Source of the DNA: Bacteroidia bacterium
GTDB taxonomy: Bacteria; Bacteroidota; Bacteroidia; J057
NCBI GenBank assembly: GCA_033391075.1
Contig: JAWPMV010000001.1
Coordinates: 3,534,001 to 3,598,000 of the forward strand
DNA length: 64,000 bases
Direction of reading: 5' to 3'
The notes below the pieces were generated by a model. It was given only the letters and a program-made list of their open reading frames with translations. It made no database searches and was not told where the DNA came from. The stretch's first letter is position 1, and the number at the start of each line of letters is the position of its first letter. A program made the translations under genes and the position numbers. This document shows positions 1 to 64,000 of the stretch, in pieces.

Positions 1-134
1 ATCATGTTCCCTCGTGCTCCGAAATCAGCCGCTTTTTAGGCAAAAAAGCAGGAAAGGTTTTCGTTAAAATCAGATTTTAATTACGCAATTTCAGTATTTA
101 CTTTAAATCGTAATTTATTGAAATACGTAATTAT

Positions 135-587
135 ATGTCTTGCTCTTACCGATTACCGCATTTCCCCATGCTGGTCTCGATCAGCCTTCTGGCATACCTG
201 ATCTTTTCCTGTACCGAATCTGATCCTGCCAGAAGTCTCAATGGTACCTGGCAATACGCTTTTCATGAAAATGTAGAAAATGGCGAGATCGCCTCAGAAC
301 CTGATTACATCGCTCGACCGGTCGTGATCACCTTTGATGACAATGGCAAAAAAGGTGATTTCTTCGGCCAGACAGTAACCAATGCTATTCAGGGAAAATA
401 CAGGATTGAAAGTGATGGAAGTATCTCATTTACAGAGATAACCGGAGGCCAAAGAGGTGAGCCTGATTGGGCCGCAGGATTTTGGGAAGCCCTTAATTCG
501 GCAAGAAACTACACTATGGAGAATGAGCGTTTGGAAATCCTTTATGATGAAGGAAACAAGAAACTCATTTTTGTACCTGAAGAATAA
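135..587 (+). CDS. Small lipoprotein, META/HslJ-like
   Basis: A 150-residue protein with an N-terminal hydrophobic stretch ending in a lipobox-like LIFSC (Cys at about residue 26), so it is probably a lipoprotein of the periplasmic face or outer membrane. The mature part starts with LNGTWQYAF, which resembles the opening strand of lipocalin-like or META/HslJ lipoprotein domains; this family match is tentative. The downstream Met at residue 12 would leave a signal peptide without positive charge, so the first ATG is preferred. It is a single gene closed by a strong terminator. Function unknown. Confidence 0.7.
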   Translation: MSCSYRLPHFPMLVSISLLAYLIFSCTESDPARSLNGTWQYAFHENVENGEIASEPDYIARPVVITFDDNGKKGDFFGQTVTNAIQGKYRIESDGSISFTEITGGQRGEPDWAAGFWEALNSARNYTMENERLEILYDEGNKKLIFVPEE

Positions 588-647
588 TATGCGCAAATGC
601 TTCCTCAGGAAGGAAGCTTGAAATACAGGTATGTTTTGATCAATTGA

Positions 648-682
648 GCTGCGACAGACGAGGGTCTGTCGCAGCCTTTTTT
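648..682 (+). terminator. Intrinsic terminator
   Basis: A perfect 12-bp stem, GCTGCGACAGAC (648-659) with GTCTGTCGCAGC (664-675), closes a 4-base loop and is followed by six T at 677-682. It ends the transcript of the 135-587 lipoprotein gene. Its T tract is also used by the next promoter. Confidence 0.92.
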
Positions 683-711
683 GGGAATCCTCCCCAATTC
701 TTTTACATTTG
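680..711 (+). promoter_or_regulatory. Bacteroidota-type promoter for rnr
   Basis: TTTG at 680-683, a 20-base spacer, then TACATTTG at 704-711 matches the Bacteroidota housekeeping consensus TTTG-N19-21-TAnnTTTG exactly. Transcription would start near 718, giving RNase R a leader of about 190 bases. The -33 element overlaps the T tract of the preceding terminator. Confidence 0.75.
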
Positions 712-757
712 CAGCGATCAGCCTTGTAACCTTTTACTACAAGAATCGATATAAGAA

Positions 758-892
758 GTGAAAATCTTCTATGCCGAAGGAGTTGATGAGGATATTGAAT
801 GTGGAGTCGGCCCTACCCGCCTTTATTGTTCCCACCTTGAATTACGCCCGTGGGCGATTATTAACAGTACAACACAACCATTTACTATTTAA
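758..892 (+). CDS. Possible 44-codon leader ORF ahead of rnr
   Basis: A GTG-initiated frame of 44 codons lies wholly inside the rnr leader and ends 14 bases before the rnr ATG. It starts VKIFYAEGVDED and has three Cys. There is a purine stretch (aagaag) just before the GTG. It could be a leader peptide that couples translation to rnr, a gene remnant, or chance. I recognise no family; comparison with related genomes would be needed to call it a gene. Confidence 0.2.
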   Translation: MKIFYAEGVDEDIECGVGPTRLYCSHLELRPWAIINSTTQPFTI

Positions 893-906
893 CAGAAACA
901 AAAAAC

Positions 907-3108
907 ATGTCACGAAAATCTAAATCTTCCTCAAGAGGAGGAAAGAAAAAAAGAAACAAACACACTACGAAAAAAGGAAAAAACAGAGGAAGCAAAACAG
1001 CACGAAACAAGCTCATGGAAAAAAGAATTTTGAGCTTCCTCAAAGAAAATAAATCACAAGCTTTTTCGAGTAAACAAATTGCCTCTCTGACTGGAATCTG
1101 GTCAGATTTGACCAATAATCAGATTCGATCATACCTGGATGCATTAGCGGATGATGGTCGAGTTCAATATCTGGATAAAGGAAAATATCAATACCTCTTT
1201 AAATCTACACTTATTAGTGGAAAAATAGAGGTAACAAGAAGTGGAGCTGGTTATCTTCTCATGGAGGATGGACCGGATATCTACATTCACCCCAAAAATA
1301 TAGACAAGGCCTTACATGGCGATTTTGTCAAAGTAAAACGCATCAGCAAACGTAGCAAAGACAAAAAGCCTGAAGGAAAAGTAGTGGAGATTCTCCAGCG
1401 AGTTCGAACCGAATTTGTCGGGGTAGTTGAAGAAGGTTTTGGCGGTTCTTACTTTCTGCTTGCGGACGATCCAAGAATCAAACAGGACTTTTACATTGCT
1501 CCGAAAAACCTGAACGGTGCCAAAGATGGAGAGAAAGTACATGCCCGATTTTTGAATTGGGAGAATCGATCTCCTGAGGTAGAGGTCATAAAGGTATTAG
1601 GGGAAGCCGGAGAGCATAATACAGAGATGCATGCCATCCTTTTCCAATACGGATTTGATCCTAGTTTTCCTCCTCAAGTAGAAGCTGAAGCCGAGGCAAT
1701 CAAAGAAGAAATACCTGCGAAAGAATACAAGCAAAGGAGGGACATGCGTAAGGTAACGACCTTTACCATAGATCCGCATGATGCCAAAGACTTTGACGAT
1801 GCTCTTTCTTTTCAGGTCCTGGAAAATGGGAATTATGAAGTTGGGGTTCACATCGCAGATGTATCCTATTACGTCAAACCTGATAGCCCTATAGATAGGG
1901 AGGCTTTTAAAAGAGCCACCTCAGTATATCTGGTAGATCGTACGGTTCCCATGTTACCAGAAAAGCTTTCTAATAAAGTATGTTCTCTTCGCCCACATGA
2001 AGAAAAACTGACCTATTCGGCGGTTTTTGAAATGGATAAAAGTGCCAAAGTGGTCAATTATTGGGTGGGCAGAACCGTAACCTATTCAGATCATCGCTTC
2101 AATTATGATCAAGCTCAAGATGTCATAGAAGGAAAATCAGAAGGTCCTTTTAAAGAGGAGATGGGAATCTTGCACGATCTGGCACAAAAACTACGATCGA
2201 AGCGGATGAAAACTGGAAGTATTGAATTTGAAAGTAATGAAGTAAAATTCGAGCTGGATGAAAATGATCGTCCCATCCGCGTGATCAAGAAGGAGATGAA
2301 AGATTCTAATCATTTGATTGAGGACTTTATGCTGCTGGCAAACAGAACGGTTGCCCGTCATATTTTCCAACTTCAAAAGAATCCTCCCCTACCCTCGGTT
2401 TACCGAATCCATGACCATCCCAATCCAGACAAACTTGCAAGCTTGCAGGAATTTGTGAAAGCCTTTGGGCATCAGGTGGATTTCCAGGGAAGTGAGAACA
2501 CCTCTGACAAATTGAATTCCTTGCTGTCCAAAGTGAAGGGTTCACCCGAACAAAACGTCATAGAAACCATCGCTGTGAGATCTATGGCCAAGGCAATTTA
2601 TTCAATCAATAATGTGGGGCATTTTGGACTCGGTTTTGAGTTTTATTCTCATTTTACCAGTCCGATCCGTCGCTATCCTGATTTGATGTTGCATCGCCTT
2701 ATCACCAACTATCACAATAAGGTATATCGGGAAAATCCCAATGTGATGGAAGAAGCGTGTAAGCATTGTTCGGATCGTGAAAGAACTGCAGCCGAAGCTG
2801 AGAGAGCATCCATAAAATACAAGCAGGTAGAGTTCCTGGAGGATAAAGTGGGTGCTGAGTTTAATGGAATTATCTCAGGGGTAATTGAGTCTGGAATCTT
2901 TGTTCAACTGGAGGAAAATCTTTGTGAAGGTTTCGTTCCAGCCCATAGCATGGATGATGATTATTATGCCTTCGATGAAGCGACCTATTCTATGGTCGGC
3001 AGGGATACGGATACTCGCTTAAGATTGGGAGATCCCGTGCGGGTTGAAATCACCGGAACGGATATGAAAAGGCGTACCATCGATATGGCTTTGGTAGAGC
3101 AACTCTAG
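907..3108 (+). CDS. rnr: Ribonuclease R
   Basis: Processive 3'-5' exoribonuclease of the RNB/RNase II superfamily that degrades structured RNA in the cytoplasm. The 733 residues show a Lys/Arg/Ser-rich N-terminal tail (about 1-40), a winged-helix region, cold-shock RNA-binding domains (about 70-240), the RNB catalytic core and a C-terminal S1 domain (about 650-733). The metal-binding signature DPHDAKDFDDAL sits at 289-300, with the Asp residues expected for catalysis (289, 295, 297, 298). The basic patch is at the N terminus; there is no long basic C-terminal tail as in E. coli RNase R. It stands alone behind its own promoter and a 190-base leader, with a terminator after it. Confidence 0.96.
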   Translation: MSRKSKSSSRGGKKKRNKHTTKKGKNRGSKTARNKLMEKRILSFLKENKSQAFSSKQIASLTGIWSDLTNNQIRSYLDALADDGRVQYLDKGKYQYLFKSTLISGKIEVTRSGAGYLLMEDGPDIYIHPKNIDKALHGDFVKVKRISKRSKDKKPEGKVVEILQRVRTEFVGVVEEGFGGSYFLLADDPRIKQDFYIAPKNLNGAKDGEKVHARFLNWENRSPEVEVIKVLGEAGEHNTEMHAILFQYGFDPSFPPQVEAEAEAIKEEIPAKEYKQRRDMRKVTTFTIDPHDAKDFDDALSFQVLENGNYEVGVHIADVSYYVKPDSPIDREAFKRATSVYLVDRTVPMLPEKLSNKVCSLRPHEEKLTYSAVFEMDKSAKVVNYWVGRTVTYSDHRFNYDQAQDVIEGKSEGPFKEEMGILHDLAQKLRSKRMKTGSIEFESNEVKFELDENDRPIRVIKKEMKDSNHLIEDFMLLANRTVARHIFQLQKNPPLPSVYRIHDHPNPDKLASLQEFVKAFGHQVDFQGSENTSDKLNSLLSKVKGSPEQNVIETIAVRSMAKAIYSINNVGHFGLGFEFYSHFTSPIRRYPDLMLHRLITNYHNKVYRENPNVMEEACKHCSDRERTAAEAERASIKYKQVEFLEDKVGAEFNGIISGVIESGIFVQLEENLCEGFVPAHSMDDDYYAFDEATYSMVGRDTDTRLRLGDPVRVEITGTDMKRRTIDMALVEQL

Positions 3109-3134
3109 CTTTCTCCTACCTATAATCCAAAAAG

Positions 3135-3162
3135 AAAAGCCATCTCGCTACAGATGGCTTTT
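3135..3162. terminator. Bidirectional terminator
   Basis: AAAAGCCATCT (3135-3145) pairs with AGATGGCTTTT (3152-3162) around a 6-base loop. The A and T runs on the two flanks let it work in both directions, for rnr on the plus strand and for the convergent lipoprotein gene on the minus strand. Confidence 0.85.
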
Positions 3163-3183
3163 GTTACACCGCTAAATATAGCC

Positions 3184-4020
3184 TTAGAAAACTGCGGTTC
3201 CATTAATATCTCCGGATTTTATCAGGAAGCGATTCGGCGCAGCATCCTGGCATGCAGCTGTTCTGCCAAGCTCTCTCAAGCTGGCATCATCAAAGTTTCC
3301 GGCATCTACCAGGGCTTGCGCGCTGCTTAGCTGGTCTTCACTCAGAAATATAACATTGTCTGTCTCAGGCAATTCTGATTCCCGTTCCAGTAGGAGGCTT
3401 TCGATATGAAAGACATCTACATCATTTATCAGTCCATCCCGATTTACATCTGCAGCCAGGTATTCTCTGACTTTGGTGAAGAGATTACTTCCTGACATAT
3501 GTTTTTTAATCAGGACCAGATCAAGCAAACTGAGGCCATTGCCTTGTTCTGTGAGGTAACTCATACAGATAGGGGCCGGATCAGATACACCAAAAAGGTA
3601 GTTATAACTGCGATTTCCCTGATTCTGAAAGCTCATAGAGACATTTCCATCAGATTCGATCTGCACATTCGCAATATCTCTCCAGTTTCCATCATAAGCC
3701 TTCACCGAACCTTTGATCAGGTACACTCGATCTGTTTTACCCAGAAATACTCCTTCCTTATCACCTACTTCCGGATGAAGAATTCGGGAATTCTCAGCCA
3801 TCTCTTTTGCTCTCAATTCTTCGATAAGTTCAAGGGGGGCATTGATAAAGACTTCCCAGTTTTCAGGAGTAATTTCATCAGGGAAAGAGCTTATGGGGGA
3901 ATCTTGGGAAAGTGGCACAATTTCTTCAATAGCTTGATCTGCACATGCACTAAGACTAAAAATGAAACCGAGTGCTAAGAGGACCTTGACTAGTTGGGGG
4001 TATTGATTGTGGATTGACAT
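3184..4020 (-). CDS. Dockerin-like EF-hand lipoprotein
   Basis: A lipoprotein of about 278 residues. The start is placed at MSIHNQYPQ (4020), because that gives a normal signal peptide ending in LSAC; the frame stays open for 19 more codons upstream. Near the middle is a type I dockerin-like unit: a first helix with LLDLVLIKKHM and then DVNRDGLINDVD, a perfect 12-residue EF-hand calcium loop (D-x-N-x-D-G-x-I-x3-D), followed by a helix. In Bacteroidota such units occur on surface proteins without cellulosomes, so calcium-dependent folding or docking is plausible but not shown. The rest matches nothing I know. It is a single gene, convergent with rnr. Confidence 0.72.
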   Translation of the reverse strand: MSIHNQYPQLVKVLLALGFIFSLSACADQAIEEIVPLSQDSPISSFPDEITPENWEVFINAPLELIEELRAKEMAENSRILHPEVGDKEGVFLGKTDRVYLIKGSVKAYDGNWRDIANVQIESDGNVSMSFQNQGNRSYNYLFGVSDPAPICMSYLTEQGNGLSLLDLVLIKKHMSGSNLFTKVREYLAADVNRDGLINDVDVFHIESLLLERESELPETDNVIFLSEDQLSSAQALVDAGNFDDASLRELGRTAACQDAAPNRFLIKSGDINGTAVF

Positions 4021-4354
4021 GGTTTTCAAAATAATTAGGGTTGTTTTAAGACATTCTTCTCCCGTACTGCATAGCATTCACAGCATGCAGCCCACATCGG
4101 AATCGAAATGGATGAATGGAAAAAACCTTCGAACTTATAGGACGCAGGTCATTTTTTTATCTAAACAGATCGTAGAAAAATTTTCTGATAGGCAGGCATT
4201 GTGTTTATTGGTTATCTACTATTGTTAGACGGGAAGAGCTAAATTTTCGTTGCAGGATACCCGATTTTTACCCTAAACCAAAAAGCGTGCAATCTCTAAA
4301 GAGAAAGCACGCCAGACTCAGTGATTCAATCTGAGTTTCAAGATAAAAAGTCAA
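4021..4354. other. Intergenic region, 334 bp
   Basis: This AT-rich stretch lies between the dockerin-like lipoprotein gene and the end of the TPR lipoprotein gene. Apart from the terminator at 4279-4312 I see no gene, no RNA and no exact TAnnTTTG element. It presumably holds the promoter of the lipoprotein gene. Confidence 0.5.
4279..4312 (-). terminator. Intrinsic terminator of the DUF4331/TPR operon
   Basis: On the minus strand GCGTGC (4312-4307) and GCACGC (4290-4285) pair, with a second small stem TCTC/GAGA in the loop, and TTTTTGG follows. It lies just after the TPR lipoprotein gene. Confidence 0.72.
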
Positions 4355-5695
4355 TCATCCCTCTATTTCTTCCAACCATATCTCAGGAAGAAAGGGGTTA
4401 CTATCGAGTGCTTTTTTGAGTAGTTGCTTTGCTGCTTTTTCTTCTCCAATTTCCCTTAGAATCAATCCTTTCAAACAAAGGAACTCGGGATCATTGCTTT
4501 GGGTAATTCCGGCTTTTTGGATATGGTTTTGTGCCAACTCCCATTGCCCTTTTTTAAAGTAAATTCCGGCAAGGAGTTTATTTATATCAATGTTTTCAGG
4601 TCTGCTTCGTGCTTCTTCCAGCCCGTAAGAAAGGGCTTTGTCATAGTCTTTAATTTCTTCCAGATACAGGCGGGCAAATTCCATCCCCATATTGTGCCCT
4701 TTCTCCGTATCATCCTCCAACATTATCAGAACTTCTTCCAAAGTTGAAGTTGCTTTTTCTTCCATTCCCAGTTCTGTATAGACTCCGATCAGGGATTCAT
4801 AAAAGGAGAATTCTGGAATAAAGCTGCTGGCCTTTTCCAATAATTCTTTTGCCTCTTCATATTTACCTTCTTTGGCCGCTAAATCTCCTAAAGCTGCAAT
4901 GGCAAAAGGATAATCTGTTCTTTCCTTCAGGATTTGCTCGTATTGCATTCTTGCTTCTTCAATTCTCCCATAGTTTTCATACAGATTCCCCAGGGTCAAC
5001 CTACACCAGGCGCTTTCTTCATAACCGGGATAAGCTGCCTGGATGGCTCTATGCATGGCTTCTATGGATCCTTCCACATCACCGTGAATCTCCCTCAGAT
5101 AGGAAACACGTGCATAAGACCTCAAATCAGGCCTTAGTGAAACCATTTTATCCGAAGTCTCTACCGCCGATTTGTAATCCCCCAATTCTACATAAGCATC
5201 TACCAAAGCCCCATGAATTTGTGCATTGTAGGGATTGAGTTCTCTCGCCTGGGTAGCAACGGCCAGGGCCTGAGGGAATTTATGGAGAGATAAAAGGATA
5301 GCTGATTTTAAAGAAAGGGCGTAAAAACGATCTTCTTTTGGGGGGCTAAAGGAAAGGATGATTTCAATTTGCTCCAGGGCCTTGGGATAGTAATATCCAT
5401 GTTCTCCTCCCACCCGGGCTTCCAACATAAACAGCTGGATGAGTTTCAGGCGAGCATCAATATTCATGTGATCTTTTGCCAATTCATTTTTCAGCCCGGC
5501 ATAAATATTCAGGCTATTCTGCCGCTCTTCAGCAGAACCCAAACCCGCATTCCTTTCCAATAATTCAGGAATATTGTGGGCATCATAGGCCGAAAAGAAT
5601 TGTGTATGCGCTTTCGAATCCATGCAGGAATACAAGAGGGCCAGGGATAGGCTTATTGTCAGTATATAGATGAGGATTTGTTTGAATCGTTTCAT
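4355..5695 (-). CDS. TPR lipoprotein, last gene of the DUF4331 operon
   Basis: About 446 residues from the chosen start MKRFKQIL; an 18-codon upstream extension is rejected because it destroys the signal peptide. The signal ends in LLYSC, so this is a lipoprotein. The remainder is almost entirely tetratricopeptide repeats, for example the unit with NPYNAQIHGALVDAYVELGD and later LGNLYENYGRIEEARMQYEQ, giving a superhelical protein-binding scaffold. The gene begins 64 bases after the first DUF4331 gene and ends in a terminator, so it should be co-transcribed with both DUF4331 genes. A role in binding or assembling the DUF4331 proteins is inferred from this context only. Confidence 0.82.
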   Translation of the reverse strand: MKRFKQILIYILTISLSLALLYSCMDSKAHTQFFSAYDAHNIPELLERNAGLGSAEERQNSLNIYAGLKNELAKDHMNIDARLKLIQLFMLEARVGGEHGYYYPKALEQIEIILSFSPPKEDRFYALSLKSAILLSLHKFPQALAVATQARELNPYNAQIHGALVDAYVELGDYKSAVETSDKMVSLRPDLRSYARVSYLREIHGDVEGSIEAMHRAIQAAYPGYEESAWCRLTLGNLYENYGRIEEARMQYEQILKERTDYPFAIAALGDLAAKEGKYEEAKELLEKASSFIPEFSFYESLIGVYTELGMEEKATSTLEEVLIMLEDDTEKGHNMGMEFARLYLEEIKDYDKALSYGLEEARSRPENIDINKLLAGIYFKKGQWELAQNHIQKAGITQSNDPEFLCLKGLILREIGEEKAAKQLLKKALDSNPFLPEIWLEEIEG

Positions 5696-5759
5696 GATAT
5701 GGTTTTTAAGAAGGATGAAGGGAATGCCGGTACGAGACCGACATTCCATGAAATAATGC

Positions 5760-8519
5760 TTATTGCTTGACTATTTGTTCGACTTTGGACCAGTTTCCGC
5801 TTTGGGTTTTTATCAGATAAATACCTGCAGGGAACTCGGATACATTGATATTCAGAGAAGTCTGCTTGGCTGGATCATAGGTTCGAGACAGCAGAACTTT
5901 GCCTGTGAGATCGATAAGCTGCACACTTCCGGGCAATTCAACGTTTTCAAATGAAAGTTGAAGTTCATTCACAACCGGATTAGGATACAGGCTCAAAGTT
6001 GGACCTTCGAGATTCGTATCGTTCTGATAAGAAGAGTTTCGAGAATCCACAATATGAATGGTGATTTCCAAAGACATCCCTCTATCTCCTCTGGCACTCG
6101 AACGACTATAAGGAGTCGCCTTGATTCTATGCGTTCCCACTCTCAATCGGGCATCGAAATAGTTCCCGTTTCTGTCTCCGCCAAGGGCATAAGGAAAAAC
6201 ATTTTCCGTCCGATTCCCTCTGGAGCTCTCAAACTTTACACTTCCTACTCTTTGCGGATTGGTATTCGCCCTTACATTGAGCCTTCTGCTGGGTAGGCTG
6301 GCCAAATCAATGGTCATTCCATCCGTCAGTGGACCGATGTCCTGGTTATTTCTTGCATTGACCAGGGTAAAGCTATTCACCGCCTGCTGATTGGCAGATT
6401 GAAGAATAGTCAGGCTAATACTCAAGGGTACTCCTGCTGTGCCTCTTGCACTCCTTCTGGAAAATGGAGTTGCAGTAATTTGTATGCTGCCGGGTGTTAG
6501 GGGAATGCCGGTATAATTACCGTTTCTGTCACCAAACAAAGAGTATGGAAAAACATTCTCTACTCGACTCTGCCCCAATGCCTGAAATTTTACACTTCCT
6601 ACGACCTGAGGATTGGCATTGGCTCTTACACTAAAGGTCGATCTTGGCAGTTGGTCTATGTAGAGGGTATCACCATCTTCCAGCATCTGTACATCCTGGT
6701 TATTTCCTGCATTCACCAGGGTAAAACTGGAGATAGCTTGGGTAGGATCAAGTACATCGGGCTGGGTATAATTCACAGCTTCTCCGCTACATTTGCCGGT
6801 TCCAGACCAGGGCAATTGTACATAGGGAAAATGCCTGCGAAAATCCGCATCATTGGCTTCGATTCCGGTTGTATAAGTCAAAACATTCAACAAATCCTGA
6901 GTTACAGGTGAAGCATTGGGGTCGTTGGGATCGAAATCATCGTACCAAAGACCTATTGCAGCCAATACGATTCCACTTACTGCCTGCAGTTCAATGCGGG
7001 TAACGTCATCTTCTAATCTCCGACCATTCGGGAAGCCATCCATATTAGGAATAAATTCCAGGGCAGGAGATGAAGCGAAATTTGGGTCAACCAAACCCGA
7101 AGCAGCCGCAGCTACCAATCCTAAGGAGCTAAAGCCCGGATCATGGCGATCTGTAATAGGCGTCGCCATGTTTAAGCGAAGCATATCTCCCCCATTAGGC
7201 AGGAAGTTATTGATGAAAGGTTTTCCATTGGCTAATGGATTTCCATTTTTTCCGGTAGCCAGCTGATAAGGAGCCAGATTAGGTACACCGGTATGGAAGG
7301 TAGGCCAAAGGTCCACCGAACGAGGCTTGCCCGCATCCGGAAGCAAGAGGGTTCCGAAAATGGCATCATCCAGGGCAGTTCCAGCTACAGCAGCTGAACC
7401 CTTTAATCCAAACAATCCATCATTTCCATTGCCAAAATCAAAAGCTCCTAAAGAGTTTCTTTGGATACGTAGGGGAGAAAAGGCAGGAACAGCTCCTCCA
7501 AAGAGGGCATCATCCATGTACAGGCCTAATTCAGGATTGAAAAAATACTCAAAGTGAGCAGGGTTTTCATTGTAGGGCGTACGAGCATTCCACTCATCTT
7601 TATCGCCGATTGGAATTACTGCTTCATTGGTTAAAGGCATTCCTAATCGAGAAACCTGCACCCAATTTCCGCTATAACTGCTGCTTCCATCTGTATTAAG
7701 GGTTCTGATTTGCTGGCGGCTGGCACTTGCCCATACACCGATCACAAAGTCACCGTCCAGGATATTTTGTGCTTGAGACACATCCTTTCCATCCTTTTGC
7801 AAAAGAGAAATAGGAACCTGAATAGCAATGGTGCTTACATTCAAACAAGCAACTCCATCCTTAGGCCTTCCGTTTTGGCGAGGGGTATCTCCCAAATCGA
7901 AAACTCCTCCTAAATCCACGAAAAAAGGATCATCCGAAGGACCTGCAAAGATTTTCTCTCCGTCAGAAGTGGTATGAATAGCTTGCTGAACCAGGGAAGC
8001 ATAATCATGAGCACCCAAACCTACGGGAGACTCGATAGAACGAGGTCCAATGTTATAAGGCGGAACAACTCCATTGGAAAGAATGCTATGGAAACTAGCT
8101 CCCCCATCTGTACTTCTTTCTACCGTATAGGTTGTCATGAGATTTTCAGCTCCCAAACGGATATTGAAAAAAGTAGTGGGGTCCTGATTGGCCTTGGTAA
8201 AGGTAAAACGATAGATAATATCATCCCCTTGAGTCGACACATCATTGTCAACATGAATTTCATAGCGGATATTTTCACCAAACTGATAATAATTGGGACC
8301 GCCATGAGGCAGTTGGAAAGGAACGTAGTTCGCAATCAGGGTAACCGTATTAGGGTCGTCTGGGCTACGGAATGCATACACATCCGTGTTATCGGCCAAT
8401 GGATCATTGGCGATCAGAGGGGCTTCTCTATGGCTGGAAGCGAAGAGCGAGGACCAGCCGAGTAGGCACAGTAAGATGCCAGCCCCTATAAATTTATAGG
8501 GATTCATATTTTTCATCAT
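5760..8519 (-). CDS. DUF4331 protein with two repeat domains and T9SS tail
   Basis: A secreted 919-residue protein. After a signal peptide (cleavage near LFASS) comes the conserved DUF4331 opening SSHREAPLIANDPLADNTDV and a DUF4331 domain to about residue 590. Two tandem domains of about 110 residues follow; both start SFTLVNA.NNQD and contain the block ENVFPY.L.GDRNGNY. The C terminus has a classical type IX sorting domain (SLYPNPVVNELQLSF ... GIYLIKT), so the protein should be exported to or anchored at the cell surface. It is the middle gene of a minus-strand operon, 27 bases after its shorter paralogue. The function of DUF4331 is not established. Confidence 0.9.
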   Translation of the reverse strand: MMKNMNPYKFIGAGILLCLLGWSSLFASSHREAPLIANDPLADNTDVYAFRSPDDPNTVTLIANYVPFQLPHGGPNYYQFGENIRYEIHVDNDVSTQGDDIIYRFTFTKANQDPTTFFNIRLGAENLMTTYTVERSTDGGASFHSILSNGVVPPYNIGPRSIESPVGLGAHDYASLVQQAIHTTSDGEKIFAGPSDDPFFVDLGGVFDLGDTPRQNGRPKDGVACLNVSTIAIQVPISLLQKDGKDVSQAQNILDGDFVIGVWASASRQQIRTLNTDGSSSYSGNWVQVSRLGMPLTNEAVIPIGDKDEWNARTPYNENPAHFEYFFNPELGLYMDDALFGGAVPAFSPLRIQRNSLGAFDFGNGNDGLFGLKGSAAVAGTALDDAIFGTLLLPDAGKPRSVDLWPTFHTGVPNLAPYQLATGKNGNPLANGKPFINNFLPNGGDMLRLNMATPITDRHDPGFSSLGLVAAAASGLVDPNFASSPALEFIPNMDGFPNGRRLEDDVTRIELQAVSGIVLAAIGLWYDDFDPNDPNASPVTQDLLNVLTYTTGIEANDADFRRHFPYVQLPWSGTGKCSGEAVNYTQPDVLDPTQAISSFTLVNAGNNQDVQMLEDGDTLYIDQLPRSTFSVRANANPQVVGSVKFQALGQSRVENVFPYSLFGDRNGNYTGIPLTPGSIQITATPFSRRSARGTAGVPLSISLTILQSANQQAVNSFTLVNARNNQDIGPLTDGMTIDLASLPSRRLNVRANTNPQRVGSVKFESSRGNRTENVFPYALGGDRNGNYFDARLRVGTHRIKATPYSRSSARGDRGMSLEITIHIVDSRNSSYQNDTNLEGPTLSLYPNPVVNELQLSFENVELPGSVQLIDLTGKVLLSRTYDPAKQTSLNINVSEFPAGIYLIKTQSGNWSKVEQIVKQ

Positions 8520-8546
8520 GTGATTTTAATGTGCTAAGTGAGTCGG

Positions 8547-10304
8547 CTATCTGGAGACTTCGGTTCCTCTCCAGGGTTCAGCCAGATATGGGAATACTGA
8601 TTTAAAAGGTGCATCATTGCTTTCAACTCCGGTAGAATATTGAAGCACATTGAGCAATTGGTTTGTTACAGGGGATGCATTAGGATTGCCGGCAGAAAAA
8701 TCATCATACCAAAGGCCGATGGCTGCAAGTACTACTCCCGAAACAGCTTGTAATTCGATACGAGTCACATCATCTTCCAATCTTCGACCATTGGGAAAAC
8801 CATCCATATTTGGAATGAATTGCAAATTGGTATTTCCGGCAAAAGCAGGATCAGTCAATCCCAAAACGGCAGCAGTAATCAATCCATTCGAGCTAAACGC
8901 AGGATCATTTCTGTCTGTAATTGGAACCGCCATATTGAGTCGCAGCATATCACCACCATTGGGTAGGAAATTGTTGACGAAAGGTTTGCCTGCAGCCAGA
9001 GGATTTCCATTTTTTCCAGTGGCCAATTGATAGGGAATCACATTAGGTACACCTGTATGGAAAGCAGGCCAGATATCCACTGAACGAGGTTTGCCAGGTC
9101 CGGGAAGTAGCAGGCTACCGAAAATCGCATCATCCAATGCCGTACCAGCTACTGCAGAGCTTCCTTTTAATCCGAACAATCCATCCTCTCCATTTCCAAA
9201 ATCAAAGGCTCCCAAGGAATTTCTCTGAATCCTCAAGGCTGAAAATGCAGGAACGGCACCTCCAAACTGGTCATCATCCATATAAAGAGCCAATTCAGGA
9301 TTGTAGAAATACTCAAAATGAGCAGGATTTTCATTATAAGGAGTACGTGAGTTCCAATCGTCTTTTTCACCAATCGGAATAACCGCTTCATTGGTCAAAG
9401 GCATCCCCAGACGAGAAACCTGAATCCAGGGGCCAGAATTGCTTAGCGTACCATTTGTATTGAGGGTTTGGATTTGCTGACGGGAAGCCGAAGCCCATAC
9501 GCCAATTACAAAATCACCATCCAGAATATCTGTGGCCTGAGAAACATCTTTGCCATCTTTCTGCAAAGTAGAAATAGGTACTTGAATCACAATACTATGC
9601 GTATTGAGTTTCGCCAAGCCATCTCTTACCTGTCCTCCATTCTGCCGAGGAGAATCCCCCAGATCAAAAATTCCTCCGAGATCAACGTAGAAGGGATCAT
9701 CAGCCGGACCACAGTACACTTTTTCTCCTGTTGTGGCAGTTGCAATGCTTGCCTGAATCAAGGCTTCGTAGTTAGCCGCACCTAAACCCACTACTCCATT
9801 TTCGATAGAGCGCGGCCCAATATTAGGTGGAGGCACAATGCCATTGCTTACGATCACCTGAAAAGTATTTCCTCCGTCTATGCTTCTTTCAAGGACATAG
9901 CTGGTTTTCAGGTTTTCTTGTCCCAAACGAATGTTGAAGAAGGTTGTCGGATCTTCATTCACCTGGGTAAAAGTTGCACGATAAATAATGTCATCGCCAG
10001 GCGTACTTACATCATTGTCAACATGGATTTCATAACGGATACCTTCACCAAAAGAATTATAGTTGGGGCCTCCGAAAGGAAGTTCACCTGGTACATAATT
10101 GGCGATGAGGGTTACCGTATTGGGATCATCAGGGCTTCGAAAGGCATAGACATCGGTATTGTCCGCAAGGGGATCATTGGCGATCAGCGGAGCTTCTCGA
10201 TGGCTGGATGCCTGAAGCAGGAAAGGCAGGCTGCCCAAAACAGCTAAGCTTATCCCTCGTTTGAAGGTTCTTAGCATTCGGGCAAGGGTCATTTTTGCTC
10301 TCAT
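8547..10304 (-). CDS. DUF4331 protein without sorting domain
   Basis: A 585-residue paralogue of the DUF4331 domain next door, sharing long identical stretches such as SSHREAPLIANDPLADNTDV and FPNGRRLEDDVTRIELQAVSG. The signal peptide has a basic n-region and ends near LLQAS. The protein stops at WRGTEVSR, where the neighbour continues into its repeat domains, and it has no T9SS tail, so it is expected in the periplasm or released by another route. The ATG at 10304 is used; an alternative lies four codons later. It is the first gene of the three-gene operon. High identity and adjacency suggest a tandem duplication followed by gain or loss of the C-terminal part. Confidence 0.88.
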   Translation of the reverse strand: MRAKMTLARMLRTFKRGISLAVLGSLPFLLQASSHREAPLIANDPLADNTDVYAFRSPDDPNTVTLIANYVPGELPFGGPNYNSFGEGIRYEIHVDNDVSTPGDDIIYRATFTQVNEDPTTFFNIRLGQENLKTSYVLERSIDGGNTFQVIVSNGIVPPPNIGPRSIENGVVGLGAANYEALIQASIATATTGEKVYCGPADDPFYVDLGGIFDLGDSPRQNGGQVRDGLAKLNTHSIVIQVPISTLQKDGKDVSQATDILDGDFVIGVWASASRQQIQTLNTNGTLSNSGPWIQVSRLGMPLTNEAVIPIGEKDDWNSRTPYNENPAHFEYFYNPELALYMDDDQFGGAVPAFSALRIQRNSLGAFDFGNGEDGLFGLKGSSAVAGTALDDAIFGSLLLPGPGKPRSVDIWPAFHTGVPNVIPYQLATGKNGNPLAAGKPFVNNFLPNGGDMLRLNMAVPITDRNDPAFSSNGLITAAVLGLTDPAFAGNTNLQFIPNMDGFPNGRRLEDDVTRIELQAVSGVVLAAIGLWYDDFSAGNPNASPVTNQLLNVLQYSTGVESNDAPFKSVFPYLAEPWRGTEVSR

Positions 10305-10417
10305 AAATTAGCTTCGATTAAGTGTTGTAAAATAGAATTCGAGCTACTTACGAGAGCTTGTGGTGAAGTGGATTTAAAATGGGTGAAAAAAATTTAACTC
10401 TTCCGCTGCACCTCCCC

Positions 10418-10437
10418 GTTTCTCTCCAAAGAGAAAC
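10418..10437. other. Perfect hairpin
   Basis: GTTTCTCT (10418-10425), loop CCAA, AGAGAAAC (10430-10437). Neither flank has a T run, so it is not a standard terminator. It may belong to the nearby repeat element. Confidence 0.5.
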
Positions 10438-10458
10438 AACCCGCTAGCCCGACCTTTG

Positions 10459-10581
10459 GTCATCTCGAAGTTTGAATGTGAGAAGGATTGTGGGCTGAGA
10501 GATCATGTTTTATTTGATCTCATATAAATGCAAGGTCTCTCGGCGCTCATAAGCCCTTTCTTTAGCCAGCCTCGAGATGAC
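10459..10581. repeat. Palindromic intergenic element (GTCATCTCGA type)
   Basis: The ends are perfect inverted repeats, GTCATCTCGA (10459-10468) and TCGAGATGAC (10572-10581). Inside, GAGAGATC (10497-10504) faces GGTCTCTC (10534-10541) and a GGGCT/AGCCC pair extends the arm. The design matches the REP-like palindromes (GTCATCTCGA...GAGAGATC) scattered between genes in many Bacteroidota genomes. No transposase gene is nearby. Confidence 0.65.
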
Positions 10582-10653
10582 ACGGATTGTTTAAGGATTT
10601 GCGCGCACTCCATGACACCAAAGGTTAAGGGAGTGAAGGCTTGAGGCAGTGGG

Positions 10654-11448
10654 TCAGGAAAGTCCTCCTGAGACATACATCATATCCAGACTTGGAGTAG
10701 TACTGCCTCCACGTTTTTCGAGGGTTACAGCAAAGGCTGCTATTTCACCTTCCATGGGATTCAACTCGATCAAGCCTTCTGCGGGATCAAAAACTCCTGC
10801 ATCGACTGGCTTACCATCAATTATGGCCCAAAGCTGAAACTGCTTGTTCTGATCTGTATTACTAAGATTACCGGTATTGAGGAATACCTTTTTGTCTGAT
10901 TTGCTATAATAAACAGTAGCCAAAGAGCCAGGCGAGGCAACAGTCCCAGTCATCAGCACTTCCTTATAATGTGGACTTGTCAGAATCTTTATTTGGGTAC
11001 TACTTCTTTGAATTTGGCTGGCAAAGACATCATTCTCTATAGCCATTTCCTCGATCCTTTGATCAAGACTGGCTATTTGATTATTCGCATCCTGAATCTG
11101 TCGAAACTGAAACAAATTCATCGCAAGGCTTATCAACAAGGCAATGGCAGCAGCTATGGCCATCCATCGGAATTTAAAGCCGGAAGAGGAATTTTCATCT
11201 CCTAATTTAATGACAGGGGTTTCCTCTTCGATCTGATCCATAATTCCTGCCAGCAAATCTCTTTGAGGTTTTCTACTGAAAACAGGAGCGAGTGCTGCTA
11301 AACTTTCTTCAATCGCCTGAATTTCTGCCTGCACCTCTGGGTGTTTATCAGCCATACGACGCACCTCATCCGCTTCGCTTTCGCTTAGCTTCCCACTCAC
11401 ATAGAGTTCCAGTATACCGGACGATATGTATTCCTTCGGATCCGTCAT
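10654..11448 (-). CDS. Anti-sigma factor, RskA/anti-sigma-K type
   Basis: A 264-residue single-pass membrane protein. Residues 1-90 form a short cytoplasmic anti-sigma segment (SGILELYVSGKLSESEADEV) without the Cys/His zinc motif. A transmembrane helix lies at about 94-115, a coiled coil at 116-147, and the extracytoplasmic RskA-type domain at 150-264 (TVYYSKSDKKVFLNTGNL ... QFQLWAIIDGKPVDAGVFD). The end SLDMMYVSGG is typical of the family. It starts one base after the stop of the sigma gene, so the two are translationally linked. It should hold the ECF sigma factor at the membrane and release it on an envelope signal, which is not known here. Confidence 0.9.
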   Translation of the reverse strand: MTDPKEYISSGILELYVSGKLSESEADEVRRMADKHPEVQAEIQAIEESLAALAPVFSRKPQRDLLAGIMDQIEEETPVIKLGDENSSSGFKFRWMAIAAAIALLISLAMNLFQFRQIQDANNQIASLDQRIEEMAIENDVFASQIQRSSTQIKILTSPHYKEVLMTGTVASPGSLATVYYSKSDKKVFLNTGNLSNTDQNKQFQLWAIIDGKPVDAGVFDPAEGLIELNPMEGEIAAFAVTLEKRGGSTTPSLDMMYVSGGLS

Positions 11449-11449
11449 C

Positions 11450-11995
11450 TTATTCTTTCATAATTTTTCTCAACTCATTCAGTCCCTGTCGCACCCTCGT
11501 TTTCAGAGTTCCTAAGGGTATTTCCAGTTTCTGAGCAGCTTCCGCATGAGAATAACCTTCAAAATATACGACCTGAATTACTGCTAAAAATTTCGGATCC
11601 AGCTTGGCTACCTTTTCTCGGATGCCAATTTGGTCCGGATTAAATCCTTCTTCTCCTATCCTCTCCGCTATATCTACGAGCTTTTCTTTGCTCTGGATTT
11701 TATTTTGATTTTTAAATCCCTTCGACCTCATTTTATCAATGGCAGTGTTTCGGCAGATGTTTACCATCCAGGTAAATAGACGCCCTTTGCTCGAATCATA
11801 AGATTTAGCAAATCGCCAAATCTTTAAGACAGATTCCTGAAAGACATCCTCCGATTCAGGATCGTTTTTAATCATTTGAAAGATCACTCCATACAGAACC
11901 TCTGAATAGTTCTCATAGATCATACGGATCGCGGACTTGTCTCCCTGACGGAGTAGTTCGACGATCTGTTTTTCAATATGTGTGAGTGCCTTCAA
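11450..11995 (-). CDS. ECF RNA polymerase sigma factor (SigK-like)
   Basis: A 181-residue sigma-70 family protein. Region 2 (about 20-95) carries the -10-binding segment DVFQESVLKIWRFAKSYD and GRLFTWMVNICRNTAIDKMR. Region 4 (about 125-178) carries the helix-turn-helix YFEGYSHAEAAQKLEIPLGT followed by KTRVRQGLNELRK. The region 4 style and the RskA partner place it with SigK-type ECF factors. Likely targets include its own operon and the DUF4331 genes downstream (inference). The convergent terminator at 12057-12093 shields it from read-through of the oxidoreductase gene. Confidence 0.93.
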   Translation of the reverse strand: MKALTHIEKQIVELLRQGDKSAIRMIYENYSEVLYGVIFQMIKNDPESEDVFQESVLKIWRFAKSYDSSKGRLFTWMVNICRNTAIDKMRSKGFKNQNKIQSKEKLVDIAERIGEEGFNPDQIGIREKVAKLDPKFLAVIQVVYFEGYSHAEAAQKLEIPLGTLKTRVRQGLNELRKIMKE

Positions 11996-12056
11996 TCCTA
12001 TTATTCTACCTGGGTGTATTTAGCTTGCAATATAGAGAGTATATGAATCAAACAAG

Positions 12057-12093
12057 AAAAAATCCCGCAGATAAGACATATACGGGATTTTTT
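12057..12093. terminator. Bidirectional terminator
   Basis: AAAAAATCCCG (12057-12067) pairs over 11 bp with CGGGATTTTTT (12083-12093). On the minus strand it ends the oxidoreductase transcript just before the sigma gene region. Confidence 0.85.
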
Positions 12094-12115
12094 CTCAATC
12101 GGATTTATTTTTCAC

Positions 12116-13447
12116 TTAAACGACCATATCCCATCCATCCTCATAGTCCCTGCTCCACATACGAGCCGCTTCAGCATCTCCATGGATACTTCCATCTTTA
12201 GGATCGGTTTTCAAACTTCTTCCTACTCTCTGAGAGATATTCCCCAGGTGGCACATGAGTACACTCTTGTGTCCTTCGACGATATTGGAAGCCTGGGTGG
12301 CTCCATCTCTGATTGCAGCGGCAAAGTTTCTCATATGGAAGGTATCCAGAGCACCAGCACCAACCGTATTGGTGGTAGCGCTTTTTTGCTCTTCTTTTTC
12401 TTCTTCTACTACTTTGCCTTTTTTATCATAAAGAATATATCCGTTTCTATCGAGGAGTATAGAACCCTCTGTCCCCTGGATGATAGCTCCCCGCCCTCTT
12501 CCTCTAGTATTGAGTCCGTTACAACTCAAGCCTTCCCACACAATGTTTTTTCCTCCTTCAAATTCGAAACTGGCATATTGAGTATCATAAAATTGCCAGT
12601 CATCTTCAAAGTGGTAGCGTCCACCTGAAGAGCTCACTTTGGTTGGATAATCAACGCCAAGGGCCCAGCGACAAATGTCAATTTCATGGGTTCCATTGTT
12701 GCAGATTTCTCCGGTGCCCCAATGCCAGAACCAATGCCAATTGTAGTGAATCAGGTTGTCCTGATAGGGCATGCGAGGAACAGGGCCTTGCCATAATTCA
12801 TAATCCAACCAGTCAGGTACAGGAGCCTTCACGCCTTTTCCGATACTTCCCCTGGTGTTATGGTACCAGGCCTTTCCATTATAAGGCTTGCCAATTTTTC
12901 CCTCGCGGATCATTTGAACCCCTTTGATCGACTTGGGCCCAGATCTTTGCTGATTGCCCATCTGAATGGTGCGCCCATATTTTTTCTGAGCCTCTATGAG
13001 CATCTCTCCTTCATATGGATTATGCCCACAAGGTTTTTCAACATAGACATCCTTGCCTGCTTTCATGGCCCAAAGGCTCATCGGTGCATGCAAATGATCA
13101 GGGGTAGCAATGATGATGGCATCCAGATTCTTGTCATCCAAAAGTCTTCGAAAATCTTTTTCTGGCTTGATTTTTCCTTTAGAAACTTTTCCGGCATTTT
13201 TCATCCCTTTTTCCAGGGCGCGTGTATCAACATCACAGATATATGAGATACGAACATTATCCGTAGCAGCTGCGGAGCGAATCAAGGCATTACCTCTTCC
13301 ATTTGTGCCGACTACAGCTACATTAAGGCGACTATTAGCGCCTATAATATTTGCATAAGATTGGGAAGTCATAGCTAATGGAAGCCCGACTCCTGCGACA
13401 GCAGAATGTTTCAGGAATTTTCTTCTGGATTGTTTTTTTGTAGTCAT
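12116..13447 (-). CDS. Gfo/Idh/MocA family oxidoreductase, Tat-exported
   Basis: A 443-residue NAD(P)-dependent sugar or polyol dehydrogenase-like protein. The start MTTKKQ (13447) is chosen because it places a twin-arginine motif SRRKFLK at 7-13 before a hydrophobic segment, so the protein should be exported folded with its cofactor. The Rossmann fold opens with VAVVGTNGRGN (about 43-53) and the family motif EKPCGHNPYEGE follows. The C-terminal half is the usual alpha/beta domain with HWFWHWGTGEICNNGTHE. Tat-exported members in Bacteroidota act on glycans, but the substrate here is unknown. It is a single gene with a terminator behind it. Confidence 0.9.
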   Translation of the reverse strand: MTTKKQSRRKFLKHSAVAGVGLPLAMTSQSYANIIGANSRLNVAVVGTNGRGNALIRSAAATDNVRISYICDVDTRALEKGMKNAGKVSKGKIKPEKDFRRLLDDKNLDAIIIATPDHLHAPMSLWAMKAGKDVYVEKPCGHNPYEGEMLIEAQKKYGRTIQMGNQQRSGPKSIKGVQMIREGKIGKPYNGKAWYHNTRGSIGKGVKAPVPDWLDYELWQGPVPRMPYQDNLIHYNWHWFWHWGTGEICNNGTHEIDICRWALGVDYPTKVSSSGGRYHFEDDWQFYDTQYASFEFEGGKNIVWEGLSCNGLNTRGRGRGAIIQGTEGSILLDRNGYILYDKKGKVVEEEKEEQKSATTNTVGAGALDTFHMRNFAAAIRDGATQASNIVEGHKSVLMCHLGNISQRVGRSLKTDPKDGSIHGDAEAARMWSRDYEDGWDMVV

Positions 13448-13566
13448 AGCATGAGCAGTAATAGATGAAATAACAATTATGAGTTCACTCAAAATTTACT
13501 AAATAATCTGTAACTTTTTTGAAATGCTCGCTTATGAGAGAAAGATTTTAAAAGAAATTTGCACAC

Positions 13567-14925
13567 ATGAGAATTCCATCCCTGTTCTTTGCCCTCGTCC
13601 TGCTTATTTGCACACAAACTTTCGCCCAGGAAAGACTTGATCTGAATGAAGCTCTAGCGAAAAAACTAATTGAAATCACTCCTCGAGGATTGGGGGGATA
13701 TCAAGGAAAATGCCTGGAGATAATTATTAAAAACACCAGTTCGCAGATCGTATCTCTGGAAATACCTGCAGGGCAAATATTTGCCAGTGAGGATTCAAAT
13801 ATCCAGGATTTGGTCATTACTCAGAGACAGACACTCGCTCTCGGTCCAAATACCCAGAAGAAGAAGCAATTTTACACCATGTGTACCCAGGCCAAAAATG
13901 CATCTCCCTCAAAAGGAGAAAAATATAGTCTGGGGAAAATGGCCGAGCCTTCCTTATTCAAATTAGTGGGTCGCATTGATCAGGGAAATTATCAAAATAG
14001 CAGTGCACAATCAGCTGTTTGGGCCATCAGTGATCGAGAAGATATCAGAAATGTTTATGGAGAGGATACGAGCATGGTCAGAAACCTGGCAGAAGTAATC
14101 AGCGAAGAGAGGAATATAGATATTGAATCTTTTGACCTAAGCCCCAGAAGACATCATATTACTTCCATCAAAAGCAGTATGGAAGTATTGTTGAAAGAAA
14201 ATATTGAGCAAGCCAAACTGATCCTTGTGGATCAGGAAGGAAACATAATCCGGAGGTATTTTGAAGACCGATTTTACGAAAGAGGCTTCCATCAGTGGAA
14301 AGTTGGAGCAAGTCATACGTTGGGAGATAGTGCAGAATTGTACTTACGCTTATTTGAGGGAGAGAGACTTGTTTCAGAAAAGAAAGTATTAGTATCAGAT
14401 AGTATCACAAGCATGAGGGAGTTTCATAGCGAAGCAATCCTGAGCTATGAAGCCTCCCTTGATCTCCGGGCTGACATTGGGGTATTTGATCAGGCAAACA
14501 ATCTCTACTTTCTAATTAAAGCAGATCATCTCATCAAAAAAGGATTTCACAGGGGACGATATATAGCCAAATGCCTCTTGCCACCCAATGAAGATTTTTT
14601 CATCAAAGTAATCAGCAATGGAGAAGTTTTAGCCGAGAAAAAGGCAGATGCGAATCAAACGGCCCCAAAGATTTATCCTAAAAAGAATGTCATGGGCGTG
14701 TACCGCATGAATCCAAAGGAGGCAATGGATAATGTAAGCATAGGGGTATATGACTCAGAAGGTAGATTAAAAAAAGTCTTGTATAAGATCAAGCATCTGA
14801 ATGCAGGACAAAGGCATCTGAAATACAACTTCAGCCATCGGGAGGGGCCGGGTGCACTTTTTTATATTCGTACAGTATCAGATACAGGGGAAGTACTGCA
14901 GGAAGAAGAGATTAGCAGCAAATAG
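13567..14925 (+). CDS. Secreted protein of unknown function
   Basis: A 452-residue protein with a clear signal peptide ending in TFAQ. The first 130 residues form a distinct domain with GLGGYQGKCLEIIIKNTSS, then an IPAGQIF segment, a second Cys in MCTQAKNASPS, and SAVWAISD near 150. I believe similar N-terminal domains recur in secreted Bacteroidota proteins, but I cannot name the family. The rest (about 190-452) looks like beta-sandwich repeats without recognisable catalytic residues. It is convergent with the amidohydrolase gene, with a single base between the two ends and no terminator. Confidence 0.75.
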   Translation: MRIPSLFFALVLLICTQTFAQERLDLNEALAKKLIEITPRGLGGYQGKCLEIIIKNTSSQIVSLEIPAGQIFASEDSNIQDLVITQRQTLALGPNTQKKKQFYTMCTQAKNASPSKGEKYSLGKMAEPSLFKLVGRIDQGNYQNSSAQSAVWAISDREDIRNVYGEDTSMVRNLAEVISEERNIDIESFDLSPRRHHITSIKSSMEVLLKENIEQAKLILVDQEGNIIRRYFEDRFYERGFHQWKVGASHTLGDSAELYLRLFEGERLVSEKKVLVSDSITSMREFHSEAILSYEASLDLRADIGVFDQANNLYFLIKADHLIKKGFHRGRYIAKCLLPPNEDFFIKVISNGEVLAEKKADANQTAPKIYPKKNVMGVYRMNPKEAMDNVSIGVYDSEGRLKKVLYKIKHLNAGQRHLKYNFSHREGPGALFYIRTVSDTGEVLQEEEISSK

Positions 14926-14926
14926 A

Positions 14927-16483
14927 TTATAGTTTGAACTTTGCTCGTAATACTCTTCCCTTACCGCCTTCGACGAAGCGATTCTTGTGCATGACTAATT
15001 CTCCATTTACCCAAATGGCATTTATCCCACTAGCCAGTTCATGCGGAGATTCGTAGGTCGCATTTGCCCGAAGTTCATTGGGATCAAAAACCAGGAGATC
15101 TGCTTTATTCCCAACCTTGACAAATCCTCGATCCTCCAGGCCAAGGGTGAGAGCAGTTAAACCGCTCATTTTATAGATCGCTTCTTCCAGGCTAAAGAGG
15201 TATTTCTCCAGGACATGGGTCTGGATAATTTTCACAAAACTCCCATATCCCCTCGGATGGCGCATAGTTGGGCTTCCGTCTGAGGAAACCATGGAAAAGG
15301 GATCTTGCAAGAGCCTTTCCTGCAAATTTTCGTTCATCACAAAATAAGCAGCTGAAGCCCCCGAAGGCCCGATATCATCAATCAGTACCTTCTCAAAAGA
15401 CTTTCCTTTTTCCTTGGCAACTTCTTCCAGGGTCTTTCCGGCATAGGGAGCCGTACCAAAAAGGGTAGCTTTCGGGCCATTCCTTTTGATGACCTTTTTG
15501 ACTAAAAAGCCTTCCAATTGATACCGCCGATCTCGTTTTACCTCCTCAAAATTATTGGGGGGTAAAGCCCAGTCAGGAAATACTATTCCAATTCCGGTAT
15601 AACTGGCATTATAGGGATAAACATCCGCCGTAATCCTGATATTCTTCAAACGTGCGCTATCCAGAAGATTCAATAATCTCTCCGCTCTCCTTCTTCCCCT
15701 CCCATATACGGATTTCATGTGAGAGACATGAACTTTACAATATTGCCCCTGGCGAATCAACTCTCTCAAAGAAGATTCGATCTGATCATCATCTTCATTT
15801 CGGATATGGCTCATGATAATACGGCCGTAATCTCCTGTTACTTTAGCCAATTCCAATAGTTCAGGATCTTTAGCATAGAATCCCGGTCGGTATTCCAGAC
15901 CTGTACTCATACCCCAGGCTCCTTTCACATACGCATCATTGAGCATGGAAATCATTTTGTCCATTTGCTCCTCGCTGGGGTCCGGAGAATAATTTATTCC
16001 ACTCATTTTCCTCAGGGTCCCGTGTCCCACAAAAGGTAGGATATTTACGCCCGGTTTTTTCTCCTGCACCTCCTTCATCCAGGTATTAAGGTTCTCAACC
16101 GCAGGATGAGAACCATCTTGTCCCAGACAAATGCTGGTAACTCCCATTGCCAGGAAATTGCGAAACTCGCCATCTTTCAGAGGATTTCCATGCGCATGTG
16201 GATCTATAAAGCCCGGACTCAGAATTTTCCCTTCAGCATTGAAATAGCTTTTTACGGTAATCATACTCGAATCAACCTTGCCTATATAAGCAATGCTATC
16301 TCCTCGAATCAGAAGGTCAGCCATATAGGCCGATCCCCCGGTACCGTCCATGATACGGGCATTGTGGATGTGATAGTCAAAACGGGAATTTCCACTGACA
16401 AACTGCTCAAAATCCGATAGACCACTCCTACAGGAAAGACATAGGAGGAGGATTAGAAAAATTATATTTCTTTGAGCATTCAT
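14927..16483 (-). CDS. N-acyl-D-amino-acid deacylase-like amidohydrolase
   Basis: About 518 residues of the amidohydrolase superfamily, D-aminoacylase branch, which hydrolyses N-acyl-D-amino acids. The start MNAQRN (16483) gives a signal ending in LCLSC, so it is a lipoprotein. Visible features are the metal motif SPGFIDPHAHGNP, the GxSTGLEY region, the metal His in HVSHMKS, the late Asp in MVSSDGSPTMRHPRGYGSF, and the C-terminal composite beta-sandwich with GNKADLLVFDP. Location on the lipoprotein face suggests a role in degrading peptidoglycan-derived or dietary D-amino acid conjugates (inference). Confidence 0.9.
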   Translation of the reverse strand: MNAQRNIIFLILLLCLSCRSGLSDFEQFVSGNSRFDYHIHNARIMDGTGGSAYMADLLIRGDSIAYIGKVDSSMITVKSYFNAEGKILSPGFIDPHAHGNPLKDGEFRNFLAMGVTSICLGQDGSHPAVENLNTWMKEVQEKKPGVNILPFVGHGTLRKMSGINYSPDPSEEQMDKMISMLNDAYVKGAWGMSTGLEYRPGFYAKDPELLELAKVTGDYGRIIMSHIRNEDDDQIESSLRELIRQGQYCKVHVSHMKSVYGRGRRRAERLLNLLDSARLKNIRITADVYPYNASYTGIGIVFPDWALPPNNFEEVKRDRRYQLEGFLVKKVIKRNGPKATLFGTAPYAGKTLEEVAKEKGKSFEKVLIDDIGPSGASAAYFVMNENLQERLLQDPFSMVSSDGSPTMRHPRGYGSFVKIIQTHVLEKYLFSLEEAIYKMSGLTALTLGLEDRGFVKVGNKADLLVFDPNELRANATYESPHELASGINAIWVNGELVMHKNRFVEGGKGRVLRAKFKL

Positions 16484-16572
16484 AGTGTGAATATACAACA
16501 GACGTTCAAATCTTCCCTTTAGTTTCGAAGGAAATTCTTAATTTGATCATAATGACTTAACCTCTTCCCACT

Positions 16573-18309
16573 ATGCACGCAAAAAACTACTCATTCTACT
16601 ACCTGATTTTCATTTTTATCGGATTTATCTCCTGTCAGACTTCCTCGCCGCAAAAATCCGCGCCAGTATTCGAAGTTTCTTTTTCTCCTTCTCTTAGCGA
16701 CACCGCATTTGATGGACGATTATTATTGATGCTGAGTACCAATGAGGAAGCAGAGCCCCGCTTTCAAATTACAGACAGGGCTAGCAGTCAGCAGGTATTT
16801 GGGATTGATGTAGAAGGGATGAAGCCAGGGGAAAAAATCTCTATAGACGGATCGGCATTTGGCTATCCCCTCCCCTCTCTGGCAGATTTACCGGCTGGCA
16901 GTTATCAGGTTCAGGCATTGCTTCATAAATATGAAACCTTTGCCCTTAAAACCGGACATACGGTAAAACTTCCTAATGATCGAGGTGAAGGCCAACAGTG
17001 GAATCGAGCACCGGGAAACCTGCTGAATAAGCCTATGACTATGACAATCAGTTCATCAGGAACTTATGAGGTAGAGATGAGCGAAGAAATTCCTCCTATA
17101 GAAGAAGCTAAGGATACCAAATATATAAAACACATAAAGATTCAGAGTAAGATGTTGAGCGAGTTCTGGGGTCGTCCTATGTATTTGGGAGCACATGTAC
17201 TACTACCAGAAGGTTTTGATGAACACCCCGAAGCCCGCTATCCCCTGGCAATCATGCATGGGCATTTCCCCTCTGATTTTGGAGGCTTCAGTACAAGCCC
17301 TCCCGACCCAAATTTGGAACCAAGTTATAGCAGCCGCTTTGGAATAGAAGGATATAATATCATCCAACAGCAATCTGCCTATGACTTTTATAAGGAATGG
17401 TCCGGGCCAAACTTCCCTAGAGTCCTGGCCATAGAGATTCAACACGCCAATCCTTACTATGATGATTCTTATGCGGTAAACTCAGAGAACCTCGGGCCTT
17501 ATGGAGATGCAATTACCTATGAGTTGATTCCCTATATCGAGGAGAAATTCAGAGGTATAGGAGAAGGCTGGGCAAGATTTGTTTATGGAGGGTCTACCGG
17601 AGGCTGGGAAGCCCTTGCTGTTCAGGTAAAGTATCCCGATGAGTATAATACTTGCTATGCAGCCTGTCCGGATCCGATTGATTTCAGAGCATATTGTCTG
17701 GTAAATCTTTATGAGGATGAAAATGCCTACTATGAAGAAGGACATTTCAATCGGGTAGAAAGGCCGGGAATTAGAGATTCTTTGGGTAAGGTAAACGCCA
17801 CTTTAAGAAATATGAATCTAAGGGAATTGGCTCTGGGAACGAAAGGTAGATCTGGTCAACAGTGGGATATTTGGGAAGCTGTTTATTCTCCTATGGGAAC
17901 TGATGGCTATCCTCAACGTATTTGGGATAAGGAGACTGGGAAAATCAATAAGGAGGTGGCCAACTACTGGAAGGAAAACCATGACCTGGCCTATATTATG
18001 AAAAGAGATTGGAAGACTTTAGGTCCAAAACTCAAAGGTAAAATAAATATCTATTGTGGAGATATGGACAATTACTACCTTAATAATGCGGTATATCTCG
18101 CCGAAGAGTTTCTGGAAAATACAAGTGAGCCTTATTATGACGGCGAAGTTGACTACGGAGACAGGGCTGAACACTGCTGGAACGGAGACCATACTCGTGG
18201 AAATGGATTGTCCAGACTGAGGTATCATCAAATGTTCATACCCAAGTGGACCAAGTGGGTTCAATCCAATGCTCCAAAGGGAGCAGACCTGAGCAGCTGG
18301 AGGTACTAA
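16573..18309 (+). CDS. Large lipoprotein esterase (alpha/beta hydrolase)
   Basis: A 578-residue protein with a lipoprotein signal ending in GFISC. Residues about 30-190 form an N-terminal beta-rich domain. From about 195 an esterase-D-like alpha/beta hydrolase follows, with PLAIMHGHFPSD for the oxyanion region and the nucleophile elbow YGGSTGGWEA. A candidate Asp occurs in YCGDMDNYY and a candidate His in AEHCWNGDH. It probably cleaves an ester outside the cytoplasm; the substrate is unknown. It is divergent from the amidohydrolase gene by about 90 bases. Confidence 0.85.
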   Translation: MHAKNYSFYYLIFIFIGFISCQTSSPQKSAPVFEVSFSPSLSDTAFDGRLLLMLSTNEEAEPRFQITDRASSQQVFGIDVEGMKPGEKISIDGSAFGYPLPSLADLPAGSYQVQALLHKYETFALKTGHTVKLPNDRGEGQQWNRAPGNLLNKPMTMTISSSGTYEVEMSEEIPPIEEAKDTKYIKHIKIQSKMLSEFWGRPMYLGAHVLLPEGFDEHPEARYPLAIMHGHFPSDFGGFSTSPPDPNLEPSYSSRFGIEGYNIIQQQSAYDFYKEWSGPNFPRVLAIEIQHANPYYDDSYAVNSENLGPYGDAITYELIPYIEEKFRGIGEGWARFVYGGSTGGWEALAVQVKYPDEYNTCYAACPDPIDFRAYCLVNLYEDENAYYEEGHFNRVERPGIRDSLGKVNATLRNMNLRELALGTKGRSGQQWDIWEAVYSPMGTDGYPQRIWDKETGKINKEVANYWKENHDLAYIMKRDWKTLGPKLKGKINIYCGDMDNYYLNNAVYLAEEFLENTSEPYYDGEVDYGDRAEHCWNGDHTRGNGLSRLRYHQMFIPKWTKWVQSNAPKGADLSSWRY

Positions 18310-18345
18310 AGGCTCCCGAAGGTTAAGAAATCATATCTTCTTCAT

Positions 18346-18375
18346 TGCCTTTTAGTTAAGGCATGTATTTTGTTT
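18346..18375 (+). terminator. Weak possible terminator
   Basis: TGCCTT (18346-18351) and AAGGCA (18358-18363) form a 6-bp stem followed by TGTATTTTGTTT. The stem is short and the T run interrupted, so termination may be partial. Confidence 0.35.
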
Positions 18376-18471
18376 AGATTTTAGCATAATTTTCACCAAA
18401 AATCAGGAAAAAATATTGCACCTTTGCATGGTATTCAACACCTGGTTTTAACACAAATAATTACCTATCCA

Positions 18472-20211
18472 ATGATCGTAATTGATCCTGCTATTCAAGA
18501 AAAGGCAACGCTCTGGCTCAACAGCAATATTGATGAAGATTCCAAAGCCGATATCCGGCGTATGATGGAAAGTGAGAATCCCGATGAACTGACGGATGCT
18601 TTTTATAAAAACCTCGAATTTGGTACCGGAGGATTGAGAGGTATCATGGGGGTAGGATCCAATCGGGTAAACAAATACACCATCGGTATGGCGACCCAGG
18701 GATTTGCCAATTACCTCAACCAGAGTTTTCCCGATGAAGAAATCAAAGTTGCCATCGCCTATGACAGTCGCAATAACAGTCAGTACTTTGGAGAGATCAC
18801 TGCAGCAGTTTTCTCTGCTAATGGTATAAAGGTATACCTCTTTGAAGAACTTCGTCCTACTCCAGAGTTGTCTTACAGCATCCGTAAATTGGGCTGTAAA
18901 GGTGGAGTGGTTCTTACCGCTTCCCACAACCCCAAAGAATATAATGGCTACAAAGCTTATTGGGATGATGGTGGACAGGTTACCTCACCGCATGACAAAA
19001 ATATCGTAGCTGAAGTTGCGAAAATCAGTGGGGTTGAGGCTGTAAAATTTGATGCAGACGAAAGTAAGATCGAAAGGATCACAACCTTGATTGATGAGCC
19101 CTATCTAGAAGCCATTACTACCAATGTAGTAAGCCCGGAAGCCATCAAAAATCAACACGACCTCAAAATCGTGTTTTCCCCTATACACGGAACCGGTATA
19201 ACCATGGTTCCTCCTATACTTGAAAAAATAGGATTCAGCAATGTACATGTAGTAGAGGCACAAGCTACTCCGGATGGAAACTTCCCTACCGTTGTATATC
19301 CCAATCCAGAAGAATCTGAAGCCATGAGCATGGCTCTTCAATTGGCCAAAGATCTGGATGCAGATTTAGTTATGGGTACAGATCCAGATGCAGACCGTGT
19401 TGGGATCGGAGTAAAAAATCATAAAGGAGAATGGCAGTTGATGAATGGAAACCAGGCAGCATCCTGTATGATCTACTATCTCTTGAAGGCCTGGAAAGAG
19501 AAAGGCAAACTCAATGGTAAGCAGTACATTGCCAAGACCATAGTTACGACTGATCTTTTGACAGAAATGGCTACGGCTTTTGAAGTAGAAACCTTCCACA
19601 CCCTGACCGGATTTAAATACATCGCTCAGGTTCTTAAGGAGCAGGAAGGAAAAATGGAGTTTATTGGTGGAGGAGAAGAAAGCTATGGATACCTCGTCAA
19701 TGACTTTGTTAGAGATAAAGATGCCATTATTTCCTGCGCTGTTTTAGCGGAGGTAGTAGCCTATGCAAAAGACCAGGGCTTGAGCCTCTTTGATATGTTG
19801 ATGGAAATTTACCAGCAATTCGGTATGTACAGAGAGCACCTGATTTCAATCAAACGCACAGGTAAGAAAGGAGCAGAGGAAATCCAGCAGATGATGGCTG
19901 ATATGCGTGCCAATCCTCCCAAAGAAATTCAGGGATCGCCAGTGGTTACGGCTTTGGATTATCAGAGCCTCACTTCTACCAATCTTACGAATGGTGAAAC
20001 ATCTAGTCTTGATTTTCCCCAGTCCAACGTGCTACAATTCATCACTGCTGATGGGACAAAAGTTTCTGCCAGACCTTCTGGTACCGAGCCAAAAATCAAA
20101 TTTTACTTTAGTGTAAAGGCTCCTATGGCTGAAAAATCTGATTTCGATGCAGTTTATGAAGCACTTGGAAAGAAGATCGATGGTATCGTTGATGACCTGA
20201 ATTTGAACTAA
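18472..20211 (+). CDS. Phosphoglucomutase/phosphomannomutase
   Basis: A 579-residue cytoplasmic enzyme of the alpha-D-phosphohexomutase family, interconverting hexose 1- and 6-phosphates. All four signatures are present: the phosphoserine loop TASHNPKEYNG (Ser about 151), metal loop GTDPDADRVGIG, sugar-binding loop GGEESYGYL, and phosphate-binding RPSGTEPKIKFY near the C terminus. The start MIVIDPAIQEK (18472) is preferred over the ATG at 18424, because the latter overlaps CACCTTTG (18419-18426), a one-mismatch -7 element, and adds a non-family extension. It is a single gene ended by a strong terminator. Confidence 0.95.
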   Translation: MIVIDPAIQEKATLWLNSNIDEDSKADIRRMMESENPDELTDAFYKNLEFGTGGLRGIMGVGSNRVNKYTIGMATQGFANYLNQSFPDEEIKVAIAYDSRNNSQYFGEITAAVFSANGIKVYLFEELRPTPELSYSIRKLGCKGGVVLTASHNPKEYNGYKAYWDDGGQVTSPHDKNIVAEVAKISGVEAVKFDADESKIERITTLIDEPYLEAITTNVVSPEAIKNQHDLKIVFSPIHGTGITMVPPILEKIGFSNVHVVEAQATPDGNFPTVVYPNPEESEAMSMALQLAKDLDADLVMGTDPDADRVGIGVKNHKGEWQLMNGNQAASCMIYYLLKAWKEKGKLNGKQYIAKTIVTTDLLTEMATAFEVETFHTLTGFKYIAQVLKEQEGKMEFIGGGEESYGYLVNDFVRDKDAIISCAVLAEVVAYAKDQGLSLFDMLMEIYQQFGMYREHLISIKRTGKKGAEEIQQMMADMRANPPKEIQGSPVVTALDYQSLTSTNLTNGETSSLDFPQSNVLQFITADGTKVSARPSGTEPKIKFYFSVKAPMAEKSDFDAVYEALGKKIDGIVDDLNLN

Positions 20212-20260
20212 TTCAAGTTTTTAGCATTTACGAAAATCGGAATAAAATTATATATTCAAA

Positions 20261-20287
20261 GGCCCGTTTTCGAACGGGTCTTTTTTT
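20261..20287 (+). terminator. Intrinsic terminator with UUCG loop
   Basis: GGCCCGTT (20261-20268) pairs with AACGGGTC (20273-20280), with one G-T wobble, around a TTCG tetraloop and is followed by seven T. It ends the phosphohexomutase transcript. Confidence 0.93.
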
Positions 20288-20304
20288 ATCCTGACTCTAA
20301 GAAC

Positions 20305-21258
20305 ATGTGGAGAACTGTACTGCTACTCATCACCGGACTTATTATCGTCCCGCTTTTAGCCTTTAATTTTGATACTCCTATGAGCAACCTCCAGGCAGGG
20401 ACGCTCGGGAAACTGCTAAACATTTACCTCATTGCTGCAGCTCTTTGCTTTATCATAAGCAGCCTGACGAAAAACTACAGCCAGGTAGATAAACTCTGGA
20501 GTACGATCCCTATTCTCTATGTTTGGGTAGCTGCGGCAGAAGGAGGGTTTGAACCAAGATTGCTTCTTATGGCAGTACTTGTAAGCATTTGGGGAATTCG
20601 CCTGACCCTCAACTTTGCAAGAAGAGGAGGCTATTCCTGGAAATTCTGGGAAGGAGAAGAGGATTATCGCTGGGCCATTCTTAGAGCAAAACCGGAATTT
20701 CAACCGGAATGGAAATGGGTTTTATTCAATCTCTTTTTTATCTCTCTCTATCAAATGGGTCTGGTATTGCTCATGACTTTGCCCATCGTCAAAAGTATGG
20801 AAGGAGGAGCTCTGGGATGGATGGATTATATTCTGGGGGCGCTTATTCTGGGCATGATTATCTACGAGACTATCGCTGATCAACAACAATGGAAATACCA
20901 GGAAGAAAAGCATAGGAGAATTCGTGAAGGAGAAGATTTAGGGGAATATTATGGTAAAGGATTTACCCATACTGGACTTTGGGGCATTAGCAGACATCCT
21001 AATTATTTTGCAGAACAGGGCGTCTGGGTTATATTTTATTTTTTCAGTGTGATTGCCAGCGGGAATTGGATCAACTGGACAGCCACAGGATTTTTTCTCC
21101 TCCTGGTTTTGTTTAAAAGCAGTTCTGATTTTAGCGAAGAAATATCCGCAGAAAAATATCCGGCATACAGGGAATATCAAAGTAGGACTCCCCGTTTTGT
21201 GCCTTTCACCAAATTCGGATCAAAACCAGAGAAGCAAAGGGAGAAAGTTGCCAGTTGA
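20305..21258 (+). CDS. DUF1295 membrane protein (steroid 5-alpha-reductase-like)
   Basis: A 317-residue integral membrane protein with about seven hydrophobic helices. The family signature lies in the C-terminal third: GLWGISRHPNYFAEQGVW, followed by a helix and YREYQSRTPRFVPF. DUF1295 proteins resemble the 3-oxo-5-alpha-steroid 4-dehydrogenase and isoprenylcysteine methyltransferase fold, binding NADPH or a similar cofactor in the membrane. The substrate is unknown. It begins 17 bases after the terminator T tract and its end abuts the convergent anti-sigma gene with no gap. Confidence 0.88.
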   Translation: MWRTVLLLITGLIIVPLLAFNFDTPMSNLQAGTLGKLLNIYLIAAALCFIISSLTKNYSQVDKLWSTIPILYVWVAAAEGGFEPRLLLMAVLVSIWGIRLTLNFARRGGYSWKFWEGEEDYRWAILRAKPEFQPEWKWVLFNLFFISLYQMGLVLLMTLPIVKSMEGGALGWMDYILGALILGMIIYETIADQQQWKYQEEKHRRIREGEDLGEYYGKGFTHTGLWGISRHPNYFAEQGVWVIFYFFSVIASGNWINWTATGFFLLLVLFKSSSDFSEEISAEKYPAYREYQSRTPRFVPFTKFGSKPEKQREKVAS

Positions 21259-21987
21259 TCATTTCATTTGGGCTCGCAACTCATTGATCCTTTCTTTATA
21301 TCCATGAGTGGAAAGAGTCTCTATCTGGCCTGCCAATTGCTGAAAGTCTTCCTCTTGACCATTGCCCAAATAAGCAAGGAGCAAATACCAATCCCCAGCT
21401 TCAGCATAGCGGATATCTTTGCTAGTACTTACGATTTCCAATGGGGCGATAGCCGAAGAATAATCTTTTATCGCCAATAAGGCATTCCCCAGATATAATT
21501 GTGATTCTATATAATTGGGGGCATCAGCATTGAGTTGACTAAAGAAAAGGATGGCATTATTATAGTCTTTTCGCTCATAGGCAAGTACGGCCTGATTGAA
21601 GAGATTTTCCATTTTTGCATTTCCCCTAAGAGAAGTAGCAGCATAAGGCTCAAAATTCTCACTTACCGCTTCGGGCCCTGAAAGAGGGCCCTTAAACCAA
21701 AAAAAGCTGGCAATCAACAGTAAAATTACAGCTGCGACTGAAAGGATTCGCCAGGAAAACAAAGGCTTTATCTTTTCTTTTTTCTCTAAGTCGAAGGATT
21801 GCATCTTTTCCTTTAGAAAGAGCCCTGCCCCTTCTTCCAGAAAGTCTTTTGCATGTTTCATTTCATCCAGTCCTTTCTGAAGTCCTTCTTCCGTCAAAAG
21901 CCTGCTTTCAAAATCAGCCTTTTCTACCTTCGTCATCTCACCATCCAGATATGACTCGATGAGATCATATTGTGAATCAAAGTCCAT
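21259..21987 (-). CDS. Membrane TPR protein, probable anti-sigma factor
   Basis: A 242-residue single-pass membrane protein encoded 42 bases after an ECF sigma gene. Residues 1-75 form a cytoplasmic segment of anti-sigma style (LIESYLDGEMTKVEKADFES) without zinc ligands. A transmembrane helix lies at about 80-98. The extracytoplasmic part (120-242) holds TPR-like helices such as FNQAVLAYERKDYNNAILFF and ESQLYLGNALLAIKDYSSAI. A TPR outside could let the anti-sigma factor sense a periplasmic or surface protein. Its role is inferred from architecture and from pairing with the sigma gene. Confidence 0.82.
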   Translation of the reverse strand: MDFDSQYDLIESYLDGEMTKVEKADFESRLLTEEGLQKGLDEMKHAKDFLEEGAGLFLKEKMQSFDLEKKEKIKPLFSWRILSVAAVILLLIASFFWFKGPLSGPEAVSENFEPYAATSLRGNAKMENLFNQAVLAYERKDYNNAILFFSQLNADAPNYIESQLYLGNALLAIKDYSSAIAPLEIVSTSKDIRYAEAGDWYLLLAYLGNGQEEDFQQLAGQIETLSTHGYKERINELRAQMK

Positions 21988-22029
21988 AATCTTCTTTTTT
22001 ACTTGCTCGCTTAAGCATTACCGGAAATC

Positions 22030-22620
22030 TTAATTCTTAGCTATCCAGCTTTTCCAAACCGGTGCTTTTTCCAGGATTTCCAGCAATTTCTTCATACAAA
22101 GTCTTTTCTTTTTTCTGGCTACCGCATCATTCTTATATCCCAGTTCAGCTGCAATCTCTTTCATAGAGTAGCTCAACTGCCACATTTGCAATACCTTCTG
22201 GCAAGCAGCACCCAGCCCTGACATCAGTTCTTGTATTTTTTCCTGTCGATCTTTCGCTACTAAATCCAATTCAGGGTCTCCTTCCTCTTGTTTTTCCTCA
22301 TAAGCCCTTGCATCCAGAGCTTCTTCTCTGCTGATTTTCTTGAAGCGCTTAAACCAAAGATTTTTACAAATCCCATATAGATAGGCTCCCAGGTCTCCAT
22401 GAGCATGGTATTTTTCAGCTCTCACTTGTAAAATGAGAAAACGAATACCATCCTGAAAAATATCTTCAGCATCTTCTCGACTTCCGTTCCTCTTTTGAAT
22501 AAAACGAAATACCATCTCCCGGCAAGAATGCCTGAGATATAGAAATTTCATCCCTTCTTCCAACTCCCTTCCTCCACTTTTAATAGAACTGATGATCCTT
22601 TCATCAGAATAATCCGACAT
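22030..22620 (-). CDS. ECF RNA polymerase sigma factor
   Basis: A 196-residue sigma-70 family protein. Region 2 has the -10 recognition segment GSREDAEDIFQDGIRFLILQ and GAYLYGICKNLWFKRFKK. Region 4 has LSYSMKEIAAELGYKNDAVA before a basic helix KKKRLCMKKL. It differs clearly from the SigK-like factor at 11.5-12 kb. It is transcribed away from the surface-fibre operon, with a 245-bp shared upstream region, and leads the sigma/anti-sigma operon. Targets probably include the divergent operon (inference). Confidence 0.9.
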   Translation of the reverse strand: MSDYSDERIISSIKSGGRELEEGMKFLYLRHSCREMVFRFIQKRNGSREDAEDIFQDGIRFLILQVRAEKYHAHGDLGAYLYGICKNLWFKRFKKISREEALDARAYEEKQEEGDPELDLVAKDRQEKIQELMSGLGAACQKVLQMWQLSYSMKEIAAELGYKNDAVARKKKRLCMKKLLEILEKAPVWKSWIAKN

Positions 22621-22865
22621 GCTTTCAACTTATAGTTACCTCACTGAGCAGAAAAGTTACCGCTTCATGAGAAAAGATAAAAATTCCTGTCGCTAAGTGT
22701 TGATTGAGAAAGAACTTAAACGACTAAAAGAGAAAAGGAAAATCAAAATTAGGCGAAGAGAAAGGTGATATGAGATCTCTGTAAGCATTTTAAAAAAAAT
22801 GTCCCATTGATGGTAACATAATTTAAGTCAGGAGGCACTGTCAGGTAAAGGACAACATTAGCGTC

Positions 22866-24992
22866 ATGAAAAGAAACCTGGCTTTACTTTATCTCATTAT
22901 CATTTGCTCATTCCAAACTTTACATGCTCAGGTACCACAAGGAATACAATTCCAGACAGTGGCCCGGCAAGGAAGTGGAGTAGCTATGTCAAACACCAAT
23001 CTCACCGTCTATTTTCGAATACAAGATGGTGGAGGGACAACTGTGTACGAAGAGTCACATGCGGTTACTACCGATATTTACGGACTCTTCGATGTAGTCA
23101 TCGGACAGGGAACAGTACTATCTGGTAGTTTCCCGGCTATTGGCTGGGGGACCAGCAATCATCAGATCCAAATAGACCTGGATCCTGGTACAGGGATCGT
23201 CAATATTGGGACCTGTGATTTTCAATCAGTTCCCTATGCCCTTTATGCTGACAAGGCAAATATGGGCATGATCGATCTGACCGATGTGGATTTGACAGGA
23301 TTGGCTCCCGGGGAAGTTTTGGTATGGGATGGGACAAACTGGGTACCGGGATCACCCGGGACTTCGATCTGGTCTCAAAATCTCAGCGCAGCCCATTATC
23401 CTTCGGGTCGGGTCGGAATCGGGATCGATACCCCTGTTACCACCTTACAAGTTAGGGATACTGCTAATGTCCTTTTTGGCACCAATCTGACCGGTTCCGG
23501 ATTTAAAATGATCTGGTACGGTCAGAAAGGAGCCTTTCGTGCTGGCTATCTCAACAATCCTTTTGGCGGCTATAATTATGATAAATTCTGGGATTACGAT
23601 AGCGTAGGCTATTACTCATTTGCAGCAGGGCGAAATTCCAGAGCAAAAGGATTTGGGGCATTCGCTTTTGGTTCCTTCGGATGGGCAGATGGAAGTGGCA
23701 GTGTAGCTTTTTTTGGAAGTGCCCAGGGCAACAACAGTTTTACCTTCGGAGGATCTTCTAAAGGGCGAGGGAGTATTACATTTGAAGGAGTAGCAGATGA
23801 AGAGGGGGGAATCGCAATGTATGGCTATACAGGAGGACGATATGGAGTATCCATCGGAGGAGGAACTACCGGATTAGGAGCGTCCAGTTCTCGAGAAGAT
23901 TATGCCATAGCCATTGGATGGAATTCGGATGCCCGAGGGCAAGCCTCTATCGCTTTGGGGCCCAGCGATGCCTATGGTTACAATTCCTTTTCAACCGGAT
24001 GGGTTACAGAAGCCAGAGGAAATTATTCCTCTACTTTCGGCTACCAAACCAACTCATACCCCTATGCATCCATGGCCCTGGGGAGATTCAACGTCATAAC
24101 AGGAGACAGTGCAAGCTGGCAAGCCAATGATCCTATATTTATGATCGGAGATGGGAGTTCAAATGCTGCCCGTTCTAACAGCTTTACCATTCTAAAGAAC
24201 GGTCGAACCGCTGTAGGCTATAATAATCCCGTAGGATTTCTCAATGTATCCACAGCGCTTGGTTCACTCAGCAATGCGGGAAATTTGGACCTGACCCGCG
24301 CTTCTATTCTCATTGGGACGACCACCACAGGAATGGGATTTGATGCAAATCAAATTGAGACCCAGGGAAGCAGTTTGTATTTGAATTTCAATTCCGCAGC
24401 TGAAGTTAGGATAGCTGAAGGTGGAGGAAATGTAGGAATAGGATTAAATCCAAATGCTCGATTCGAAATAGAGCAAAGCTCTAATACTGTTGGGGGCGGA
24501 CTGAGGTTGAATGCAAATGGCGGTACGGCTTACTGGGACATATTCTATGATGCAGCTTTAGATCTTCAATTTGCACGGAGCGGAGTAGCCAAAGCTTCTA
24601 TTGATCGAGTAAATGGTGCTTACAATCAATTGTCTGACATTCGGGTCAAACGAGATATAGAAGAACTAGGCTCGGTCTTAGATAATGTCCTCAAGCTCAA
24701 ACCCTCTACGTATTTCTACAAAGATAATCAGGCATCTGATGAACGATCCATTGGGTTTATTGCCCAGGAGGTTGAGGAAATATTCCCTCAATTGGTAAAA
24801 CAAGGAGAGGTTTATAAACAACTTTCCTATGATGACTTTGCCATACTAGCCATTAAATCTATTCAGGAACAGCAGGAGATTATTGACCAGCAATCTCAAA
24901 AGCTCGAACAACAGCAAACACAGATTGATGAATTAAGCAAACTCCTACAGCACTTACAATCAGAAGTTAACGCATTGCAAGGCAAAAACTAA
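22866..24992 (+). CDS. Surface fibre protein with YadA-like head and S74 autochaperone
   Basis: A secreted 708-residue protein with a signal peptide ending in LHAQ. Domains in order: an N-terminal beta-sandwich (22-135, VPQGIQFQTVARQGSG) found on many Bacteroidota surface proteins; a long region of YadA-head-like beta-roll repeats (about 240-430) with repeated A-x-G spacing (YSFAAGRNSRAKGFGAFAFG); and a C-terminal peptidase S74 intramolecular chaperone starting at SDIRVKRDI. Ser590 and Lys595 match the catalytic dyad of this self-cleaving family, which assembles trimers and then cuts itself off. The last 45 residues are a Gln-rich coiled coil. It should form a trimeric surface fibre. It is first gene of a three-gene operon. 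Confidence 0.87.
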   Translation: MKRNLALLYLIIICSFQTLHAQVPQGIQFQTVARQGSGVAMSNTNLTVYFRIQDGGGTTVYEESHAVTTDIYGLFDVVIGQGTVLSGSFPAIGWGTSNHQIQIDLDPGTGIVNIGTCDFQSVPYALYADKANMGMIDLTDVDLTGLAPGEVLVWDGTNWVPGSPGTSIWSQNLSAAHYPSGRVGIGIDTPVTTLQVRDTANVLFGTNLTGSGFKMIWYGQKGAFRAGYLNNPFGGYNYDKFWDYDSVGYYSFAAGRNSRAKGFGAFAFGSFGWADGSGSVAFFGSAQGNNSFTFGGSSKGRGSITFEGVADEEGGIAMYGYTGGRYGVSIGGGTTGLGASSSREDYAIAIGWNSDARGQASIALGPSDAYGYNSFSTGWVTEARGNYSSTFGYQTNSYPYASMALGRFNVITGDSASWQANDPIFMIGDGSSNAARSNSFTILKNGRTAVGYNNPVGFLNVSTALGSLSNAGNLDLTRASILIGTTTTGMGFDANQIETQGSSLYLNFNSAAEVRIAEGGGNVGIGLNPNARFEIEQSSNTVGGGLRLNANGGTAYWDIFYDAALDLQFARSGVAKASIDRVNGAYNQLSDIRVKRDIEELGSVLDNVLKLKPSTYFYKDNQASDERSIGFIAQEVEEIFPQLVKQGEVYKQLSYDDFAILAIKSIQEQQEIIDQQSQKLEQQQTQIDELSKLLQHLQSEVNALQGKN

Positions 24993-25006
24993 TCAGACAC
25001 AAAATA

Positions 25007-25879
25007 ATGAAGAAATTCAGTATACTTTTTCTCCTAATAGGGGCAATCAGCCTAAACGCTCAACACAGATTTGATGGCATCCAGATCAATGCAAACATCC
25101 CGGAGGGCTGGAGAACTGTTTCAGAAGACTACGGCTTGATTATTCTGGGACACAACAGCATTGCCGGTGCCATCATTATAGCCGAACACGGCTATAGCAA
25201 TGAAGCCGAAGTAAGACAAAACCTGGCAGAAGGCCTGCAGGAAGAAGGGGTCATGCTTGCCCCTGAGCTTCAAACAAAAAAGCTCAGTAATGGAACCTAT
25301 TCAACAACTTATGCCGGATATGCAGATGGACAAATGGTAAAAGCTCCGCTTCGTCTTGGATTAAGTAAGAAATGGCAAACAGGAGGTATCATGGTTTTGG
25401 CGCTTGTCAGAAAGGACCTGTATAATGAAAGCTATGATCGCATTCTGGAACAGATCATGAGTTCACTGAGTTACCGTTCCTTTGCAAGCACAGCTAAATC
25501 AGCCGAATGGAAGGAGTACCTCAATGGTAGTAAACTGCAAAGCAGGTCTAGTTATGATACGAATACAAGTAGCTTCGACTCATATGCAGGCGCGGGTTCA
25601 AGCAGCAGTACCAGTATTCACTTTTGCAGCAACGGCCAATTTCTGGCTCAATTCTATTCATCCAGTTATTTTGGAGGGACAGGCGTATCAGGAGATGTCT
25701 CTGAAAGTGAGTCTGAAAGCAAAGGCCTTTGGTCCGTTTTTACTGTTAAAGAGCAAGTCGTAATTCGCCTGCTCTACGAAAATGGAGAAATAGAATACTA
25801 TCCCGTTGTTTATGACAATGGTTATATCATTAGCAAGGATTCCAAATTCACAAAAGATGTCAGCAATGTATGTAGATAA
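25007..25879 (+). CDS. Secreted protein of unknown function
   Basis: A 290-residue protein with a signal peptide ending in LNAQ. Residues 20-160 form an alpha/beta domain with IPEGWRTVSEDYGLIILGHN and TYSTTYAGYADGQMVKAPL. A Ser/Tyr/Gly-rich linker (180-200) is followed by a compact C-terminal domain with two Cys, one in SIHFCSNGQFLAQFYSSSYF and one at the end (NVCR). I do not recognise the family. It lies 14 bases after the fibre gene and overlaps the next gene, so it is part of the fibre operon and its product may interact with the fibre. Confidence 0.75.
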   Translation: MKKFSILFLLIGAISLNAQHRFDGIQINANIPEGWRTVSEDYGLIILGHNSIAGAIIIAEHGYSNEAEVRQNLAEGLQEEGVMLAPELQTKKLSNGTYSTTYAGYADGQMVKAPLRLGLSKKWQTGGIMVLALVRKDLYNESYDRILEQIMSSLSYRSFASTAKSAEWKEYLNGSKLQSRSSYDTNTSSFDSYAGAGSSSSTSIHFCSNGQFLAQFYSSSYFGGTGVSGDVSESESESKGLWSVFTVKEQVVIRLLYENGEIEYYPVVYDNGYIISKDSKFTKDVSNVCR

Positions 25880-26396
25880 GAAAATTTGGAGCAAATGCAG
25901 CTTAGCCTTTCTCCTCATATTCCTTCAGCTATCCAGTTCAGATGCCCAAAGTCTGGACAGAAAGGTGTTTTCAAGCGTAGGAGGAAAAACAACCAGTGCA
26001 CCCTATTATTTTTCCTTTACTATAGGAGAACCGATAATCGGAACAGATTTGAATAACCTGCCTATACTTACCAAAGGATTTGAGCAACCCATAGATCCTA
26101 CTATACTCGAAGCCATTCGCAGAGGGCAGGTAGGAGTAGGAAAAGAATCCCTTTCCAGGGTTTATCCCATTCCTGCCAAAAATGAACTAACCCTGGAATA
26201 TCATTCTGAAAATGATACTGACAAACAGGTGTATATCATCAATGCAGCCGGACAGATATTCTTTAAAAAGAAATTCCAGCAAGTCGAGTTATTTACAGGA
26301 GCGAAACTGGAACTATCGGGAATTCCATCTGGGTCCTATTGGATCGTTTGTTCAGATCTTGGAAAAAAAACGATATTTCCGATTAGTAAAGAATAG
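25857..26396 (+). CDS. Small secreted protein, T9SS-tail-like C terminus
   Basis: About 179 residues with a signal peptide (LAFLLIFLQLSSSDAQ). The start lies inside the previous gene: ATG at 25857 or 25866, giving a 14-23 base overlap that suggests translational coupling. The mature part opens with FSSVGGKTTSAPYYFSFTIG and ILTKGFEQP, a pattern common in Bacteroidota proteins that consist of little besides a sorting domain. The C-terminal 80 residues follow the type IX sorting layout: SRVYPIPAKNELTLEY, then YIINAAGQ, ending GSYWIVCSDLGKK. It may be an accessory surface anchor for the fibre operon (inference). A terminator follows. Confidence 0.78.
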   Translation: MSAMYVDKKIWSKCSLAFLLIFLQLSSSDAQSLDRKVFSSVGGKTTSAPYYFSFTIGEPIIGTDLNNLPILTKGFEQPIDPTILEAIRRGQVGVGKESLSRVYPIPAKNELTLEYHSENDTDKQVYIINAAGQIFFKKKFQQVELFTGAKLELSGIPSGSYWIVCSDLGKKTIFPISKE

Positions 26397-26422
26397 TGCT
26401 TTACTAAATTCTTAATTATCTT

Positions 26423-26449
26423 AAAAGCAGCACGAAAGGCTGCTTTTTT
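26423..26449 (+). terminator. Intrinsic terminator of the fibre operon
   Basis: AAAAGCAGC (26423-26431) pairs with GCTGCTTTT (26439-26447) around a 7-base loop, and the T run continues to 26449. It separates the three-gene fibre operon from the CHAT gene. Confidence 0.88.
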
Positions 26450-26479
26450 ATTGATTAAGGTGATTGTCTTAACATTTGA

Positions 26480-29400
26480 ATGGTCCGTACTGAAATACAT
26501 ATTCTTTCACTGCTCCTAATTTGTAGCATCTTACTACTTTCTCCTTCTCAAATTTTTGCACAGGAGGAAGGGGCAAAGGAACACGAATCCTATATTTTCC
26601 AAGCAGAAAAACTCATTAAAGAAGAAAATTATAAACTTTCTCAAAGCTATCTGCTCAAGGCACATATGGCCTTGCAAAAAACTCATGATCCGAAAGCTTA
26701 TCTGAAAGTATTGAATTTGCTGGCCAAAAATAGTGGAACGCTAAGTGAATTCAAGCAACAAGAAATTTACCTGGATTCTGCCTTTACCTATGCTGAAAAG
26801 CATCAATTAACAGAAACAAAGCTATTTATTGAGTCTAACAGTCTCAAAGGTCTATACTATGAGAATATAGGCCTGTATGTCAAAGCAAAAGAGGCATATA
26901 CTCAGGCAAGGATGCTCAACAGAAAGATGAGTGAACCCGATCCTCTCCAAATCAGTCAGCAACTAACCTCTTTGGGGAGAATCAACCGTTTGATGGGAAA
27001 CCTGCGGCAAGCACAAAGCTATCATGAGGAAGCTCTCGCTTTGGATCAGAAAGCTTTTGGAGAAATGAGTGAAAGAGTAGCAGTAGATTATAATGAACTG
27101 GGAGTCCATTATGAAAAAAGCGGGGATTTTGGAAAGTCAAAAGAGTTACAGGAAGCATCTATTCGGGTTTATTCGAAATTAGGGATGGAGAATACCGTCG
27201 CTATAGCAGGTGCATACAATAATTTGGGCAATGCCTTATTCTACCTGGGGGATTTCCAGAATGCTTTGAACAACTATAATAGATCCCTCCAAATCTACCA
27301 GAAGAAGTTGGGAGAACGTTCCTTAAAAGCAGCCTACCTCACCATGAATGTAGGGATTATTTATGCGGTACAGGGAGATTTTCAAACAGCCCTGGGGTAT
27401 TTTGATAAAGAGAGAGAAATCAAGCAGGAAATATATGGAGGTGCCCACCCGGATTTGATTTTCAGTTACAATAATCTGGCAGCTGCTTATCAACGGATGG
27501 GGAAACCTGAAAAATCCCTGGAAATGTATCAGGAGTGTTTGAAAATCGCAAAGGAAGTCCATGAAAAGCGAAATCCGATGCTATCTCAGACCTATGAAAA
27601 TATCTCCTATGCCTATCAACTGAAGGGAGAATATGACCAAAGTCTTGAATACATGCAGAAGGGACTTATTGCTGGAAGCAAGAAATTTGATTCCATGGAC
27701 CTGAACGAGAATCCTGAAGTTGATGATTTCCTCAGTCCTGCTAACCGCATGCGAGCTCTGAGAGAGAAAGCCAATATCTTTGAGAGGAAGGCAAGAGCTA
27801 ATGACAATGAAACTATATATTTGCAACAAGCTCTCAATCAGAATTTCAAAGCCATTGAACTCCTTGATTACCTGAGAAGTAGTTATAAAGCAGAAAATTC
27901 TAAACTCTATTGGCAGGAAGGCTCGAGTGATTACTTCGAAAGGAGTATGAATCTGGCGTATGAACTTTATAAAACAAAAAAAGATCCCAGCTATATAGAG
28001 CGTGCATTTGAATTGATGGGCAAAAATAAATCTTTGCTATTGCTAGCCAATGTACTTCAACATAAAGGGCAACAATATGCAGGAATCTCAGAAGACCTCC
28101 TGGATCTTGAAGATAGCTTGAGTCGTGAAATGAATTTTTATGAAAACCTCATAGCTAATAGTTCTGATAGTTTGATCAGCGAAGATTTTGAAGGCATTTT
28201 CTTTAGGCGAAAACAATCCTATGATTCTTTGATGGCTGTTTTTGAGGAAAAGTATCCCCTCTACCACAATATGAAATACAATACAGAAGTGAGTAGTATT
28301 GCCAACCTTCAAAACAGTCTGCTTGCAGAGAATAGTAGCTGGTGTGAGTATTTTGTAGGAGACAGTTCTATGTTTGTGGTTTATGTAAGTCCGGAGGAAA
28401 GAAGTTTTCATAAGCTATCAACTCCTATGGGCTTAGATAGCGTGATTGCCGATTTCCGCTCGAACCTTTATACCTACTTCATAAGCAAAGAGCAAGATGA
28501 AGAAAGCTTCCGGACAAGCAGCCTGACTTACCAAAAGCAGGCCTATGAGCTTTATCAAAAGTTATTGGCTCCGGTTTTAGGCGATAATTTTCCGGAGAGA
28601 TTGGTTATCATCCCTCATAAGTCAATTGGATATCTTCCCTTTGATGTTTTATTGACCGAGGAAGTGGATAGCGAGGCTTCTTTTAAAAAACTCCCTTATT
28701 TAATCCGGAAAAGCAGCATCTCCTATTCTTACTCAGCCACCTTGCTCAAAGAGATGAAGGATCTAAAAAAACAGCGCCTGGCAAATCGTGAAGTCCTGGT
28801 TATTGCCCCAGAGTTCGAGGATAAACAGCTGGCTTTTGCAGATGTCGAGACCGCCAGAAGAGAAGGTTTGGGGCCGCTTGTTTATAATAAAAAAGAAGCG
28901 GATCAAATCAGGGAGATTATGGGTGGTCGCTCGCTTTTGGGAAAAGAAGCCACGACTGAAAACTTCCGGTCTTTTGCGGGTCAATACAATATCATTCATT
29001 TCGCCACGCATGGAAAACTAAATACAGCTAATTCAGACTTTTCCTATTTGGCCATGGCACCCGGATCAGAACAACAGGAAGAGTTTCTCTTTGTCAATGA
29101 TCTTTACAATATGAATATCCCTGCAGAGATGGTGGTCTTGAGTGCCTGTGAAACGGGCCTGGGAGAATTGAAAGCGGGTGAAGGAATCGCCAGTTTATCC
29201 AGAGCCTTTTCCTATGCAGGAGCCCAAAGTATCATTACAACCCTTTGGAGTGTCAATGACCAGAAGACCGCAGAGTTGATGCAAAAGTTTTATCAGAACA
29301 TAGCTGCAGGCGAGCCGAAAGACCTCGCCCTTCAAAAAGCCAAATTGAGTTTTCTCGAATCTCAAGATAATTACCATGCGCATCCCTTTTTCTGGGCCGC

Positions 29401-29530
29401 CCCAATCCCCGTAGGCAGCATGGAAGCTATTGAAACATCTTTTCCATTATACTTCTATGGCATAGCTCTGCTGCTGGTCTTGCTTTTGCTTTTTATAATT
29501 TACCGCAGCAAATTTCAAGACAACTCCTGA
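26480..29530 (+). CDS. TPR-CHAT protease, exported and membrane-anchored
   Basis: A 1016-residue protein. A signal peptide (1-27, ending SQIFAQ) is followed by kinesin-light-chain-type TPRs from about 30 to 400, for example GAYNNLGNALFYLGDFQNAL. A helical linker leads to a C-terminal CHAT domain (about 690-975), a caspase-like cysteine protease fold. Its catalytic pair is visible: His844 in IIHFATHGKL and Cys890 in VVLSACETGLGE. A transmembrane helix at about 990-1008 with a short basic tail ends the protein. The signal peptide plus C-terminal helix put the protease outside the cytoplasm, unlike cytoplasmic CHAT effectors of CRISPR systems. The TPRs presumably select the target. Confidence 0.9.
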   Translation: MVRTEIHILSLLLICSILLLSPSQIFAQEEGAKEHESYIFQAEKLIKEENYKLSQSYLLKAHMALQKTHDPKAYLKVLNLLAKNSGTLSEFKQQEIYLDSAFTYAEKHQLTETKLFIESNSLKGLYYENIGLYVKAKEAYTQARMLNRKMSEPDPLQISQQLTSLGRINRLMGNLRQAQSYHEEALALDQKAFGEMSERVAVDYNELGVHYEKSGDFGKSKELQEASIRVYSKLGMENTVAIAGAYNNLGNALFYLGDFQNALNNYNRSLQIYQKKLGERSLKAAYLTMNVGIIYAVQGDFQTALGYFDKEREIKQEIYGGAHPDLIFSYNNLAAAYQRMGKPEKSLEMYQECLKIAKEVHEKRNPMLSQTYENISYAYQLKGEYDQSLEYMQKGLIAGSKKFDSMDLNENPEVDDFLSPANRMRALREKANIFERKARANDNETIYLQQALNQNFKAIELLDYLRSSYKAENSKLYWQEGSSDYFERSMNLAYELYKTKKDPSYIERAFELMGKNKSLLLLANVLQHKGQQYAGISEDLLDLEDSLSREMNFYENLIANSSDSLISEDFEGIFFRRKQSYDSLMAVFEEKYPLYHNMKYNTEVSSIANLQNSLLAENSSWCEYFVGDSSMFVVYVSPEERSFHKLSTPMGLDSVIADFRSNLYTYFISKEQDEESFRTSSLTYQKQAYELYQKLLAPVLGDNFPERLVIIPHKSIGYLPFDVLLTEEVDSEASFKKLPYLIRKSSISYSYSATLLKEMKDLKKQRLANREVLVIAPEFEDKQLAFADVETARREGLGPLVYNKKEADQIREIMGGRSLLGKEATTENFRSFAGQYNIIHFATHGKLNTANSDFSYLAMAPGSEQQEEFLFVNDLYNMNIPAEMVVLSACETGLGELKAGEGIASLSRAFSYAGAQSIITTLWSVNDQKTAELMQKFYQNIAAGEPKDLALQKAKLSFLESQDNYHAHPFFWAAPIPVGSMEAIETSFPLYFYGIALLLVLLLLFIIYRSKFQDNS

Positions 29531-29540
29531 TAAGGTACCT

Positions 29541-30098
29541 ATGGCTTCTATTTTTGGACATGCCCTTGCTGCTGCCAGCATGGGCTCTCTAAATCCCCCA
29601 AAAGAGCAAAGACTTAAATTCTATCTATTAGGGATGTTTTGTGCCATCTTTCCGGATGCCGATGTCATAGCATTCAGTTTTGGAATTCCCTATGAAAGTC
29701 TTTGGGGCCATAGAGGGATTAGTCATTCCATTTTTTTCTCGATGATATTCGGTGTGCTAATCAGCTGGATTTTTTATCCTAAAGAAGCCATCCTAAGCAA
29801 GAAAGGGCTTTTATTGAGTCTCTATTTCGCCTTATGTAGCCTTTCTCATGCAGTACTTGATGCAATGACGACGGGAGGGCTGGGGGTTGCTTTTTTCGCT
29901 CCATTCGAAAATAGTCGCTACTTTCTTCCCTGGCGAGAAATCCAGGTTTCCCCTATAGGTGCCTCCAGGTTTTTCAGTGAGTGGGGATTGCGAGTAATCA
30001 AAAGTGAATTACTATGGATCGGTATCCCCAGTCTAAGTATTATTCTGCTGGGAGTTATCCGGCGGAAAGTGCAGGGAAAGCCTGCCTCAATAGAATGA
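29541..30098 (+). CDS. YdjM-like membrane-bound metal-dependent hydrolase
   Basis: A 185-residue protein with four hydrophobic helices, of the YdjM/DUF457 family of inner-membrane predicted metal hydrolases. The signature residues are visible: a starting SIFGHALAAAS, PDADVIAF, GHRGISHSIFFS and SHAVLDAMT, which together give the conserved His/Asp set. It follows the CHAT gene by 10 bases, so it is probably co-transcribed. Its last 44 bases overlap the convergent thioredoxin-like gene. The substrate is unknown. Confidence 0.87.
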   Translation: MASIFGHALAAASMGSLNPPKEQRLKFYLLGMFCAIFPDADVIAFSFGIPYESLWGHRGISHSIFFSMIFGVLISWIFYPKEAILSKKGLLLSLYFALCSLSHAVLDAMTTGGLGVAFFAPFENSRYFLPWREIQVSPIGASRFFSEWGLRVIKSELLWIGIPSLSIILLGVIRRKVQGKPASIE

Positions 30099-30546
30099 TA
30101 AATGCATCCTTATTTAAAAATCCATTTTCTCGCCCTTTGAGTTGAAATTCTGGGGAAAGAATAACCGTAGTTGGATAGCTAAGCCTACCATCTACTTTCC
30201 CCAAGAATTCAGCCAATTGATGTTGACCCGTTCCTGCTCCATTGGATTTATAGCGATACTCTCTACCCAGAAAACGGATAGCTTCCTGGCTTTCTCCATT
30301 CAGTTTGAGGACATAATAATTCTCATTCAGGTATTGAGCGATTTCCTTATCTGTAAAGGTATTGTTCTCCTGCATCAAACAGAACTTACACCAATCTGCA
30401 TGAATGAAAATCATAAGCGGCCGAACTTCTTTCCTTTGCAATTCGACCAATTCCTCAAAATTTGTCCAATTCAACTCCTGGGAAAGAAGTGAGTGGGGAA
30501 CTGAAAATAAGAGAGGCAGAAAGATCATGAGGTTTCTCATTTTCAT
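30055..30546 (-). CDS. Exported thioredoxin-like protein (WCKFC)
   Basis: A 163-residue protein with a signal peptide ending near LLSQ. The thioredoxin fold carries the active site HADWCKFCLMQENN (Cys pair around residues 52-55) and the cis-Pro region LSYPTTVILSP. It is a DsbD-gamma/SoxW-like reductant or metal-transfer protein of the periplasm. It lies 2 bases after the TonB receptor gene, so they form one operon; its 3' end overlaps the convergent YdjM-like gene by 44 bases. The receptor has its own Cys pair in the plug, a possible partner. Confidence 0.87.
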   Translation of the reverse strand: MKMRNLMIFLPLLFSVPHSLLSQELNWTNFEELVELQRKEVRPLMIFIHADWCKFCLMQENNTFTDKEIAQYLNENYYVLKLNGESQEAIRFLGREYRYKSNGAGTGQHQLAEFLGKVDGRLSYPTTVILSPEFQLKGRENGFLNKDAFIILLRQAFPALSAG

Positions 30547-30548
30547 GT

Positions 30549-32843
30549 TTAGTTTATGGTATAACGGACACCCAGGAATGCCCGAATTCCTTGATTGGGA
30601 GCAAAAACATAGGTCGGATCAAAGCTCAAAGCATGGGGATTATTGGGAGTTGAAATTACTTGTCCCAGCTCGTCAAAACTTACTCCCTGATCAAAGGGAT
30701 CAAAGGCTCGGGCAATGCTATTGGCAGGTGGTGTATAATTTAAGAGGTTTTTGATCCCTCCATAGATTTCCCAGTTCCCCTGAGTCTTCTTCGTAATTTG
30801 AATATTCTGAAGACTCCACCAGGGCGACTCTGCTTGTCGAGGGTCTTTATCCCCCAGCAAAGGAAGTTCCATCGGCCCATAAAGATTACCGGTATAATCG
30901 AGGCTAAGACCCAATTCAGAAAAGCTATAGGAAATGCTCCAAACCCCGGCCACTCTCTCTGTTAGCAATTGGCGATCTCTTTCCCCATTTTCTTCCGAAT
31001 AAACATCCATCAGCGTTATACCTGCCAAGAGATTTAATCCCGAATTGAAGGCCATATCCAGATTTAGAGAGAAGCCTTTTGAAACTGCAAAACCATCCAG
31101 ATTATCGTAAATGATTTTGTTGGGATCGCTTTCATAATCCGCAATGATACGATTGCCAAAATGGGTATAAAAGGCCGTTGCATCCAGGCCGATATAGGTA
31201 TTGTTTTTGGTAAAAATCTTCTTGACGAAATTCAGGTTTGCATTCCAGGAAGTTTCAGGCTTGAGCTCGCTTTCAAGTACCACCTGACGAGCCCCGGTAA
31301 GGGCTGCATGATCCTCGGTGAAAATATTTGCCACCCGATATCCATTTCCGGCACTCAGCCTAAGGATATTTCTTTTATTCGCCGAGTTCCACTTATAATT
31401 GATACGAGGGGAAAAGATATTCCCGTGCGAACTATTGTAGTCATACCTGACTCCTAGCAAAAGCTTGTTTTGAGAATTTAATGCAATCTCGTCTTGCAAA
31501 AACACGCCCGGCAAATGAGTTACAGAAGCCAGATTTGAGGGATTTGCAGTTGTATCAAAGCTGGCCGTTGCAGGAGTATTGTCATCATAATAGGTATAGC
31601 GATAAGCAGCACCCGCCAATATATCATGTCTTTCTCCCAAAGGCTTATTCCAGATCAGCTGAGTAAATCCTATGTTCTGCTTCGCCAGATAGGGCATATT
31701 CCCATAGACCGAATTTTGGTCATGACCATTGGCACTGAGCTGCAAACGAATATTTTCTGCTACAGGAAGCTGGTAATTGGCAATGAATTCCCAGCGATTG
31801 GTATAAATACTTTCTCCATAAACCTCTTCCCCCCCACGAAATTTACTCTCCCAATTCATCTGTCCTCCCCAACGGTCTTCATACACATACCTCCCTGCTA
31901 CAGAAAACTCTTTTCCATCTTTTCTTTGAAAATTAATCTTATTAAAGAAACTGATTCGATTTTGCAGGGTGACATCTGTAAAACCATCTCCATTATTATC
32001 GATGGGATTTTGGTAGTTGAAATAATTGAGGCCAAATAAGGCTTCAGCCCTTTTTCCGACATTATATTTCAAACCCAAATCAGTATTGATCTCCCCCCAA
32101 CTACTTCCCATTACATCCGCAGAAAAAAGAGGGGCATTGCCCGGTTTTTTGGTAATAATATTGATCAAACCTCCGACAGCTTCTGATCCATATAAAGTGG
32201 AAGCAGGTCCTTTTACAATCTCTACCCTTTCTATCAATGCCTGAGGAATGCCAGTTAAACCATAGACCGTAGAAAGCCCACTCACTATGGGCATTCCATC
32301 CAACATCACCATCGTATAGGGACCTTCCAATCCATTGATATGGATATCTCCGGTATTGCAGACATTACAGTTTAATTGTGGCCTTACGCCATTTACATTC
32401 TGAAGCGATTCAAAAACCGAAGGAGCCGGATTCGCCTTAAAGAAAGAAGCACTATAAACCTCTACCGGGACCGGACTATCCAATTTATTGACCTCCTTCA
32501 TTGTACCGGAAATCACTACTTCATCCAATGCAAGCATTGATTCTTCCAGAGCAATGCTTAACTCCAGAAGCTCATTGGCTTTGCCCAAAACGAGTTTCTG
32601 CTTATACGGAACGAAGCCCAGCATCTTCACCTCTATTTCATAGCTTCCCAAAGGAAGATTTTCAATCAAAAACTCCCCGTTTTGATTCGTTGTAGATCCA
32701 AAGGGAGTCTTTTTCAGGACCACATGGGCAAACTCTATCGGGATGTCTCCATTCAGGATCTTTCCCTGAATTTGAGCAGTTTGGGCAGAAACCACTGAAA
32801 ATGAGACTACTAGTAGAATAAAGTAAAGGATAGAATGCTTCAT
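30549..32843 (-). CDS. TonB-dependent outer-membrane receptor
   Basis: A 764-residue outer-membrane importer. A signal peptide ending VVSAQ is followed by a carboxypeptidase-regulatory-like domain (about 22-105), the plug (about 115-230, with VMLDGMPIVSG and EIVKGPASTLYGSEAVGGL), and a 22-strand barrel ending in GVRYTIN. The plug carries LNCNVCNTGDIHINGLEG, a CxxC pair seen in a subgroup of metal-linked receptors. There is no SusD partner, so polysaccharide uptake is unlikely. The operon has a DtxR-like palindrome over its promoter and a thioredoxin-like second gene; iron, manganese or another metal complex is a fair guess for the ligand. Confidence 0.93.
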   Translation of the reverse strand: MKHSILYFILLVVSFSVVSAQTAQIQGKILNGDIPIEFAHVVLKKTPFGSTTNQNGEFLIENLPLGSYEIEVKMLGFVPYKQKLVLGKANELLELSIALEESMLALDEVVISGTMKEVNKLDSPVPVEVYSASFFKANPAPSVFESLQNVNGVRPQLNCNVCNTGDIHINGLEGPYTMVMLDGMPIVSGLSTVYGLTGIPQALIERVEIVKGPASTLYGSEAVGGLINIITKKPGNAPLFSADVMGSSWGEINTDLGLKYNVGKRAEALFGLNYFNYQNPIDNNGDGFTDVTLQNRISFFNKINFQRKDGKEFSVAGRYVYEDRWGGQMNWESKFRGGEEVYGESIYTNRWEFIANYQLPVAENIRLQLSANGHDQNSVYGNMPYLAKQNIGFTQLIWNKPLGERHDILAGAAYRYTYYDDNTPATASFDTTANPSNLASVTHLPGVFLQDEIALNSQNKLLLGVRYDYNSSHGNIFSPRINYKWNSANKRNILRLSAGNGYRVANIFTEDHAALTGARQVVLESELKPETSWNANLNFVKKIFTKNNTYIGLDATAFYTHFGNRIIADYESDPNKIIYDNLDGFAVSKGFSLNLDMAFNSGLNLLAGITLMDVYSEENGERDRQLLTERVAGVWSISYSFSELGLSLDYTGNLYGPMELPLLGDKDPRQAESPWWSLQNIQITKKTQGNWEIYGGIKNLLNYTPPANSIARAFDPFDQGVSFDELGQVISTPNNPHALSFDPTYVFAPNQGIRAFLGVRYTIN

Positions 32844-32861
32844 ATCATATATTTACGTAAG

Positions 32862-32869
32862 CAAAAATA
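32862..32869 (-). promoter_or_regulatory. -7 element of the receptor operon
   Basis: On the minus strand TATTTTTG (32869 to 32862) matches TAnnTTTG exactly. No TTTG occurs 19-21 bases upstream; that position is taken up by the palindrome at 32874-32889, which may mean the promoter is weak or activator-independent only when derepressed. Confidence 0.55.
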
Positions 32870-32873
32870 AAAG

Positions 32874-32889
32874 TTTAGGCTCACCTAAA
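32874..32889. promoter_or_regulatory. DtxR/MntR-like operator
   Basis: TTTAGG-CTCA-CCTAAA is a perfect 6+6 palindrome with half-sites like those of DtxR/IdeR/MntR-family metalloregulators (TTAGG...CCTAA). It sits just upstream of the -7 element of the TonB receptor operon, where a bound repressor would block RNA polymerase. The match to the family is by motif similarity; no regulator gene lies in the window. Confidence 0.5.
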
Positions 32890-33060
32890 AAATATTTTTT
32901 GCAATTATTTTCAATAAATCTGGATAAAACGAAAATAATCTTGACGAATAGCCTAAAATCATGTTCATATTTAAGCATGCCGCATGCCGCTTTATTCATA
33001 GGGAAATCTTGCTTTCCCTTTGCTTCGATATTGTGTAAATTCAGAGAAAAACTACTCGAT

Positions 33061-34551
33061 ATGCGATATGAAGTTGCCGTTATAGGGGCTGGATTTGGAG
33101 GATTGGGAATGGGAATCAGATTGAAGAAAGCCGGCTACAATTCTTTTATCATTTTTGAAAAAGCTTCGGAGGTAGGAGGAACCTGGAGAGAGAATCGCTA
33201 TCCAGGTTGTGCGTGTGACGTTCCAGCCAATCTATATTCTTTTTCTTTTGCCCAAAATCCTGAATGGAGCCGAAAATATGCGCGACAAGGAGAAATTCTG
33301 GAATATTTAAAAAAGACCAGTCAGGATTTTAAAATGGAAGAATTCCTTCGCTACAATAGCGAAGTTAGCGAATTGAGTTTTGATGAAAAAGAAGGAATCT
33401 GGCATATCAAAACCCTGGATGGTTTTAGCTGTGAAGCAAGGCTAGTCGTGTCTGCAACAGGTCCTTTAAGTCGCCCCAACTTTCTCCATCTTCCCGGAGA
33501 AGAAAGCTATCAGGGAGAACTTTTTCACACCGCTCAATGGGATGAAGATTTTGATCCGAAAGGAAAGCGTATAGCTGTGGTGGGTACTGGTGCCAGCGCC
33601 ATACAGGCCATCCCTGAACTTGCAGAAGACGCCTCCCAATTATACATTTTTCAAAGGAGCGCACCATGGTTACTACCCAGACCAGATCGGAAATTCTTCG
33701 GCTTTGAAAAGTGGATGAATAAATACATCCCGGGCTTCCTGAATTTGAAACGTACGCTCCTTTATTGGAGGCTGGAATCAAGTGTAAGCGGTTTTCTAAA
33801 AACCTCTTTCATGAATACCCTTGCAACTTTTGGAGCCAATACATTCCGTAAAAAGAGCATCAAAGACCTCGAACTTCGAGCGAAAGCTACTCCTAAATAC
33901 AGATTGGGCTGCAAGAGAGTCCTGGTTTCCTCTGACTATTATCCTGCCCTTCAGCTGGAGCATGTCGACCTTATAGAAGCTACTGCCAAAGAAATGAAAG
34001 CCAATAGCATCATAGATGATCAGGGTCGTGAATATGAAGTAGATGCTATCGTGATGGCAACCGGCTTTATTGCTTCTGAGATCATGCTGGATATGAAGAT
34101 TTATGGCAAAGGCAAGAAAGACTTGATCAAATCCTGGGAGAAAGAAGGGCCAGAAGCTTATTACGGTCTCTCTGTAAGCGGTTTCCCCAATCTATTCTTC
34201 CTCCTGGGTCCTAATACAGGCCTGGGACATAATTCTGTGGTTCATATGATTGAATCGCAAGTAAATTATGTAATGAACTACCTTCAGGTATTGAAAGAAA
34301 ACAATCTCCCCTTTCTCGATATTAAAGCGGATATCCAGAAATCACATAATAAAGAGATTCAGGAGAAACTGGAAGAAACCGTTTGGCAAAGTGGAGGATG
34401 CGTAAGTTGGTACCAGACCTCCACAGGAAAGAATACCACCCTCTGGCCGGGTTCAACTATCAAGTATAGAAAACTTACGAAGAAAGTACATGAGGAAGCC
34501 TATGAATGGGAAAATCAGGAAGTATCCGAAGAAAAAACTCCGGTTTCATAA
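33061..34551 (+). CDS. FAD-dependent monooxygenase, Baeyer-Villiger type
   Basis: A 496-residue flavoprotein that should oxidise ketones or similar substrates with NADPH and O2. The start MRYEVAVIGAGFGG (33061) is preferred to an ORF start 162 bases upstream, because it puts the GxGxxG FAD motif at residues 8-13. Further features are GGTWRENRYPGCACDVPANL, the Baeyer-Villiger fingerprint YQGELFHTAQW (F/Y-x-G-x3-H-T-x2-W), the NADPH-binding VVGTGASAIQ, and ATGFIAS. It is closest in type to 4-hydroxyacetophenone or cyclohexanone monooxygenases. It is divergent from the TonB receptor. Confidence 0.9.
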   Translation: MRYEVAVIGAGFGGLGMGIRLKKAGYNSFIIFEKASEVGGTWRENRYPGCACDVPANLYSFSFAQNPEWSRKYARQGEILEYLKKTSQDFKMEEFLRYNSEVSELSFDEKEGIWHIKTLDGFSCEARLVVSATGPLSRPNFLHLPGEESYQGELFHTAQWDEDFDPKGKRIAVVGTGASAIQAIPELAEDASQLYIFQRSAPWLLPRPDRKFFGFEKWMNKYIPGFLNLKRTLLYWRLESSVSGFLKTSFMNTLATFGANTFRKKSIKDLELRAKATPKYRLGCKRVLVSSDYYPALQLEHVDLIEATAKEMKANSIIDDQGREYEVDAIVMATGFIASEIMLDMKIYGKGKKDLIKSWEKEGPEAYYGLSVSGFPNLFFLLGPNTGLGHNSVVHMIESQVNYVMNYLQVLKENNLPFLDIKADIQKSHNKEIQEKLEETVWQSGGCVSWYQTSTGKNTTLWPGSTIKYRKLTKKVHEEAYEWENQEVSEEKTPVS

Positions 34552-34590
34552 GCTAATTCCTTAGCTCATTCGTTTCTTAGAAAAACACCT

Positions 34591-35184
34591 ATGCGAAATA
34601 TTCTTGTTTCTTGTATTTGCCTGTTTTTCTTTCTCATTCTGGAAGAGACCCATGCACAAACCCTTGTCTATAAGGGCTATAAAGGGGATGATTACATCGG
34701 AGACATGATCGTGAAGCGAGAAGTTAAAGGTGATCAGGTATTCTTCCATTCTGAAGCCATCCTCAATGTTCGTTTTCTCCTGAATTGGGAACTTCGCTTT
34801 TATTATGAGGCAGATTTCAAAGGCGGGGACCTCAAACGCTCACTCGTGCAATTGACCCGAGACGGAAAACTACGCACAGAAGTAAAAGGCCAAAGAGAAG
34901 GAAGTTATTACAATTCTGATGTTGATGGAGACAAGGAAAGCCTGCAAATCCCCAATATTGATTACTGCGTTTTAAACACCTACTTCGAAGCCCCCAAAGG
35001 TCGAAAGAAGATATTCTCAGAACGCTGGGGCAGCTGGCTAACTGTAGAGGATCAGGGAAACGGCCGATATATTCTCCAGCCCCCCAACGGCAGCCACAAT
35101 ACCCTCATTTATAAAAACGGCATTTGTCAGGAAATGCAATTCAACCATACGATTGCAAAAGTGAGGTTTGTATTGAAAGAATGA
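34591..35184 (+). CDS. Secreted DUF6134-like protein
   Basis: A 197-residue protein with a signal peptide ending ETHAQ. The body is a single beta-rich domain starting LVYKGYKGDDYIGDMIVKRE and containing the segment TYFEAPKGRKKIFSERWG, which matches my recollection of the DUF6134 family. Such proteins are small, exported and of unknown function. It follows the monooxygenase gene by 39 bases on the same strand, so co-transcription is possible. No catalytic residues can be named. Confidence 0.7.
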   Translation: MRNILVSCICLFFFLILEETHAQTLVYKGYKGDDYIGDMIVKREVKGDQVFFHSEAILNVRFLLNWELRFYYEADFKGGDLKRSLVQLTRDGKLRTEVKGQREGSYYNSDVDGDKESLQIPNIDYCVLNTYFEAPKGRKKIFSERWGSWLTVEDQGNGRYILQPPNGSHNTLIYKNGICQEMQFNHTIAKVRFVLKE

Positions 35185-35374
35185 AGATGTGTTCTGGTGG
35201 TACAGCACAATTATAAGCACTTGAATACGAGAACACTTGAACACAAGCACACTTCTCCCCCCTACCCGCTTGCTAAGGTATCCATCACGCTTATTAAGCA
35301 ATTTATCAATTGCTGCAACTATGATACGGAAATGCTTGTATTTCATGCATAAGCCTTTGTAAAAAACCCGTATT

Positions 35375-36391
35375 ATGAGAGCATTTATACTTAGAAACAC
35401 AGCTGTCTCGCTCCTACTATTACTTTCGTTGGCCTTTTTACAGGCCCAGGGAGTTAGAATGATCCAAAATGAACATCATGGAGACAGCAGCTATTATGAC
35501 ATCTCCGAGATTGCTCCAGGAAGATTCTGGATGGCTGGAGAGAATGGACTGCTAAATGAAATCGATGATGAAGGAAATCTGACCCGCATAGCATTCCCTG
35601 AGCCCGATCTGGATATTTTGAGAATTGTATCCAATGATGAAAAAGTATTCGTGGGTACCAATCATGGGGGACTTTTCAGTTATGACCTTCGCACTGAAAA
35701 ATGGCTAAAAGCAGTAGTCCCTGATAATTTTGAAAAGCGTTGCTTTTACGACCTTCTTTTATTACCAAATCAAAACCGCTTGATGGTTTCTGGAGGGCAT
35801 CAAAAAATTGCCAAGGGCATCAAGACGGTACCTTTAGGTTTTATCGCCAGTATAGACCTCGAGTTTTTCGAAGAATTAAATATTCACCATAAAAATTCTT
35901 TGAGTTTTGTCTGGTCTCTGGAGCATGCAGAAGGCAAGATTTATGCTGCCAGTTTTGGAGGACGGAACACTAAAATCATGCAGGCGTCAGAACTGGATTT
36001 GGAGTTTAGCAAACAAAGTGTTGTGCCAGGGCTCATACACCATTTAGAAGAAGCTGGTGGAAGCATCTTTTACAGTGGAACTGCTTCTTCCAAATATTCG
36101 CAGCATGGCATTATCGGCATGCTTGGGGGTCCCCATGAAAAACTGGATGGATACGGATGTATCTGGAGCATTAAAAGATTAGGGGGTGGTTGGCTAGGAC
36201 TCAACTATTATGGCGATGTCCTATTCCTGAGTGAATCTCTGGAAGTAGATAGCAAACTCTCTGTTACCAAAAATTCCATTTACGAATTCCAGCCCATCAA
36301 TGAGCATCAGGCTCTAATGGTCGGACACGGACAAAAATCCATGATGCTGGATTTGCATATGGACAAGAATAGATTGAGCGTAAAAAACTAG
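35375..36391 (+). CDS. Secreted beta-propeller-like protein
   Basis: A 338-residue protein with a signal peptide ending in FLQAQ. It contains repeated short blade-like segments (GRFWMAGENGLLNEIDDEGN, KVFVGTNHGGLFSYDL, KIYAASFGGRN, GWLGLNYYGDVLFL), consistent with a six- or seven-bladed propeller. I cannot assign a family or ligand. The gap before it (35185-35374) holds two CACTTGAA-containing 16-base imperfect direct repeats near 35218 and a small hairpin AGCAATT/AATTGCT at 35297-35314. The gene converges on nuoC with one base between their ends. Confidence 0.72.
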   Translation: MRAFILRNTAVSLLLLLSLAFLQAQGVRMIQNEHHGDSSYYDISEIAPGRFWMAGENGLLNEIDDEGNLTRIAFPEPDLDILRIVSNDEKVFVGTNHGGLFSYDLRTEKWLKAVVPDNFEKRCFYDLLLLPNQNRLMVSGGHQKIAKGIKTVPLGFIASIDLEFFEELNIHHKNSLSFVWSLEHAEGKIYAASFGGRNTKIMQASELDLEFSKQSVVPGLIHHLEEAGGSIFYSGTASSKYSQHGIIGMLGGPHEKLDGYGCIWSIKRLGGGWLGLNYYGDVLFLSESLEVDSKLSVTKNSIYEFQPINEHQALMVGHGQKSMMLDLHMDKNRLSVKN

Positions 36392-36392
36392 A

Positions 36393-36896
36393 TTATTTAT
36401 ATTCTTTGGGAGGATCTTTTTCTGGAAGGGGAATAGATCCGGGGATTCCCAGCAATGGGAATTCTTTCCTCAAAGGATGCCACTCATAATCTTCCGGCAT
36501 GAACATACGACGCAAATCCGGATGATTATTAAATTTGATACCCATCATATCCCATACTTCCCTTTCGTACCAATCTGCAGATTCCCATAGACTGGTAACT
36601 GAATCCAGGCTGGGATCATCTTCTTCTATTCGACAGGAAACACGCATACGGCGGCGACCTTCGATATTCACAAGATTATAAGAAACTTCAAAGCGCTTCT
36701 CATCTGTGTAGTAATCACTACCTGTGATATCTGAAAGGAAATTAAATCCGAACTGATCTCTTAGCACCTTTAGGACTTCTAAGATTTTCTTGGCATCCAC
36801 TTCTACAGTGATCTCATTGGCGTATCCGCGTACTTCAATGATGTAGTCCTGGAAGCTACTGGATTTGATGGTGTCTAGGAAATTGTTTTCCGCCAT
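36393..36896 (-). CDS. nuoC: NADH-quinone oxidoreductase subunit C
   Basis: A 167-residue NuoC, a peripheral-arm subunit of respiratory complex I at the cytoplasmic face of the inner membrane. Family signatures are clear: ITGSDYYTDEKRFEVSYNL, ADWYEREVWDMMGIKFNNHP, DLRRMFMPEDYEWHPLRKEF. Length is normal for the stand-alone subunit, not the NuoCD fusion. Oddly, its neighbours are pyrE (overlapping by 22 bases upstream) and a propeller gene, not nuoB or nuoD. It should be co-transcribed with pyrE. Confidence 0.95.
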   Translation of the reverse strand: MAENNFLDTIKSSSFQDYIIEVRGYANEITVEVDAKKILEVLKVLRDQFGFNFLSDITGSDYYTDEKRFEVSYNLVNIEGRRRMRVSCRIEEDDPSLDSVTSLWESADWYEREVWDMMGIKFNNHPDLRRMFMPEDYEWHPLRKEFPLLGIPGSIPLPEKDPPKEYK

Positions 36897-37510
36897 TGCT
36901 CAGGGTCTTTTTGCCACTCAAGGATCGTGGCTTGTTCTTCGGCCTTAAGATAGTCAAAGTCCTCGGCTTTTTGCAACAATTGGGACATATTTGTCAGGGA
37001 ATAGTACGGGCTTCCGGTACTTTTAAATAGTTCAGTAGCCTGAGGAAATCCATAACTAAATATGGCAATTGTACCCAAGACCTCAGCTCCACTCTCTTTG
37101 AGCGCATTGACAGCTTTCACACTACTACCTCCTGTCGAAATCAAATCTTCAATCACCACATATTTCCCTCCTTCTTTTATCTGTCCCTCTACAAGATTTT
37201 GCATCCCATGTCCTTTGGCTTTTGATCGAATATAGACCATAGGCAAGTCCATTTCATCTGCCACCAAAGCCCCCAATGCAATCGCTCCAGTTGCTACTCC
37301 AGCTATAGCTTCTGCTTCCGGAAATTTCTCGCGGATCATTTTTACAAAAGAGATCTTAATAAAATTTCGCACCTCAGGGAAGGAAAGACTCAATCGGTTG
37401 TCACAATAAATCGGAGATTTCCATCCGGAACTCCAGGTGAAAGGCTCGTTTACACTAAGCCTTACAGCTTTGATTTTAAGTAAATACTCTGCTATTTTGC
37501 TACTTTCCAC
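36875..37510 (-). CDS. pyrE: Orotate phosphoribosyltransferase
   Basis: A 211-residue enzyme converting orotate and PRPP to orotidine 5'-phosphate in pyrimidine synthesis. A GTG at 37510 is chosen as start: it gives VESSKIAEYLLKIKAVRLS, the normal N terminus, whereas the ATG at 37582 adds 24 foreign residues, overlaps the NUDIX gene and lies upstream of the likely promoter. Motifs are FTWSSGWKSPIYCDNR, the substrate loop IRSKAKGHGMQNLVEG and the PRPP motif VVIEDLISTGGSS. The PRPP motif and all expected domains are intact. It is co-transcribed with nuoC. Confidence 0.95.
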   Translation of the reverse strand: MESSKIAEYLLKIKAVRLSVNEPFTWSSGWKSPIYCDNRLSLSFPEVRNFIKISFVKMIREKFPEAEAIAGVATGAIALGALVADEMDLPMVYIRSKAKGHGMQNLVEGQIKEGGKYVVIEDLISTGGSSVKAVNALKESGAEVLGTIAIFSYGFPQATELFKSTGSPYYSLTNMSQLLQKAEDFDYLKAEEQATILEWQKDPEQWRKTIS

Positions 37511-37534
37511 GACTAAATATTGATGATTAGCGAG

Positions 37535-37542
37535 CAAAACTA
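37535..37542 (-). promoter_or_regulatory. -7 element for pyrE-nuoC
   Basis: TAGTTTTG on the minus strand (37542 to 37535) matches TAnnTTTG. It predicts a start near 37528 and an 18-base leader before the GTG of pyrE. No clear -33 TTTG is seen. It shares its first bases with the ATG of the divergent NUDIX gene. Confidence 0.45.
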
Positions 37543-38243
37543 TGAAAATATTTGCATTAAATCTCTCTATTGAATTTCTCAACCAGGAGAGTCAGCGCAA
37601 TTATAATTTCGAATTGATTAGTTTGGAAGATCTGATGGGAATTCTGTTTAAAGGGACGGAATTTGCCAATCAAAAACTCTACGTAAGAGGAGAGAATTCC
37701 CCTGACTTTGTTCAGCACGTATTTGAGATCCAAAAAAATAACGTTTGGAGAGACATGGAGCTAAGCATTGCCTTTGTCTTTCGAAGCAAAGAACAAGAGG
37801 AAAGGTTCTGGGAAGAATTCAGGGACCTGTTTAAATCCGTAGATGCAGCAGGGGGCTTGGTGCAGAATGAGCGGCAGGAGTATTTGATGATCTACAATCG
37901 AAAGAGATGGACCCTTCCCAAAGGGCATGTTGAATGGCAGGAACCAATTGAAGAAGCAGCCCTTAGAGAGGTTTTGGAAGAGACGGGCTTGAAAGAGGTC
38001 GAATTGCGAGAACAAATGCCTGAAACTTTCCATACCTTCAAGAAGAAAAAGAAGTGGATCATGAAAACCACTTTTTGGTATAAAATGTATGCCTCCTCTG
38101 AGCAGGAACTTATCCCTGAAACTGCAGAGGACATTGAAGACGTAAAATGGATGAGTAAAGAGGAGTGGATGAATGTAGCTGAAGACAGCTATCCTTTAAC
38201 CCGAGACCTCTTTGTAAATGAATTTACAAAAAGCCTGATCTGA
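37542..38243 (+). CDS. NUDIX hydrolase
   Basis: A 233-residue protein with an N-terminal domain of about 100 residues and a C-terminal NUDIX domain. The NUDIX box is GHVEWQEPIEEAALREVLEE followed by TG, which fits G-x5-E-x7-R-E-U-x-E-E-x-G. It hydrolyses a nucleoside diphosphate linked to another group; the substrate is not predictable. The gap to pyrE is only 31 bases, and it is followed 2 bases later by the OmpA-type gene. Confidence 0.9.
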   Translation: MKIFALNLSIEFLNQESQRNYNFELISLEDLMGILFKGTEFANQKLYVRGENSPDFVQHVFEIQKNNVWRDMELSIAFVFRSKEQEERFWEEFRDLFKSVDAAGGLVQNERQEYLMIYNRKRWTLPKGHVEWQEPIEEAALREVLEETGLKEVELREQMPETFHTFKKKKKWIMKTTFWYKMYASSEQELIPETAEDIEDVKWMSKEEWMNVAEDSYPLTRDLFVNEFTKSLI

Positions 38244-38245
38244 GT

Positions 38246-40189
38246 ATGCGGATTATCTTAATCTTTCTTACGACTACTTTACTATTTCCCTCTTTCCTTA
38301 GTGGCCAGATTGCTTTTTGGCAAAAGTATATTGGCGGCACGCATTATGACGCGGGCCAGAGAATTATTTGCCGGCCCGATGGATCATTGATTGTTGCAGG
38401 CAAAGTCCTTTCTCAGGACGGCCATGTAGATGCAAATCATAGCGAAAATGCAGATGTGTTTATTGCTCGATTTGCTACCCAGGGAAATTTTTTCTGGAAA
38501 AGTATCATTGGAGGTTCAGGAGAAGAAAGTCTGGAAGAATTTATCGAAACCCGGGATGGAGGATACCTTCTCGTTGGTTCTTCAAATTCATCAGATGGAG
38601 ATATTAGCCAAAATAAAGGAGGAAATGATGTGTGGATTGCCAAATTGGATATTCGGGGGAATATTGAATGGAGCAAGACTTTTGGAGGTTCAGGAGATGA
38701 TCGGGGAACCGCTGTTATTCAATTGCCCGATGGAGGCTACCTCCTGGGAGGGGAATCCAGTTCCACCAATGGAGATATGCAATCTCAGCACCATGGAGGG
38801 CTAGATAGCTGGATCGCTAAACTGACCAGTAAGGGCCGCATCCTTTGGGAGAAACATTACGGAGGCAGCGGAAATGAAAAAGTCAGTAGAATCCATCAAT
38901 TGGGCGAAGAAGAATTTCTAATCCTGAATTCCTCTGATTCCAGAGATTTTCAGGTAGCGGGAAACCTGGGTAAAAAAGATGCCTGGCTTTTTAAAATAGA
39001 TTATCAGGGGGAATTGACCTGGCAAATGAATATAGGAGGTGAGGACAATGATGACCTCCACGGAAGCATGGTTGACTCTGATGGAAATATCGTCATTTCT
39101 GGGACCAGCTTTTCGAAAACCGGTATCATGCTGAGTCAGGCAGGTAAAGGAGATTGTTGGCTCTTTAAACTCAATCCCGCTGGAGCAATTCTTTGGAGTC
39201 GCACCTATGGAGGCCCAAAATCTGATGGTGCCAATACCATTCGAGAAGGCCTGGATGGCAACTACCTGCTTTGTGGAATCACCCGTTCTCATATGGGGGA
39301 TATCCCTCGAAATTCCGGCTACTATGACGGTTGGTTTGCCAAACTCGATAGAAATGGCGAACCTCTTTGGTCACGAACGATTGGCTATGGAGGGAAAGAT
39401 GCCCTGGTAGATATCATGGAATTGAGTGTAGGAGGATACCTGGGAGTGGGATTTTCTCAATTCTCTCCGGCAGACAATCTACAGGCGGGTCACAAAGGCT
39501 TATATGATATGTGGGTCGTAAATTTTGGTGATCCACAGAAAGGCATGAATGTTCGGCCATACAAAACACCTCCAGTCCTAACGGGGACCGTTACAGATGT
39601 CCACAATGGACAGGGACTGGAATCAGAGATCATCCTCAGCAATACAAGAACCCTAGATTCTCTCAATTCGACTTTTTCTGATCTTGATAGTGGAAAATTT
39701 TATACCCTCCTCCCCTCTTATGGTTTGGTCAGTATCAATGTGCAAAGTAAAGGTTACCTTTTTTATGGACAGGATGTCAGCATGGATACCATTATTGATA
39801 AAACCATGATTAGTCGGGAAATAAAACTGGAACCTATCCAGATCGGAAGTTCTCTTATTCTGAAAAACATCAATTTCAATACAGGTAAATGGGATCTCTT
39901 GTCAAGCTCCTATCCGGAATTGGAACGGGTGGTTGATTTTCTGAACCTCAATCCCAGAGTTGTCATTCAGGTAAGTGGTCATACCGACAATACCGGAAAT
40001 AAAGCCCAGAAAGTAGAACTCTCCAATCGCAGAGCACTTGCGGTCAAAGACTATTTGGTAGAGCAGGGAATCAATCCCAATCGACTCAAAGTAAAAGGAT
40101 ATGGAATGTATCGACCGATCGCTACGAATAAAACGGAAGCGGGAAGAAAGAAAAATCGTCGAGTGGAGTTTGAGGTTTTGGTGAAATAA
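38246..40189 (+). CDS. Propeller-OmpA outer-membrane protein
   Basis: A 647-residue protein with a signal peptide ending in FLSGQ. Residues 22-430 are seven or eight repeats of a WxxxxGGSGxD type (SIIGGSGEESLEEFIETRDG, TFGGSGDDRGTAVIQLPDG, HYGGSGNEKVSRI), a delayed-propeller motif of surface proteins. A short carboxypeptidase-regulatory-like segment (about 445-530) precedes a C-terminal OmpA domain with SGHTDNTGNKAQKVELSNRR and GYGMYRPIATNKTEAGRKKN, which binds peptidoglycan. It is probably an outer-membrane protein tethered to the wall with a large propeller outside the barrel-less domain. It starts 2 bases after the NUDIX gene. Confidence 0.87.
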   Translation: MRIILIFLTTTLLFPSFLSGQIAFWQKYIGGTHYDAGQRIICRPDGSLIVAGKVLSQDGHVDANHSENADVFIARFATQGNFFWKSIIGGSGEESLEEFIETRDGGYLLVGSSNSSDGDISQNKGGNDVWIAKLDIRGNIEWSKTFGGSGDDRGTAVIQLPDGGYLLGGESSSTNGDMQSQHHGGLDSWIAKLTSKGRILWEKHYGGSGNEKVSRIHQLGEEEFLILNSSDSRDFQVAGNLGKKDAWLFKIDYQGELTWQMNIGGEDNDDLHGSMVDSDGNIVISGTSFSKTGIMLSQAGKGDCWLFKLNPAGAILWSRTYGGPKSDGANTIREGLDGNYLLCGITRSHMGDIPRNSGYYDGWFAKLDRNGEPLWSRTIGYGGKDALVDIMELSVGGYLGVGFSQFSPADNLQAGHKGLYDMWVVNFGDPQKGMNVRPYKTPPVLTGTVTDVHNGQGLESEIILSNTRTLDSLNSTFSDLDSGKFYTLLPSYGLVSINVQSKGYLFYGQDVSMDTIIDKTMISREIKLEPIQIGSSLILKNINFNTGKWDLLSSSYPELERVVDFLNLNPRVVIQVSGHTDNTGNKAQKVELSNRRALAVKDYLVEQGINPNRLKVKGYGMYRPIATNKTEAGRKKNRRVEFEVLVK

Positions 40190-40243
40190 GAAAGATGTAA
40201 AATGAGGATAAGTCAAGCTTTCTTACTTCTCAAATCCTTGTTC
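40189..40243. repeat. 55-bp direct repeat, copy 1
   Basis: The 55 bases starting AGAAAGATGTAAAATGAGG are repeated at 40549-40603, exactly 360 bases downstream, with two mismatches (40208 and 40212). The first base belongs to the OmpA-type stop codon region. The pair brackets two palindromic elements. Confidence 0.9.
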
Positions 40244-40264
40244 TGCATTCTCTCCTTCCCTTTT

Positions 40265-40382
40265 GTCATTCCTAGGCTTGAATAAGGGCAGTATCCTGCG
40301 CCGAGGAATCTGTATATAGGGCTTATAGGAATTCAGGATTTCTCAGCACACTAGCCCTACCAAAATCCCGCTTCGAAATGAC
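40265..40382. repeat. Palindromic element A
   Basis: The ends GTCATTCC and GAAATGAC are imperfect inverted repeats. Inside, CCGAGGAATC (about 40301-40310) faces GGATTTCTCAG (about 40337-40347), and TAGGGCT faces AGCCCTA near the centre. The layout matches REP-like intergenic palindromes in Bacteroidota. Confidence 0.65.
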
Positions 40383-40432
40383 GATTAGAATTGATGGATC
40401 GAAGGTATTGACATCAAGCTTCATACAGCCTT

Positions 40433-40533
40433 GTCATTGCGAGTCGTAATCCACGGCGAAGCAATCTCCTTGGCAACAAATAGCTCTCGGATTCAAGGAG
40501 ATTGCTTCGCCCAACATTTTGGCTCGCAATGAC
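40433..40533. repeat. Palindromic element B (GTCATTGCGAG type)
   Basis: The outer arms GTCATTGCGAG (40433-40443) and CTCGCAATGAC (40523-40533) are perfect. An inner 18-bp arm, GGCGAAGCAATCTCCTTG (40455-40472) with CAAGGAGATTGCTTCGCC (40494-40511), is also perfect. This GTCATTGCGAG...GCAATCTC design is a well-known dispersed palindrome in Bacteroidota and other genomes. As RNA or cruciform DNA it would be very stable. Confidence 0.9.
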
Positions 40534-40548
40534 AAAGTTGTTTAAAGC

Positions 40549-40603
40549 AGAAAGATGTAAAATGAGGGTAAATCAAGCTTTCTTACTTCTCAAATCCTTG
40601 TTC
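40549..40603. repeat. 55-bp direct repeat, copy 2
   Basis: Second copy of the direct repeat, 53 of 55 bases identical to 40189-40243. Similarity continues after it (TGCATTC), with a 7-base insertion in this copy. Together with copy 1 it frames palindromes A and B. Confidence 0.9.
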
Positions 40604-40625
40604 CTTATTCTGCATTCATCCTCCC

Positions 40626-41351
40626 CTAATTAAAAAGCTCTGTAAAACTGTAAAAGCCCTTCTTGCCCTGCATCCACTCTGCAGCAATGACCGCTCCCAG
40701 TGCAAATCCTCTCCGATTATGTGCCTTGTGCTCTATACTGATTTCATCAATAGCAGAAGTATAACAGACTTTATGCCGTCCAATGATTTCACCTGAACGA
40801 ATATAACCGACAGATAGCTCCTCAGCTTCAGGGGCTCGATTTAAGAGAGCATCTGTTGCGATACGATTCTTTCTATCTAATCCTTCCAACACCTGATTAC
40901 TGAGGCTTACAGCCGTTCCACTGGGGGCATCAGCTTTATAACGATGATGCTGCTCTTCAATAAAAACATCGTATTGCGGATATCGGTTCATGAGCTCTGC
41001 CAGTTTTTGATTGAGCAGAAAAAGCACATTTACCCCCACCGAAAAATTGGAACTATATAAAACGCTGGCATCCGCTTTCTTTGTCATTTCTTCGACCTCT
41101 CCCAGCCTGTCATACCATCCCGTAGTTCCGGTAACAAATGGGATACCCAGTTTGAGAACTTTCTGGAGGTTGGGGAAAAATGCATCCGGATGGGTAAACT
41201 CAATAATTGCATCCACTTCCTCTGCTTTCAAGGCTTCCAACTCATGCATATTGTCTTTGTCAATCTTCGCGACAATTTCATGTCCTCTTTCCAGGGCTTC
41301 GACTTCTATGGCCTTACCCATTTTTCCATATCCCAATAATGCCAGTTTCAT
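40626..41351 (-). CDS. dapB: 4-hydroxy-tetrahydrodipicolinate reductase
   Basis: A 241-residue cytoplasmic enzyme of lysine and meso-diaminopimelate synthesis. It shows the N-terminal NAD(P)H motif LLGYGKMGKAIE, the catalytic EEQHHRYKADAPSGTAVSLS (His pair and Lys), and the C-terminal HKAHNRRGFALGA. It is shorter than the E. coli enzyme, as usual in Bacteroidota. It follows DUF5683 and parB in the conserved order, but the signal peptidase gene commonly found next is absent; instead a repeat block follows. Confidence 0.96.
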   Translation of the reverse strand: MKLALLGYGKMGKAIEVEALERGHEIVAKIDKDNMHELEALKAEEVDAIIEFTHPDAFFPNLQKVLKLGIPFVTGTTGWYDRLGEVEEMTKKADASVLYSSNFSVGVNVLFLLNQKLAELMNRYPQYDVFIEEQHHRYKADAPSGTAVSLSNQVLEGLDRKNRIATDALLNRAPEAEELSVGYIRSGEIIGRHKVCYTSAIDEISIEHKAHNRRGFALGAVIAAEWMQGKKGFYSFTELFN

Positions 41352-41391
41352 AGAATAATTATTTGATTCTTGCCTTCTTTATGAAGGAGGG

Positions 41392-41399
41392 CAAAAATA
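41392..41399 (-). promoter_or_regulatory. -7 element upstream of dapB
   Basis: TATTTTTG on the minus strand matches TAnnTTTG in the 69-bp gap between the DUF5683 gene and dapB, without a clear -33 box. An imperfect hairpin (TTGCC.TTC with GAAGG.GGCAA) spans 41370-41396 between it and dapB. It may give dapB its own transcript. Confidence 0.4.
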
Positions 41400-41420
41400 A
41401 AACATTTTTATATGGACTTC

Positions 41421-42275
41421 CTAGAATTTGAATTGCAGAGAGAGGCCGGGATAAAAGGAGGTTCCACCGACACCCATATTGAGTTGCAATACATCCGGTC
41501 TAACTCTCATGCTTAAATCTTCGGATACATCAAAGCCTCTCAAATGAGCATGCACATAGGCTTCGGCAATCTGGATCACATGCCATCCCGCTAATAATAG
41601 GTAGGCATTATCGCGGCGACTTCTGTACTGGTTTCTTTGGGTTCTGAGTCCTTCTGTATCAAATCTTGCACTCAAATCCGTCTCTACTCCATCCAGGGCG
41701 AGCAGATAGGCCGTACCAAAGCGACGGTAACGCACATTATTGAAATTGATCCACCAGACAAAGGCACCATAACCGGCATAAAAGATGGGGATTTTCCAGT
41801 AGGATCGATTGTATGCCTGTCCCCAGCCAGGAAATATGGCACTTCTTTGCCAGGCTACCGCCGGATCATAGGGAGGAGGATTGGGTTGCTTGGTAAAGCC
41901 CTTGGGGTAAGGGATATTCAGATCATTATCCCTCCAGGGAATTTTGATAGTAAGTTGATACTTCTCGTTGACTTCCTTGATCTCAGGCAAATTGTCTTTT
42001 ATGGCTGTAGCACTTTTGTTGAGAAACTTTTCTTCCGGCTTTTTGGATTTATCTCCCAGGTATTCAATTTCCAGGGGAAAGGGCTTAACAGGATATTTTG
42101 TTTTATACAGGAATTGAGGAATTTCTTTCGGGATTCTCACTTCCAGTCTATTGATATCCTGTGCAGACAATTGCAGTCCCAGTATCATAGGAAGAAGCAG
42201 CAGGATTAATTTCCTGAATTGAAGGATGCCGTTATGTAAAAACAGATTTGCTATGGATCTCCTATTTATGCTCAA
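41421..42275 (-). CDS. DUF5683 protein
   Basis: A Bacteroidota-specific exported protein that usually lies between parB and dapB. The signature PGWGQAYNRSYWKIPIFYAG is followed by hydrophobic helices and a beta-rich C terminus (YPGLSLQFKF). The start is unresolved. The only ATGs open the frame at 42401, inside parB, and would put 70 residues before the hydrophobic core; a TTG at 42275 gives a more normal signal (FRKLILLLLPMILGLQLSAQ) and is listed. Function is unknown; cell-envelope or division roles are guesses. Confidence 0.8.
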   Translation of the reverse strand: MSINRRSIANLFLHNGILQFRKLILLLLPMILGLQLSAQDINRLEVRIPKEIPQFLYKTKYPVKPFPLEIEYLGDKSKKPEEKFLNKSATAIKDNLPEIKEVNEKYQLTIKIPWRDNDLNIPYPKGFTKQPNPPPYDPAVAWQRSAIFPGWGQAYNRSYWKIPIFYAGYGAFVWWINFNNVRYRRFGTAYLLALDGVETDLSARFDTEGLRTQRNQYRSRRDNAYLLLAGWHVIQIAEAYVHAHLRGFDVSEDLSMRVRPDVLQLNMGVGGTSFYPGLSLQFKF

Positions 42276-42360
42276 GAGTGTAGTCCAAACAGCCAAATGG
42301 TTGTAAGGCGGGGCAAATTTGGAAAAAAATTCGGAGAAAGTACGGATGAATGAGGCTTTC

Positions 42361-43236
42361 TTAAATATCCAGCAATTCCAAAATCCGCTGAAGATCATCA
42401 TTGCTACTAAAGTTGAGCTTTATTTCTCCTTTGCCATCTTTCTTTTGGATCAGGCTTACTTTATTCCCAAATTTTTCTTCCAATTGACGTTCCAGATGAT
42501 CAAGATGTATGCGATTGGGATCCGATGTTTTCTCCGTTTTCTTTTTCTCTTTAGGAGTGCCAAGTTTTCGGACCAGATCTTCGGTTTGACGAACTGACAA
42601 TCCTTTGCTGATGATGTCCTCAAAAATGCGAAGCTGCATGGTTTGGCTGTCTACCGTAATCAGGGTTCGCCCATGGCCAAAGCTTATTTTCTTTTCTTTA
42701 AGTGCCTTCTCAATTTCAGCAGGCAATTTCAGCAAACGCAGATAATTTGATACAGAGGTTCTGTTCTTTCCTACCTTTTCCCCCAATTGATCCTGTTTCA
42801 ATCCCAGTTCGGAAATCATGCGCTGGTAGGAAAGGGCTATTTCGATAGGATTCAGGTCTTCCCGCTGGATGTTTTCAATCAAGGCCATTTCCAGCATCTG
42901 CTCATCATCGGCTGTACGAACATAAGCAGGGACTTCCTTTATTCCTGCGATGCGGGCAGCTCTCATTCTTCGCTCTCCGGCAATTAGTTGATATTTATTC
43001 GCGGAAAGTTTGCGGACCGTCAAAGGTTGAATAATGCCATGCAATTTGATCGAATCAGCCAGATCATTCAGTTTACTTGAATCAAAATTATTTCGGGGTT
43101 GGAAGGGATTAATCTCAATATTCGCCAAGGGAATTTCATTGACGCCTGCAGGCGATACATCCGGTTTGTTTGAAGGAAGATCTGTAGGAAGTATTGCTCC
43201 CAGTCCTTTACCCAGTCCTTTGTTTCTCTTTGCCAT
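42361..43236 (-). CDS. parB: Chromosome-partitioning protein ParB
   Basis: A 291-residue ParB/Spo0J, a CTP-dependent clamp that loads at parS sites to segregate the origin region. The start is the typical AKRNKGLGKGLGAILPTD. The CTP-binding core has NPFQPRNNFD and the motif GERRMRAARIAGIKEVPAYV; the central helix-turn-helix has LGLKQDQLGEKVGKNRTSVS, and a C-terminal dimer domain follows. parA, normally directly upstream, is missing here: the next gene is a kinase. I saw no perfect parS palindrome in the window. Confidence 0.96.
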   Translation of the reverse strand: MAKRNKGLGKGLGAILPTDLPSNKPDVSPAGVNEIPLANIEINPFQPRNNFDSSKLNDLADSIKLHGIIQPLTVRKLSANKYQLIAGERRMRAARIAGIKEVPAYVRTADDEQMLEMALIENIQREDLNPIEIALSYQRMISELGLKQDQLGEKVGKNRTSVSNYLRLLKLPAEIEKALKEKKISFGHGRTLITVDSQTMQLRIFEDIISKGLSVRQTEDLVRKLGTPKEKKKTEKTSDPNRIHLDHLERQLEEKFGNKVSLIQKKDGKGEIKLNFSSNDDLQRILELLDI

Positions 43237-43280
43237 AGTCTCTCAAATTGCCCGAGCAAAATACAAAGAAGATTCCAGAT

Positions 43281-44051
43281 TTACACTTCTGGAAAGATCA
43301 GGAGATCAGGGCTTTGTGCAGCCTGAGACTGCTCAATGATCCTCAGGGTCTCCATAGCCGCTTTTTCCATTGCCTTTCCATGAGGCATTTTCCTCAGGAA
43401 AGCGAAAAAAAGAAAAAAAGCTGCAAATACATCTCCCGTTCCTCCATAATGAGCGTCCAGCCTTTTATGTTGGAAAAGCATCATTTCTTCTTCATGCATC
43501 AAACCCAATTTGATTTGATTTTCGGCAGGAAGACTGGTAGCTATAAAAGACAAATTGGAAAATCGCTCCTGAAAGCAATTCAAGGCTTCCTGAGAAGAAT
43601 CTAACTCATGTTCTGGTTTGCCTGTCAGCAGGCAAAGTTCTGTATAATTAGGAAAGGCCCAATCCGCCTTTTCGAGGAGCCTGGGCCAGGCATCCAGAAC
43701 TTCCTGAGGCACATAGAGTTTGCCGTGATCTCCTGAAACCGGATCAATCAGGACGTTCTCAATGATATCCTCATATTCTTTAAGGCCCTGTAAAATGATT
43801 TCACTCTGCTGAGCATTTCCCAAATAGCCCACATATAGAATAAGCCGCTCATTTCTCCTTTTCGCAATGTCCAGGCTACTGTAAAACAATTCTTCAAAGG
43901 CCGTATCCGTTTTTACAAAGCCGGGTATATTGGTTAGTCCACTCAGGTATAAACTGGGGACAGGCAAAATGCGGGTTCCCAGGATACTCATCATGGCTTT
44001 CATGCTAGCTGTCCCATGTACAGCAAAACTATGAACACAGAGGATTTTCAT
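43281..44051 (-). CDS. Pyridoxal/pyridoxamine kinase-like protein
   Basis: A 256-residue ribokinase-superfamily kinase of the PdxK/PdxY branch. The start MKILCVHSFAVHG (44051) is preferred over an upstream in-frame Met, because it opens with the family's first strand. Features are VLIDPVSGDHGKLY, FPNYTELCLLTG and the catalytic anion-hole motif YGGTGDVFAA (Asp base). It would phosphorylate a B6 vitamer for the PLP salvage pathway. Its place upstream of parB, where parA is expected, is unusual. Confidence 0.85.
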   Translation of the reverse strand: MKILCVHSFAVHGTASMKAMMSILGTRILPVPSLYLSGLTNIPGFVKTDTAFEELFYSSLDIAKRRNERLILYVGYLGNAQQSEIILQGLKEYEDIIENVLIDPVSGDHGKLYVPQEVLDAWPRLLEKADWAFPNYTELCLLTGKPEHELDSSQEALNCFQERFSNLSFIATSLPAENQIKLGLMHEEEMMLFQHKRLDAHYGGTGDVFAAFFLFFAFLRKMPHGKAMEKAAMETLRIIEQSQAAQSPDLLIFPEV

Positions 44052-44228
44052 ACTGCAAATTAAGCAGGACTCAGCAATAAAAAGGACATAATAAATCACA
44101 TTATGACAGAATATTTGAGCCCAACCCATCCATTTATCGGGGGATGTAGTTCAAACATTAGGAGAAACTTACTATTCATGCAAGGAGACCCATATTTCGA
44201 GGACTCTTTAGTATATTGAATACAGGAT

Positions 44229-44891
44229 ATGGAAGAACAAAAACATCCACCACTTTCGGAGGCTCTGAACAAGGCGATTCCTTCCATGAAACTACTCAAG
44301 GATGCCCTTGTGCCAGTTTTCAATCCCTTCACTCCAGAGCTACAAGTAGATAAAAAGATTTATCTACGGGGTATCTATTTGGATGATGTGGAGTATGTTC
44401 ACAAACTACTCGTTGACAATCGTGAGCACCTGGATAGTTTCCTTCCCTGGTTAAACAGATTGGAAACTGTAGAGCATGTGAGAGATTTCGTGAAGCGAGC
44501 TCGCTATAAAAATATTTATGAAGGACGTTGGGTATATGTGATCTGCTACGAAGATATTATCGTAGGCATGATAGATTTCAATGATGGCAAAGCCGCTAAG
44601 CGAGAAATTGCAATCGGTTATTGGCTCTCAAAGGAATGCGTAGGAAAAGGAATTATGACCCGCGCCGTCGAAACTGTAGTTGATTATTTATTTGGCGAAC
44701 AATCCGTCAACAAAATTCTGATCAAGGTTGCCCTGGGCAATAATAAAAGTATGGGCATCCCTGCAAGGCTCAACTTCAAATGGGAAGGAGTCGATGTAGG
44801 AGGCGGCAGTCTCAAAGGAGAAAAAGTTGACCTGGTTATTTATAGCCTGGATCGTCCTACCTGGGAAGAACGACAATGGGCGTCCATTTAA
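44229..44891 (+). CDS. RimJ/RimL-type GNAT acetyltransferase
   Basis: A 220-residue cytoplasmic acetyl-CoA-dependent N-acetyltransferase. After a 35-residue lead the RimL-like fold follows: IYLRGIYLDDVEYVHKLLVD, DSFLPWLNRLETVEHVRDF, the acetyl-CoA motif EIAIGYWLSKECVGKGIMTR and the C-terminal GIPARLNFKWEG. It may modify a ribosomal protein or another N terminus; the target is unknown. Its last four bases overlap the convergent sulfatase gene. Confidence 0.87.
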   Translation: MEEQKHPPLSEALNKAIPSMKLLKDALVPVFNPFTPELQVDKKIYLRGIYLDDVEYVHKLLVDNREHLDSFLPWLNRLETVEHVRDFVKRARYKNIYEGRWVYVICYEDIIVGMIDFNDGKAAKREIAIGYWLSKECVGKGIMTRAVETVVDYLFGEQSVNKILIKVALGNNKSMGIPARLNFKWEGVDVGGGSLKGEKVDLVIYSLDRPTWEERQWASI

Positions 44892-46276
44892 TCCTCTTTA
44901 GGCCTCAAGGGATCAAACTCAATACTTTCTATCATTTCGGCAATTTCGTCCAGTAACTGCTTTACCACTTCCGGATGTTGAGCACTCAGTTCGCGGACTT
45001 CATACGGATCATTTTCAAGATCATATAAGAGGGTTTTACTCAATTCCAGATCTGTTATCAATTTCCAGTTCCCATCCCGTATCGCATAGGCATATCCTTC
45101 CGGATCATCAAACTGCCGCGTTTCAAAAGGCCAGAACATAGGTTTTTCTCTTTCGGCGGATTCTCCTTTCCACAATACACTCATATCTTCTCCATCAATA
45201 GGCCGATCATCTGGCACCTCCAATCCCAGGACTTTACAAATACTCGGTAATAAATCATATCCATGCCAGGGAATATCAGAAACATAATTTTCTGCTGTAA
45301 AGCCAGGAAACCTAATAATACAAGGAACTCGAATTCCCCCTTCAAACAAATCAGCTTTTCGCCCCCTCAATCCTCCCGTACTTCCATACATATTTACTTC
45401 CCACCAATGTCGCCACTGAGTAGTAACCGGTCCATTATCACTGGTAAAAATGACCAGACTATTTTCTCGCATGCCTAGTTCATCCAGCTTTTTCAATAAA
45501 CGCCCTACCTGAAAATCCAAATGACTGATATTTGCATAATACTCTCCGGGCCCTCTATCACTGAGATTCTCCAGATCTATTTCTCCTTTAGTATAAGAAG
45601 CATACTTTGCATTGAATTCATCCGGACTAGCGATTTCGGTATGAGGTTCATTTAGGGGAAGGTAGAGAAAGACCGGCTTTTCAGGATCGCGTTTTTCCAA
45701 CACCTCTATAGCTTCATCAACGACTATCTGTGCGCTATAGCCTTCAACAACTCCTAAAGCTTCTCCATTCTTGTGGAAGTTGTCAGGGTTTTTATGGGTA
45801 GGCAGGGCAAAGGCATGATTGAGCAACCAAAACTCAAAGCCATGTTCATCCGGGCGGGGATGCTTGGCATCATCCAGGCCTCCATTGAGATGCCATTTCC
45901 CAATTGCATAAGTTTGATATCCCGCTGCTTTCAGGACTTGTCCCAGCCCCATTTCCTCTTTCCGTAAATAAACATTTTCCCCTTGCGGTATCCAGCTTTT
46001 AATCCCACTCCGATAGGGATTTCTCCCTGTCATCATAGCCGCACGCGAAGGAGAGCACAAAGGAGAGGGGCTGTAAAACTGGGTAAAGCTGACTCCCTCT
46101 CTTGCCAATTGATCAAGGGCTGGAGTCCTGATGATAGGATGTCCATATGAGGCCAAATCACCATATCCCAGATCATCGGCGAGGATAAAAATCAGGTTTG
46201 TTTTTTCTGCTTGGGAAAAAATAGGGGAAAATTGAGAGAGACTAAGGAGGAAGATGAGTAGACTACGCATGAGCAA
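44888..46276 (-). CDS. Secreted sulfatase (arylsulfatase family)
   Basis: A 462-residue formylglycine-dependent sulfatase with a signal peptide ending IFSQ. Metal and catalytic motifs are complete: ILADDLGYGD near the N terminus, LCSPSRAAMMTGRNP with the Cys (residue 74) converted to formylglycine, GKWHLNGG, and the metal-binding FTSDNGP. It removes sulfate esters, probably from marine polysaccharides or glycosides. No sulfatase-activating enzyme, SusC/D pair or glycoside hydrolase is next to it, so it is not part of a visible polysaccharide locus. Confidence 0.93.
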   Translation of the reverse strand: MLMRSLLIFLLSLSQFSPIFSQAEKTNLIFILADDLGYGDLASYGHPIIRTPALDQLAREGVSFTQFYSPSPLCSPSRAAMMTGRNPYRSGIKSWIPQGENVYLRKEEMGLGQVLKAAGYQTYAIGKWHLNGGLDDAKHPRPDEHGFEFWLLNHAFALPTHKNPDNFHKNGEALGVVEGYSAQIVVDEAIEVLEKRDPEKPVFLYLPLNEPHTEIASPDEFNAKYASYTKGEIDLENLSDRGPGEYYANISHLDFQVGRLLKKLDELGMRENSLVIFTSDNGPVTTQWRHWWEVNMYGSTGGLRGRKADLFEGGIRVPCIIRFPGFTAENYVSDIPWHGYDLLPSICKVLGLEVPDDRPIDGEDMSVLWKGESAEREKPMFWPFETRQFDDPEGYAYAIRDGNWKLITDLELSKTLLYDLENDPYEVRELSAQHPEVVKQLLDEIAEMIESIEFDPLRPKED

Positions 46277-46412
46277 AAGCGTTAATTTCCTTCAAAATAG
46301 GCTTTATGGAGGGATTTAGCTGAAAGTATTGCATAAATATCAATAATTATAACATTTCTGTCACTTCGGCAAATGTGTCAGGAAGCTAACATTATGCACT
46401 CTAAAGCCCTTC

Positions 46413-46420
46413 TAGTTTTG
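46413..46420 (+). promoter_or_regulatory. -7 element for the DUF547 gene
   Basis: TAGTTTTG matches TAnnTTTG, with transcription expected near 46427. This supports the ATG at 46454 and argues against the in-frame ATGs at 46373 and 46394. No clear -33 TTTG. Confidence 0.4.
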
Positions 46421-46453
46421 AGCAAATTCTTAATTTCGTTCAATCACAGAATC

Positions 46454-48040
46454 ATGTATACAATCCGCATTTTCGTAAGCACCCTCCTACTCTTGCCAGC
46501 TATCCTGGGATTTTCACAGAGTCAGGATCAATTTTTCTTTAAACAAGCAAACGCATTCTTTGCCAAACATGTAGTAAATGGCAAAGTCGATTACGCCAAC
46601 CTCAAGGCTTCTCCCAATATGCTGAATGCCCTGGTGAGAACCGTTGAGAACTACGATCTTCCTTCCAAGTCAGCAAACGAACAGAAAGCTTTTTTCATCA
46701 ATGCCTACAATTTACTAGTGGTAAAAGGACTGGTAGATGCTTATCCGGTTTCTTCGCCACAGGACATCAGCCAATTCTTTGACAAAAGATCTTATGTGGT
46801 AGCGGGAAGAAAAGTAAGTCTAAATGAACTGGAAAAGCAGTGGCTTTTCAAAGAGTATCCTGATAGCAGGTTGCATTTTGTCCTAGTTTGTGGCGCATTG
46901 GGATGTCCTCCCATTACCGATTTTGCATATATGCCTGAAAGTCTTGAGGCAGAGTTGGAACAACAAACCAAAGCCGCCCTCAATGATCCCAATTTCATCC
47001 GGCTAAATACGTCAGAAGGAAGCGTAGGCCTTTCTCAGATTTTTGATTGGTATGGAAAAGAGTTTCAGGAAAACGGAACGATCCTCGATTACATCAATAG
47101 CTATAGAACCAATAAAATCCCTGCTTCCAGTAAGCAAAGTTTTTATACCTATGACTGGAGCATCAATGATCAGCAGGCTGCTACCTCCAGTGATACAGAT
47201 CCAAAGTCTAATATTCAAAAGTTTACCCCATCTGTTCTGCTCGGCCAGGGTCAGGTTGAAGCCAAACTATTCAACAATCTTTACACCCAGACAGGTTTTA
47301 GAGACGGGAATCGCGAGTTTGTTGATTTGGGGGAAAGACAGACCTTCTATACAGGAATCATTCAATTTACAACAGGAGTAGATAAAGATGCCCGTTGGAA
47401 TGTAGGCTTTGAGGCCAATTTACAGTCCGTAAGATACGACTCAGAAACCGGGAGTAGCCCTCTTCGAATTTTTGGAAGCAATTCTGATGAAAGCCTGATC
47501 TTTAACCGGACAGCCCTCACTACCCTGGGACCAAGAATCCGTTTTCGCCCAATCAAAAGCATTCCTAATCTATCCCTTACCAGTACTTTTCTCTTTCCTC
47601 TTCATAATGATTTAGAAACTCCTTTCTTCCTGGCTCACAATAGAAAGACCTGGTTTACTCAACTCTTTTATGATAAATTCTTTGGGGATTTCCAACTGTT
47701 TACGGAAGTCGATTTTTTGTATCGATTCAAAACGGACAATCCTTCCTTTACCCAGGATGCCTTTTTCCGTGTTCCCATCACTGCTTTTCTCAGTTATTTC
47801 CCTACCTCAAAATCAACCGTCAGCGTAAACCTGCAATATTCACCTGCCTTTACCGGTCTACCGGGAAATTCAACAGGAACTTCTTTTAACCTGAATCGCT
47901 ATTTTGTACAGGGAGGTGTAGGGGCTAAATATCAGGTAACAAAAGAATTGAATCTCGAACTCCTCTATACCAATTTCTTCTTATCAAAAGGAGAAGGAGC
48001 TGGTCAGACCTTCAACTTTGGAATTGTATTCCTGCGATAG
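46454..48040 (+). CDS. DUF547 domain fused to an outer-membrane beta-barrel
   Basis: A 528-residue protein. The start MYTIRIFVST gives a signal peptide ending LGFSQ. Residues about 25-240 are a DUF547 domain, with AFFINAYNLLVVKG, LHFVLVCGALGCPPI and FDWYGKEFQ as the hallmarks; DUF547 is a papain-like-fold family of unknown activity. From about 260 the sequence turns into alternating, aromatic-bounded strands of an outer-membrane barrel with short turns and an LLYTNFF...FGIVFLR end. Such a fusion would display DUF547 on one face of the outer membrane. It converges on the MFS gene with no gap. Confidence 0.83.
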   Translation: MYTIRIFVSTLLLLPAILGFSQSQDQFFFKQANAFFAKHVVNGKVDYANLKASPNMLNALVRTVENYDLPSKSANEQKAFFINAYNLLVVKGLVDAYPVSSPQDISQFFDKRSYVVAGRKVSLNELEKQWLFKEYPDSRLHFVLVCGALGCPPITDFAYMPESLEAELEQQTKAALNDPNFIRLNTSEGSVGLSQIFDWYGKEFQENGTILDYINSYRTNKIPASSKQSFYTYDWSINDQQAATSSDTDPKSNIQKFTPSVLLGQGQVEAKLFNNLYTQTGFRDGNREFVDLGERQTFYTGIIQFTTGVDKDARWNVGFEANLQSVRYDSETGSSPLRIFGSNSDESLIFNRTALTTLGPRIRFRPIKSIPNLSLTSTFLFPLHNDLETPFFLAHNRKTWFTQLFYDKFFGDFQLFTEVDFLYRFKTDNPSFTQDAFFRVPITAFLSYFPTSKSTVSVNLQYSPAFTGLPGNSTGTSFNLNRYFVQGGVGAKYQVTKELNLELLYTNFFLSKGEGAGQTFNFGIVFLR

Positions 48041-49204
48041 TTATGCTGATTTTTGTGGCTTCCAGGCTACTTTCACCAGTATAGCAGCGAGAAAAGTCGA
48101 GAGGGCCAGTATTCCCAGGGCTTGCGGGAGGCTGAGATAATCGGCTATAAAGCCAATAACGGGAGGCCCTAATAAGAAACCGAAATATCCAACACTACCG
48201 ATAGCAGCCATATTTCCCCCGGTACTCATGCCGGGGGTTTTTGCTGCCTCAGAAAATATAACCGGGACAATTGCAGCAAAGCCGATTCCGGCTATCCCAA
48301 ATCCCAGAATAGCTACCCAGGAATTGGCAATAAGGAGTAGACCGCCTATGCTAATGGCTACCATCAGGTTCCCTCCAACCAAAATATTCATTGGACCAAT
48401 CTTCTTCGTAACATCATCCCCCATAAACCTGCCGATGGCCATGGCCAAGCCAAAAGCTGATAAGGCCCAGCCAGCATAGCTGGGATCTGTATGCAGGCTT
48501 TCTTCCATATATAAGGTACTCCAATCGGCAATGGCTCCTTCTGCTAAAAAGCCTAGCAGAATTACAACTGCCAGCACTAAGAGATTTTTACCTGGCAGGG
48601 CAAAAGCTGGTTCTTCCTCCTTTATCTTATCTTCTTTGATCGGAAGCAAGACAGATCTTTGAAGAAAAATGATAAACAGAAAGAAAGTGGCAATGACTAC
48701 CATATTGGGGGTATAAGCGATTTCAGCTCCTTTGGTCAAACTTCCAATGGCCGAGCCCAGCATCATTCCGGTGCTCCAAAAGCCATGAAAGGAAGACATA
48801 ATACGCACATCTTCCTCTTCCTCCACGACAGCTGCAGCTGTATTCATCGCGATATCCATTCCTCCCATACTTATCCCCATAAAAAAGAGCACCAGCAGCA
48901 CCAGACTATAGGTACTCAAGGAAAGGGGAAGCGGTAAAATGAGGCCAAATACAAAGGTCAAAGTAATCGATAAGGTCCCTGCACCATACTTCTTGCTAAG
49001 TCTTCCCATCAAAGGCATGATGCAGAGACTCCCAATGGCTATAGCCAGCAGGGTAAATCCCAATTCACTTTCATCCAGTTGGAATAATTGCTTGAGCTCG
49101 GGAATGCGGATCGCCCAACTTCCAAAGAAGAATCCATTGCACAGAAAAAGGGAGGCAATTGCTCTGCTGGGAGCATGAGTGAGGATATGTCGGATAGAAT
49201 TCAC
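48041..49204 (-). CDS. MFS transporter, YbjJ-like
   Basis: A 387-residue inner-membrane transporter with 12 hydrophobic helices, related to the YbjJ group of the major facilitator superfamily. Characteristic segments are GFFFGSWAIRIPELKQLF, the loop MGRLSKKYGAG (MFS motif A), MGISMGGMDIAMNTAAAVVE and SSFHGFWSTGMMLGSAIG. It starts with GTG at 49204, 20 bases after a predicted transcription start. Substrate unknown; sugars or small organic acids are common in this group. Confidence 0.88.
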   Translation of the reverse strand: MNSIRHILTHAPSRAIASLFLCNGFFFGSWAIRIPELKQLFQLDESELGFTLLAIAIGSLCIMPLMGRLSKKYGAGTLSITLTFVFGLILPLPLSLSTYSLVLLVLFFMGISMGGMDIAMNTAAAVVEEEEDVRIMSSFHGFWSTGMMLGSAIGSLTKGAEIAYTPNMVVIATFFLFIIFLQRSVLLPIKEDKIKEEEPAFALPGKNLLVLAVVILLGFLAEGAIADWSTLYMEESLHTDPSYAGWALSAFGLAMAIGRFMGDDVTKKIGPMNILVGGNLMVAISIGGLLLIANSWVAILGFGIAGIGFAAIVPVIFSEAAKTPGMSTGGNMAAIGSVGYFGFLLGPPVIGFIADYLSLPQALGILALSTFLAAILVKVAWKPQKSA

Positions 49205-49231
49205 GCCTGTTTACTATTTAGGTTAAGGGAA

Positions 49232-49261
49232 CAAAAATAGCAAGCAAAGCTGATTTGCCAA
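49232..49261 (-). promoter_or_regulatory. Promoter of the MFS gene
   Basis: On the minus strand a TTG core (49261-49259), a 19-base spacer and TATTTTTG (49239 to 49232) fit the Bacteroidota promoter layout well. The leader to the GTG would be about 20 bases. Confidence 0.55.
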
Positions 49262-49302
49262 TTATGGGACAAGCAAAATGAAAACTAAAAGTGAAGGAAT
49301 GC

Positions 49303-50265
49303 TTATATCAGGCTACCGTTCCCCGTTCCGTTCCCATTCCCAGTTCCGATTCCATTAGCATTCATCGCTGAAAATGGTTTGGCAGAATGGGTATCCACAA
49401 ATTCAATCAAAGATTCAATTTGTTTGAAAACCGTGAATTCCTCAGGAATCGAATCCAACTGATTGATGATCTGGTAGCCAGACAGAATTACCTGTTCATG
49501 GGTACACATATTTTTCATCTTTTGCAGGAAACTATTCAGCTCATCGCCTGAAGGATAACTGGTAATAATAGAAACCAGGTAATCAGGTTTATAGAGTTCA
49601 AGAATTAGTTCCAAGTCCTTGAGGGGAAGATTTTGGCCTAGATAAATGACCTTATTATGCCGGGATTTTATGAGATAGGCCGCAAATAACAGACTCAGTT
49701 CATGCAATTCCCCTTCTGGTAAAAAGAGAACATAGCGTTTTGCCTGAGGATTGGGAGGAGAAATCTGCCCATCGATAGCCACGATCAGTTTCTGGCGAAT
49801 CAAAGAAGTAATAAAATGCTCATGGGCAGGGTTTATACTTCCGGTTTGCCAAAGTATTCCTATTCTTGCCAGAAAAGGATATACGATCTTTAGCATGGTA
49901 TTCTCAAATCCAAATTGAAGGGTATTGGTAGAAATGATCTTTTCAAACCGCTCTTCGTCCAGATTTACCATCGCAATCACGAGGGCATTTACCTGATTTG
50001 GAAATTCAAGGTTGGAGGCCGATATCTTCCTGACTTTCTCAGAAATTTCAGACGGTGCCATTTTTGAAATCTTGGAAATCTTGTGTCCATTGCGATTCAA
50101 AAATGATATATTCAAAACCAATTGAAGGTCTTTATCGTCATAATAACGGATATTGGTAGCAGATCGCTTCGGACTTATGATTCCGTAACGTTGCTCCCAA
50201 ACTCGCAGGGTATGTGCTTTTATGTTTGAAAGCCTTTCTAGGTCTCTGATTAAATACTTTCCCAC
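49303..50265 (-). CDS. MerR-family regulator with CarH-like domain
   Basis: A 320-residue transcription factor. The N-terminal MerR helix-turn-helix is IRDLERLSNIKAHTLRVWEQ followed by RYGII. A CarH/LitR-like helical and cobalamin-type Rossmann region follows, with the Wx9EH motif intact (WQTGSINPAHEH), but the B12-ligand motif DxHxxG reads ELHELS: the His is kept, Asp and Gly are not. It may therefore bind B12 weakly, bind another ligand, or be light-blind. The last 17 residues are a Gly/Asn tail written in near-repeat codons. A dyad lies in its upstream region. Confidence 0.86.
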   Translation of the reverse strand: MGKYLIRDLERLSNIKAHTLRVWEQRYGIISPKRSATNIRYYDDKDLQLVLNISFLNRNGHKISKISKMAPSEISEKVRKISASNLEFPNQVNALVIAMVNLDEERFEKIISTNTLQFGFENTMLKIVYPFLARIGILWQTGSINPAHEHFITSLIRQKLIVAIDGQISPPNPQAKRYVLFLPEGELHELSLLFAAYLIKSRHNKVIYLGQNLPLKDLELILELYKPDYLVSIITSYPSGDELNSFLQKMKNMCTHEQVILSGYQIINQLDSIPEEFTVFKQIESLIEFVDTHSAKPFSAMNANGIGTGNGNGTGNGSLI

Positions 50266-50279
50266 AATAATCGGGCTTA

Positions 50280-50301
50280 CATATTACATATAACTAATAT
50301 G
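50280..50301. promoter_or_regulatory. Dyad upstream of the MerR gene
   Basis: CATATTA (50280-50286), 8 bases, TAATATG (50295-50301) form a perfect 7+7 dyad, 15 bases before the start codon of the MerR gene. It could be an autoregulatory operator; the site type is inferred from position and symmetry only. Confidence 0.4.
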
Positions 50302-50410
50302 AGATACTATTCAAACTTGATATGTGCAAATTTGTTTTATTTTTTTTCACCCTTGTGAGAGTATCACTTAAAAAGTAACTTCGTAAACCAATATTTTTTC
50401 CAAAAATCGT

Positions 50411-51490
50411 ATGAAAATTTCACACCTGGCTCTTTCTTTCCTCCTGATCAGTAGCACCTTATTGTGGTCCTGTGGAGGAGAAAGTACGACTACGGGTTCG
50501 CCACCTCAAAGCCGGATGGCAGAAGAAACACCCGCAGTTCAGGAGGACCCGGAACAAGTTGCGAGGGAAAAGATCATCAATATTCTTTCAGACTATTATA
50601 CAGATATCGCTGCTGAACAGCTCGATGCCGACAAATATTTCGCTCCGGAAGTAGAACAATTCTTTGGGAGTAAGGGCATTTCTCGCGAAAAAGTAGGCCA
50701 AAGCCTACGCAGTGGATTTGAATCAGTAGAAGATCGACATATCACCTTTGATCCCAGCAGCCTGCGAATAACTCCCACCGCCAATGGATATGAAAGTGTC
50801 TTCAGTGGGCAAACTATACATAAGCGTAGCAATGATGGACAGCAGGTAAATGCTGCTTTTAAAAACAAAGTTCGGTTTAATAAAGAATTCCAGATCATTG
50901 CCTATGCAGGTGCGGATGAGAAGCAGGCCCAGAATACCAGAGGCCTGGCTCCGAGAGAGGAAGCAAGTGCTCCATCAGGAGTTGCGGCAAGTCAAAGCAT
51001 GGCTAAGCAAGTCCTCGAAGAATTTAAGAGTGGGAATTTTTCTCGCTCGAAAGCCCTCATCCATCCAAAGTATGGGTTCTACCTGATTGGACAACCGGGT
51101 GCATATAGTGTTCCCTATCACCTCACAACTTTTGATGAAATTTTTAAAAAGGCTCCCTGGCTGGAGAAAGGTACAGATATGTATACCGAGCTGAAAGAGG
51201 AGGCTATCCCGAATTTCACCTGTGAAGGAGACAATTATTTTGATAAAGACGGATGCTTTATTGCTCCGACAAAGAACTTCAATAACCTCAGCAGCCTGAT
51301 GAGAGCGCTGCGCCAGGCAGAATTTGATGAGTTTGGCCCGGCAGTTATCAATAAGGCTGTAAACATTGAAAAGTTAGTTAAGGTTGAAGTAGTGGAAACC
51401 AAGTCCGGCATGGCCTATTACTATGGCGAAGATGCAGGGAAATGGTACCTACTTATTATTGACATGGCGAGTTATGGGTGCTCTGCCTAA
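50411..51490 (+). CDS. Lipoprotein of unknown function
   Basis: A 359-residue protein with a lipoprotein signal ending LLWSC. A Ser/Thr/Gly/Pro-rich linker (24-50) precedes two domains. The first (about 52-165) resembles a small NTF2-like or SnoaL-like fold (IINILSDYYTDIAAEQLDAD, the start of a cone-shaped helix set); this is a weak call. The second (about 190-359) has FKSGNFSRSKALIHPKYG and three Cys. No catalytic motif. It precedes the M16 peptidase gene on the same strand by 50 bases. Confidence 0.72.
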   Translation: MKISHLALSFLLISSTLLWSCGGESTTTGSPPQSRMAEETPAVQEDPEQVAREKIINILSDYYTDIAAEQLDADKYFAPEVEQFFGSKGISREKVGQSLRSGFESVEDRHITFDPSSLRITPTANGYESVFSGQTIHKRSNDGQQVNAAFKNKVRFNKEFQIIAYAGADEKQAQNTRGLAPREEASAPSGVAASQSMAKQVLEEFKSGNFSRSKALIHPKYGFYLIGQPGAYSVPYHLTTFDEIFKKAPWLEKGTDMYTELKEEAIPNFTCEGDNYFDKDGCFIAPTKNFNNLSSLMRALRQAEFDEFGPAVINKAVNIEKLVKVEVVETKSGMAYYYGEDAGKWYLLIIDMASYGCSA

Positions 51491-51540
51491 TTTTGATTTA
51501 TTAATTCATTTACATTTTCCCAGAAATTTAATCTAAGAAC

Positions 51541-54447
51541 ATGGCTAAAAAATTTATCCGTTTTGGCTTTGCCCTTGCCTTTGTTGTAGGCCTATATGGC
51601 TGCAAAGGGAGCAAGAATATGGCAACCACGAAGACCGACGACACAACGACCCGCGAAATTACTGATGCTACTGTAGCGAAAGAAGCAGCTCCTACCGTCG
51701 AAGAAACAATGCCTGTAGGAGAACCTCTTCCCTTTGACCCGGATACCCGAGTTGGGAAGCTGGACAATGGACTTACCTACTATATTCGCCAAAATGCTAA
51801 ACCCGAAAATTTCGCCGAATTACGCTTGGCAATCAATGTTGGATCCTTGCAGGAAAACGAAGATCAACAAGGTCTTGCTCACTTCCTCGAACATATGTGT
51901 TTCAACGGAACCAAGAACTTCCCAAAAAGTGATTTGGTAGATTATCTGGAAAGCATCGGAACCAAATTTGGTGCTCACCTCAATGCATATACTGCTTTTG
52001 ATGAAACGGTTTATATGCTGAAAATCCCAACGGATGACGCAGATAAGTTTGACAAAGGATTGCAAATCCTGGAAGATTGGGCACACAATGTCAGCCTGGA
52101 TGCTGAAGAGATCGAAAAAGAAAGAGGAGTTGTTATCTCAGAATGGAGAACCAGACTGGGAGCACAGGAAAGAATGCAGCAGGAAACCTTGCCAGTTATA
52201 TTTTACGGTTCTCGCTATCCGGAAAGAATTCCTATTGGAAAAACCGAAATCCTCGAATCCTTCAAACCAGAAACCCTGGAGCAGTTTTACAAAGACTGGT
52301 ACCGTCCAGAATTGATGGCCGTTGTTGCAGTAGGAGATTTCGATATGGATGAGGTAGAAGCCCAGATCAAAGAGAAGTTTGGACGCATCCCAAAAAGTGG
52401 AGGAAATACCCGTGATAGAGGGGTTTATCCCCTTGCTGACCATGAGGATACCAAAGTAGTAATTGCTGCTGATGAAGAATTCCCATTTAATGTCGTTCAG
52501 CTCATGACAAAACATCCCCATGTGAATGTTCAGGACATGGCAGGATACCGCAAAAGCGTAAGTCGTCAATTGGGTCTGAATATGCTCCAAAACAGACTTA
52601 CAGAGCTTACCCAAAGTGCAGACGCTCCTTTTAATGCCGCTTTTGGCGGTTATGGAGGATTTGGAGCTCGTAGTACCGATGCCATGCAAATGGGCGCTCT
52701 CATCGCTCCTGGAGGCTTCGTAAAAGGTCTAAAAGCACTGGTTACAGAACAGGAACGTGCTGCCCGTTTTGGATTTACAGAATCTGAATTGGAAAGAACC
52801 AAGAAAAGTCGCCTTGCCAGCCTTGAAAAAGGTTTCAAGGAAAAAGACAAAACAGAATCAGCAAACCTGATAGACTCTTATGTTCAGAACTTCCTGGCTG
52901 GATCCCCGGTTATGGGAATTGGAAACAGCTTGAAGATCAATCAGGCACTCCTTCCTCAAATCAGCCTTGAAGAAGTAAATGAAGTTTTTAAGAGCATGTT
53001 TAGAGATGACAACCAGGTAGTGGTAGTCATGGCAAGCAAGAAAGAAGGAAATGAAATTCCTGCTGAAGCTGCTTTGAAAGCTGCGATCAAAGAAGCCAAA
53101 GCACAGGAATTGGAAGCCTATACGGATGAAGTTTCAGATGCTCCACTGGTAGCCGAACAACCGGCCCCCGGTCGGATCATGATGGAAAGTAGCTGGGACG
53201 AAGTAGGTGCAACTAAATTTAGACTTTCCAATGGAGCTACTGTTATCCTTAAGCCGACCAATTTTAAGGATGATGAAATCATTATGAATGCCTTTAGCTG
53301 GGGAGGGAACTCTCTCTACAGCGATGAAGAATATATGTCTGCATCTTTTGCCGATGCCATTGTCAGCAACTCTGGATTGGGTGAGTATGATGAACTCCAG
53401 CTAGGAAAATACATGGCGGATAAAGTTGCACGTGTTTCTCCTTATATAGGAGAACTTACAGAAGGACTTTCTGGTTCCAGCTCCGTGAAAGACCTGGAAA
53501 CTATGTTCCAGTTGGTACATCTCTATTTCACAAAACCCAGAAAAGACACTACGGCTTTTGAAGCTATGATGGCTCAGCAGAAAGCTTTCATTGGAAATAT
53601 GCTTTCAAGTCCTCAGTCCTATTTCAGCAATGAGGTAAATAAAATCATGACCAATGATCATCCACGTAGCGGTTTCCCAACGATAGAAAAACTGAATCAA
53701 GTGGACCTTGAGGATGCTTTCCGTATTTATCAGGACCGCTTTGCCAATGCGAGTGACTTCACTTTTGTCTTTGTTGGGAATTTTGAAGTGGAGCAAATGA
53801 AGCCATTGATCAAAAACTATATCGCCAGTCTTCCCCGCATCAAAAGAAAAGAAAACTTCAAAGATGTAGGCAGAGAACAAATGAGAGGGGTAGTTGAAAA
53901 AGAATTCCGCAAAGGAAGAGAGCCTCAATCTCAGGTTCGCCTGGTTTATACTGGTGATTTCGAATACACAGAACAGCAGAGTTTTCACCTGGATGCAGCT
54001 ATTGATGTACTTAGCATTATGATGCGTGAATCCATGAGAGAAGACAAAGGAGGCGTTTATGGTGTTGGAGTTGGTGGAGGAGCAAGTCGCAGACCTCGTC
54101 AACAGTACTCTGTAAATGTAAACTTCACCTGTGATCCTAAAGATGCAGAAGACCTGATCGCTACCGCACTGGCTGATGTGAAAAATCTTCAGGACAATGG
54201 TCCCTCAGAGAAAAACATGCAAAAGATCAAAGAGATCATGCGCAAAGAAACCCAGGACAATATGAAAAAGAATGGTTTCTGGTTGAGTGGACTTTCTTCT
54301 GTGGTTAGAAACAAGAAAGAGCCTGCTTCCTTATTGGATATGAATGAAAAAATCGATGCCCTGACAGCAGATGATGTACAAAAGGCAGCGAAAAAATACT
54401 TTAATGGATCTAATTTCGGAAAATTCATCCTGTACCCGGAAGAATAA
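51541..54447 (+). CDS. M16 zinc metallopeptidase, lipoprotein
   Basis: A 968-residue pitrilysin/PqqL-like protease. A signal with YGCKGSK (Cys about 21) marks a lipoprotein. The N-terminal M16 half carries the inverted zinc motif HFLEHMCFNGTKNF (HxxEH) and the downstream Glu in EKERGVVISEW. The second half repeats the fold without zinc ligands (FKDDEIIMNAFSWGG; KGGVYGVGVGGG near the C terminus), as expected for the clam-shell enzyme. It should degrade peptides in the periplasm or at the outer membrane. It is followed 3 bases later by an acetyltransferase gene. Confidence 0.95.
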   Translation: MAKKFIRFGFALAFVVGLYGCKGSKNMATTKTDDTTTREITDATVAKEAAPTVEETMPVGEPLPFDPDTRVGKLDNGLTYYIRQNAKPENFAELRLAINVGSLQENEDQQGLAHFLEHMCFNGTKNFPKSDLVDYLESIGTKFGAHLNAYTAFDETVYMLKIPTDDADKFDKGLQILEDWAHNVSLDAEEIEKERGVVISEWRTRLGAQERMQQETLPVIFYGSRYPERIPIGKTEILESFKPETLEQFYKDWYRPELMAVVAVGDFDMDEVEAQIKEKFGRIPKSGGNTRDRGVYPLADHEDTKVVIAADEEFPFNVVQLMTKHPHVNVQDMAGYRKSVSRQLGLNMLQNRLTELTQSADAPFNAAFGGYGGFGARSTDAMQMGALIAPGGFVKGLKALVTEQERAARFGFTESELERTKKSRLASLEKGFKEKDKTESANLIDSYVQNFLAGSPVMGIGNSLKINQALLPQISLEEVNEVFKSMFRDDNQVVVVMASKKEGNEIPAEAALKAAIKEAKAQELEAYTDEVSDAPLVAEQPAPGRIMMESSWDEVGATKFRLSNGATVILKPTNFKDDEIIMNAFSWGGNSLYSDEEYMSASFADAIVSNSGLGEYDELQLGKYMADKVARVSPYIGELTEGLSGSSSVKDLETMFQLVHLYFTKPRKDTTAFEAMMAQQKAFIGNMLSSPQSYFSNEVNKIMTNDHPRSGFPTIEKLNQVDLEDAFRIYQDRFANASDFTFVFVGNFEVEQMKPLIKNYIASLPRIKRKENFKDVGREQMRGVVEKEFRKGREPQSQVRLVYTGDFEYTEQQSFHLDAAIDVLSIMMRESMREDKGGVYGVGVGGGASRRPRQQYSVNVNFTCDPKDAEDLIATALADVKNLQDNGPSEKNMQKIKEIMRKETQDNMKKNGFWLSGLSSVVRNKKEPASLLDMNEKIDALTADDVQKAAKKYFNGSNFGKFILYPEE

Positions 54448-54450
54448 AAG

Positions 54451-54888
54451 ATGGAATACAAGATCAGGAAAGGGAGCATAGATGAGGTAGTCGAAATTAG
54501 CCGACAAATACCAGAATTTATCAATCCCTATCCGAAAGAAACCTATGAGGCGCGCCTGTCGGGCGTGCCTCATCTCATTCTAGTAGCAGAGTCTCAGGGA
54601 AAAGGAGTAGGATTTAAAGTAGGGTATGATCGAGATAAAGACAGTTCTTTTTATAGCTGGATGGGTGGAGTTCTTCCTGATTACCGAAGAGCGAAACTTG
54701 CCAAAAGGCTGGCCGAATATCAGGAAAGCTGGGCAAAAGAACAGGGCTATATCAGTATTCGATTTAAAACGAGAAACAAACTCAAAGCCATGCAAATATT
54801 TGCAATCTCCAGAGGATTTGATATCATAGCATTGTTTCCGGAAGACGATTTGGGAGAATATCGCATCCTGATGGAGAAACAGCTGTAA
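54451..54888 (+). CDS. GNAT acetyltransferase
   Basis: A 145-residue acetyl-CoA-dependent N-acetyltransferase. The acetyl-CoA-binding segment is WMGGVLPDYRRAKLAKRLAE, followed by YISIRFKTRNKLKAMQIFAI. The target is unknown. It starts 3 bases after the M16 gene, so they share a transcript, with the TlpA-like gene 44 bases further on. Confidence 0.88.
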   Translation: MEYKIRKGSIDEVVEISRQIPEFINPYPKETYEARLSGVPHLILVAESQGKGVGFKVGYDRDKDSSFYSWMGGVLPDYRRAKLAKRLAEYQESWAKEQGYISIRFKTRNKLKAMQIFAISRGFDIIALFPEDDLGEYRILMEKQL

Positions 54889-54932
54889 ACGCTTTTACTT
54901 ACGGATTCGTTAACCCTATAAGACTCAAAAAT

Positions 54933-55436
54933 ATGCGCAAACAAATACTCTTAATTCTATTCTTTTTCTTCAGTTTTGGTATACAACTCTCTTTTGCCCA
55001 AAACAGTAGTGAACTTCCTATAGAAATCCTTAAAGATTTTGAAGGTAATGCTGCCCCCAAAAGCCTGTTAGATAATGATGGCAAACCCGTTATCCTCAGT
55101 TTCTGGGCAACCTGGTGTGCTCCTTGCCTACAGGAATTAAAAAGTATTAAGAAGATTTATGCGGACTGGCAGGAAGAAAGTGGCGTGAAACTGATCGCAA
55201 TTTCCATAGACCGAAACAGGCAACTGCCCCGCGTCAAGCAATTGGTTGAGAAAAACAACTGGCCCTTCGAAGTTTACATGGATGCTGATGGCGAGTTTCG
55301 CACAGCCCTCAATGTGGTCAATATCCCTCACACCTTTGTCCTGGATGGAGAAGGAAATATCATTTACCAAAGTACTTCCTACAGTCCGGGAGATGAAATG
55401 AAGCTCTACGAAAAGGTGAAGACAGCTAGTGACTGA
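54933..55436 (+). CDS. TlpA/ResA-like periplasmic thioredoxin
   Basis: A 167-residue exported thiol-disulfide protein. The signal peptide ends LSFAQ; the active site is FWATWCAPCLQELKSI (Cys pair about 66-69), and the cis-Pro region is VNIPHTFVLDGEG. Family members reduce or oxidise partners in the periplasm, for example in cytochrome c maturation. Its last 11 bases overlap the convergent glycosylase-like gene. Partner unknown. Confidence 0.92.
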   Translation: MRKQILLILFFFFSFGIQLSFAQNSSELPIEILKDFEGNAAPKSLLDNDGKPVILSFWATWCAPCLQELKSIKKIYADWQEESGVKLIAISIDRNRQLPRVKQLVEKNNWPFEVYMDADGEFRTALNVVNIPHTFVLDGEGNIIYQSTSYSPGDEMKLYEKVKTASD

Positions 55437-56061
55437 TTTCCATAAAAGCCTTTATTCCTTTCACAAAATCTGCCTTCCCACCATAAGAGGGATGTCGGAT
55501 GTACTGATACTCAATTGAGAGGTCTTTCATATCCTCAAGTCCGAAATAGGCTTTCTTCCCAACAGCTGCAATTCGCTCTATAGGGTACATCTTTAGCAAG
55601 CGTCGAATAAAAGCCTGCCCTATTCTCAACTCCCCTACCCTGGGCCCTCTATTGCTTTGGGGATTTTCCTTGAGATGAGGATGAAAGGGAAAGATATTCC
55701 AGATCAAAGGTACTTCCGGGTATTTATTCAATTCCTCCCAGACCATGAAGGCTGAGCGTTCTTTCTCCAGGTCTCCTTTTGTCAGACATTTGTACCCATA
55801 CCCCCCACCAAAAACAGCATGCTCGACTTTCTGAAACAAAAGTGATTCGCAGCTAAAAGGTACTCCACTAAGTTTGCATCCCTTATATCCCGGTGCTTCC
55901 CCCAGAAGCAGGCTCCGTGGCTGGAGGGTCTCCATCCGTTCCAGATAAATCCTGAGATTATGTCTCCGTAAGATGGAAGCTTTCGAATTTCCCCTATACA
56001 GATTTTCAAAATCTTCTTGACTCGGGATTTTTTTGAGGGCACGAAAGAAGGCATCAATCAT
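55426..56061 (-). CDS. Uracil-DNA glycosylase superfamily protein
   Basis: A 211-residue cytoplasmic protein of the UDG fold. The first motif is LLLGEAPGYKGCKLSGVPF (family 4/5-like GEAPG, with KGC where Glu is common), a central IWNIFPFHPH, and the late motif YIRHPSYGGKADF. It probably removes uracil or another altered base; the unusual catalytic loop makes the exact activity uncertain. It overlaps the TlpA-like gene by 11 bases. Confidence 0.8.
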   Translation of the reverse strand: MIDAFFRALKKIPSQEDFENLYRGNSKASILRRHNLRIYLERMETLQPRSLLLGEAPGYKGCKLSGVPFSCESLLFQKVEHAVFGGGYGYKCLTKGDLEKERSAFMVWEELNKYPEVPLIWNIFPFHPHLKENPQSNRGPRVGELRIGQAFIRRLLKMYPIERIAAVGKKAYFGLEDMKDLSIEYQYIRHPSYGGKADFVKGIKAFMEISH

Positions 56062-56106
56062 CCGGCAAATTTCTCTGCGAAGAAGGAAACTTCAAAGTTT
56101 GGGCAT

Positions 56107-56140
56107 AAAAAAAGCGTGAGTAAGCGAACTCACCCACGCT
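56107..56140 (-). terminator. Intrinsic terminator of the second TonB receptor
   Basis: On the minus strand AGCGTGGGTGAGT and ACTCACGCT pair with a small bulge around TCGCTT, and seven T follow (56113 to 56107). It lies 18 bases after the receptor gene. Confidence 0.85.
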
Positions 56141-56157
56141 CGATTCATGAAGTATCA

Positions 56158-58923
56158 TTACTTTTTACCGAATCCAAAGTCATCGACGACAAAGCTCAGA
56201 TAATAGGTAGATCCTATTTGAGGGCCGCCATAAACTGTCAGGTATTCCTTGCCTAATATATTTGAACCTCCGATTTTGACTACGGATTTGATTTTTTCTA
56301 ATCTGAGAAAGACAGCTGCATCAATCTGACTTCTGGCCGGAATTTGGCCTATACCAAAAGGAGATTCCCAGAGATAGGCATCATTCCAACGATAATGCAG
56401 GCTAAAACCCAGGCCGCGATATATATCCCGATTACTCAAGGTTCCTCCAATTCTGTTTTTAGGAGTATTAAAGCCCGCCAGGTAGCCGGGATTATTTGCA
56501 ATAGCAGAATCAGCGTCAAAAGTAGAATGAGTATAATTCACACTAAAGCGGTATTCATTAGGAAGGCGAAATTCAAGATTTGCCGTTCCTCCTGTCGAAT
56601 AAATAGTTTCCGGAATATTGGAATAAACTGCAAAAGCACGATTCACCAATAAGCTATAGGTACTGATCCTGGTAACAAAGTTCAGGTACTGGTTATGATA
56701 AAGACTCAAGTCCAGTTTAACTCCATCTCCAAAAGCACCTGAATATCCAAACTCATAATTGGTGATTTTCTCTTGCTGAAGGTAATTCAACTCAGCCAAT
56801 TCTAGCAAAGAAGGATCATTCCCTCCATTGATCAGAAACCTTTGGAAAGATTCCAGGGTCAGGAGTTGATTATGGATATCTACTCCGTTTACCAGATTGC
56901 CTTGTCCGATATCGAAATTGAAATTCTCAAGATTGTCTCGGGTTCCTCCCAGAATGATAGCTTCCCCCAGGTTCAGAGCGATATATGCTTCCTGTGATGC
57001 AGGATTTCGGAAACCAGTCTGAGCAGTAAATCTGAAGTTCTGGTCTCTGTTTTTTCCAAAGCTCAATACCAAGGATCCTCTCGGAGTGGTACGTCCTTCG
57101 AAATTCAGATTTTTATCATAGCGAACCGATCCTCTAAGGGTAATCCTCTTGTCCCAAAATTGACGGGCTCCCTGTACATAGGCTCCGTATTCAGGAATGG
57201 GAATATTAGTATTAAATCCTAATGCTCCATCATTAAAGAGGCTTCCTTCAGAATTGAGATTGTATTTTCGAAAACTACCTCCAATCTGCAGGCTGAACAA
57301 TGGGAATTGTTCTTTGAAGTCATAATTACCATCAATATGGTAAAAAGTCGATTTATCGATAAACTTCGATCCACCTGTAGAAATGTCGGGATTGTTTAAG
57401 GTCAACTGTCTCAATTCCTGGAAAAGCGCCGTCTCAGGCCCTGATATATCCCTATCGGCAAACTCACGAGCTGCACTATGATCTGCTGCCAAAACACCTG
57501 AAATTTCACCCCGGTAGGCGGCACCATATTCCTGAGACCAAATCGCACTGGATTTAAGTCCTTCCTGAATAAAAGCACCAGTTGCCAACATCTGATAGGA
57601 ATCTCTGGCATCTTCCAAAGAATAGTAACCTCTCAGGTAAAAGTTGGGCGAACGCAGTTCCAGATTATGGATTTGCTGGTTGATATTTCTTAGGGGGTAA
57701 ATCGTAGTATGACGAAGGATAGCATCCGCATAGGTGTATCGATAGCCATAAATTGCCTCAACTTTATCTGTCAGTTTATAGTGCAAAGCCGCGCTGGCTT
57801 TGATGTTGTCAATATTATAGTCAACTATATCTGATTCTGCTATCCCGGACCTGTTGATGGGGGTAAAAGTCCCATTTCCTACAAGATCTACCGGAACCAC
57901 AATTTCATCCCCATACATATTCACAGCATTATAATTGGGATCTGTTCGTGGGCGGGATAAAAGAAGTTCACTATTAGGTATATCTGAAATCGATATATAG
58001 TGACTCTGATCATTGGCCGTCCAGTCTGTTGCTTTGAGGTAGGAGATATTAAACTTAAAGGCCAATTTATCATTGATCTTTTGAGCATATCTTACTGCAC
58101 CTTCTACAAAAGGATTGGTTCCACCTGCATCCTGTACCGTAACTCCCCCTTTTACCGAAGCACTCAAGCCCTGATAATCAAAGGGGTTTTTAGTTGACAT
58201 CACAAGGGTTCCATTAAAAACATTGGGACCATAAAGCGCTGAGCCGGGTCCTGGAACCAATTCAATGTCTCTCAAATCAAGTTCGGAGCTCCCTACGAGA
58301 TTACCCACAGGATAATTCAATCCGGGACCGATAAGGTCGACACCATCCAGTAATTGGACAAATCGCCAGTTTTGCACATCAGCGAAGCCACGCGTATTGA
58401 GCGAAGCAAAACTAAGGCTACTGACATTTACCTGAGCACCGGGTAAGTACCTGAGCCCTGTATAAAAATCAGGGTTAGGTATTTCTCTGATAGAAAGCAG
58501 GCCCAACTTCTGCGCATTGAGCGAAGATTGAGCGGTGCGCTCTTCCACTTTGGAAGGAGCAACTACCACATTCTCAACTTTTGGGGCAATAGCAATTACC
58601 CCCTCTCCTTCCGCTTCGGGATACAAGAGGATGTTGATTGTTTCTGACTTCTGCTTGACCTCAAACTCCTGGGTTTGATACCCAAGGGCCATAATCACCA
58701 GTGTGAATGGAGGGGCAGCCGAAGCCTTCAGTTCATAAGCACCGTCTGGATCACTTAAGGTCCCCTGAACCGTACCTTTTACCGATATGTTCGCTCCTAC
58801 TATGGTTTCCCCGGAGACAATATCATTTACAGATCCTTGCACGAGAGATTGCGCATAGCTATTGGAGCTTAAACTGCAGGCAAGGAATAAAGAAAGGCAG
58901 TAGTAAATGCCTGTTTTAAGCAT
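56158..58923 (-). CDS. TonB-dependent outer-membrane receptor
   Basis: A 921-residue importer. The signal peptide ends NSYAQ; a carboxypeptidase-regulatory-like domain (26-115, GSVNDIVSGETIVGANISVK) is followed by the plug (about 135-260, with LNTRGFADVQNWRFVQLLDG and DIELVPGPGSALYGPNVFNG) and a large barrel ending in a short Lys-Lys tail. There is no SusD, no sorting domain and no obvious TonB box. The ligand is unknown. It is a single gene with a terminator behind it. Confidence 0.93.
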   Translation of the reverse strand: MLKTGIYYCLSLFLACSLSSNSYAQSLVQGSVNDIVSGETIVGANISVKGTVQGTLSDPDGAYELKASAAPPFTLVIMALGYQTQEFEVKQKSETINILLYPEAEGEGVIAIAPKVENVVVAPSKVEERTAQSSLNAQKLGLLSIREIPNPDFYTGLRYLPGAQVNVSSLSFASLNTRGFADVQNWRFVQLLDGVDLIGPGLNYPVGNLVGSSELDLRDIELVPGPGSALYGPNVFNGTLVMSTKNPFDYQGLSASVKGGVTVQDAGGTNPFVEGAVRYAQKINDKLAFKFNISYLKATDWTANDQSHYISISDIPNSELLLSRPRTDPNYNAVNMYGDEIVVPVDLVGNGTFTPINRSGIAESDIVDYNIDNIKASAALHYKLTDKVEAIYGYRYTYADAILRHTTIYPLRNINQQIHNLELRSPNFYLRGYYSLEDARDSYQMLATGAFIQEGLKSSAIWSQEYGAAYRGEISGVLAADHSAAREFADRDISGPETALFQELRQLTLNNPDISTGGSKFIDKSTFYHIDGNYDFKEQFPLFSLQIGGSFRKYNLNSEGSLFNDGALGFNTNIPIPEYGAYVQGARQFWDKRITLRGSVRYDKNLNFEGRTTPRGSLVLSFGKNRDQNFRFTAQTGFRNPASQEAYIALNLGEAIILGGTRDNLENFNFDIGQGNLVNGVDIHNQLLTLESFQRFLINGGNDPSLLELAELNYLQQEKITNYEFGYSGAFGDGVKLDLSLYHNQYLNFVTRISTYSLLVNRAFAVYSNIPETIYSTGGTANLEFRLPNEYRFSVNYTHSTFDADSAIANNPGYLAGFNTPKNRIGGTLSNRDIYRGLGFSLHYRWNDAYLWESPFGIGQIPARSQIDAAVFLRLEKIKSVVKIGGSNILGKEYLTVYGGPQIGSTYYLSFVVDDFGFGKK

Positions 58924-59224
58924 AAAACTAATCGTTTGGGCAAAAAAATTGGATTGAAATTTAAAAGACCAGATCCGAATGAGTTAAATCCCCAGCTCAC
59001 CGGATTCAGTAAATATAACAGCTATTCGGGGCATTCTATTATGTTTGCTTTTCGATTTTTAAAATTTGTGGATATACGGCTGCTTTTGAGGTGTAAATGG
59101 TTCGAAATCTAAGAATTTTTGATAACGGGCAGACCATATTTTACTACCTCCATCAAAAATTCACTGCTTTTATAATCCCATTTTCAAAAATTATGTAACT
59201 TAATCACCTACCTATATACACACT
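58924..59224. other. Intergenic region, 301 bp
   Basis: This AT-rich gap separates two divergent genes, the TonB receptor and a small membrane protein. It should hold both promoters, but I found no exact TTTG/TAnnTTTG pair on either strand and no gene, RNA or large repeat. Confidence 0.5.
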
Positions 59225-59722
59225 TTGTTTAGTTCTCAAAGAATTTATACCAGTTCACTTGCCCCTGCGGATCTCCAAAAGGAAATAACGGAGGTTTTTC
59301 AAGCCTTTGAATCTAATTCCCAGCTTTCTATCACGGATGAACAACGTCCCTTTGATGCAGACTTTGAGCAAGGAATTTGGAGCCTGAGTCCACGAGATAT
59401 GGAAAAAGGAGAAGAAAGGTTTAGGATCTGGGGGGAGATTCAAGCTTATGAGGAGCAAGGGAGCCGCTTTATTTTTCAGGCCAAAGCCAGCAAACGTCAA
59501 AAATGGTCTCTTTTTAAGGATTCCCTATACGGTCTCTTCCTTACCGCTTTTACAGCCTTTATGGAAGTGATCCAGGAAATACCCTTGATAGTTGTCATCC
59601 TCAGTATACCCATAATGCTGATTTTCGTAGGAGTTTACCTGAAGAAATCTCAACAGAAAATATTAAGCTATCGATGGGATCAGTTGGACAAAAATCTGGG
59701 AGAACTTGCCAGACCTCTTTAA
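59225..59722 (+). CDS. Small membrane protein, unknown function
   Basis: A 165-residue protein. The start is a TTG at 59225, since no in-frame ATG precedes the conserved-looking part. Residues 1-90 are soluble, with paired charged strands (RFRIWGEIQAYEEQGSRFIF); two hydrophobic segments (about 100-115 and 118-137) then anchor it, and a basic C-terminal helix follows. I do not recognise the family. It converges with the next gene (2-base gap), and the two paralogues beyond it have similar size and charge pattern, so a functional link is possible. Confidence 0.62.
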   Translation: MFSSQRIYTSSLAPADLQKEITEVFQAFESNSQLSITDEQRPFDADFEQGIWSLSPRDMEKGEERFRIWGEIQAYEEQGSRFIFQAKASKRQKWSLFKDSLYGLFLTAFTAFMEVIQEIPLIVVILSIPIMLIFVGVYLKKSQQKILSYRWDQLDKNLGELARPL

Positions 59723-59724
59723 GA

Positions 59725-60345
59725 TCAGAAGCTAAATTCAGGATCATCAGGATCTGCCGTTCCAATCTCATATAGTTGATCCAGCAATTCAGCAAAAATG
59801 TCGTAGATCGTATGTAATCGATCCAAATCTTTGATTACTCCCATAGCTGTAAAGGAGAGGACATTTACTCCTTTGGGATATTTTCTTTTAAAAATCCCAT
59901 CATCCTCTTCCGTTTTAATCTCAATATGCTTCTCTGTTTTGCTTATCAGGGCCCGCAGTTTCCAATTCTCAAATAGCATCCTCAACTTCCGTTCATCCGT
60001 ACCCTGGATAATAAAATCCTTATCAAATTTAGGCTGCCCGACGATGATATCCTGAAGCCCAAATTTTTTACCAACATCTCTCAGGAAATTTCTGCGAACA
60101 ATCCGAAAGGTAAAATTGTCACGATAGACATAGGCAGAACGAAATCGGGTAAAAGTTACATGCGTGTTGCCAGTAGATACCACATAAGTATCCAGACAAA
60201 TTTCCCAGTCTTTATGATATGCATAGACTTTCTCCGTCTTGCTCATAAATTTTTTCTCCACCTCAAAATCCCCACCTACATTTTCACTAAACTGTTTCCA
60301 GATTTCAGCTTTACTCGGGCCAAACATTCCCCTTTTCTTTTTCAT
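59725..60345 (-). CDS. Unknown protein, tandem paralogue 1
   Basis: A 206-residue soluble protein. It shares with the next gene the opening FGPSK...W, LDTYVV.TG, the block FRI.R, then IG.P.FD..F.I.G.DER.L..MF and a C-terminal helix. No signal peptide or membrane helix is visible, although a short basic N terminus is present. I do not know the family; the strand pattern resembles DUF3137-like or lipid-associated domains, but this is a guess. It lies 43 bases after its paralogue. Confidence 0.72.
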   Translation of the reverse strand: MKKKRGMFGPSKAEIWKQFSENVGGDFEVEKKFMSKTEKVYAYHKDWEICLDTYVVSTGNTHVTFTRFRSAYVYRDNFTFRIVRRNFLRDVGKKFGLQDIIVGQPKFDKDFIIQGTDERKLRMLFENWKLRALISKTEKHIEIKTEEDDGIFKRKYPKGVNVLSFTAMGVIKDLDRLHTIYDIFAELLDQLYEIGTADPDDPEFSF

Positions 60346-60388
60346 AGCAAAAGATTAGTCAGGAAATAATACGAAATTCAGACAAAAA

Positions 60389-61000
60389 TCAATAGCTATG
60401 CAAACAAGAAGTATCCCGGGATAATACTTCTATCTTTTCCAGCTGATCCAAACAGGACTTCATCATCTGAGTTAAATGATCCAGTTTAACAGGATCTTTG
60501 ATAAGGCCTACTACATGGTAAGAAAGCTCCCCGACCCCCTCAGGCAATTTCTTAGCAAGCCGACTTTGGGCTTTATGGATTTTGAGTTCAAACTGCTTTT
60601 CTTTTGCAAGAAGTTTCCGAAACATATGATCTCGAAACATGTTTTTTAACATGCGCTCATCAGAACCTTTGATCACGAACTTATGGTCAAAATCCGGATT
60701 CCCGATCTCCACATCCTGATAGGAAAAGAATTTCAAAAATCCTGTTAGCATATGACTCCTGAAAATTCTGAAATCAAAGGCTTTTATCTGATTAAAGGGA
60801 ACTCGTAGACGGGTATAATAGATCATGCTGGAACCTGTATGAACTACATAGGTATCCAGGTGGATAATCAATTGATGATGTGGGATTTCGATTCGCTGTA
60901 CGCTTCCTTTTTTGGATTGGTACAACTCCAGATTTCGTTGATTTGCGTATTCCTCCCAGACAACTTTTTTACTGGGACCAAATAGTTCTTTGATCTTCAT
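60389..61000 (-). CDS. Unknown protein, tandem paralogue 2
   Basis: A 203-residue paralogue of the gene downstream, with the shared blocks LFGPSK, LDTYVVHTG, YTRLR, FRIFR and IKGSDERMLKNMF. The two differ in the N- and C-terminal thirds, so the duplication is old. The proteins are soluble and without recognisable catalytic residues. The pair is transcribed from one promoter upstream of 61000; CAAAGG and CCTTTG (61021-61037) form a small palindrome there. Confidence 0.72.
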   Translation of the reverse strand: MKIKELFGPSKKVVWEEYANQRNLELYQSKKGSVQRIEIPHHQLIIHLDTYVVHTGSSMIYYTRLRVPFNQIKAFDFRIFRSHMLTGFLKFFSYQDVEIGNPDFDHKFVIKGSDERMLKNMFRDHMFRKLLAKEKQFELKIHKAQSRLAKKLPEGVGELSYHVVGLIKDPVKLDHLTQMMKSCLDQLEKIEVLSRDTSCLHSY

Positions 61001-61070
61001 GCTTAAGGGTCTTGTGTATGCAAAGGCAGAACCTTTGTATAAGGACTCTATTTCAGACCAAAAGATGGAA

Positions 61071-62063
61071 TTATTTCATGATGAGTCGATGGGCTTCTTT
61101 TAAAAGTCCCTCTTTCTCAGCTAAGTCCAGAGAAAGGGGTAATTGAGCCAAACCAATCAGGCGACGCATGATTTCTACTCCCACCAAAGCTTCCAATACA
61201 TCCGTATTTAGATTTGAAGAGAATTCATAGTTAGTCAGGATTTGATCAATGGAAGTCTGTGCTTGTTCAGCCATGTGGAAGTGGGCGATCCAAACCGAGA
61301 GATCAAACTCAGGAATACCAAAAAAACCAAATTCAGGATCGATGACTTTTACGCCACGTATGGTCTGCAACCAGGAGCCAGGATAAAAGTCTCCATGTAA
61401 TAAGGTAGGACCATCTTCCAGATAATATTTGCTTAGCTCCCCTACCCGGACTTTAAAGGCAGCATCTGTTTTATAGCTCATCGCTATTTCCTGCAAACCT
61501 GGGCTCACATCATCCAAATTGAAGCCATTCTCTTCCAAAAAAGGATAATTAAAGATATGCTCTGCATTGAGCGCACGCATATCCCGATTCGGAATATTTG
61601 GGGTAATTTTTTCGCTGTTAAATTCCCCATGCAGAATGCTTAGAAATTCTGCCAGCTCTTTGATTTCCTCAACTTTGATATCCTTTTCTTTCTGGTAGAG
61701 AAAACTAAAATCTTCAGAGCTACCCAGATCCTCTAACTGGATCAGATAATTCTCAGGATCTTTAGCCACCAATTCTGGCGTATAATCATACAGCCGGACA
61801 TCTTGTTGAATGGTTTCGTAGAATTTAGCTTCAACCAGGGCTCTTTCTACCGGAGCCGGCACTTGTGGATACTTTTCTACGTAGGGCCTGGACTGTTTCA
61901 GGATAAAGCTGCGGAAATTACTTCTCACCCTCAAGGTGTAATTCATATTTCCTTCTCCCGCCTTCTTCGCAGAGATGAGTTGCTCATCAGGAGCGATCCA
62001 TTTATGGCTCCTGAGGTGTGCTTCCATCTGTGGCAGTTCATCAGCATTGAGGGTAAAATTCAT
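61071..62063 (-). CDS. Phosphotransferase (APH/MTR-kinase-like)
   Basis: A 330-residue cytoplasmic kinase of the aminoglycoside phosphotransferase/choline kinase fold. It has AGEGNMNYTLRV (nucleotide-binding loop), the Lys of FILKQSRPY, the catalytic LLHGDFYPGSWL and the metal site VIDPEFGFFGIPEFDLSVW. The last motif is like methylthioribose kinase (MtnK), so a sugar kinase for nucleoside-derived ribose is likely; antibiotic resistance is much less so. It lies 102 bases after the nucleoside hydrolase gene. Confidence 0.82.
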   Translation of the reverse strand: MNFTLNADELPQMEAHLRSHKWIAPDEQLISAKKAGEGNMNYTLRVRSNFRSFILKQSRPYVEKYPQVPAPVERALVEAKFYETIQQDVRLYDYTPELVAKDPENYLIQLEDLGSSEDFSFLYQKEKDIKVEEIKELAEFLSILHGEFNSEKITPNIPNRDMRALNAEHIFNYPFLEENGFNLDDVSPGLQEIAMSYKTDAAFKVRVGELSKYYLEDGPTLLHGDFYPGSWLQTIRGVKVIDPEFGFFGIPEFDLSVWIAHFHMAEQAQTSIDQILTNYEFSSNLNTDVLEALVGVEIMRRLIGLAQLPLSLDLAEKEGLLKEAHRLIMK

Positions 62064-62165
62064 TGGGCAATCCGATTTTCTATTAATCAGCAGTAAAGAT
62101 ATTCCATAATCTGGAAAATGGAAACTATAAGGGCCTGGATTTGCTGATTTTGTCTCCTCCCGGAC

Positions 62166-63200
62166 TTATTCAAAATGCCGCATAAATTCCTCAGTAAAGC
62201 TTGCTGGAGGACTGTGGTAATAAAATACTTTTCTTTGACTCTCCAACTCCTTTGAGACCAATAAATAAGCTTTGTAAACTCTCAAATCAGAACTATCAGA
62301 AACAATATTGTCGGCTTCAGCCAATCGGATTTCCACTGGCAGTTCTTCGTATTGAAAACCTTCTTCAGAAATGAGGTAAGCACTAGCCAGTAAATCAAAA
62401 GGATTGTATTTATCTGCGCCCCAAATGCTCCATTGCTTCAGCCAGTTTTGGGATCTATCTGCCAGGTATTTTCCGGCCTCACCACTAGCTTCAAGACGAT
62501 CCAATTCTTCCTTTCCAAACCAAACTTTATGTGAGATTTCAAAGGGATGTAAGACAACTTTAATGTCATGCTGCAAAAGGATGCGGAAGGCATTGGGGTC
62601 CAGGTCGAAATTCAGGTCAGCAAAGGGGGGATCGTGGCTTTCACTGGCTTTAAAATGGTGATCGATACTCCGTCGACCAGCCACTAATACGACCGATTTA
62701 ATTTGGCTGGCTAAATCCGGATAGAGCAGGAGCAATAATCCTACATTTGTTGCAGGGCCAATGGCCATGATGTGAAACTTTTCTTTTTGTAAGGCCTCTG
62801 CCAAAGCTTCAACCGCATCATTGCTTCGTATTTCCTGTAAGTCTATCGCTTTCGCCGCTCCTTTATAAACAGGAAGCGCTTTAGGGCCAAATGCATCTCG
62901 AATCTCTTTTCCCAGACGGTAAGCATTATCAATGTCCGTATTTCCAAAAACGGTACTGACACCTACTACTTCCACCTTCTCCGAATGCAAAAGATGCATC
63001 AAAGCAAAGCCATCATCAACATCCCCATACAAACCATTTGGATTTTGGACTCCGATCGCCAGGTCTGCATCTACCCAGATTTTCTTTATTCCACTCTCTT
63101 CCTTTTCAGGCTCCTTCGACTTTTCTTTTACTTGCTCAGAACAGCTTATCAGACAAATCAATATCAGGCTCCAAAGGGCTCCACTTCTGCTTTTTGGCAT
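62166..63200 (-). CDS. Nucleoside hydrolase-like lipoprotein
   Basis: A 344-residue protein of the inosine-uridine nucleoside hydrolase family with a lipoprotein signal ending LISC. The usual metal motif DxDPGxDD is split: WVDADLAIG, then a 10-residue insertion, then GDVDDGFAL, while the second motif IGPATNVGLLL and the late Asp of DKYNPFDLLASAY are intact. The insertion is seen in a known subgroup, so activity may remain. It would release ribose from nucleosides outside the cytoplasm. It is 6 bases after the M20 peptidase gene. Confidence 0.87.
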   Translation of the reverse strand: MPKSRSGALWSLILICLISCSEQVKEKSKEPEKEESGIKKIWVDADLAIGVQNPNGLYGDVDDGFALMHLLHSEKVEVVGVSTVFGNTDIDNAYRLGKEIRDAFGPKALPVYKGAAKAIDLQEIRSNDAVEALAEALQKEKFHIMAIGPATNVGLLLLLYPDLASQIKSVVLVAGRRSIDHHFKASESHDPPFADLNFDLDPNAFRILLQHDIKVVLHPFEISHKVWFGKEELDRLEASGEAGKYLADRSQNWLKQWSIWGADKYNPFDLLASAYLISEEGFQYEELPVEIRLAEADNIVSDSSDLRVYKAYLLVSKELESQRKVFYYHSPPASFTEEFMRHFE

Positions 63201-63206
63201 AATTAA

Positions 63207-64000
63207 TTACTCAATTTCTTCTGTAAGAACTGACAAATAGCTTTTGATTCCATCCACAAAATTGCCCAATCGTAAATTCTCATTGGGGCTATGCTGGTTA
63301 TTGTCCTTATTTACTGTGGGAACGGTAATCGCAGGTACTCCCAGATTTACCACAAAGGGGGAAATGGGAATGGAGCCTCCTGAAGTAGGCTTTCTAACGA
63401 TCTGTTTTCCATGGGCTCTATCCAAGGCACTACCCAGCCATTTTGCATAAGGAGATGTGATAGGGGTACGAAATGCTGCATAAGAATGCTCAAAGGTAAA
63501 AGATGCGATCCTTCCATGTTCTGCTCTTTCTTCATCCGTAGGTTCTCTATCCGCTTCTATTACATAATATCCTTTGCTCTCCACATGCTTTTTAACCAAT
63601 CCCACCAGATAATCCGGATCAGATTGGGGAACCAAACGAATATCAATCTCTGCGATAGCTATACTCGGCACAATGGTTCTCCTTTGCGCCAACACCCAGC
63701 CGGAAGACAGACCTCTTATATTTAGGGAAGGATAAAGAACAGATTCCTGCAAACTGCTACCTACTTTATCAGTTTCAGAAATTCCGATGGTTCTTTGCAA
63801 AGCAGGCTCATCATCTGGTACGGCTTCATAGGCTTCCCGCATTTCTTTAGAAATTGTAACTCCCTCATAATATCCCGGAATGGTCACTCGTCCATCCTCA
63901 TCCTTCATGGATGCTAAAAGCTGGGAGATTCTCAGAGCGGGATTTGGAGCATAGTTTCCGAAGTGTCCACTATGCTGTGGCTTTTTGGGTCCAAAGACTT
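63207..64000 (-). CDS. M20 family peptidase, 5' end beyond window
   Basis: The C-terminal 264 residues of an M20 zinc peptidase; the frame stays open to the right edge, so the start lies outside. The part present begins VFGPKKPQHSGHFGNYAPNP, which is the second metal region of this family (Gly-rich loop after the His), and contains the dimerisation-domain motif TSGGSIPISPF and the metal-binding tail NKDNNQHSPNENLRLGNF. It probably cleaves dipeptides or N-acyl peptides. Cytoplasmic or exported location cannot be judged without the N terminus. Confidence 0.88.
   Translation of the reverse strand, partial: VFGPKKPQHSGHFGNYAPNPALRISQLLASMKDEDGRVTIPGYYEGVTISKEMREAYEAVPDDEPALQRTIGISETDKVGSSLQESVLYPSLNIRGLSSGWVLAQRRTIVPSIAIAEIDIRLVPQSDPDYLVGLVKKHVESKGYYVIEADREPTDEERAEHGRIASFTFEHSYAAFRTPITSPYAKWLGSALDRAHGKQIVRKPTSGGSIPISPFVVNLGVPAITVPTVNKDNNQHSPNENLRLGNFVDGIKSYLSVLTEEIE

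Follow-up and report, generated by a model that had tools for sequence, protein, structure and literature searches.

We find that an ECF sigma factor gene and an adjacent RskA-type anti-sigma gene probably act together as a stress switch that has an output operon of its own, an intragenic brake and an exported surface module built on DUF4331 proteins. Judging from sequence, we put the probability of this reading at about 0.77. Three observations established by sequence statistics carry it: RskA-type genes lie near DUF4331 genes far more often than expected, a promoter-like motif precedes many DUF4331 operons, and the same motif sits inside the sigma gene.

The locus and its regulators

The window is the whole 64,000-nt stretch analysed, positions 3,534,001 to 3,598,000 of contig JAWPMV010000001.1 (GCA_033391075.1), and positions are window positions. 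Its minus strand carries, in this order, an ECF sigma factor gene, an RskA-type anti-sigma gene, two DUF4331 genes, a TPR lipoprotein gene and a terminator (Table 1). A preliminary description of this DNA had listed the same genes in the same order on one strand, and all were found as described. The sigma and anti-sigma genes are indeed one base apart (11450 and 11448), the two DUF4331 proteins are as similar as had been stated (77% identity over 565 aligned positions), and the operon is closed by a hairpin and U run at 4313-4284, which none of 200 shuffles matched in folding. For the TPR protein, an inner ATG near 5695 is likely the true start, with a lipoprotein signal ending in LLYSC as read from the translation. 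PADLOC returned no match for the three proteins tried.

Table 1. Features of the sigma/anti-sigma/DUF4331 locus, in window positions.
Feature	Position	Strand	Details
ECF sigma factor gene	11450..11995	-	181 aa, TTG start; Pfam Sigma70_r2/r4; PDB sequence search
RskA-type anti-sigma factor gene	10654..11448	-	264 aa; RskA_C 72.3 bits; NCBIfam anti-sigma factor 100.3 bits
Predicted sigma-dependent promoter within sigma gene	11671..11700	-	AAATCCAGA-N13-CGTAGATA; 18.9 bits; synonymous-shuffle z 12.7
Predicted sigma-dependent promoter of DUF4331 operon	10345..10375	-	AAATCCACT-N14-CGTAAGTA; 15.5 bits; genome pattern match
First DUF4331 gene	8547..10304	-	585 aa; PF14224 423.8 bits; signal-peptide-like start
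Second DUF4331 gene	5760..8519	-	919 aa; PF14224 443.9 bits; Por_Secre_tail 46.2 bits; two ~118-aa repeats
TPR lipoprotein gene	4355..5749	-	TPR models; lipobox read from translation; likely start near 5695
Intrinsic terminator hairpin after TPR gene, then UUUUU	4284..4313	-	-17.8 kcal/mol, z -4.2
Hairpin between upstream oxidoreductase gene and sigma gene	12054..12096	-	-20.9 kcal/mol, z -6.0
Interspersed repeat, most of anti-sigma/DUF4331 gap	10400..10640	.	51 matches in own genome

The sigma protein matches Sigma70_r2 (47.0 bits) and Sigma70_r4 (40.4 bits) in Pfam, and its top-scoring solved structure in a PDB sequence search is SigK of Mycobacterium tuberculosis (4nqw). Against the SigK subfamily model PRK09646 (NCBIfam) it scores 108.6 bits, below the cut-off of 226, so that by this model it is not a SigK orthologue. 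Its translation holds one cysteine among 181 residues, whereas SigK has two conserved cysteines (PMC7509140). The anti-sigma protein lies well above the RskA_C cut-off of 29.4 bits (Pfam) and just above that of the NCBIfam anti-sigma factor model (100), with no FecR match in Pfam or NCBIfam and, by eye, a hydrophobic stretch near residues 93-115. RskA_C occurs twice in this 9.49-Mb genome. The second pair, at C1:6477204, is situated roughly 3.3 kb away from a fasciclin gene and has only weak matches to the motif described below, 8.0 bits before the fasciclin gene and 7.8 bits before its sigma gene. Class I anti-sigma neighbours accompany only 6% of Bacteroidetes ECFs by a figure in PMC7406223, which makes RskA-type pairs a minority type there.

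The anti-sigma and first DUF4331 genes are separated by 349 nt (10305-10653). The preliminary description had noted that this gap lacks an exact housekeeping promoter, and had held that such a promoter driving the 10304 operon would speak against sigma-dependent transcription. Neither TAnnTTTG, the housekeeping box named for flavobacteria (PMC9723704), nor TAnnTTGY occurs on the minus strand of the gap. The observation stands; because the gap is mostly interspersed repeat, it is weak evidence by itself. An E. coli-type promoter scan gave 9 sites against 19.7 in shuffles and is uninformative in this phylum, the Bacteroidota.

Linkage of DUF4331 to RskA-type pairs

Among 296 genomes of the phylum, 38 carry DUF4331 and 121 carry RskA_C. 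The two lie within 10 kb of each other in 13 of the 38 DUF4331 genomes (8 of 26 genera), against an expectation of 0.24 derived from counts read by hand off two genome searches. RskA_C is also present in 33/38 genomes with DUF4331 and 88/258 without it (odds ratio 12.8, kinship not corrected). Comparing DUF4331 neighbourhoods across Bacteroidota had been proposed as a check in the preliminary description, and the RskA linkage proves to be conserved. DUF4331 is present in 8 of the 13 genomes of the family to which the window belongs, and five of these eight have the pair nearby. In the remaining three the contig breaks off no more than 0.5 kb from the DUF4331 genes, and one of them (L102) carries the pair on a different contig, where TPR, HupE and TonB-receptor genes adjoin it.

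We named the genes around the best 80 of at least 587 confirmed stretches, picked by DUF4331 similarity. Among the 38 of these 80 that span at least 21 kb, 36 contain a TPR gene, 17 a TonB receptor, 11 the sigma and anti-sigma genes and 7 a HupE/UreJ gene. The TonB-dependent receptors have Plug and barrel domains in the three scanned, all from relatives, and no STN domain appears among the Pfam matches of these three; the other recurrent companion, scanned once, is a HupE_UreJ_2 membrane protein. In some genomes DUF4331 is split into two adjacent genes. The window itself has no receptor gene beside the sigma/anti-sigma pair. Some relatives have the pair near fasciclin or glutathione-peroxidase genes with no DUF4331 nearby. 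As a contrast set we chose 20 RskA loci without a nearby DUF4331 match, several of them in genomes with DUF4331 elsewhere; in one (L139) the pair does have a distant DUF4331-like neighbour.

A promoter-like motif before DUF4331 operons

A shared element, CCAAA...CGTAARTR, was seen upstream of sigma and DUF4331 genes of relatives, and a promoter-like motif of the form CCAAA-N13/14-CGTARRTR precedes many DUF4331 operons, including that of the window, where 41 nt separate the end of the site from the start of the first DUF4331 gene. We built a matrix from 11 seed sites picked by eye and tested it on the loci from which no seed had been taken. With a threshold of 15 bits, it matched upstream of 21/91 first DUF4331, 13/80 TPR and 6/37 TonB-receptor genes, and of 1/55 sigma, 0/66 second DUF4331, 0/51 anti-sigma, 0/19 HupE and 0/11 split C-half genes. 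Twenty column-permuted matrices matched 0.1% of first DUF4331 genes on average and 1.1% at most. The motif stands before some module gene in 25/39 DUF4331 loci with a visible anti-sigma gene and in 24/68 without one. At the same threshold it is missing from the other 14 linked loci and from 44 of the 68, perhaps because sigma specificity differs between clades.

With a matrix built without the window, the two strongest sites of the 64 kb are those inside the sigma gene (18.9 bits) and before the first DUF4331 gene (15.5 bits). The whole genome holds 10 pattern matches, one of them inside the sigma gene. Only two end within 60 nt of a called start, 41 and 35 nt before two DUF4331 operons, of which the second is an unlinked split form on contig 5; these two loci are where DUF4331 occurs in this genome. 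This pattern, the looser of two, is not enriched genome-wide, with 10 matches against 12 for the reversed control in this genome and 46 against 50 in six relatives; the stricter pattern is enriched in 40 genomes, with summed counts of 104 matches against 58 for the control. In one relative (G010) the motif occurs at three separate DUF4331 loci and 56 nt before a CHRD gene. Elsewhere in the window, a plus-strand site at 31083-31113 scores 14.8 bits.

The prediction that DUF4331 belongs to the sigma regulon is well supported by sequence, because the linkage exceeds chance, the motif precedes both linked and unlinked operons, and the gap holds no housekeeping box. The preliminary description had proposed DUF4331 as the regulon, and at the level of sequence this part holds. 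Its account was incomplete: relatives have the motif before TPR, TonB-receptor, fasciclin and other genes as well, and the second motif, within the sigma gene, was missed.

The motif inside the sigma gene

The intragenic site (11700-11671) ends 223 nt before the anti-sigma start; the matrix that detects it derives entirely from intergenic sites. Scoring the best site in each of 65 sigma genes gives a mean of 7.14, whereas synonymous-codon shuffles average 0.02 (sd 0.56). The resulting z of 12.7 overstates independence because the sequences are related. Sites of at least 14 bits occur in 12/65 sigma genes against 0.45 in shuffles, and five other gene families gave z values of -0.9 to 0.8 in the same test. 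In 44 of the 65 genes the best site falls in a single alignment column, located where regions 2 and 4 are joined by a poorly conserved linker. Matrices made from single clades recover the intragenic site in others (z 10.4 and 3.8, and 11.0 outside both seed clades); in six deep-branching sigma genes it is absent (z 0.8).

In the 32 sigma genes that reach 10 bits, the -10 element occupies one codon frame and the -35 element two, with spacers of 13 or 14 in 16 genes each. These statistics argue that the motif is kept by selection at the level of DNA. The two -35 frames are unexplained by protein constraint. The natural reading is that the site is a sigma-dependent promoter of the anti-sigma gene, which would provide negative feedback.

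The sigma gene itself is probably transcribed from a housekeeping promoter, to judge from box counts. TAnnTTTG occurs within 120 nt upstream of 18/65 sigma genes, compared with 1/102 first DUF4331, 0/89 TPR and 5/46 TonB-receptor genes; the window's sigma gene has no exact TAnnTTTG upstream, only a TAnnTTGY-type box. If the sigma gene is driven in this way, the loop would be negative and not self-amplifying. A 9.7-bit motif site at 12106-12077 before the window's sigma gene, together with three sites of at least 14 bits upstream of sigma genes elsewhere, leaves room for some self-activation.

The motif elsewhere in relatives

Two patterns gave 160 matches in 47 genomes. The flanks were read for a part of these, namely the search loci and regions chosen for plausible spacing. 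In at least 15 of the 47 genomes a fasciclin gene, its domain confirmed by position, directly follows the motif, at 25 to 44 nt in 13 and with the called start overlapping the motif in two; since flanks were read in part, 15 is a lower bound. One ferritin-like, one MsrB (SelR), one DUF547 and one CHRD gene also have the motif upstream, and a gene for a beta-propeller-like lipoprotein has it in two cases. At three pair loci that lack DUF4331 (L136-L138), a strong motif is divergent to the sigma gene. Glutathione peroxidase, the next recognised gene at these loci, is an unsure target that we do not count: the motif stands 555 to 668 nt before it, and frames of 40-46 codons lie nearer in two of the three. 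Parallels with known systems, together with the single MsrB (SelR) and ferritin-like genes, suggest light or singlet oxygen as the signal, and we offer this as a suggestion only.

DUF4331 proteins

Both DUF4331 proteins score far above the PF14224 cut-off of 27 (Pfam; Table 1). The second carries a Por_Secre_tail, the T9SS sorting domain, again far above its cut-off of 27, and its gene contains a repeat with a spacing of 354 nt. Among second copies hand-chosen for scanning, 27 of 29 have the T9SS tail, while no T9SS C-terminal sorting domain was found in the first protein at E 0.001. First and second copies cluster by position in a tree of the window's family (96/98 and 85/77 support). This rules out a recent duplication; the position-specific groups indicate that the duplication is old and that the pair reflects an old division of labour.

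Across 17 fused and split DUF4331 sequences, Asp and Asn are frequent among the near-invariant residues, and a His right after the signal peptide is another of these. No solved structure matches DUF4331 by sequence. A predicted structure of the 585-aa protein (pLDDT 76, pTM 0.81) gave nothing better than E 0.04 in Foldseek and a top Z of 6.9 in VIA. The N-terminal half is beta-sandwich-like in the folding model (pLDDT 78). Foldseek returned nothing better than E 0.16 for it, and VIA placed Sas6 with CBM74 at the top (Z 8.0, rmsd 4.4, 192 aligned), followed by antibodies at 6.8. We take this as a weak hint of a glycan-binding-like sandwich in the model and leave it out of the argument. Given the TonB-receptor and HupE companions, our leading guess is that DUF4331 serves in surface capture of a ligand. 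The main alternative is adhesion or a protective coat, as proposed for fasciclin.

Proposed mechanism and alternatives

We propose that the RskA-type anti-sigma factor keeps the ECF sigma factor sequestered at the membrane until an envelope signal frees it. The sigma factor would then direct RNA polymerase to CCAAA-N13/14-CGTARRTR promoters, with the DUF4331-DUF4331-TPR operon of the window and the split DUF4331 operon elsewhere in the genome as its targets. The promoter inside the sigma gene would transcribe only the anti-sigma gene and so restore inhibition. The products would be exported proteins. In relatives their companions are a TPR lipoprotein, a TonB-dependent receptor and, in some cases, a HupE/UreJ membrane protein. 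Most likely they make up a module for capture or uptake at the surface, produced when the envelope is under oxidative or other stress. That the sigma factor reads the motif, like the feedback, the signal and the function of DUF4331, is what we infer from this body of evidence.

The motif could instead be read by another sigma factor, that of the second RskA pair or another ECF, with the neighbouring pair merely syntenic or sharing part of the regulon. The second pair, with its weak matches near a fasciclin gene, could share or own the motif, and the motif persists in 24 of the 68 DUF4331 loci where no anti-sigma gene is visible. However, the two strongest sites of the window both lie within this locus, the matches close to gene starts in this genome precede DUF4331 alone, and the intragenic copy sits in the linked sigma gene, so we consider this reading rather unlikely. 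It is also unlikely, in our estimate slightly more so, that the intragenic sequence is conserved for a reason other than promoter function, such as a translational or mRNA signal. The site does lie within coding sequence, the genes compared are not independent of one another, and the deep-branching sigma genes do without it. Yet it was found with an intergenic-only matrix and is lost in synonymous shuffles, and its -35 element uses two codon frames with a matching change of spacer.

A different role for the linkage would be signalling, instead of or besides regulation, with DUF4331 or the TPR protein acting as a sensor or co-sensor that binds the outer domain of the anti-sigma factor. Exported proteins do adjoin an anti-sigma factor with an extracytoplasmic domain, and the first DUF4331 copy, which has no T9SS tail, could be periplasmic. 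Unlinked DUF4331 operons, however, share the promoter motif as targets would, and some relatives' pairs have fasciclin or glutathione-peroxidase genes for neighbours and no DUF4331; we give this idea about one chance in ten. Inherited synteny without regulatory meaning we find very improbable. The named set is mostly Bacteroidota kin, and the pair appears in few of its longer loci (11 of 38 among the best 80 of at least 587). Against synteny stand the promoter motif, four relative arrangements of pair and DUF4331 (20, 9, 7 and 2 cases among the 38 loci, pooled from all sources, that contain both) and at least six changes of the linked/unlinked label on a tree of 57 pairs.

A wider reading is that a stress regulon of this kind is widespread in Bacteroidota. 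An RskA-type sigma factor with its inhibitor's promoter in its own linker would control a surface module of DUF4331, TPR lipoprotein, TonB receptor and HupE-like protein, and in other members fasciclin, CHRD and perhaps oxidation-repair genes too, as a counterpart of SigK-RskA, with DUF4331 as a stress-induced surface binder. For this larger picture we see the odds as about even. A predicted regulator, a predicted promoter and recurrent companions turn the orphan domain DUF4331 into a testable stress-induced surface module. The putative intragenic promoter is a regulatory signal that can be seen within coding sequence even among widely diverged genes, and from it the feedback is predicted to be negative.

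Comparison with known systems

Each element has a precedent, whether the RskA pair, the ECF promoter or the anti-sigma promoter within a sigma gene. As far as our literature search reaches, what is new is their combination, how widely it occurs and DUF4331 as its target, and the search found no paper naming DUF4331 or PF14224. In FecI-FecR cell-surface signalling, an ECF sigma factor and its anti-sigma factor are linked to TonB-dependent receptors, and in relatives of the window the pair is likewise linked to such receptors. Unlike FecI-FecR, the anti-sigma factor here is of the RskA_C type with no FecR match, and three linked receptors scanned in relatives show no STN domain among their Pfam matches. 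Compared by its listed targets, which are T9SS and other genes, the SM6 motif of Flavobacterium psychrophilum differs from the motif described here.

RshA is a different kind of anti-sigma factor from RskA, and the SigH-RshA regulon, unlike the window locus, concerns disulphide and heat stress. The likeness lies in the intragenic anti-sigma promoter, which here is known as a predicted motif only. In Corynebacterium glutamicum, experiments placed a SigH-dependent promoter inside sigH that drives only rshA, and sigH is transcribed from housekeeping promoters (PMC3489674). In Azospirillum brasilense a fasciclin gene is under the ECF sigma system RpoE-ChrR, according to a photooxidative stress study as cited in PMC10949492. 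This resembles the fasciclin genes behind the motif in relatives, but ChrR is a zinc anti-sigma factor (PMC7406223), not RskA.

A further parallel is SigK-RskA of M. tuberculosis, which likewise consists of an adjacent ECF sigma factor and RskA_C anti-sigma factor and provides the solved sigma structure that scores best by sequence. Two papers give mpt70 and mpt83 as its regulon (PMC7509140; PMC9861118), and one of them describes the M. kansasii homologues of both genes as annotated fasciclin proteins induced by light and terms the stimuli of SigK-RskA obscure (PMC9861118). The window's system differs in that its sigma factor fails the SigK model and has one cysteine, that its strongest targets in its own genome appear to be DUF4331 operons, and that a promoter is predicted within the sigma gene. 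The fasciclin genes behind the motif in the window's relatives recall mpt70 and mpt83, and thereby offer a bridge to the mycobacterial SigK-RskA system.

Motif matches and short reading frames

Upstream of the window's sigma gene, the predicted sigma-dependent promoter motif (CCAAA-N13/14-CGTARRTR) has a weak match of 9.7 bits at 12106-12077, which overlaps a terminator hairpin. Judged from sequence, this match may provide weak self-activation of the sigma gene. A further match, at 14.8 bits, lies on the plus strand at 31083-31113. In two relatives' sigma/anti-sigma loci that lack DUF4331 genes (L137 and L138), a strong match to the motif points away from the sigma gene, and a short reading frame starts 57-78 nt downstream of it. 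The two frames share a similar membrane-like stretch at the N-terminal end and could represent a small target gene or a remnant.

Coordinates of features in the window, its genome (G000) and related loci
Feature	Location	Details
Interspersed repeat, intergenic	window 10400-10640	51 matches within own genome, E up to 0.001
Short reading frame	L137 9764-9904	46 codons
Short reading frame	L138 about 6949-7071	40 codons
Second DUF4331 operon (L112)	G000 C5:472691-473859	split form
Second RskA-type pair (L113)	G000 C1:6477204	

Related loci and neighboring genes

The split operon elsewhere in the genome comprises a DUF4331 N half, a lipoprotein-like C half and a TPR gene, and it also has the predicted promoter motif of the window's DUF4331 operon; some 2.6 kb upstream, and in the same orientation, is a TonB-receptor gene of distant relationship. 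At the second RskA-type pair, weak motif matches precede both the sigma gene and a fasciclin gene ~3.3 kb away from the pair.

Part of the own-genome matches to the repeat between the window's anti-sigma and DUF4331 genes are grouped in tandem clusters. On the minus strand, positions 3184-4077 encode a 297-aa protein with a dockerin-like stretch (22.6 bits, slightly below the Pfam cut-off of 22.9). A small MscS-type mechanosensitive channel gene, assigned by Pfam in L046 and by cluster membership in L048, L049, L065, L097 and L109, adjoins the sigma/anti-sigma pairs of these loci.

DUF4331 loci that share 68-72% identity with the one in the window also occur in bins named Saccharospirillaceae (L027), Williamsia (L034), Proteobacteria (L066) and Armatimonadetes (L086); these are possibly mis-binned Bacteroidota contigs.
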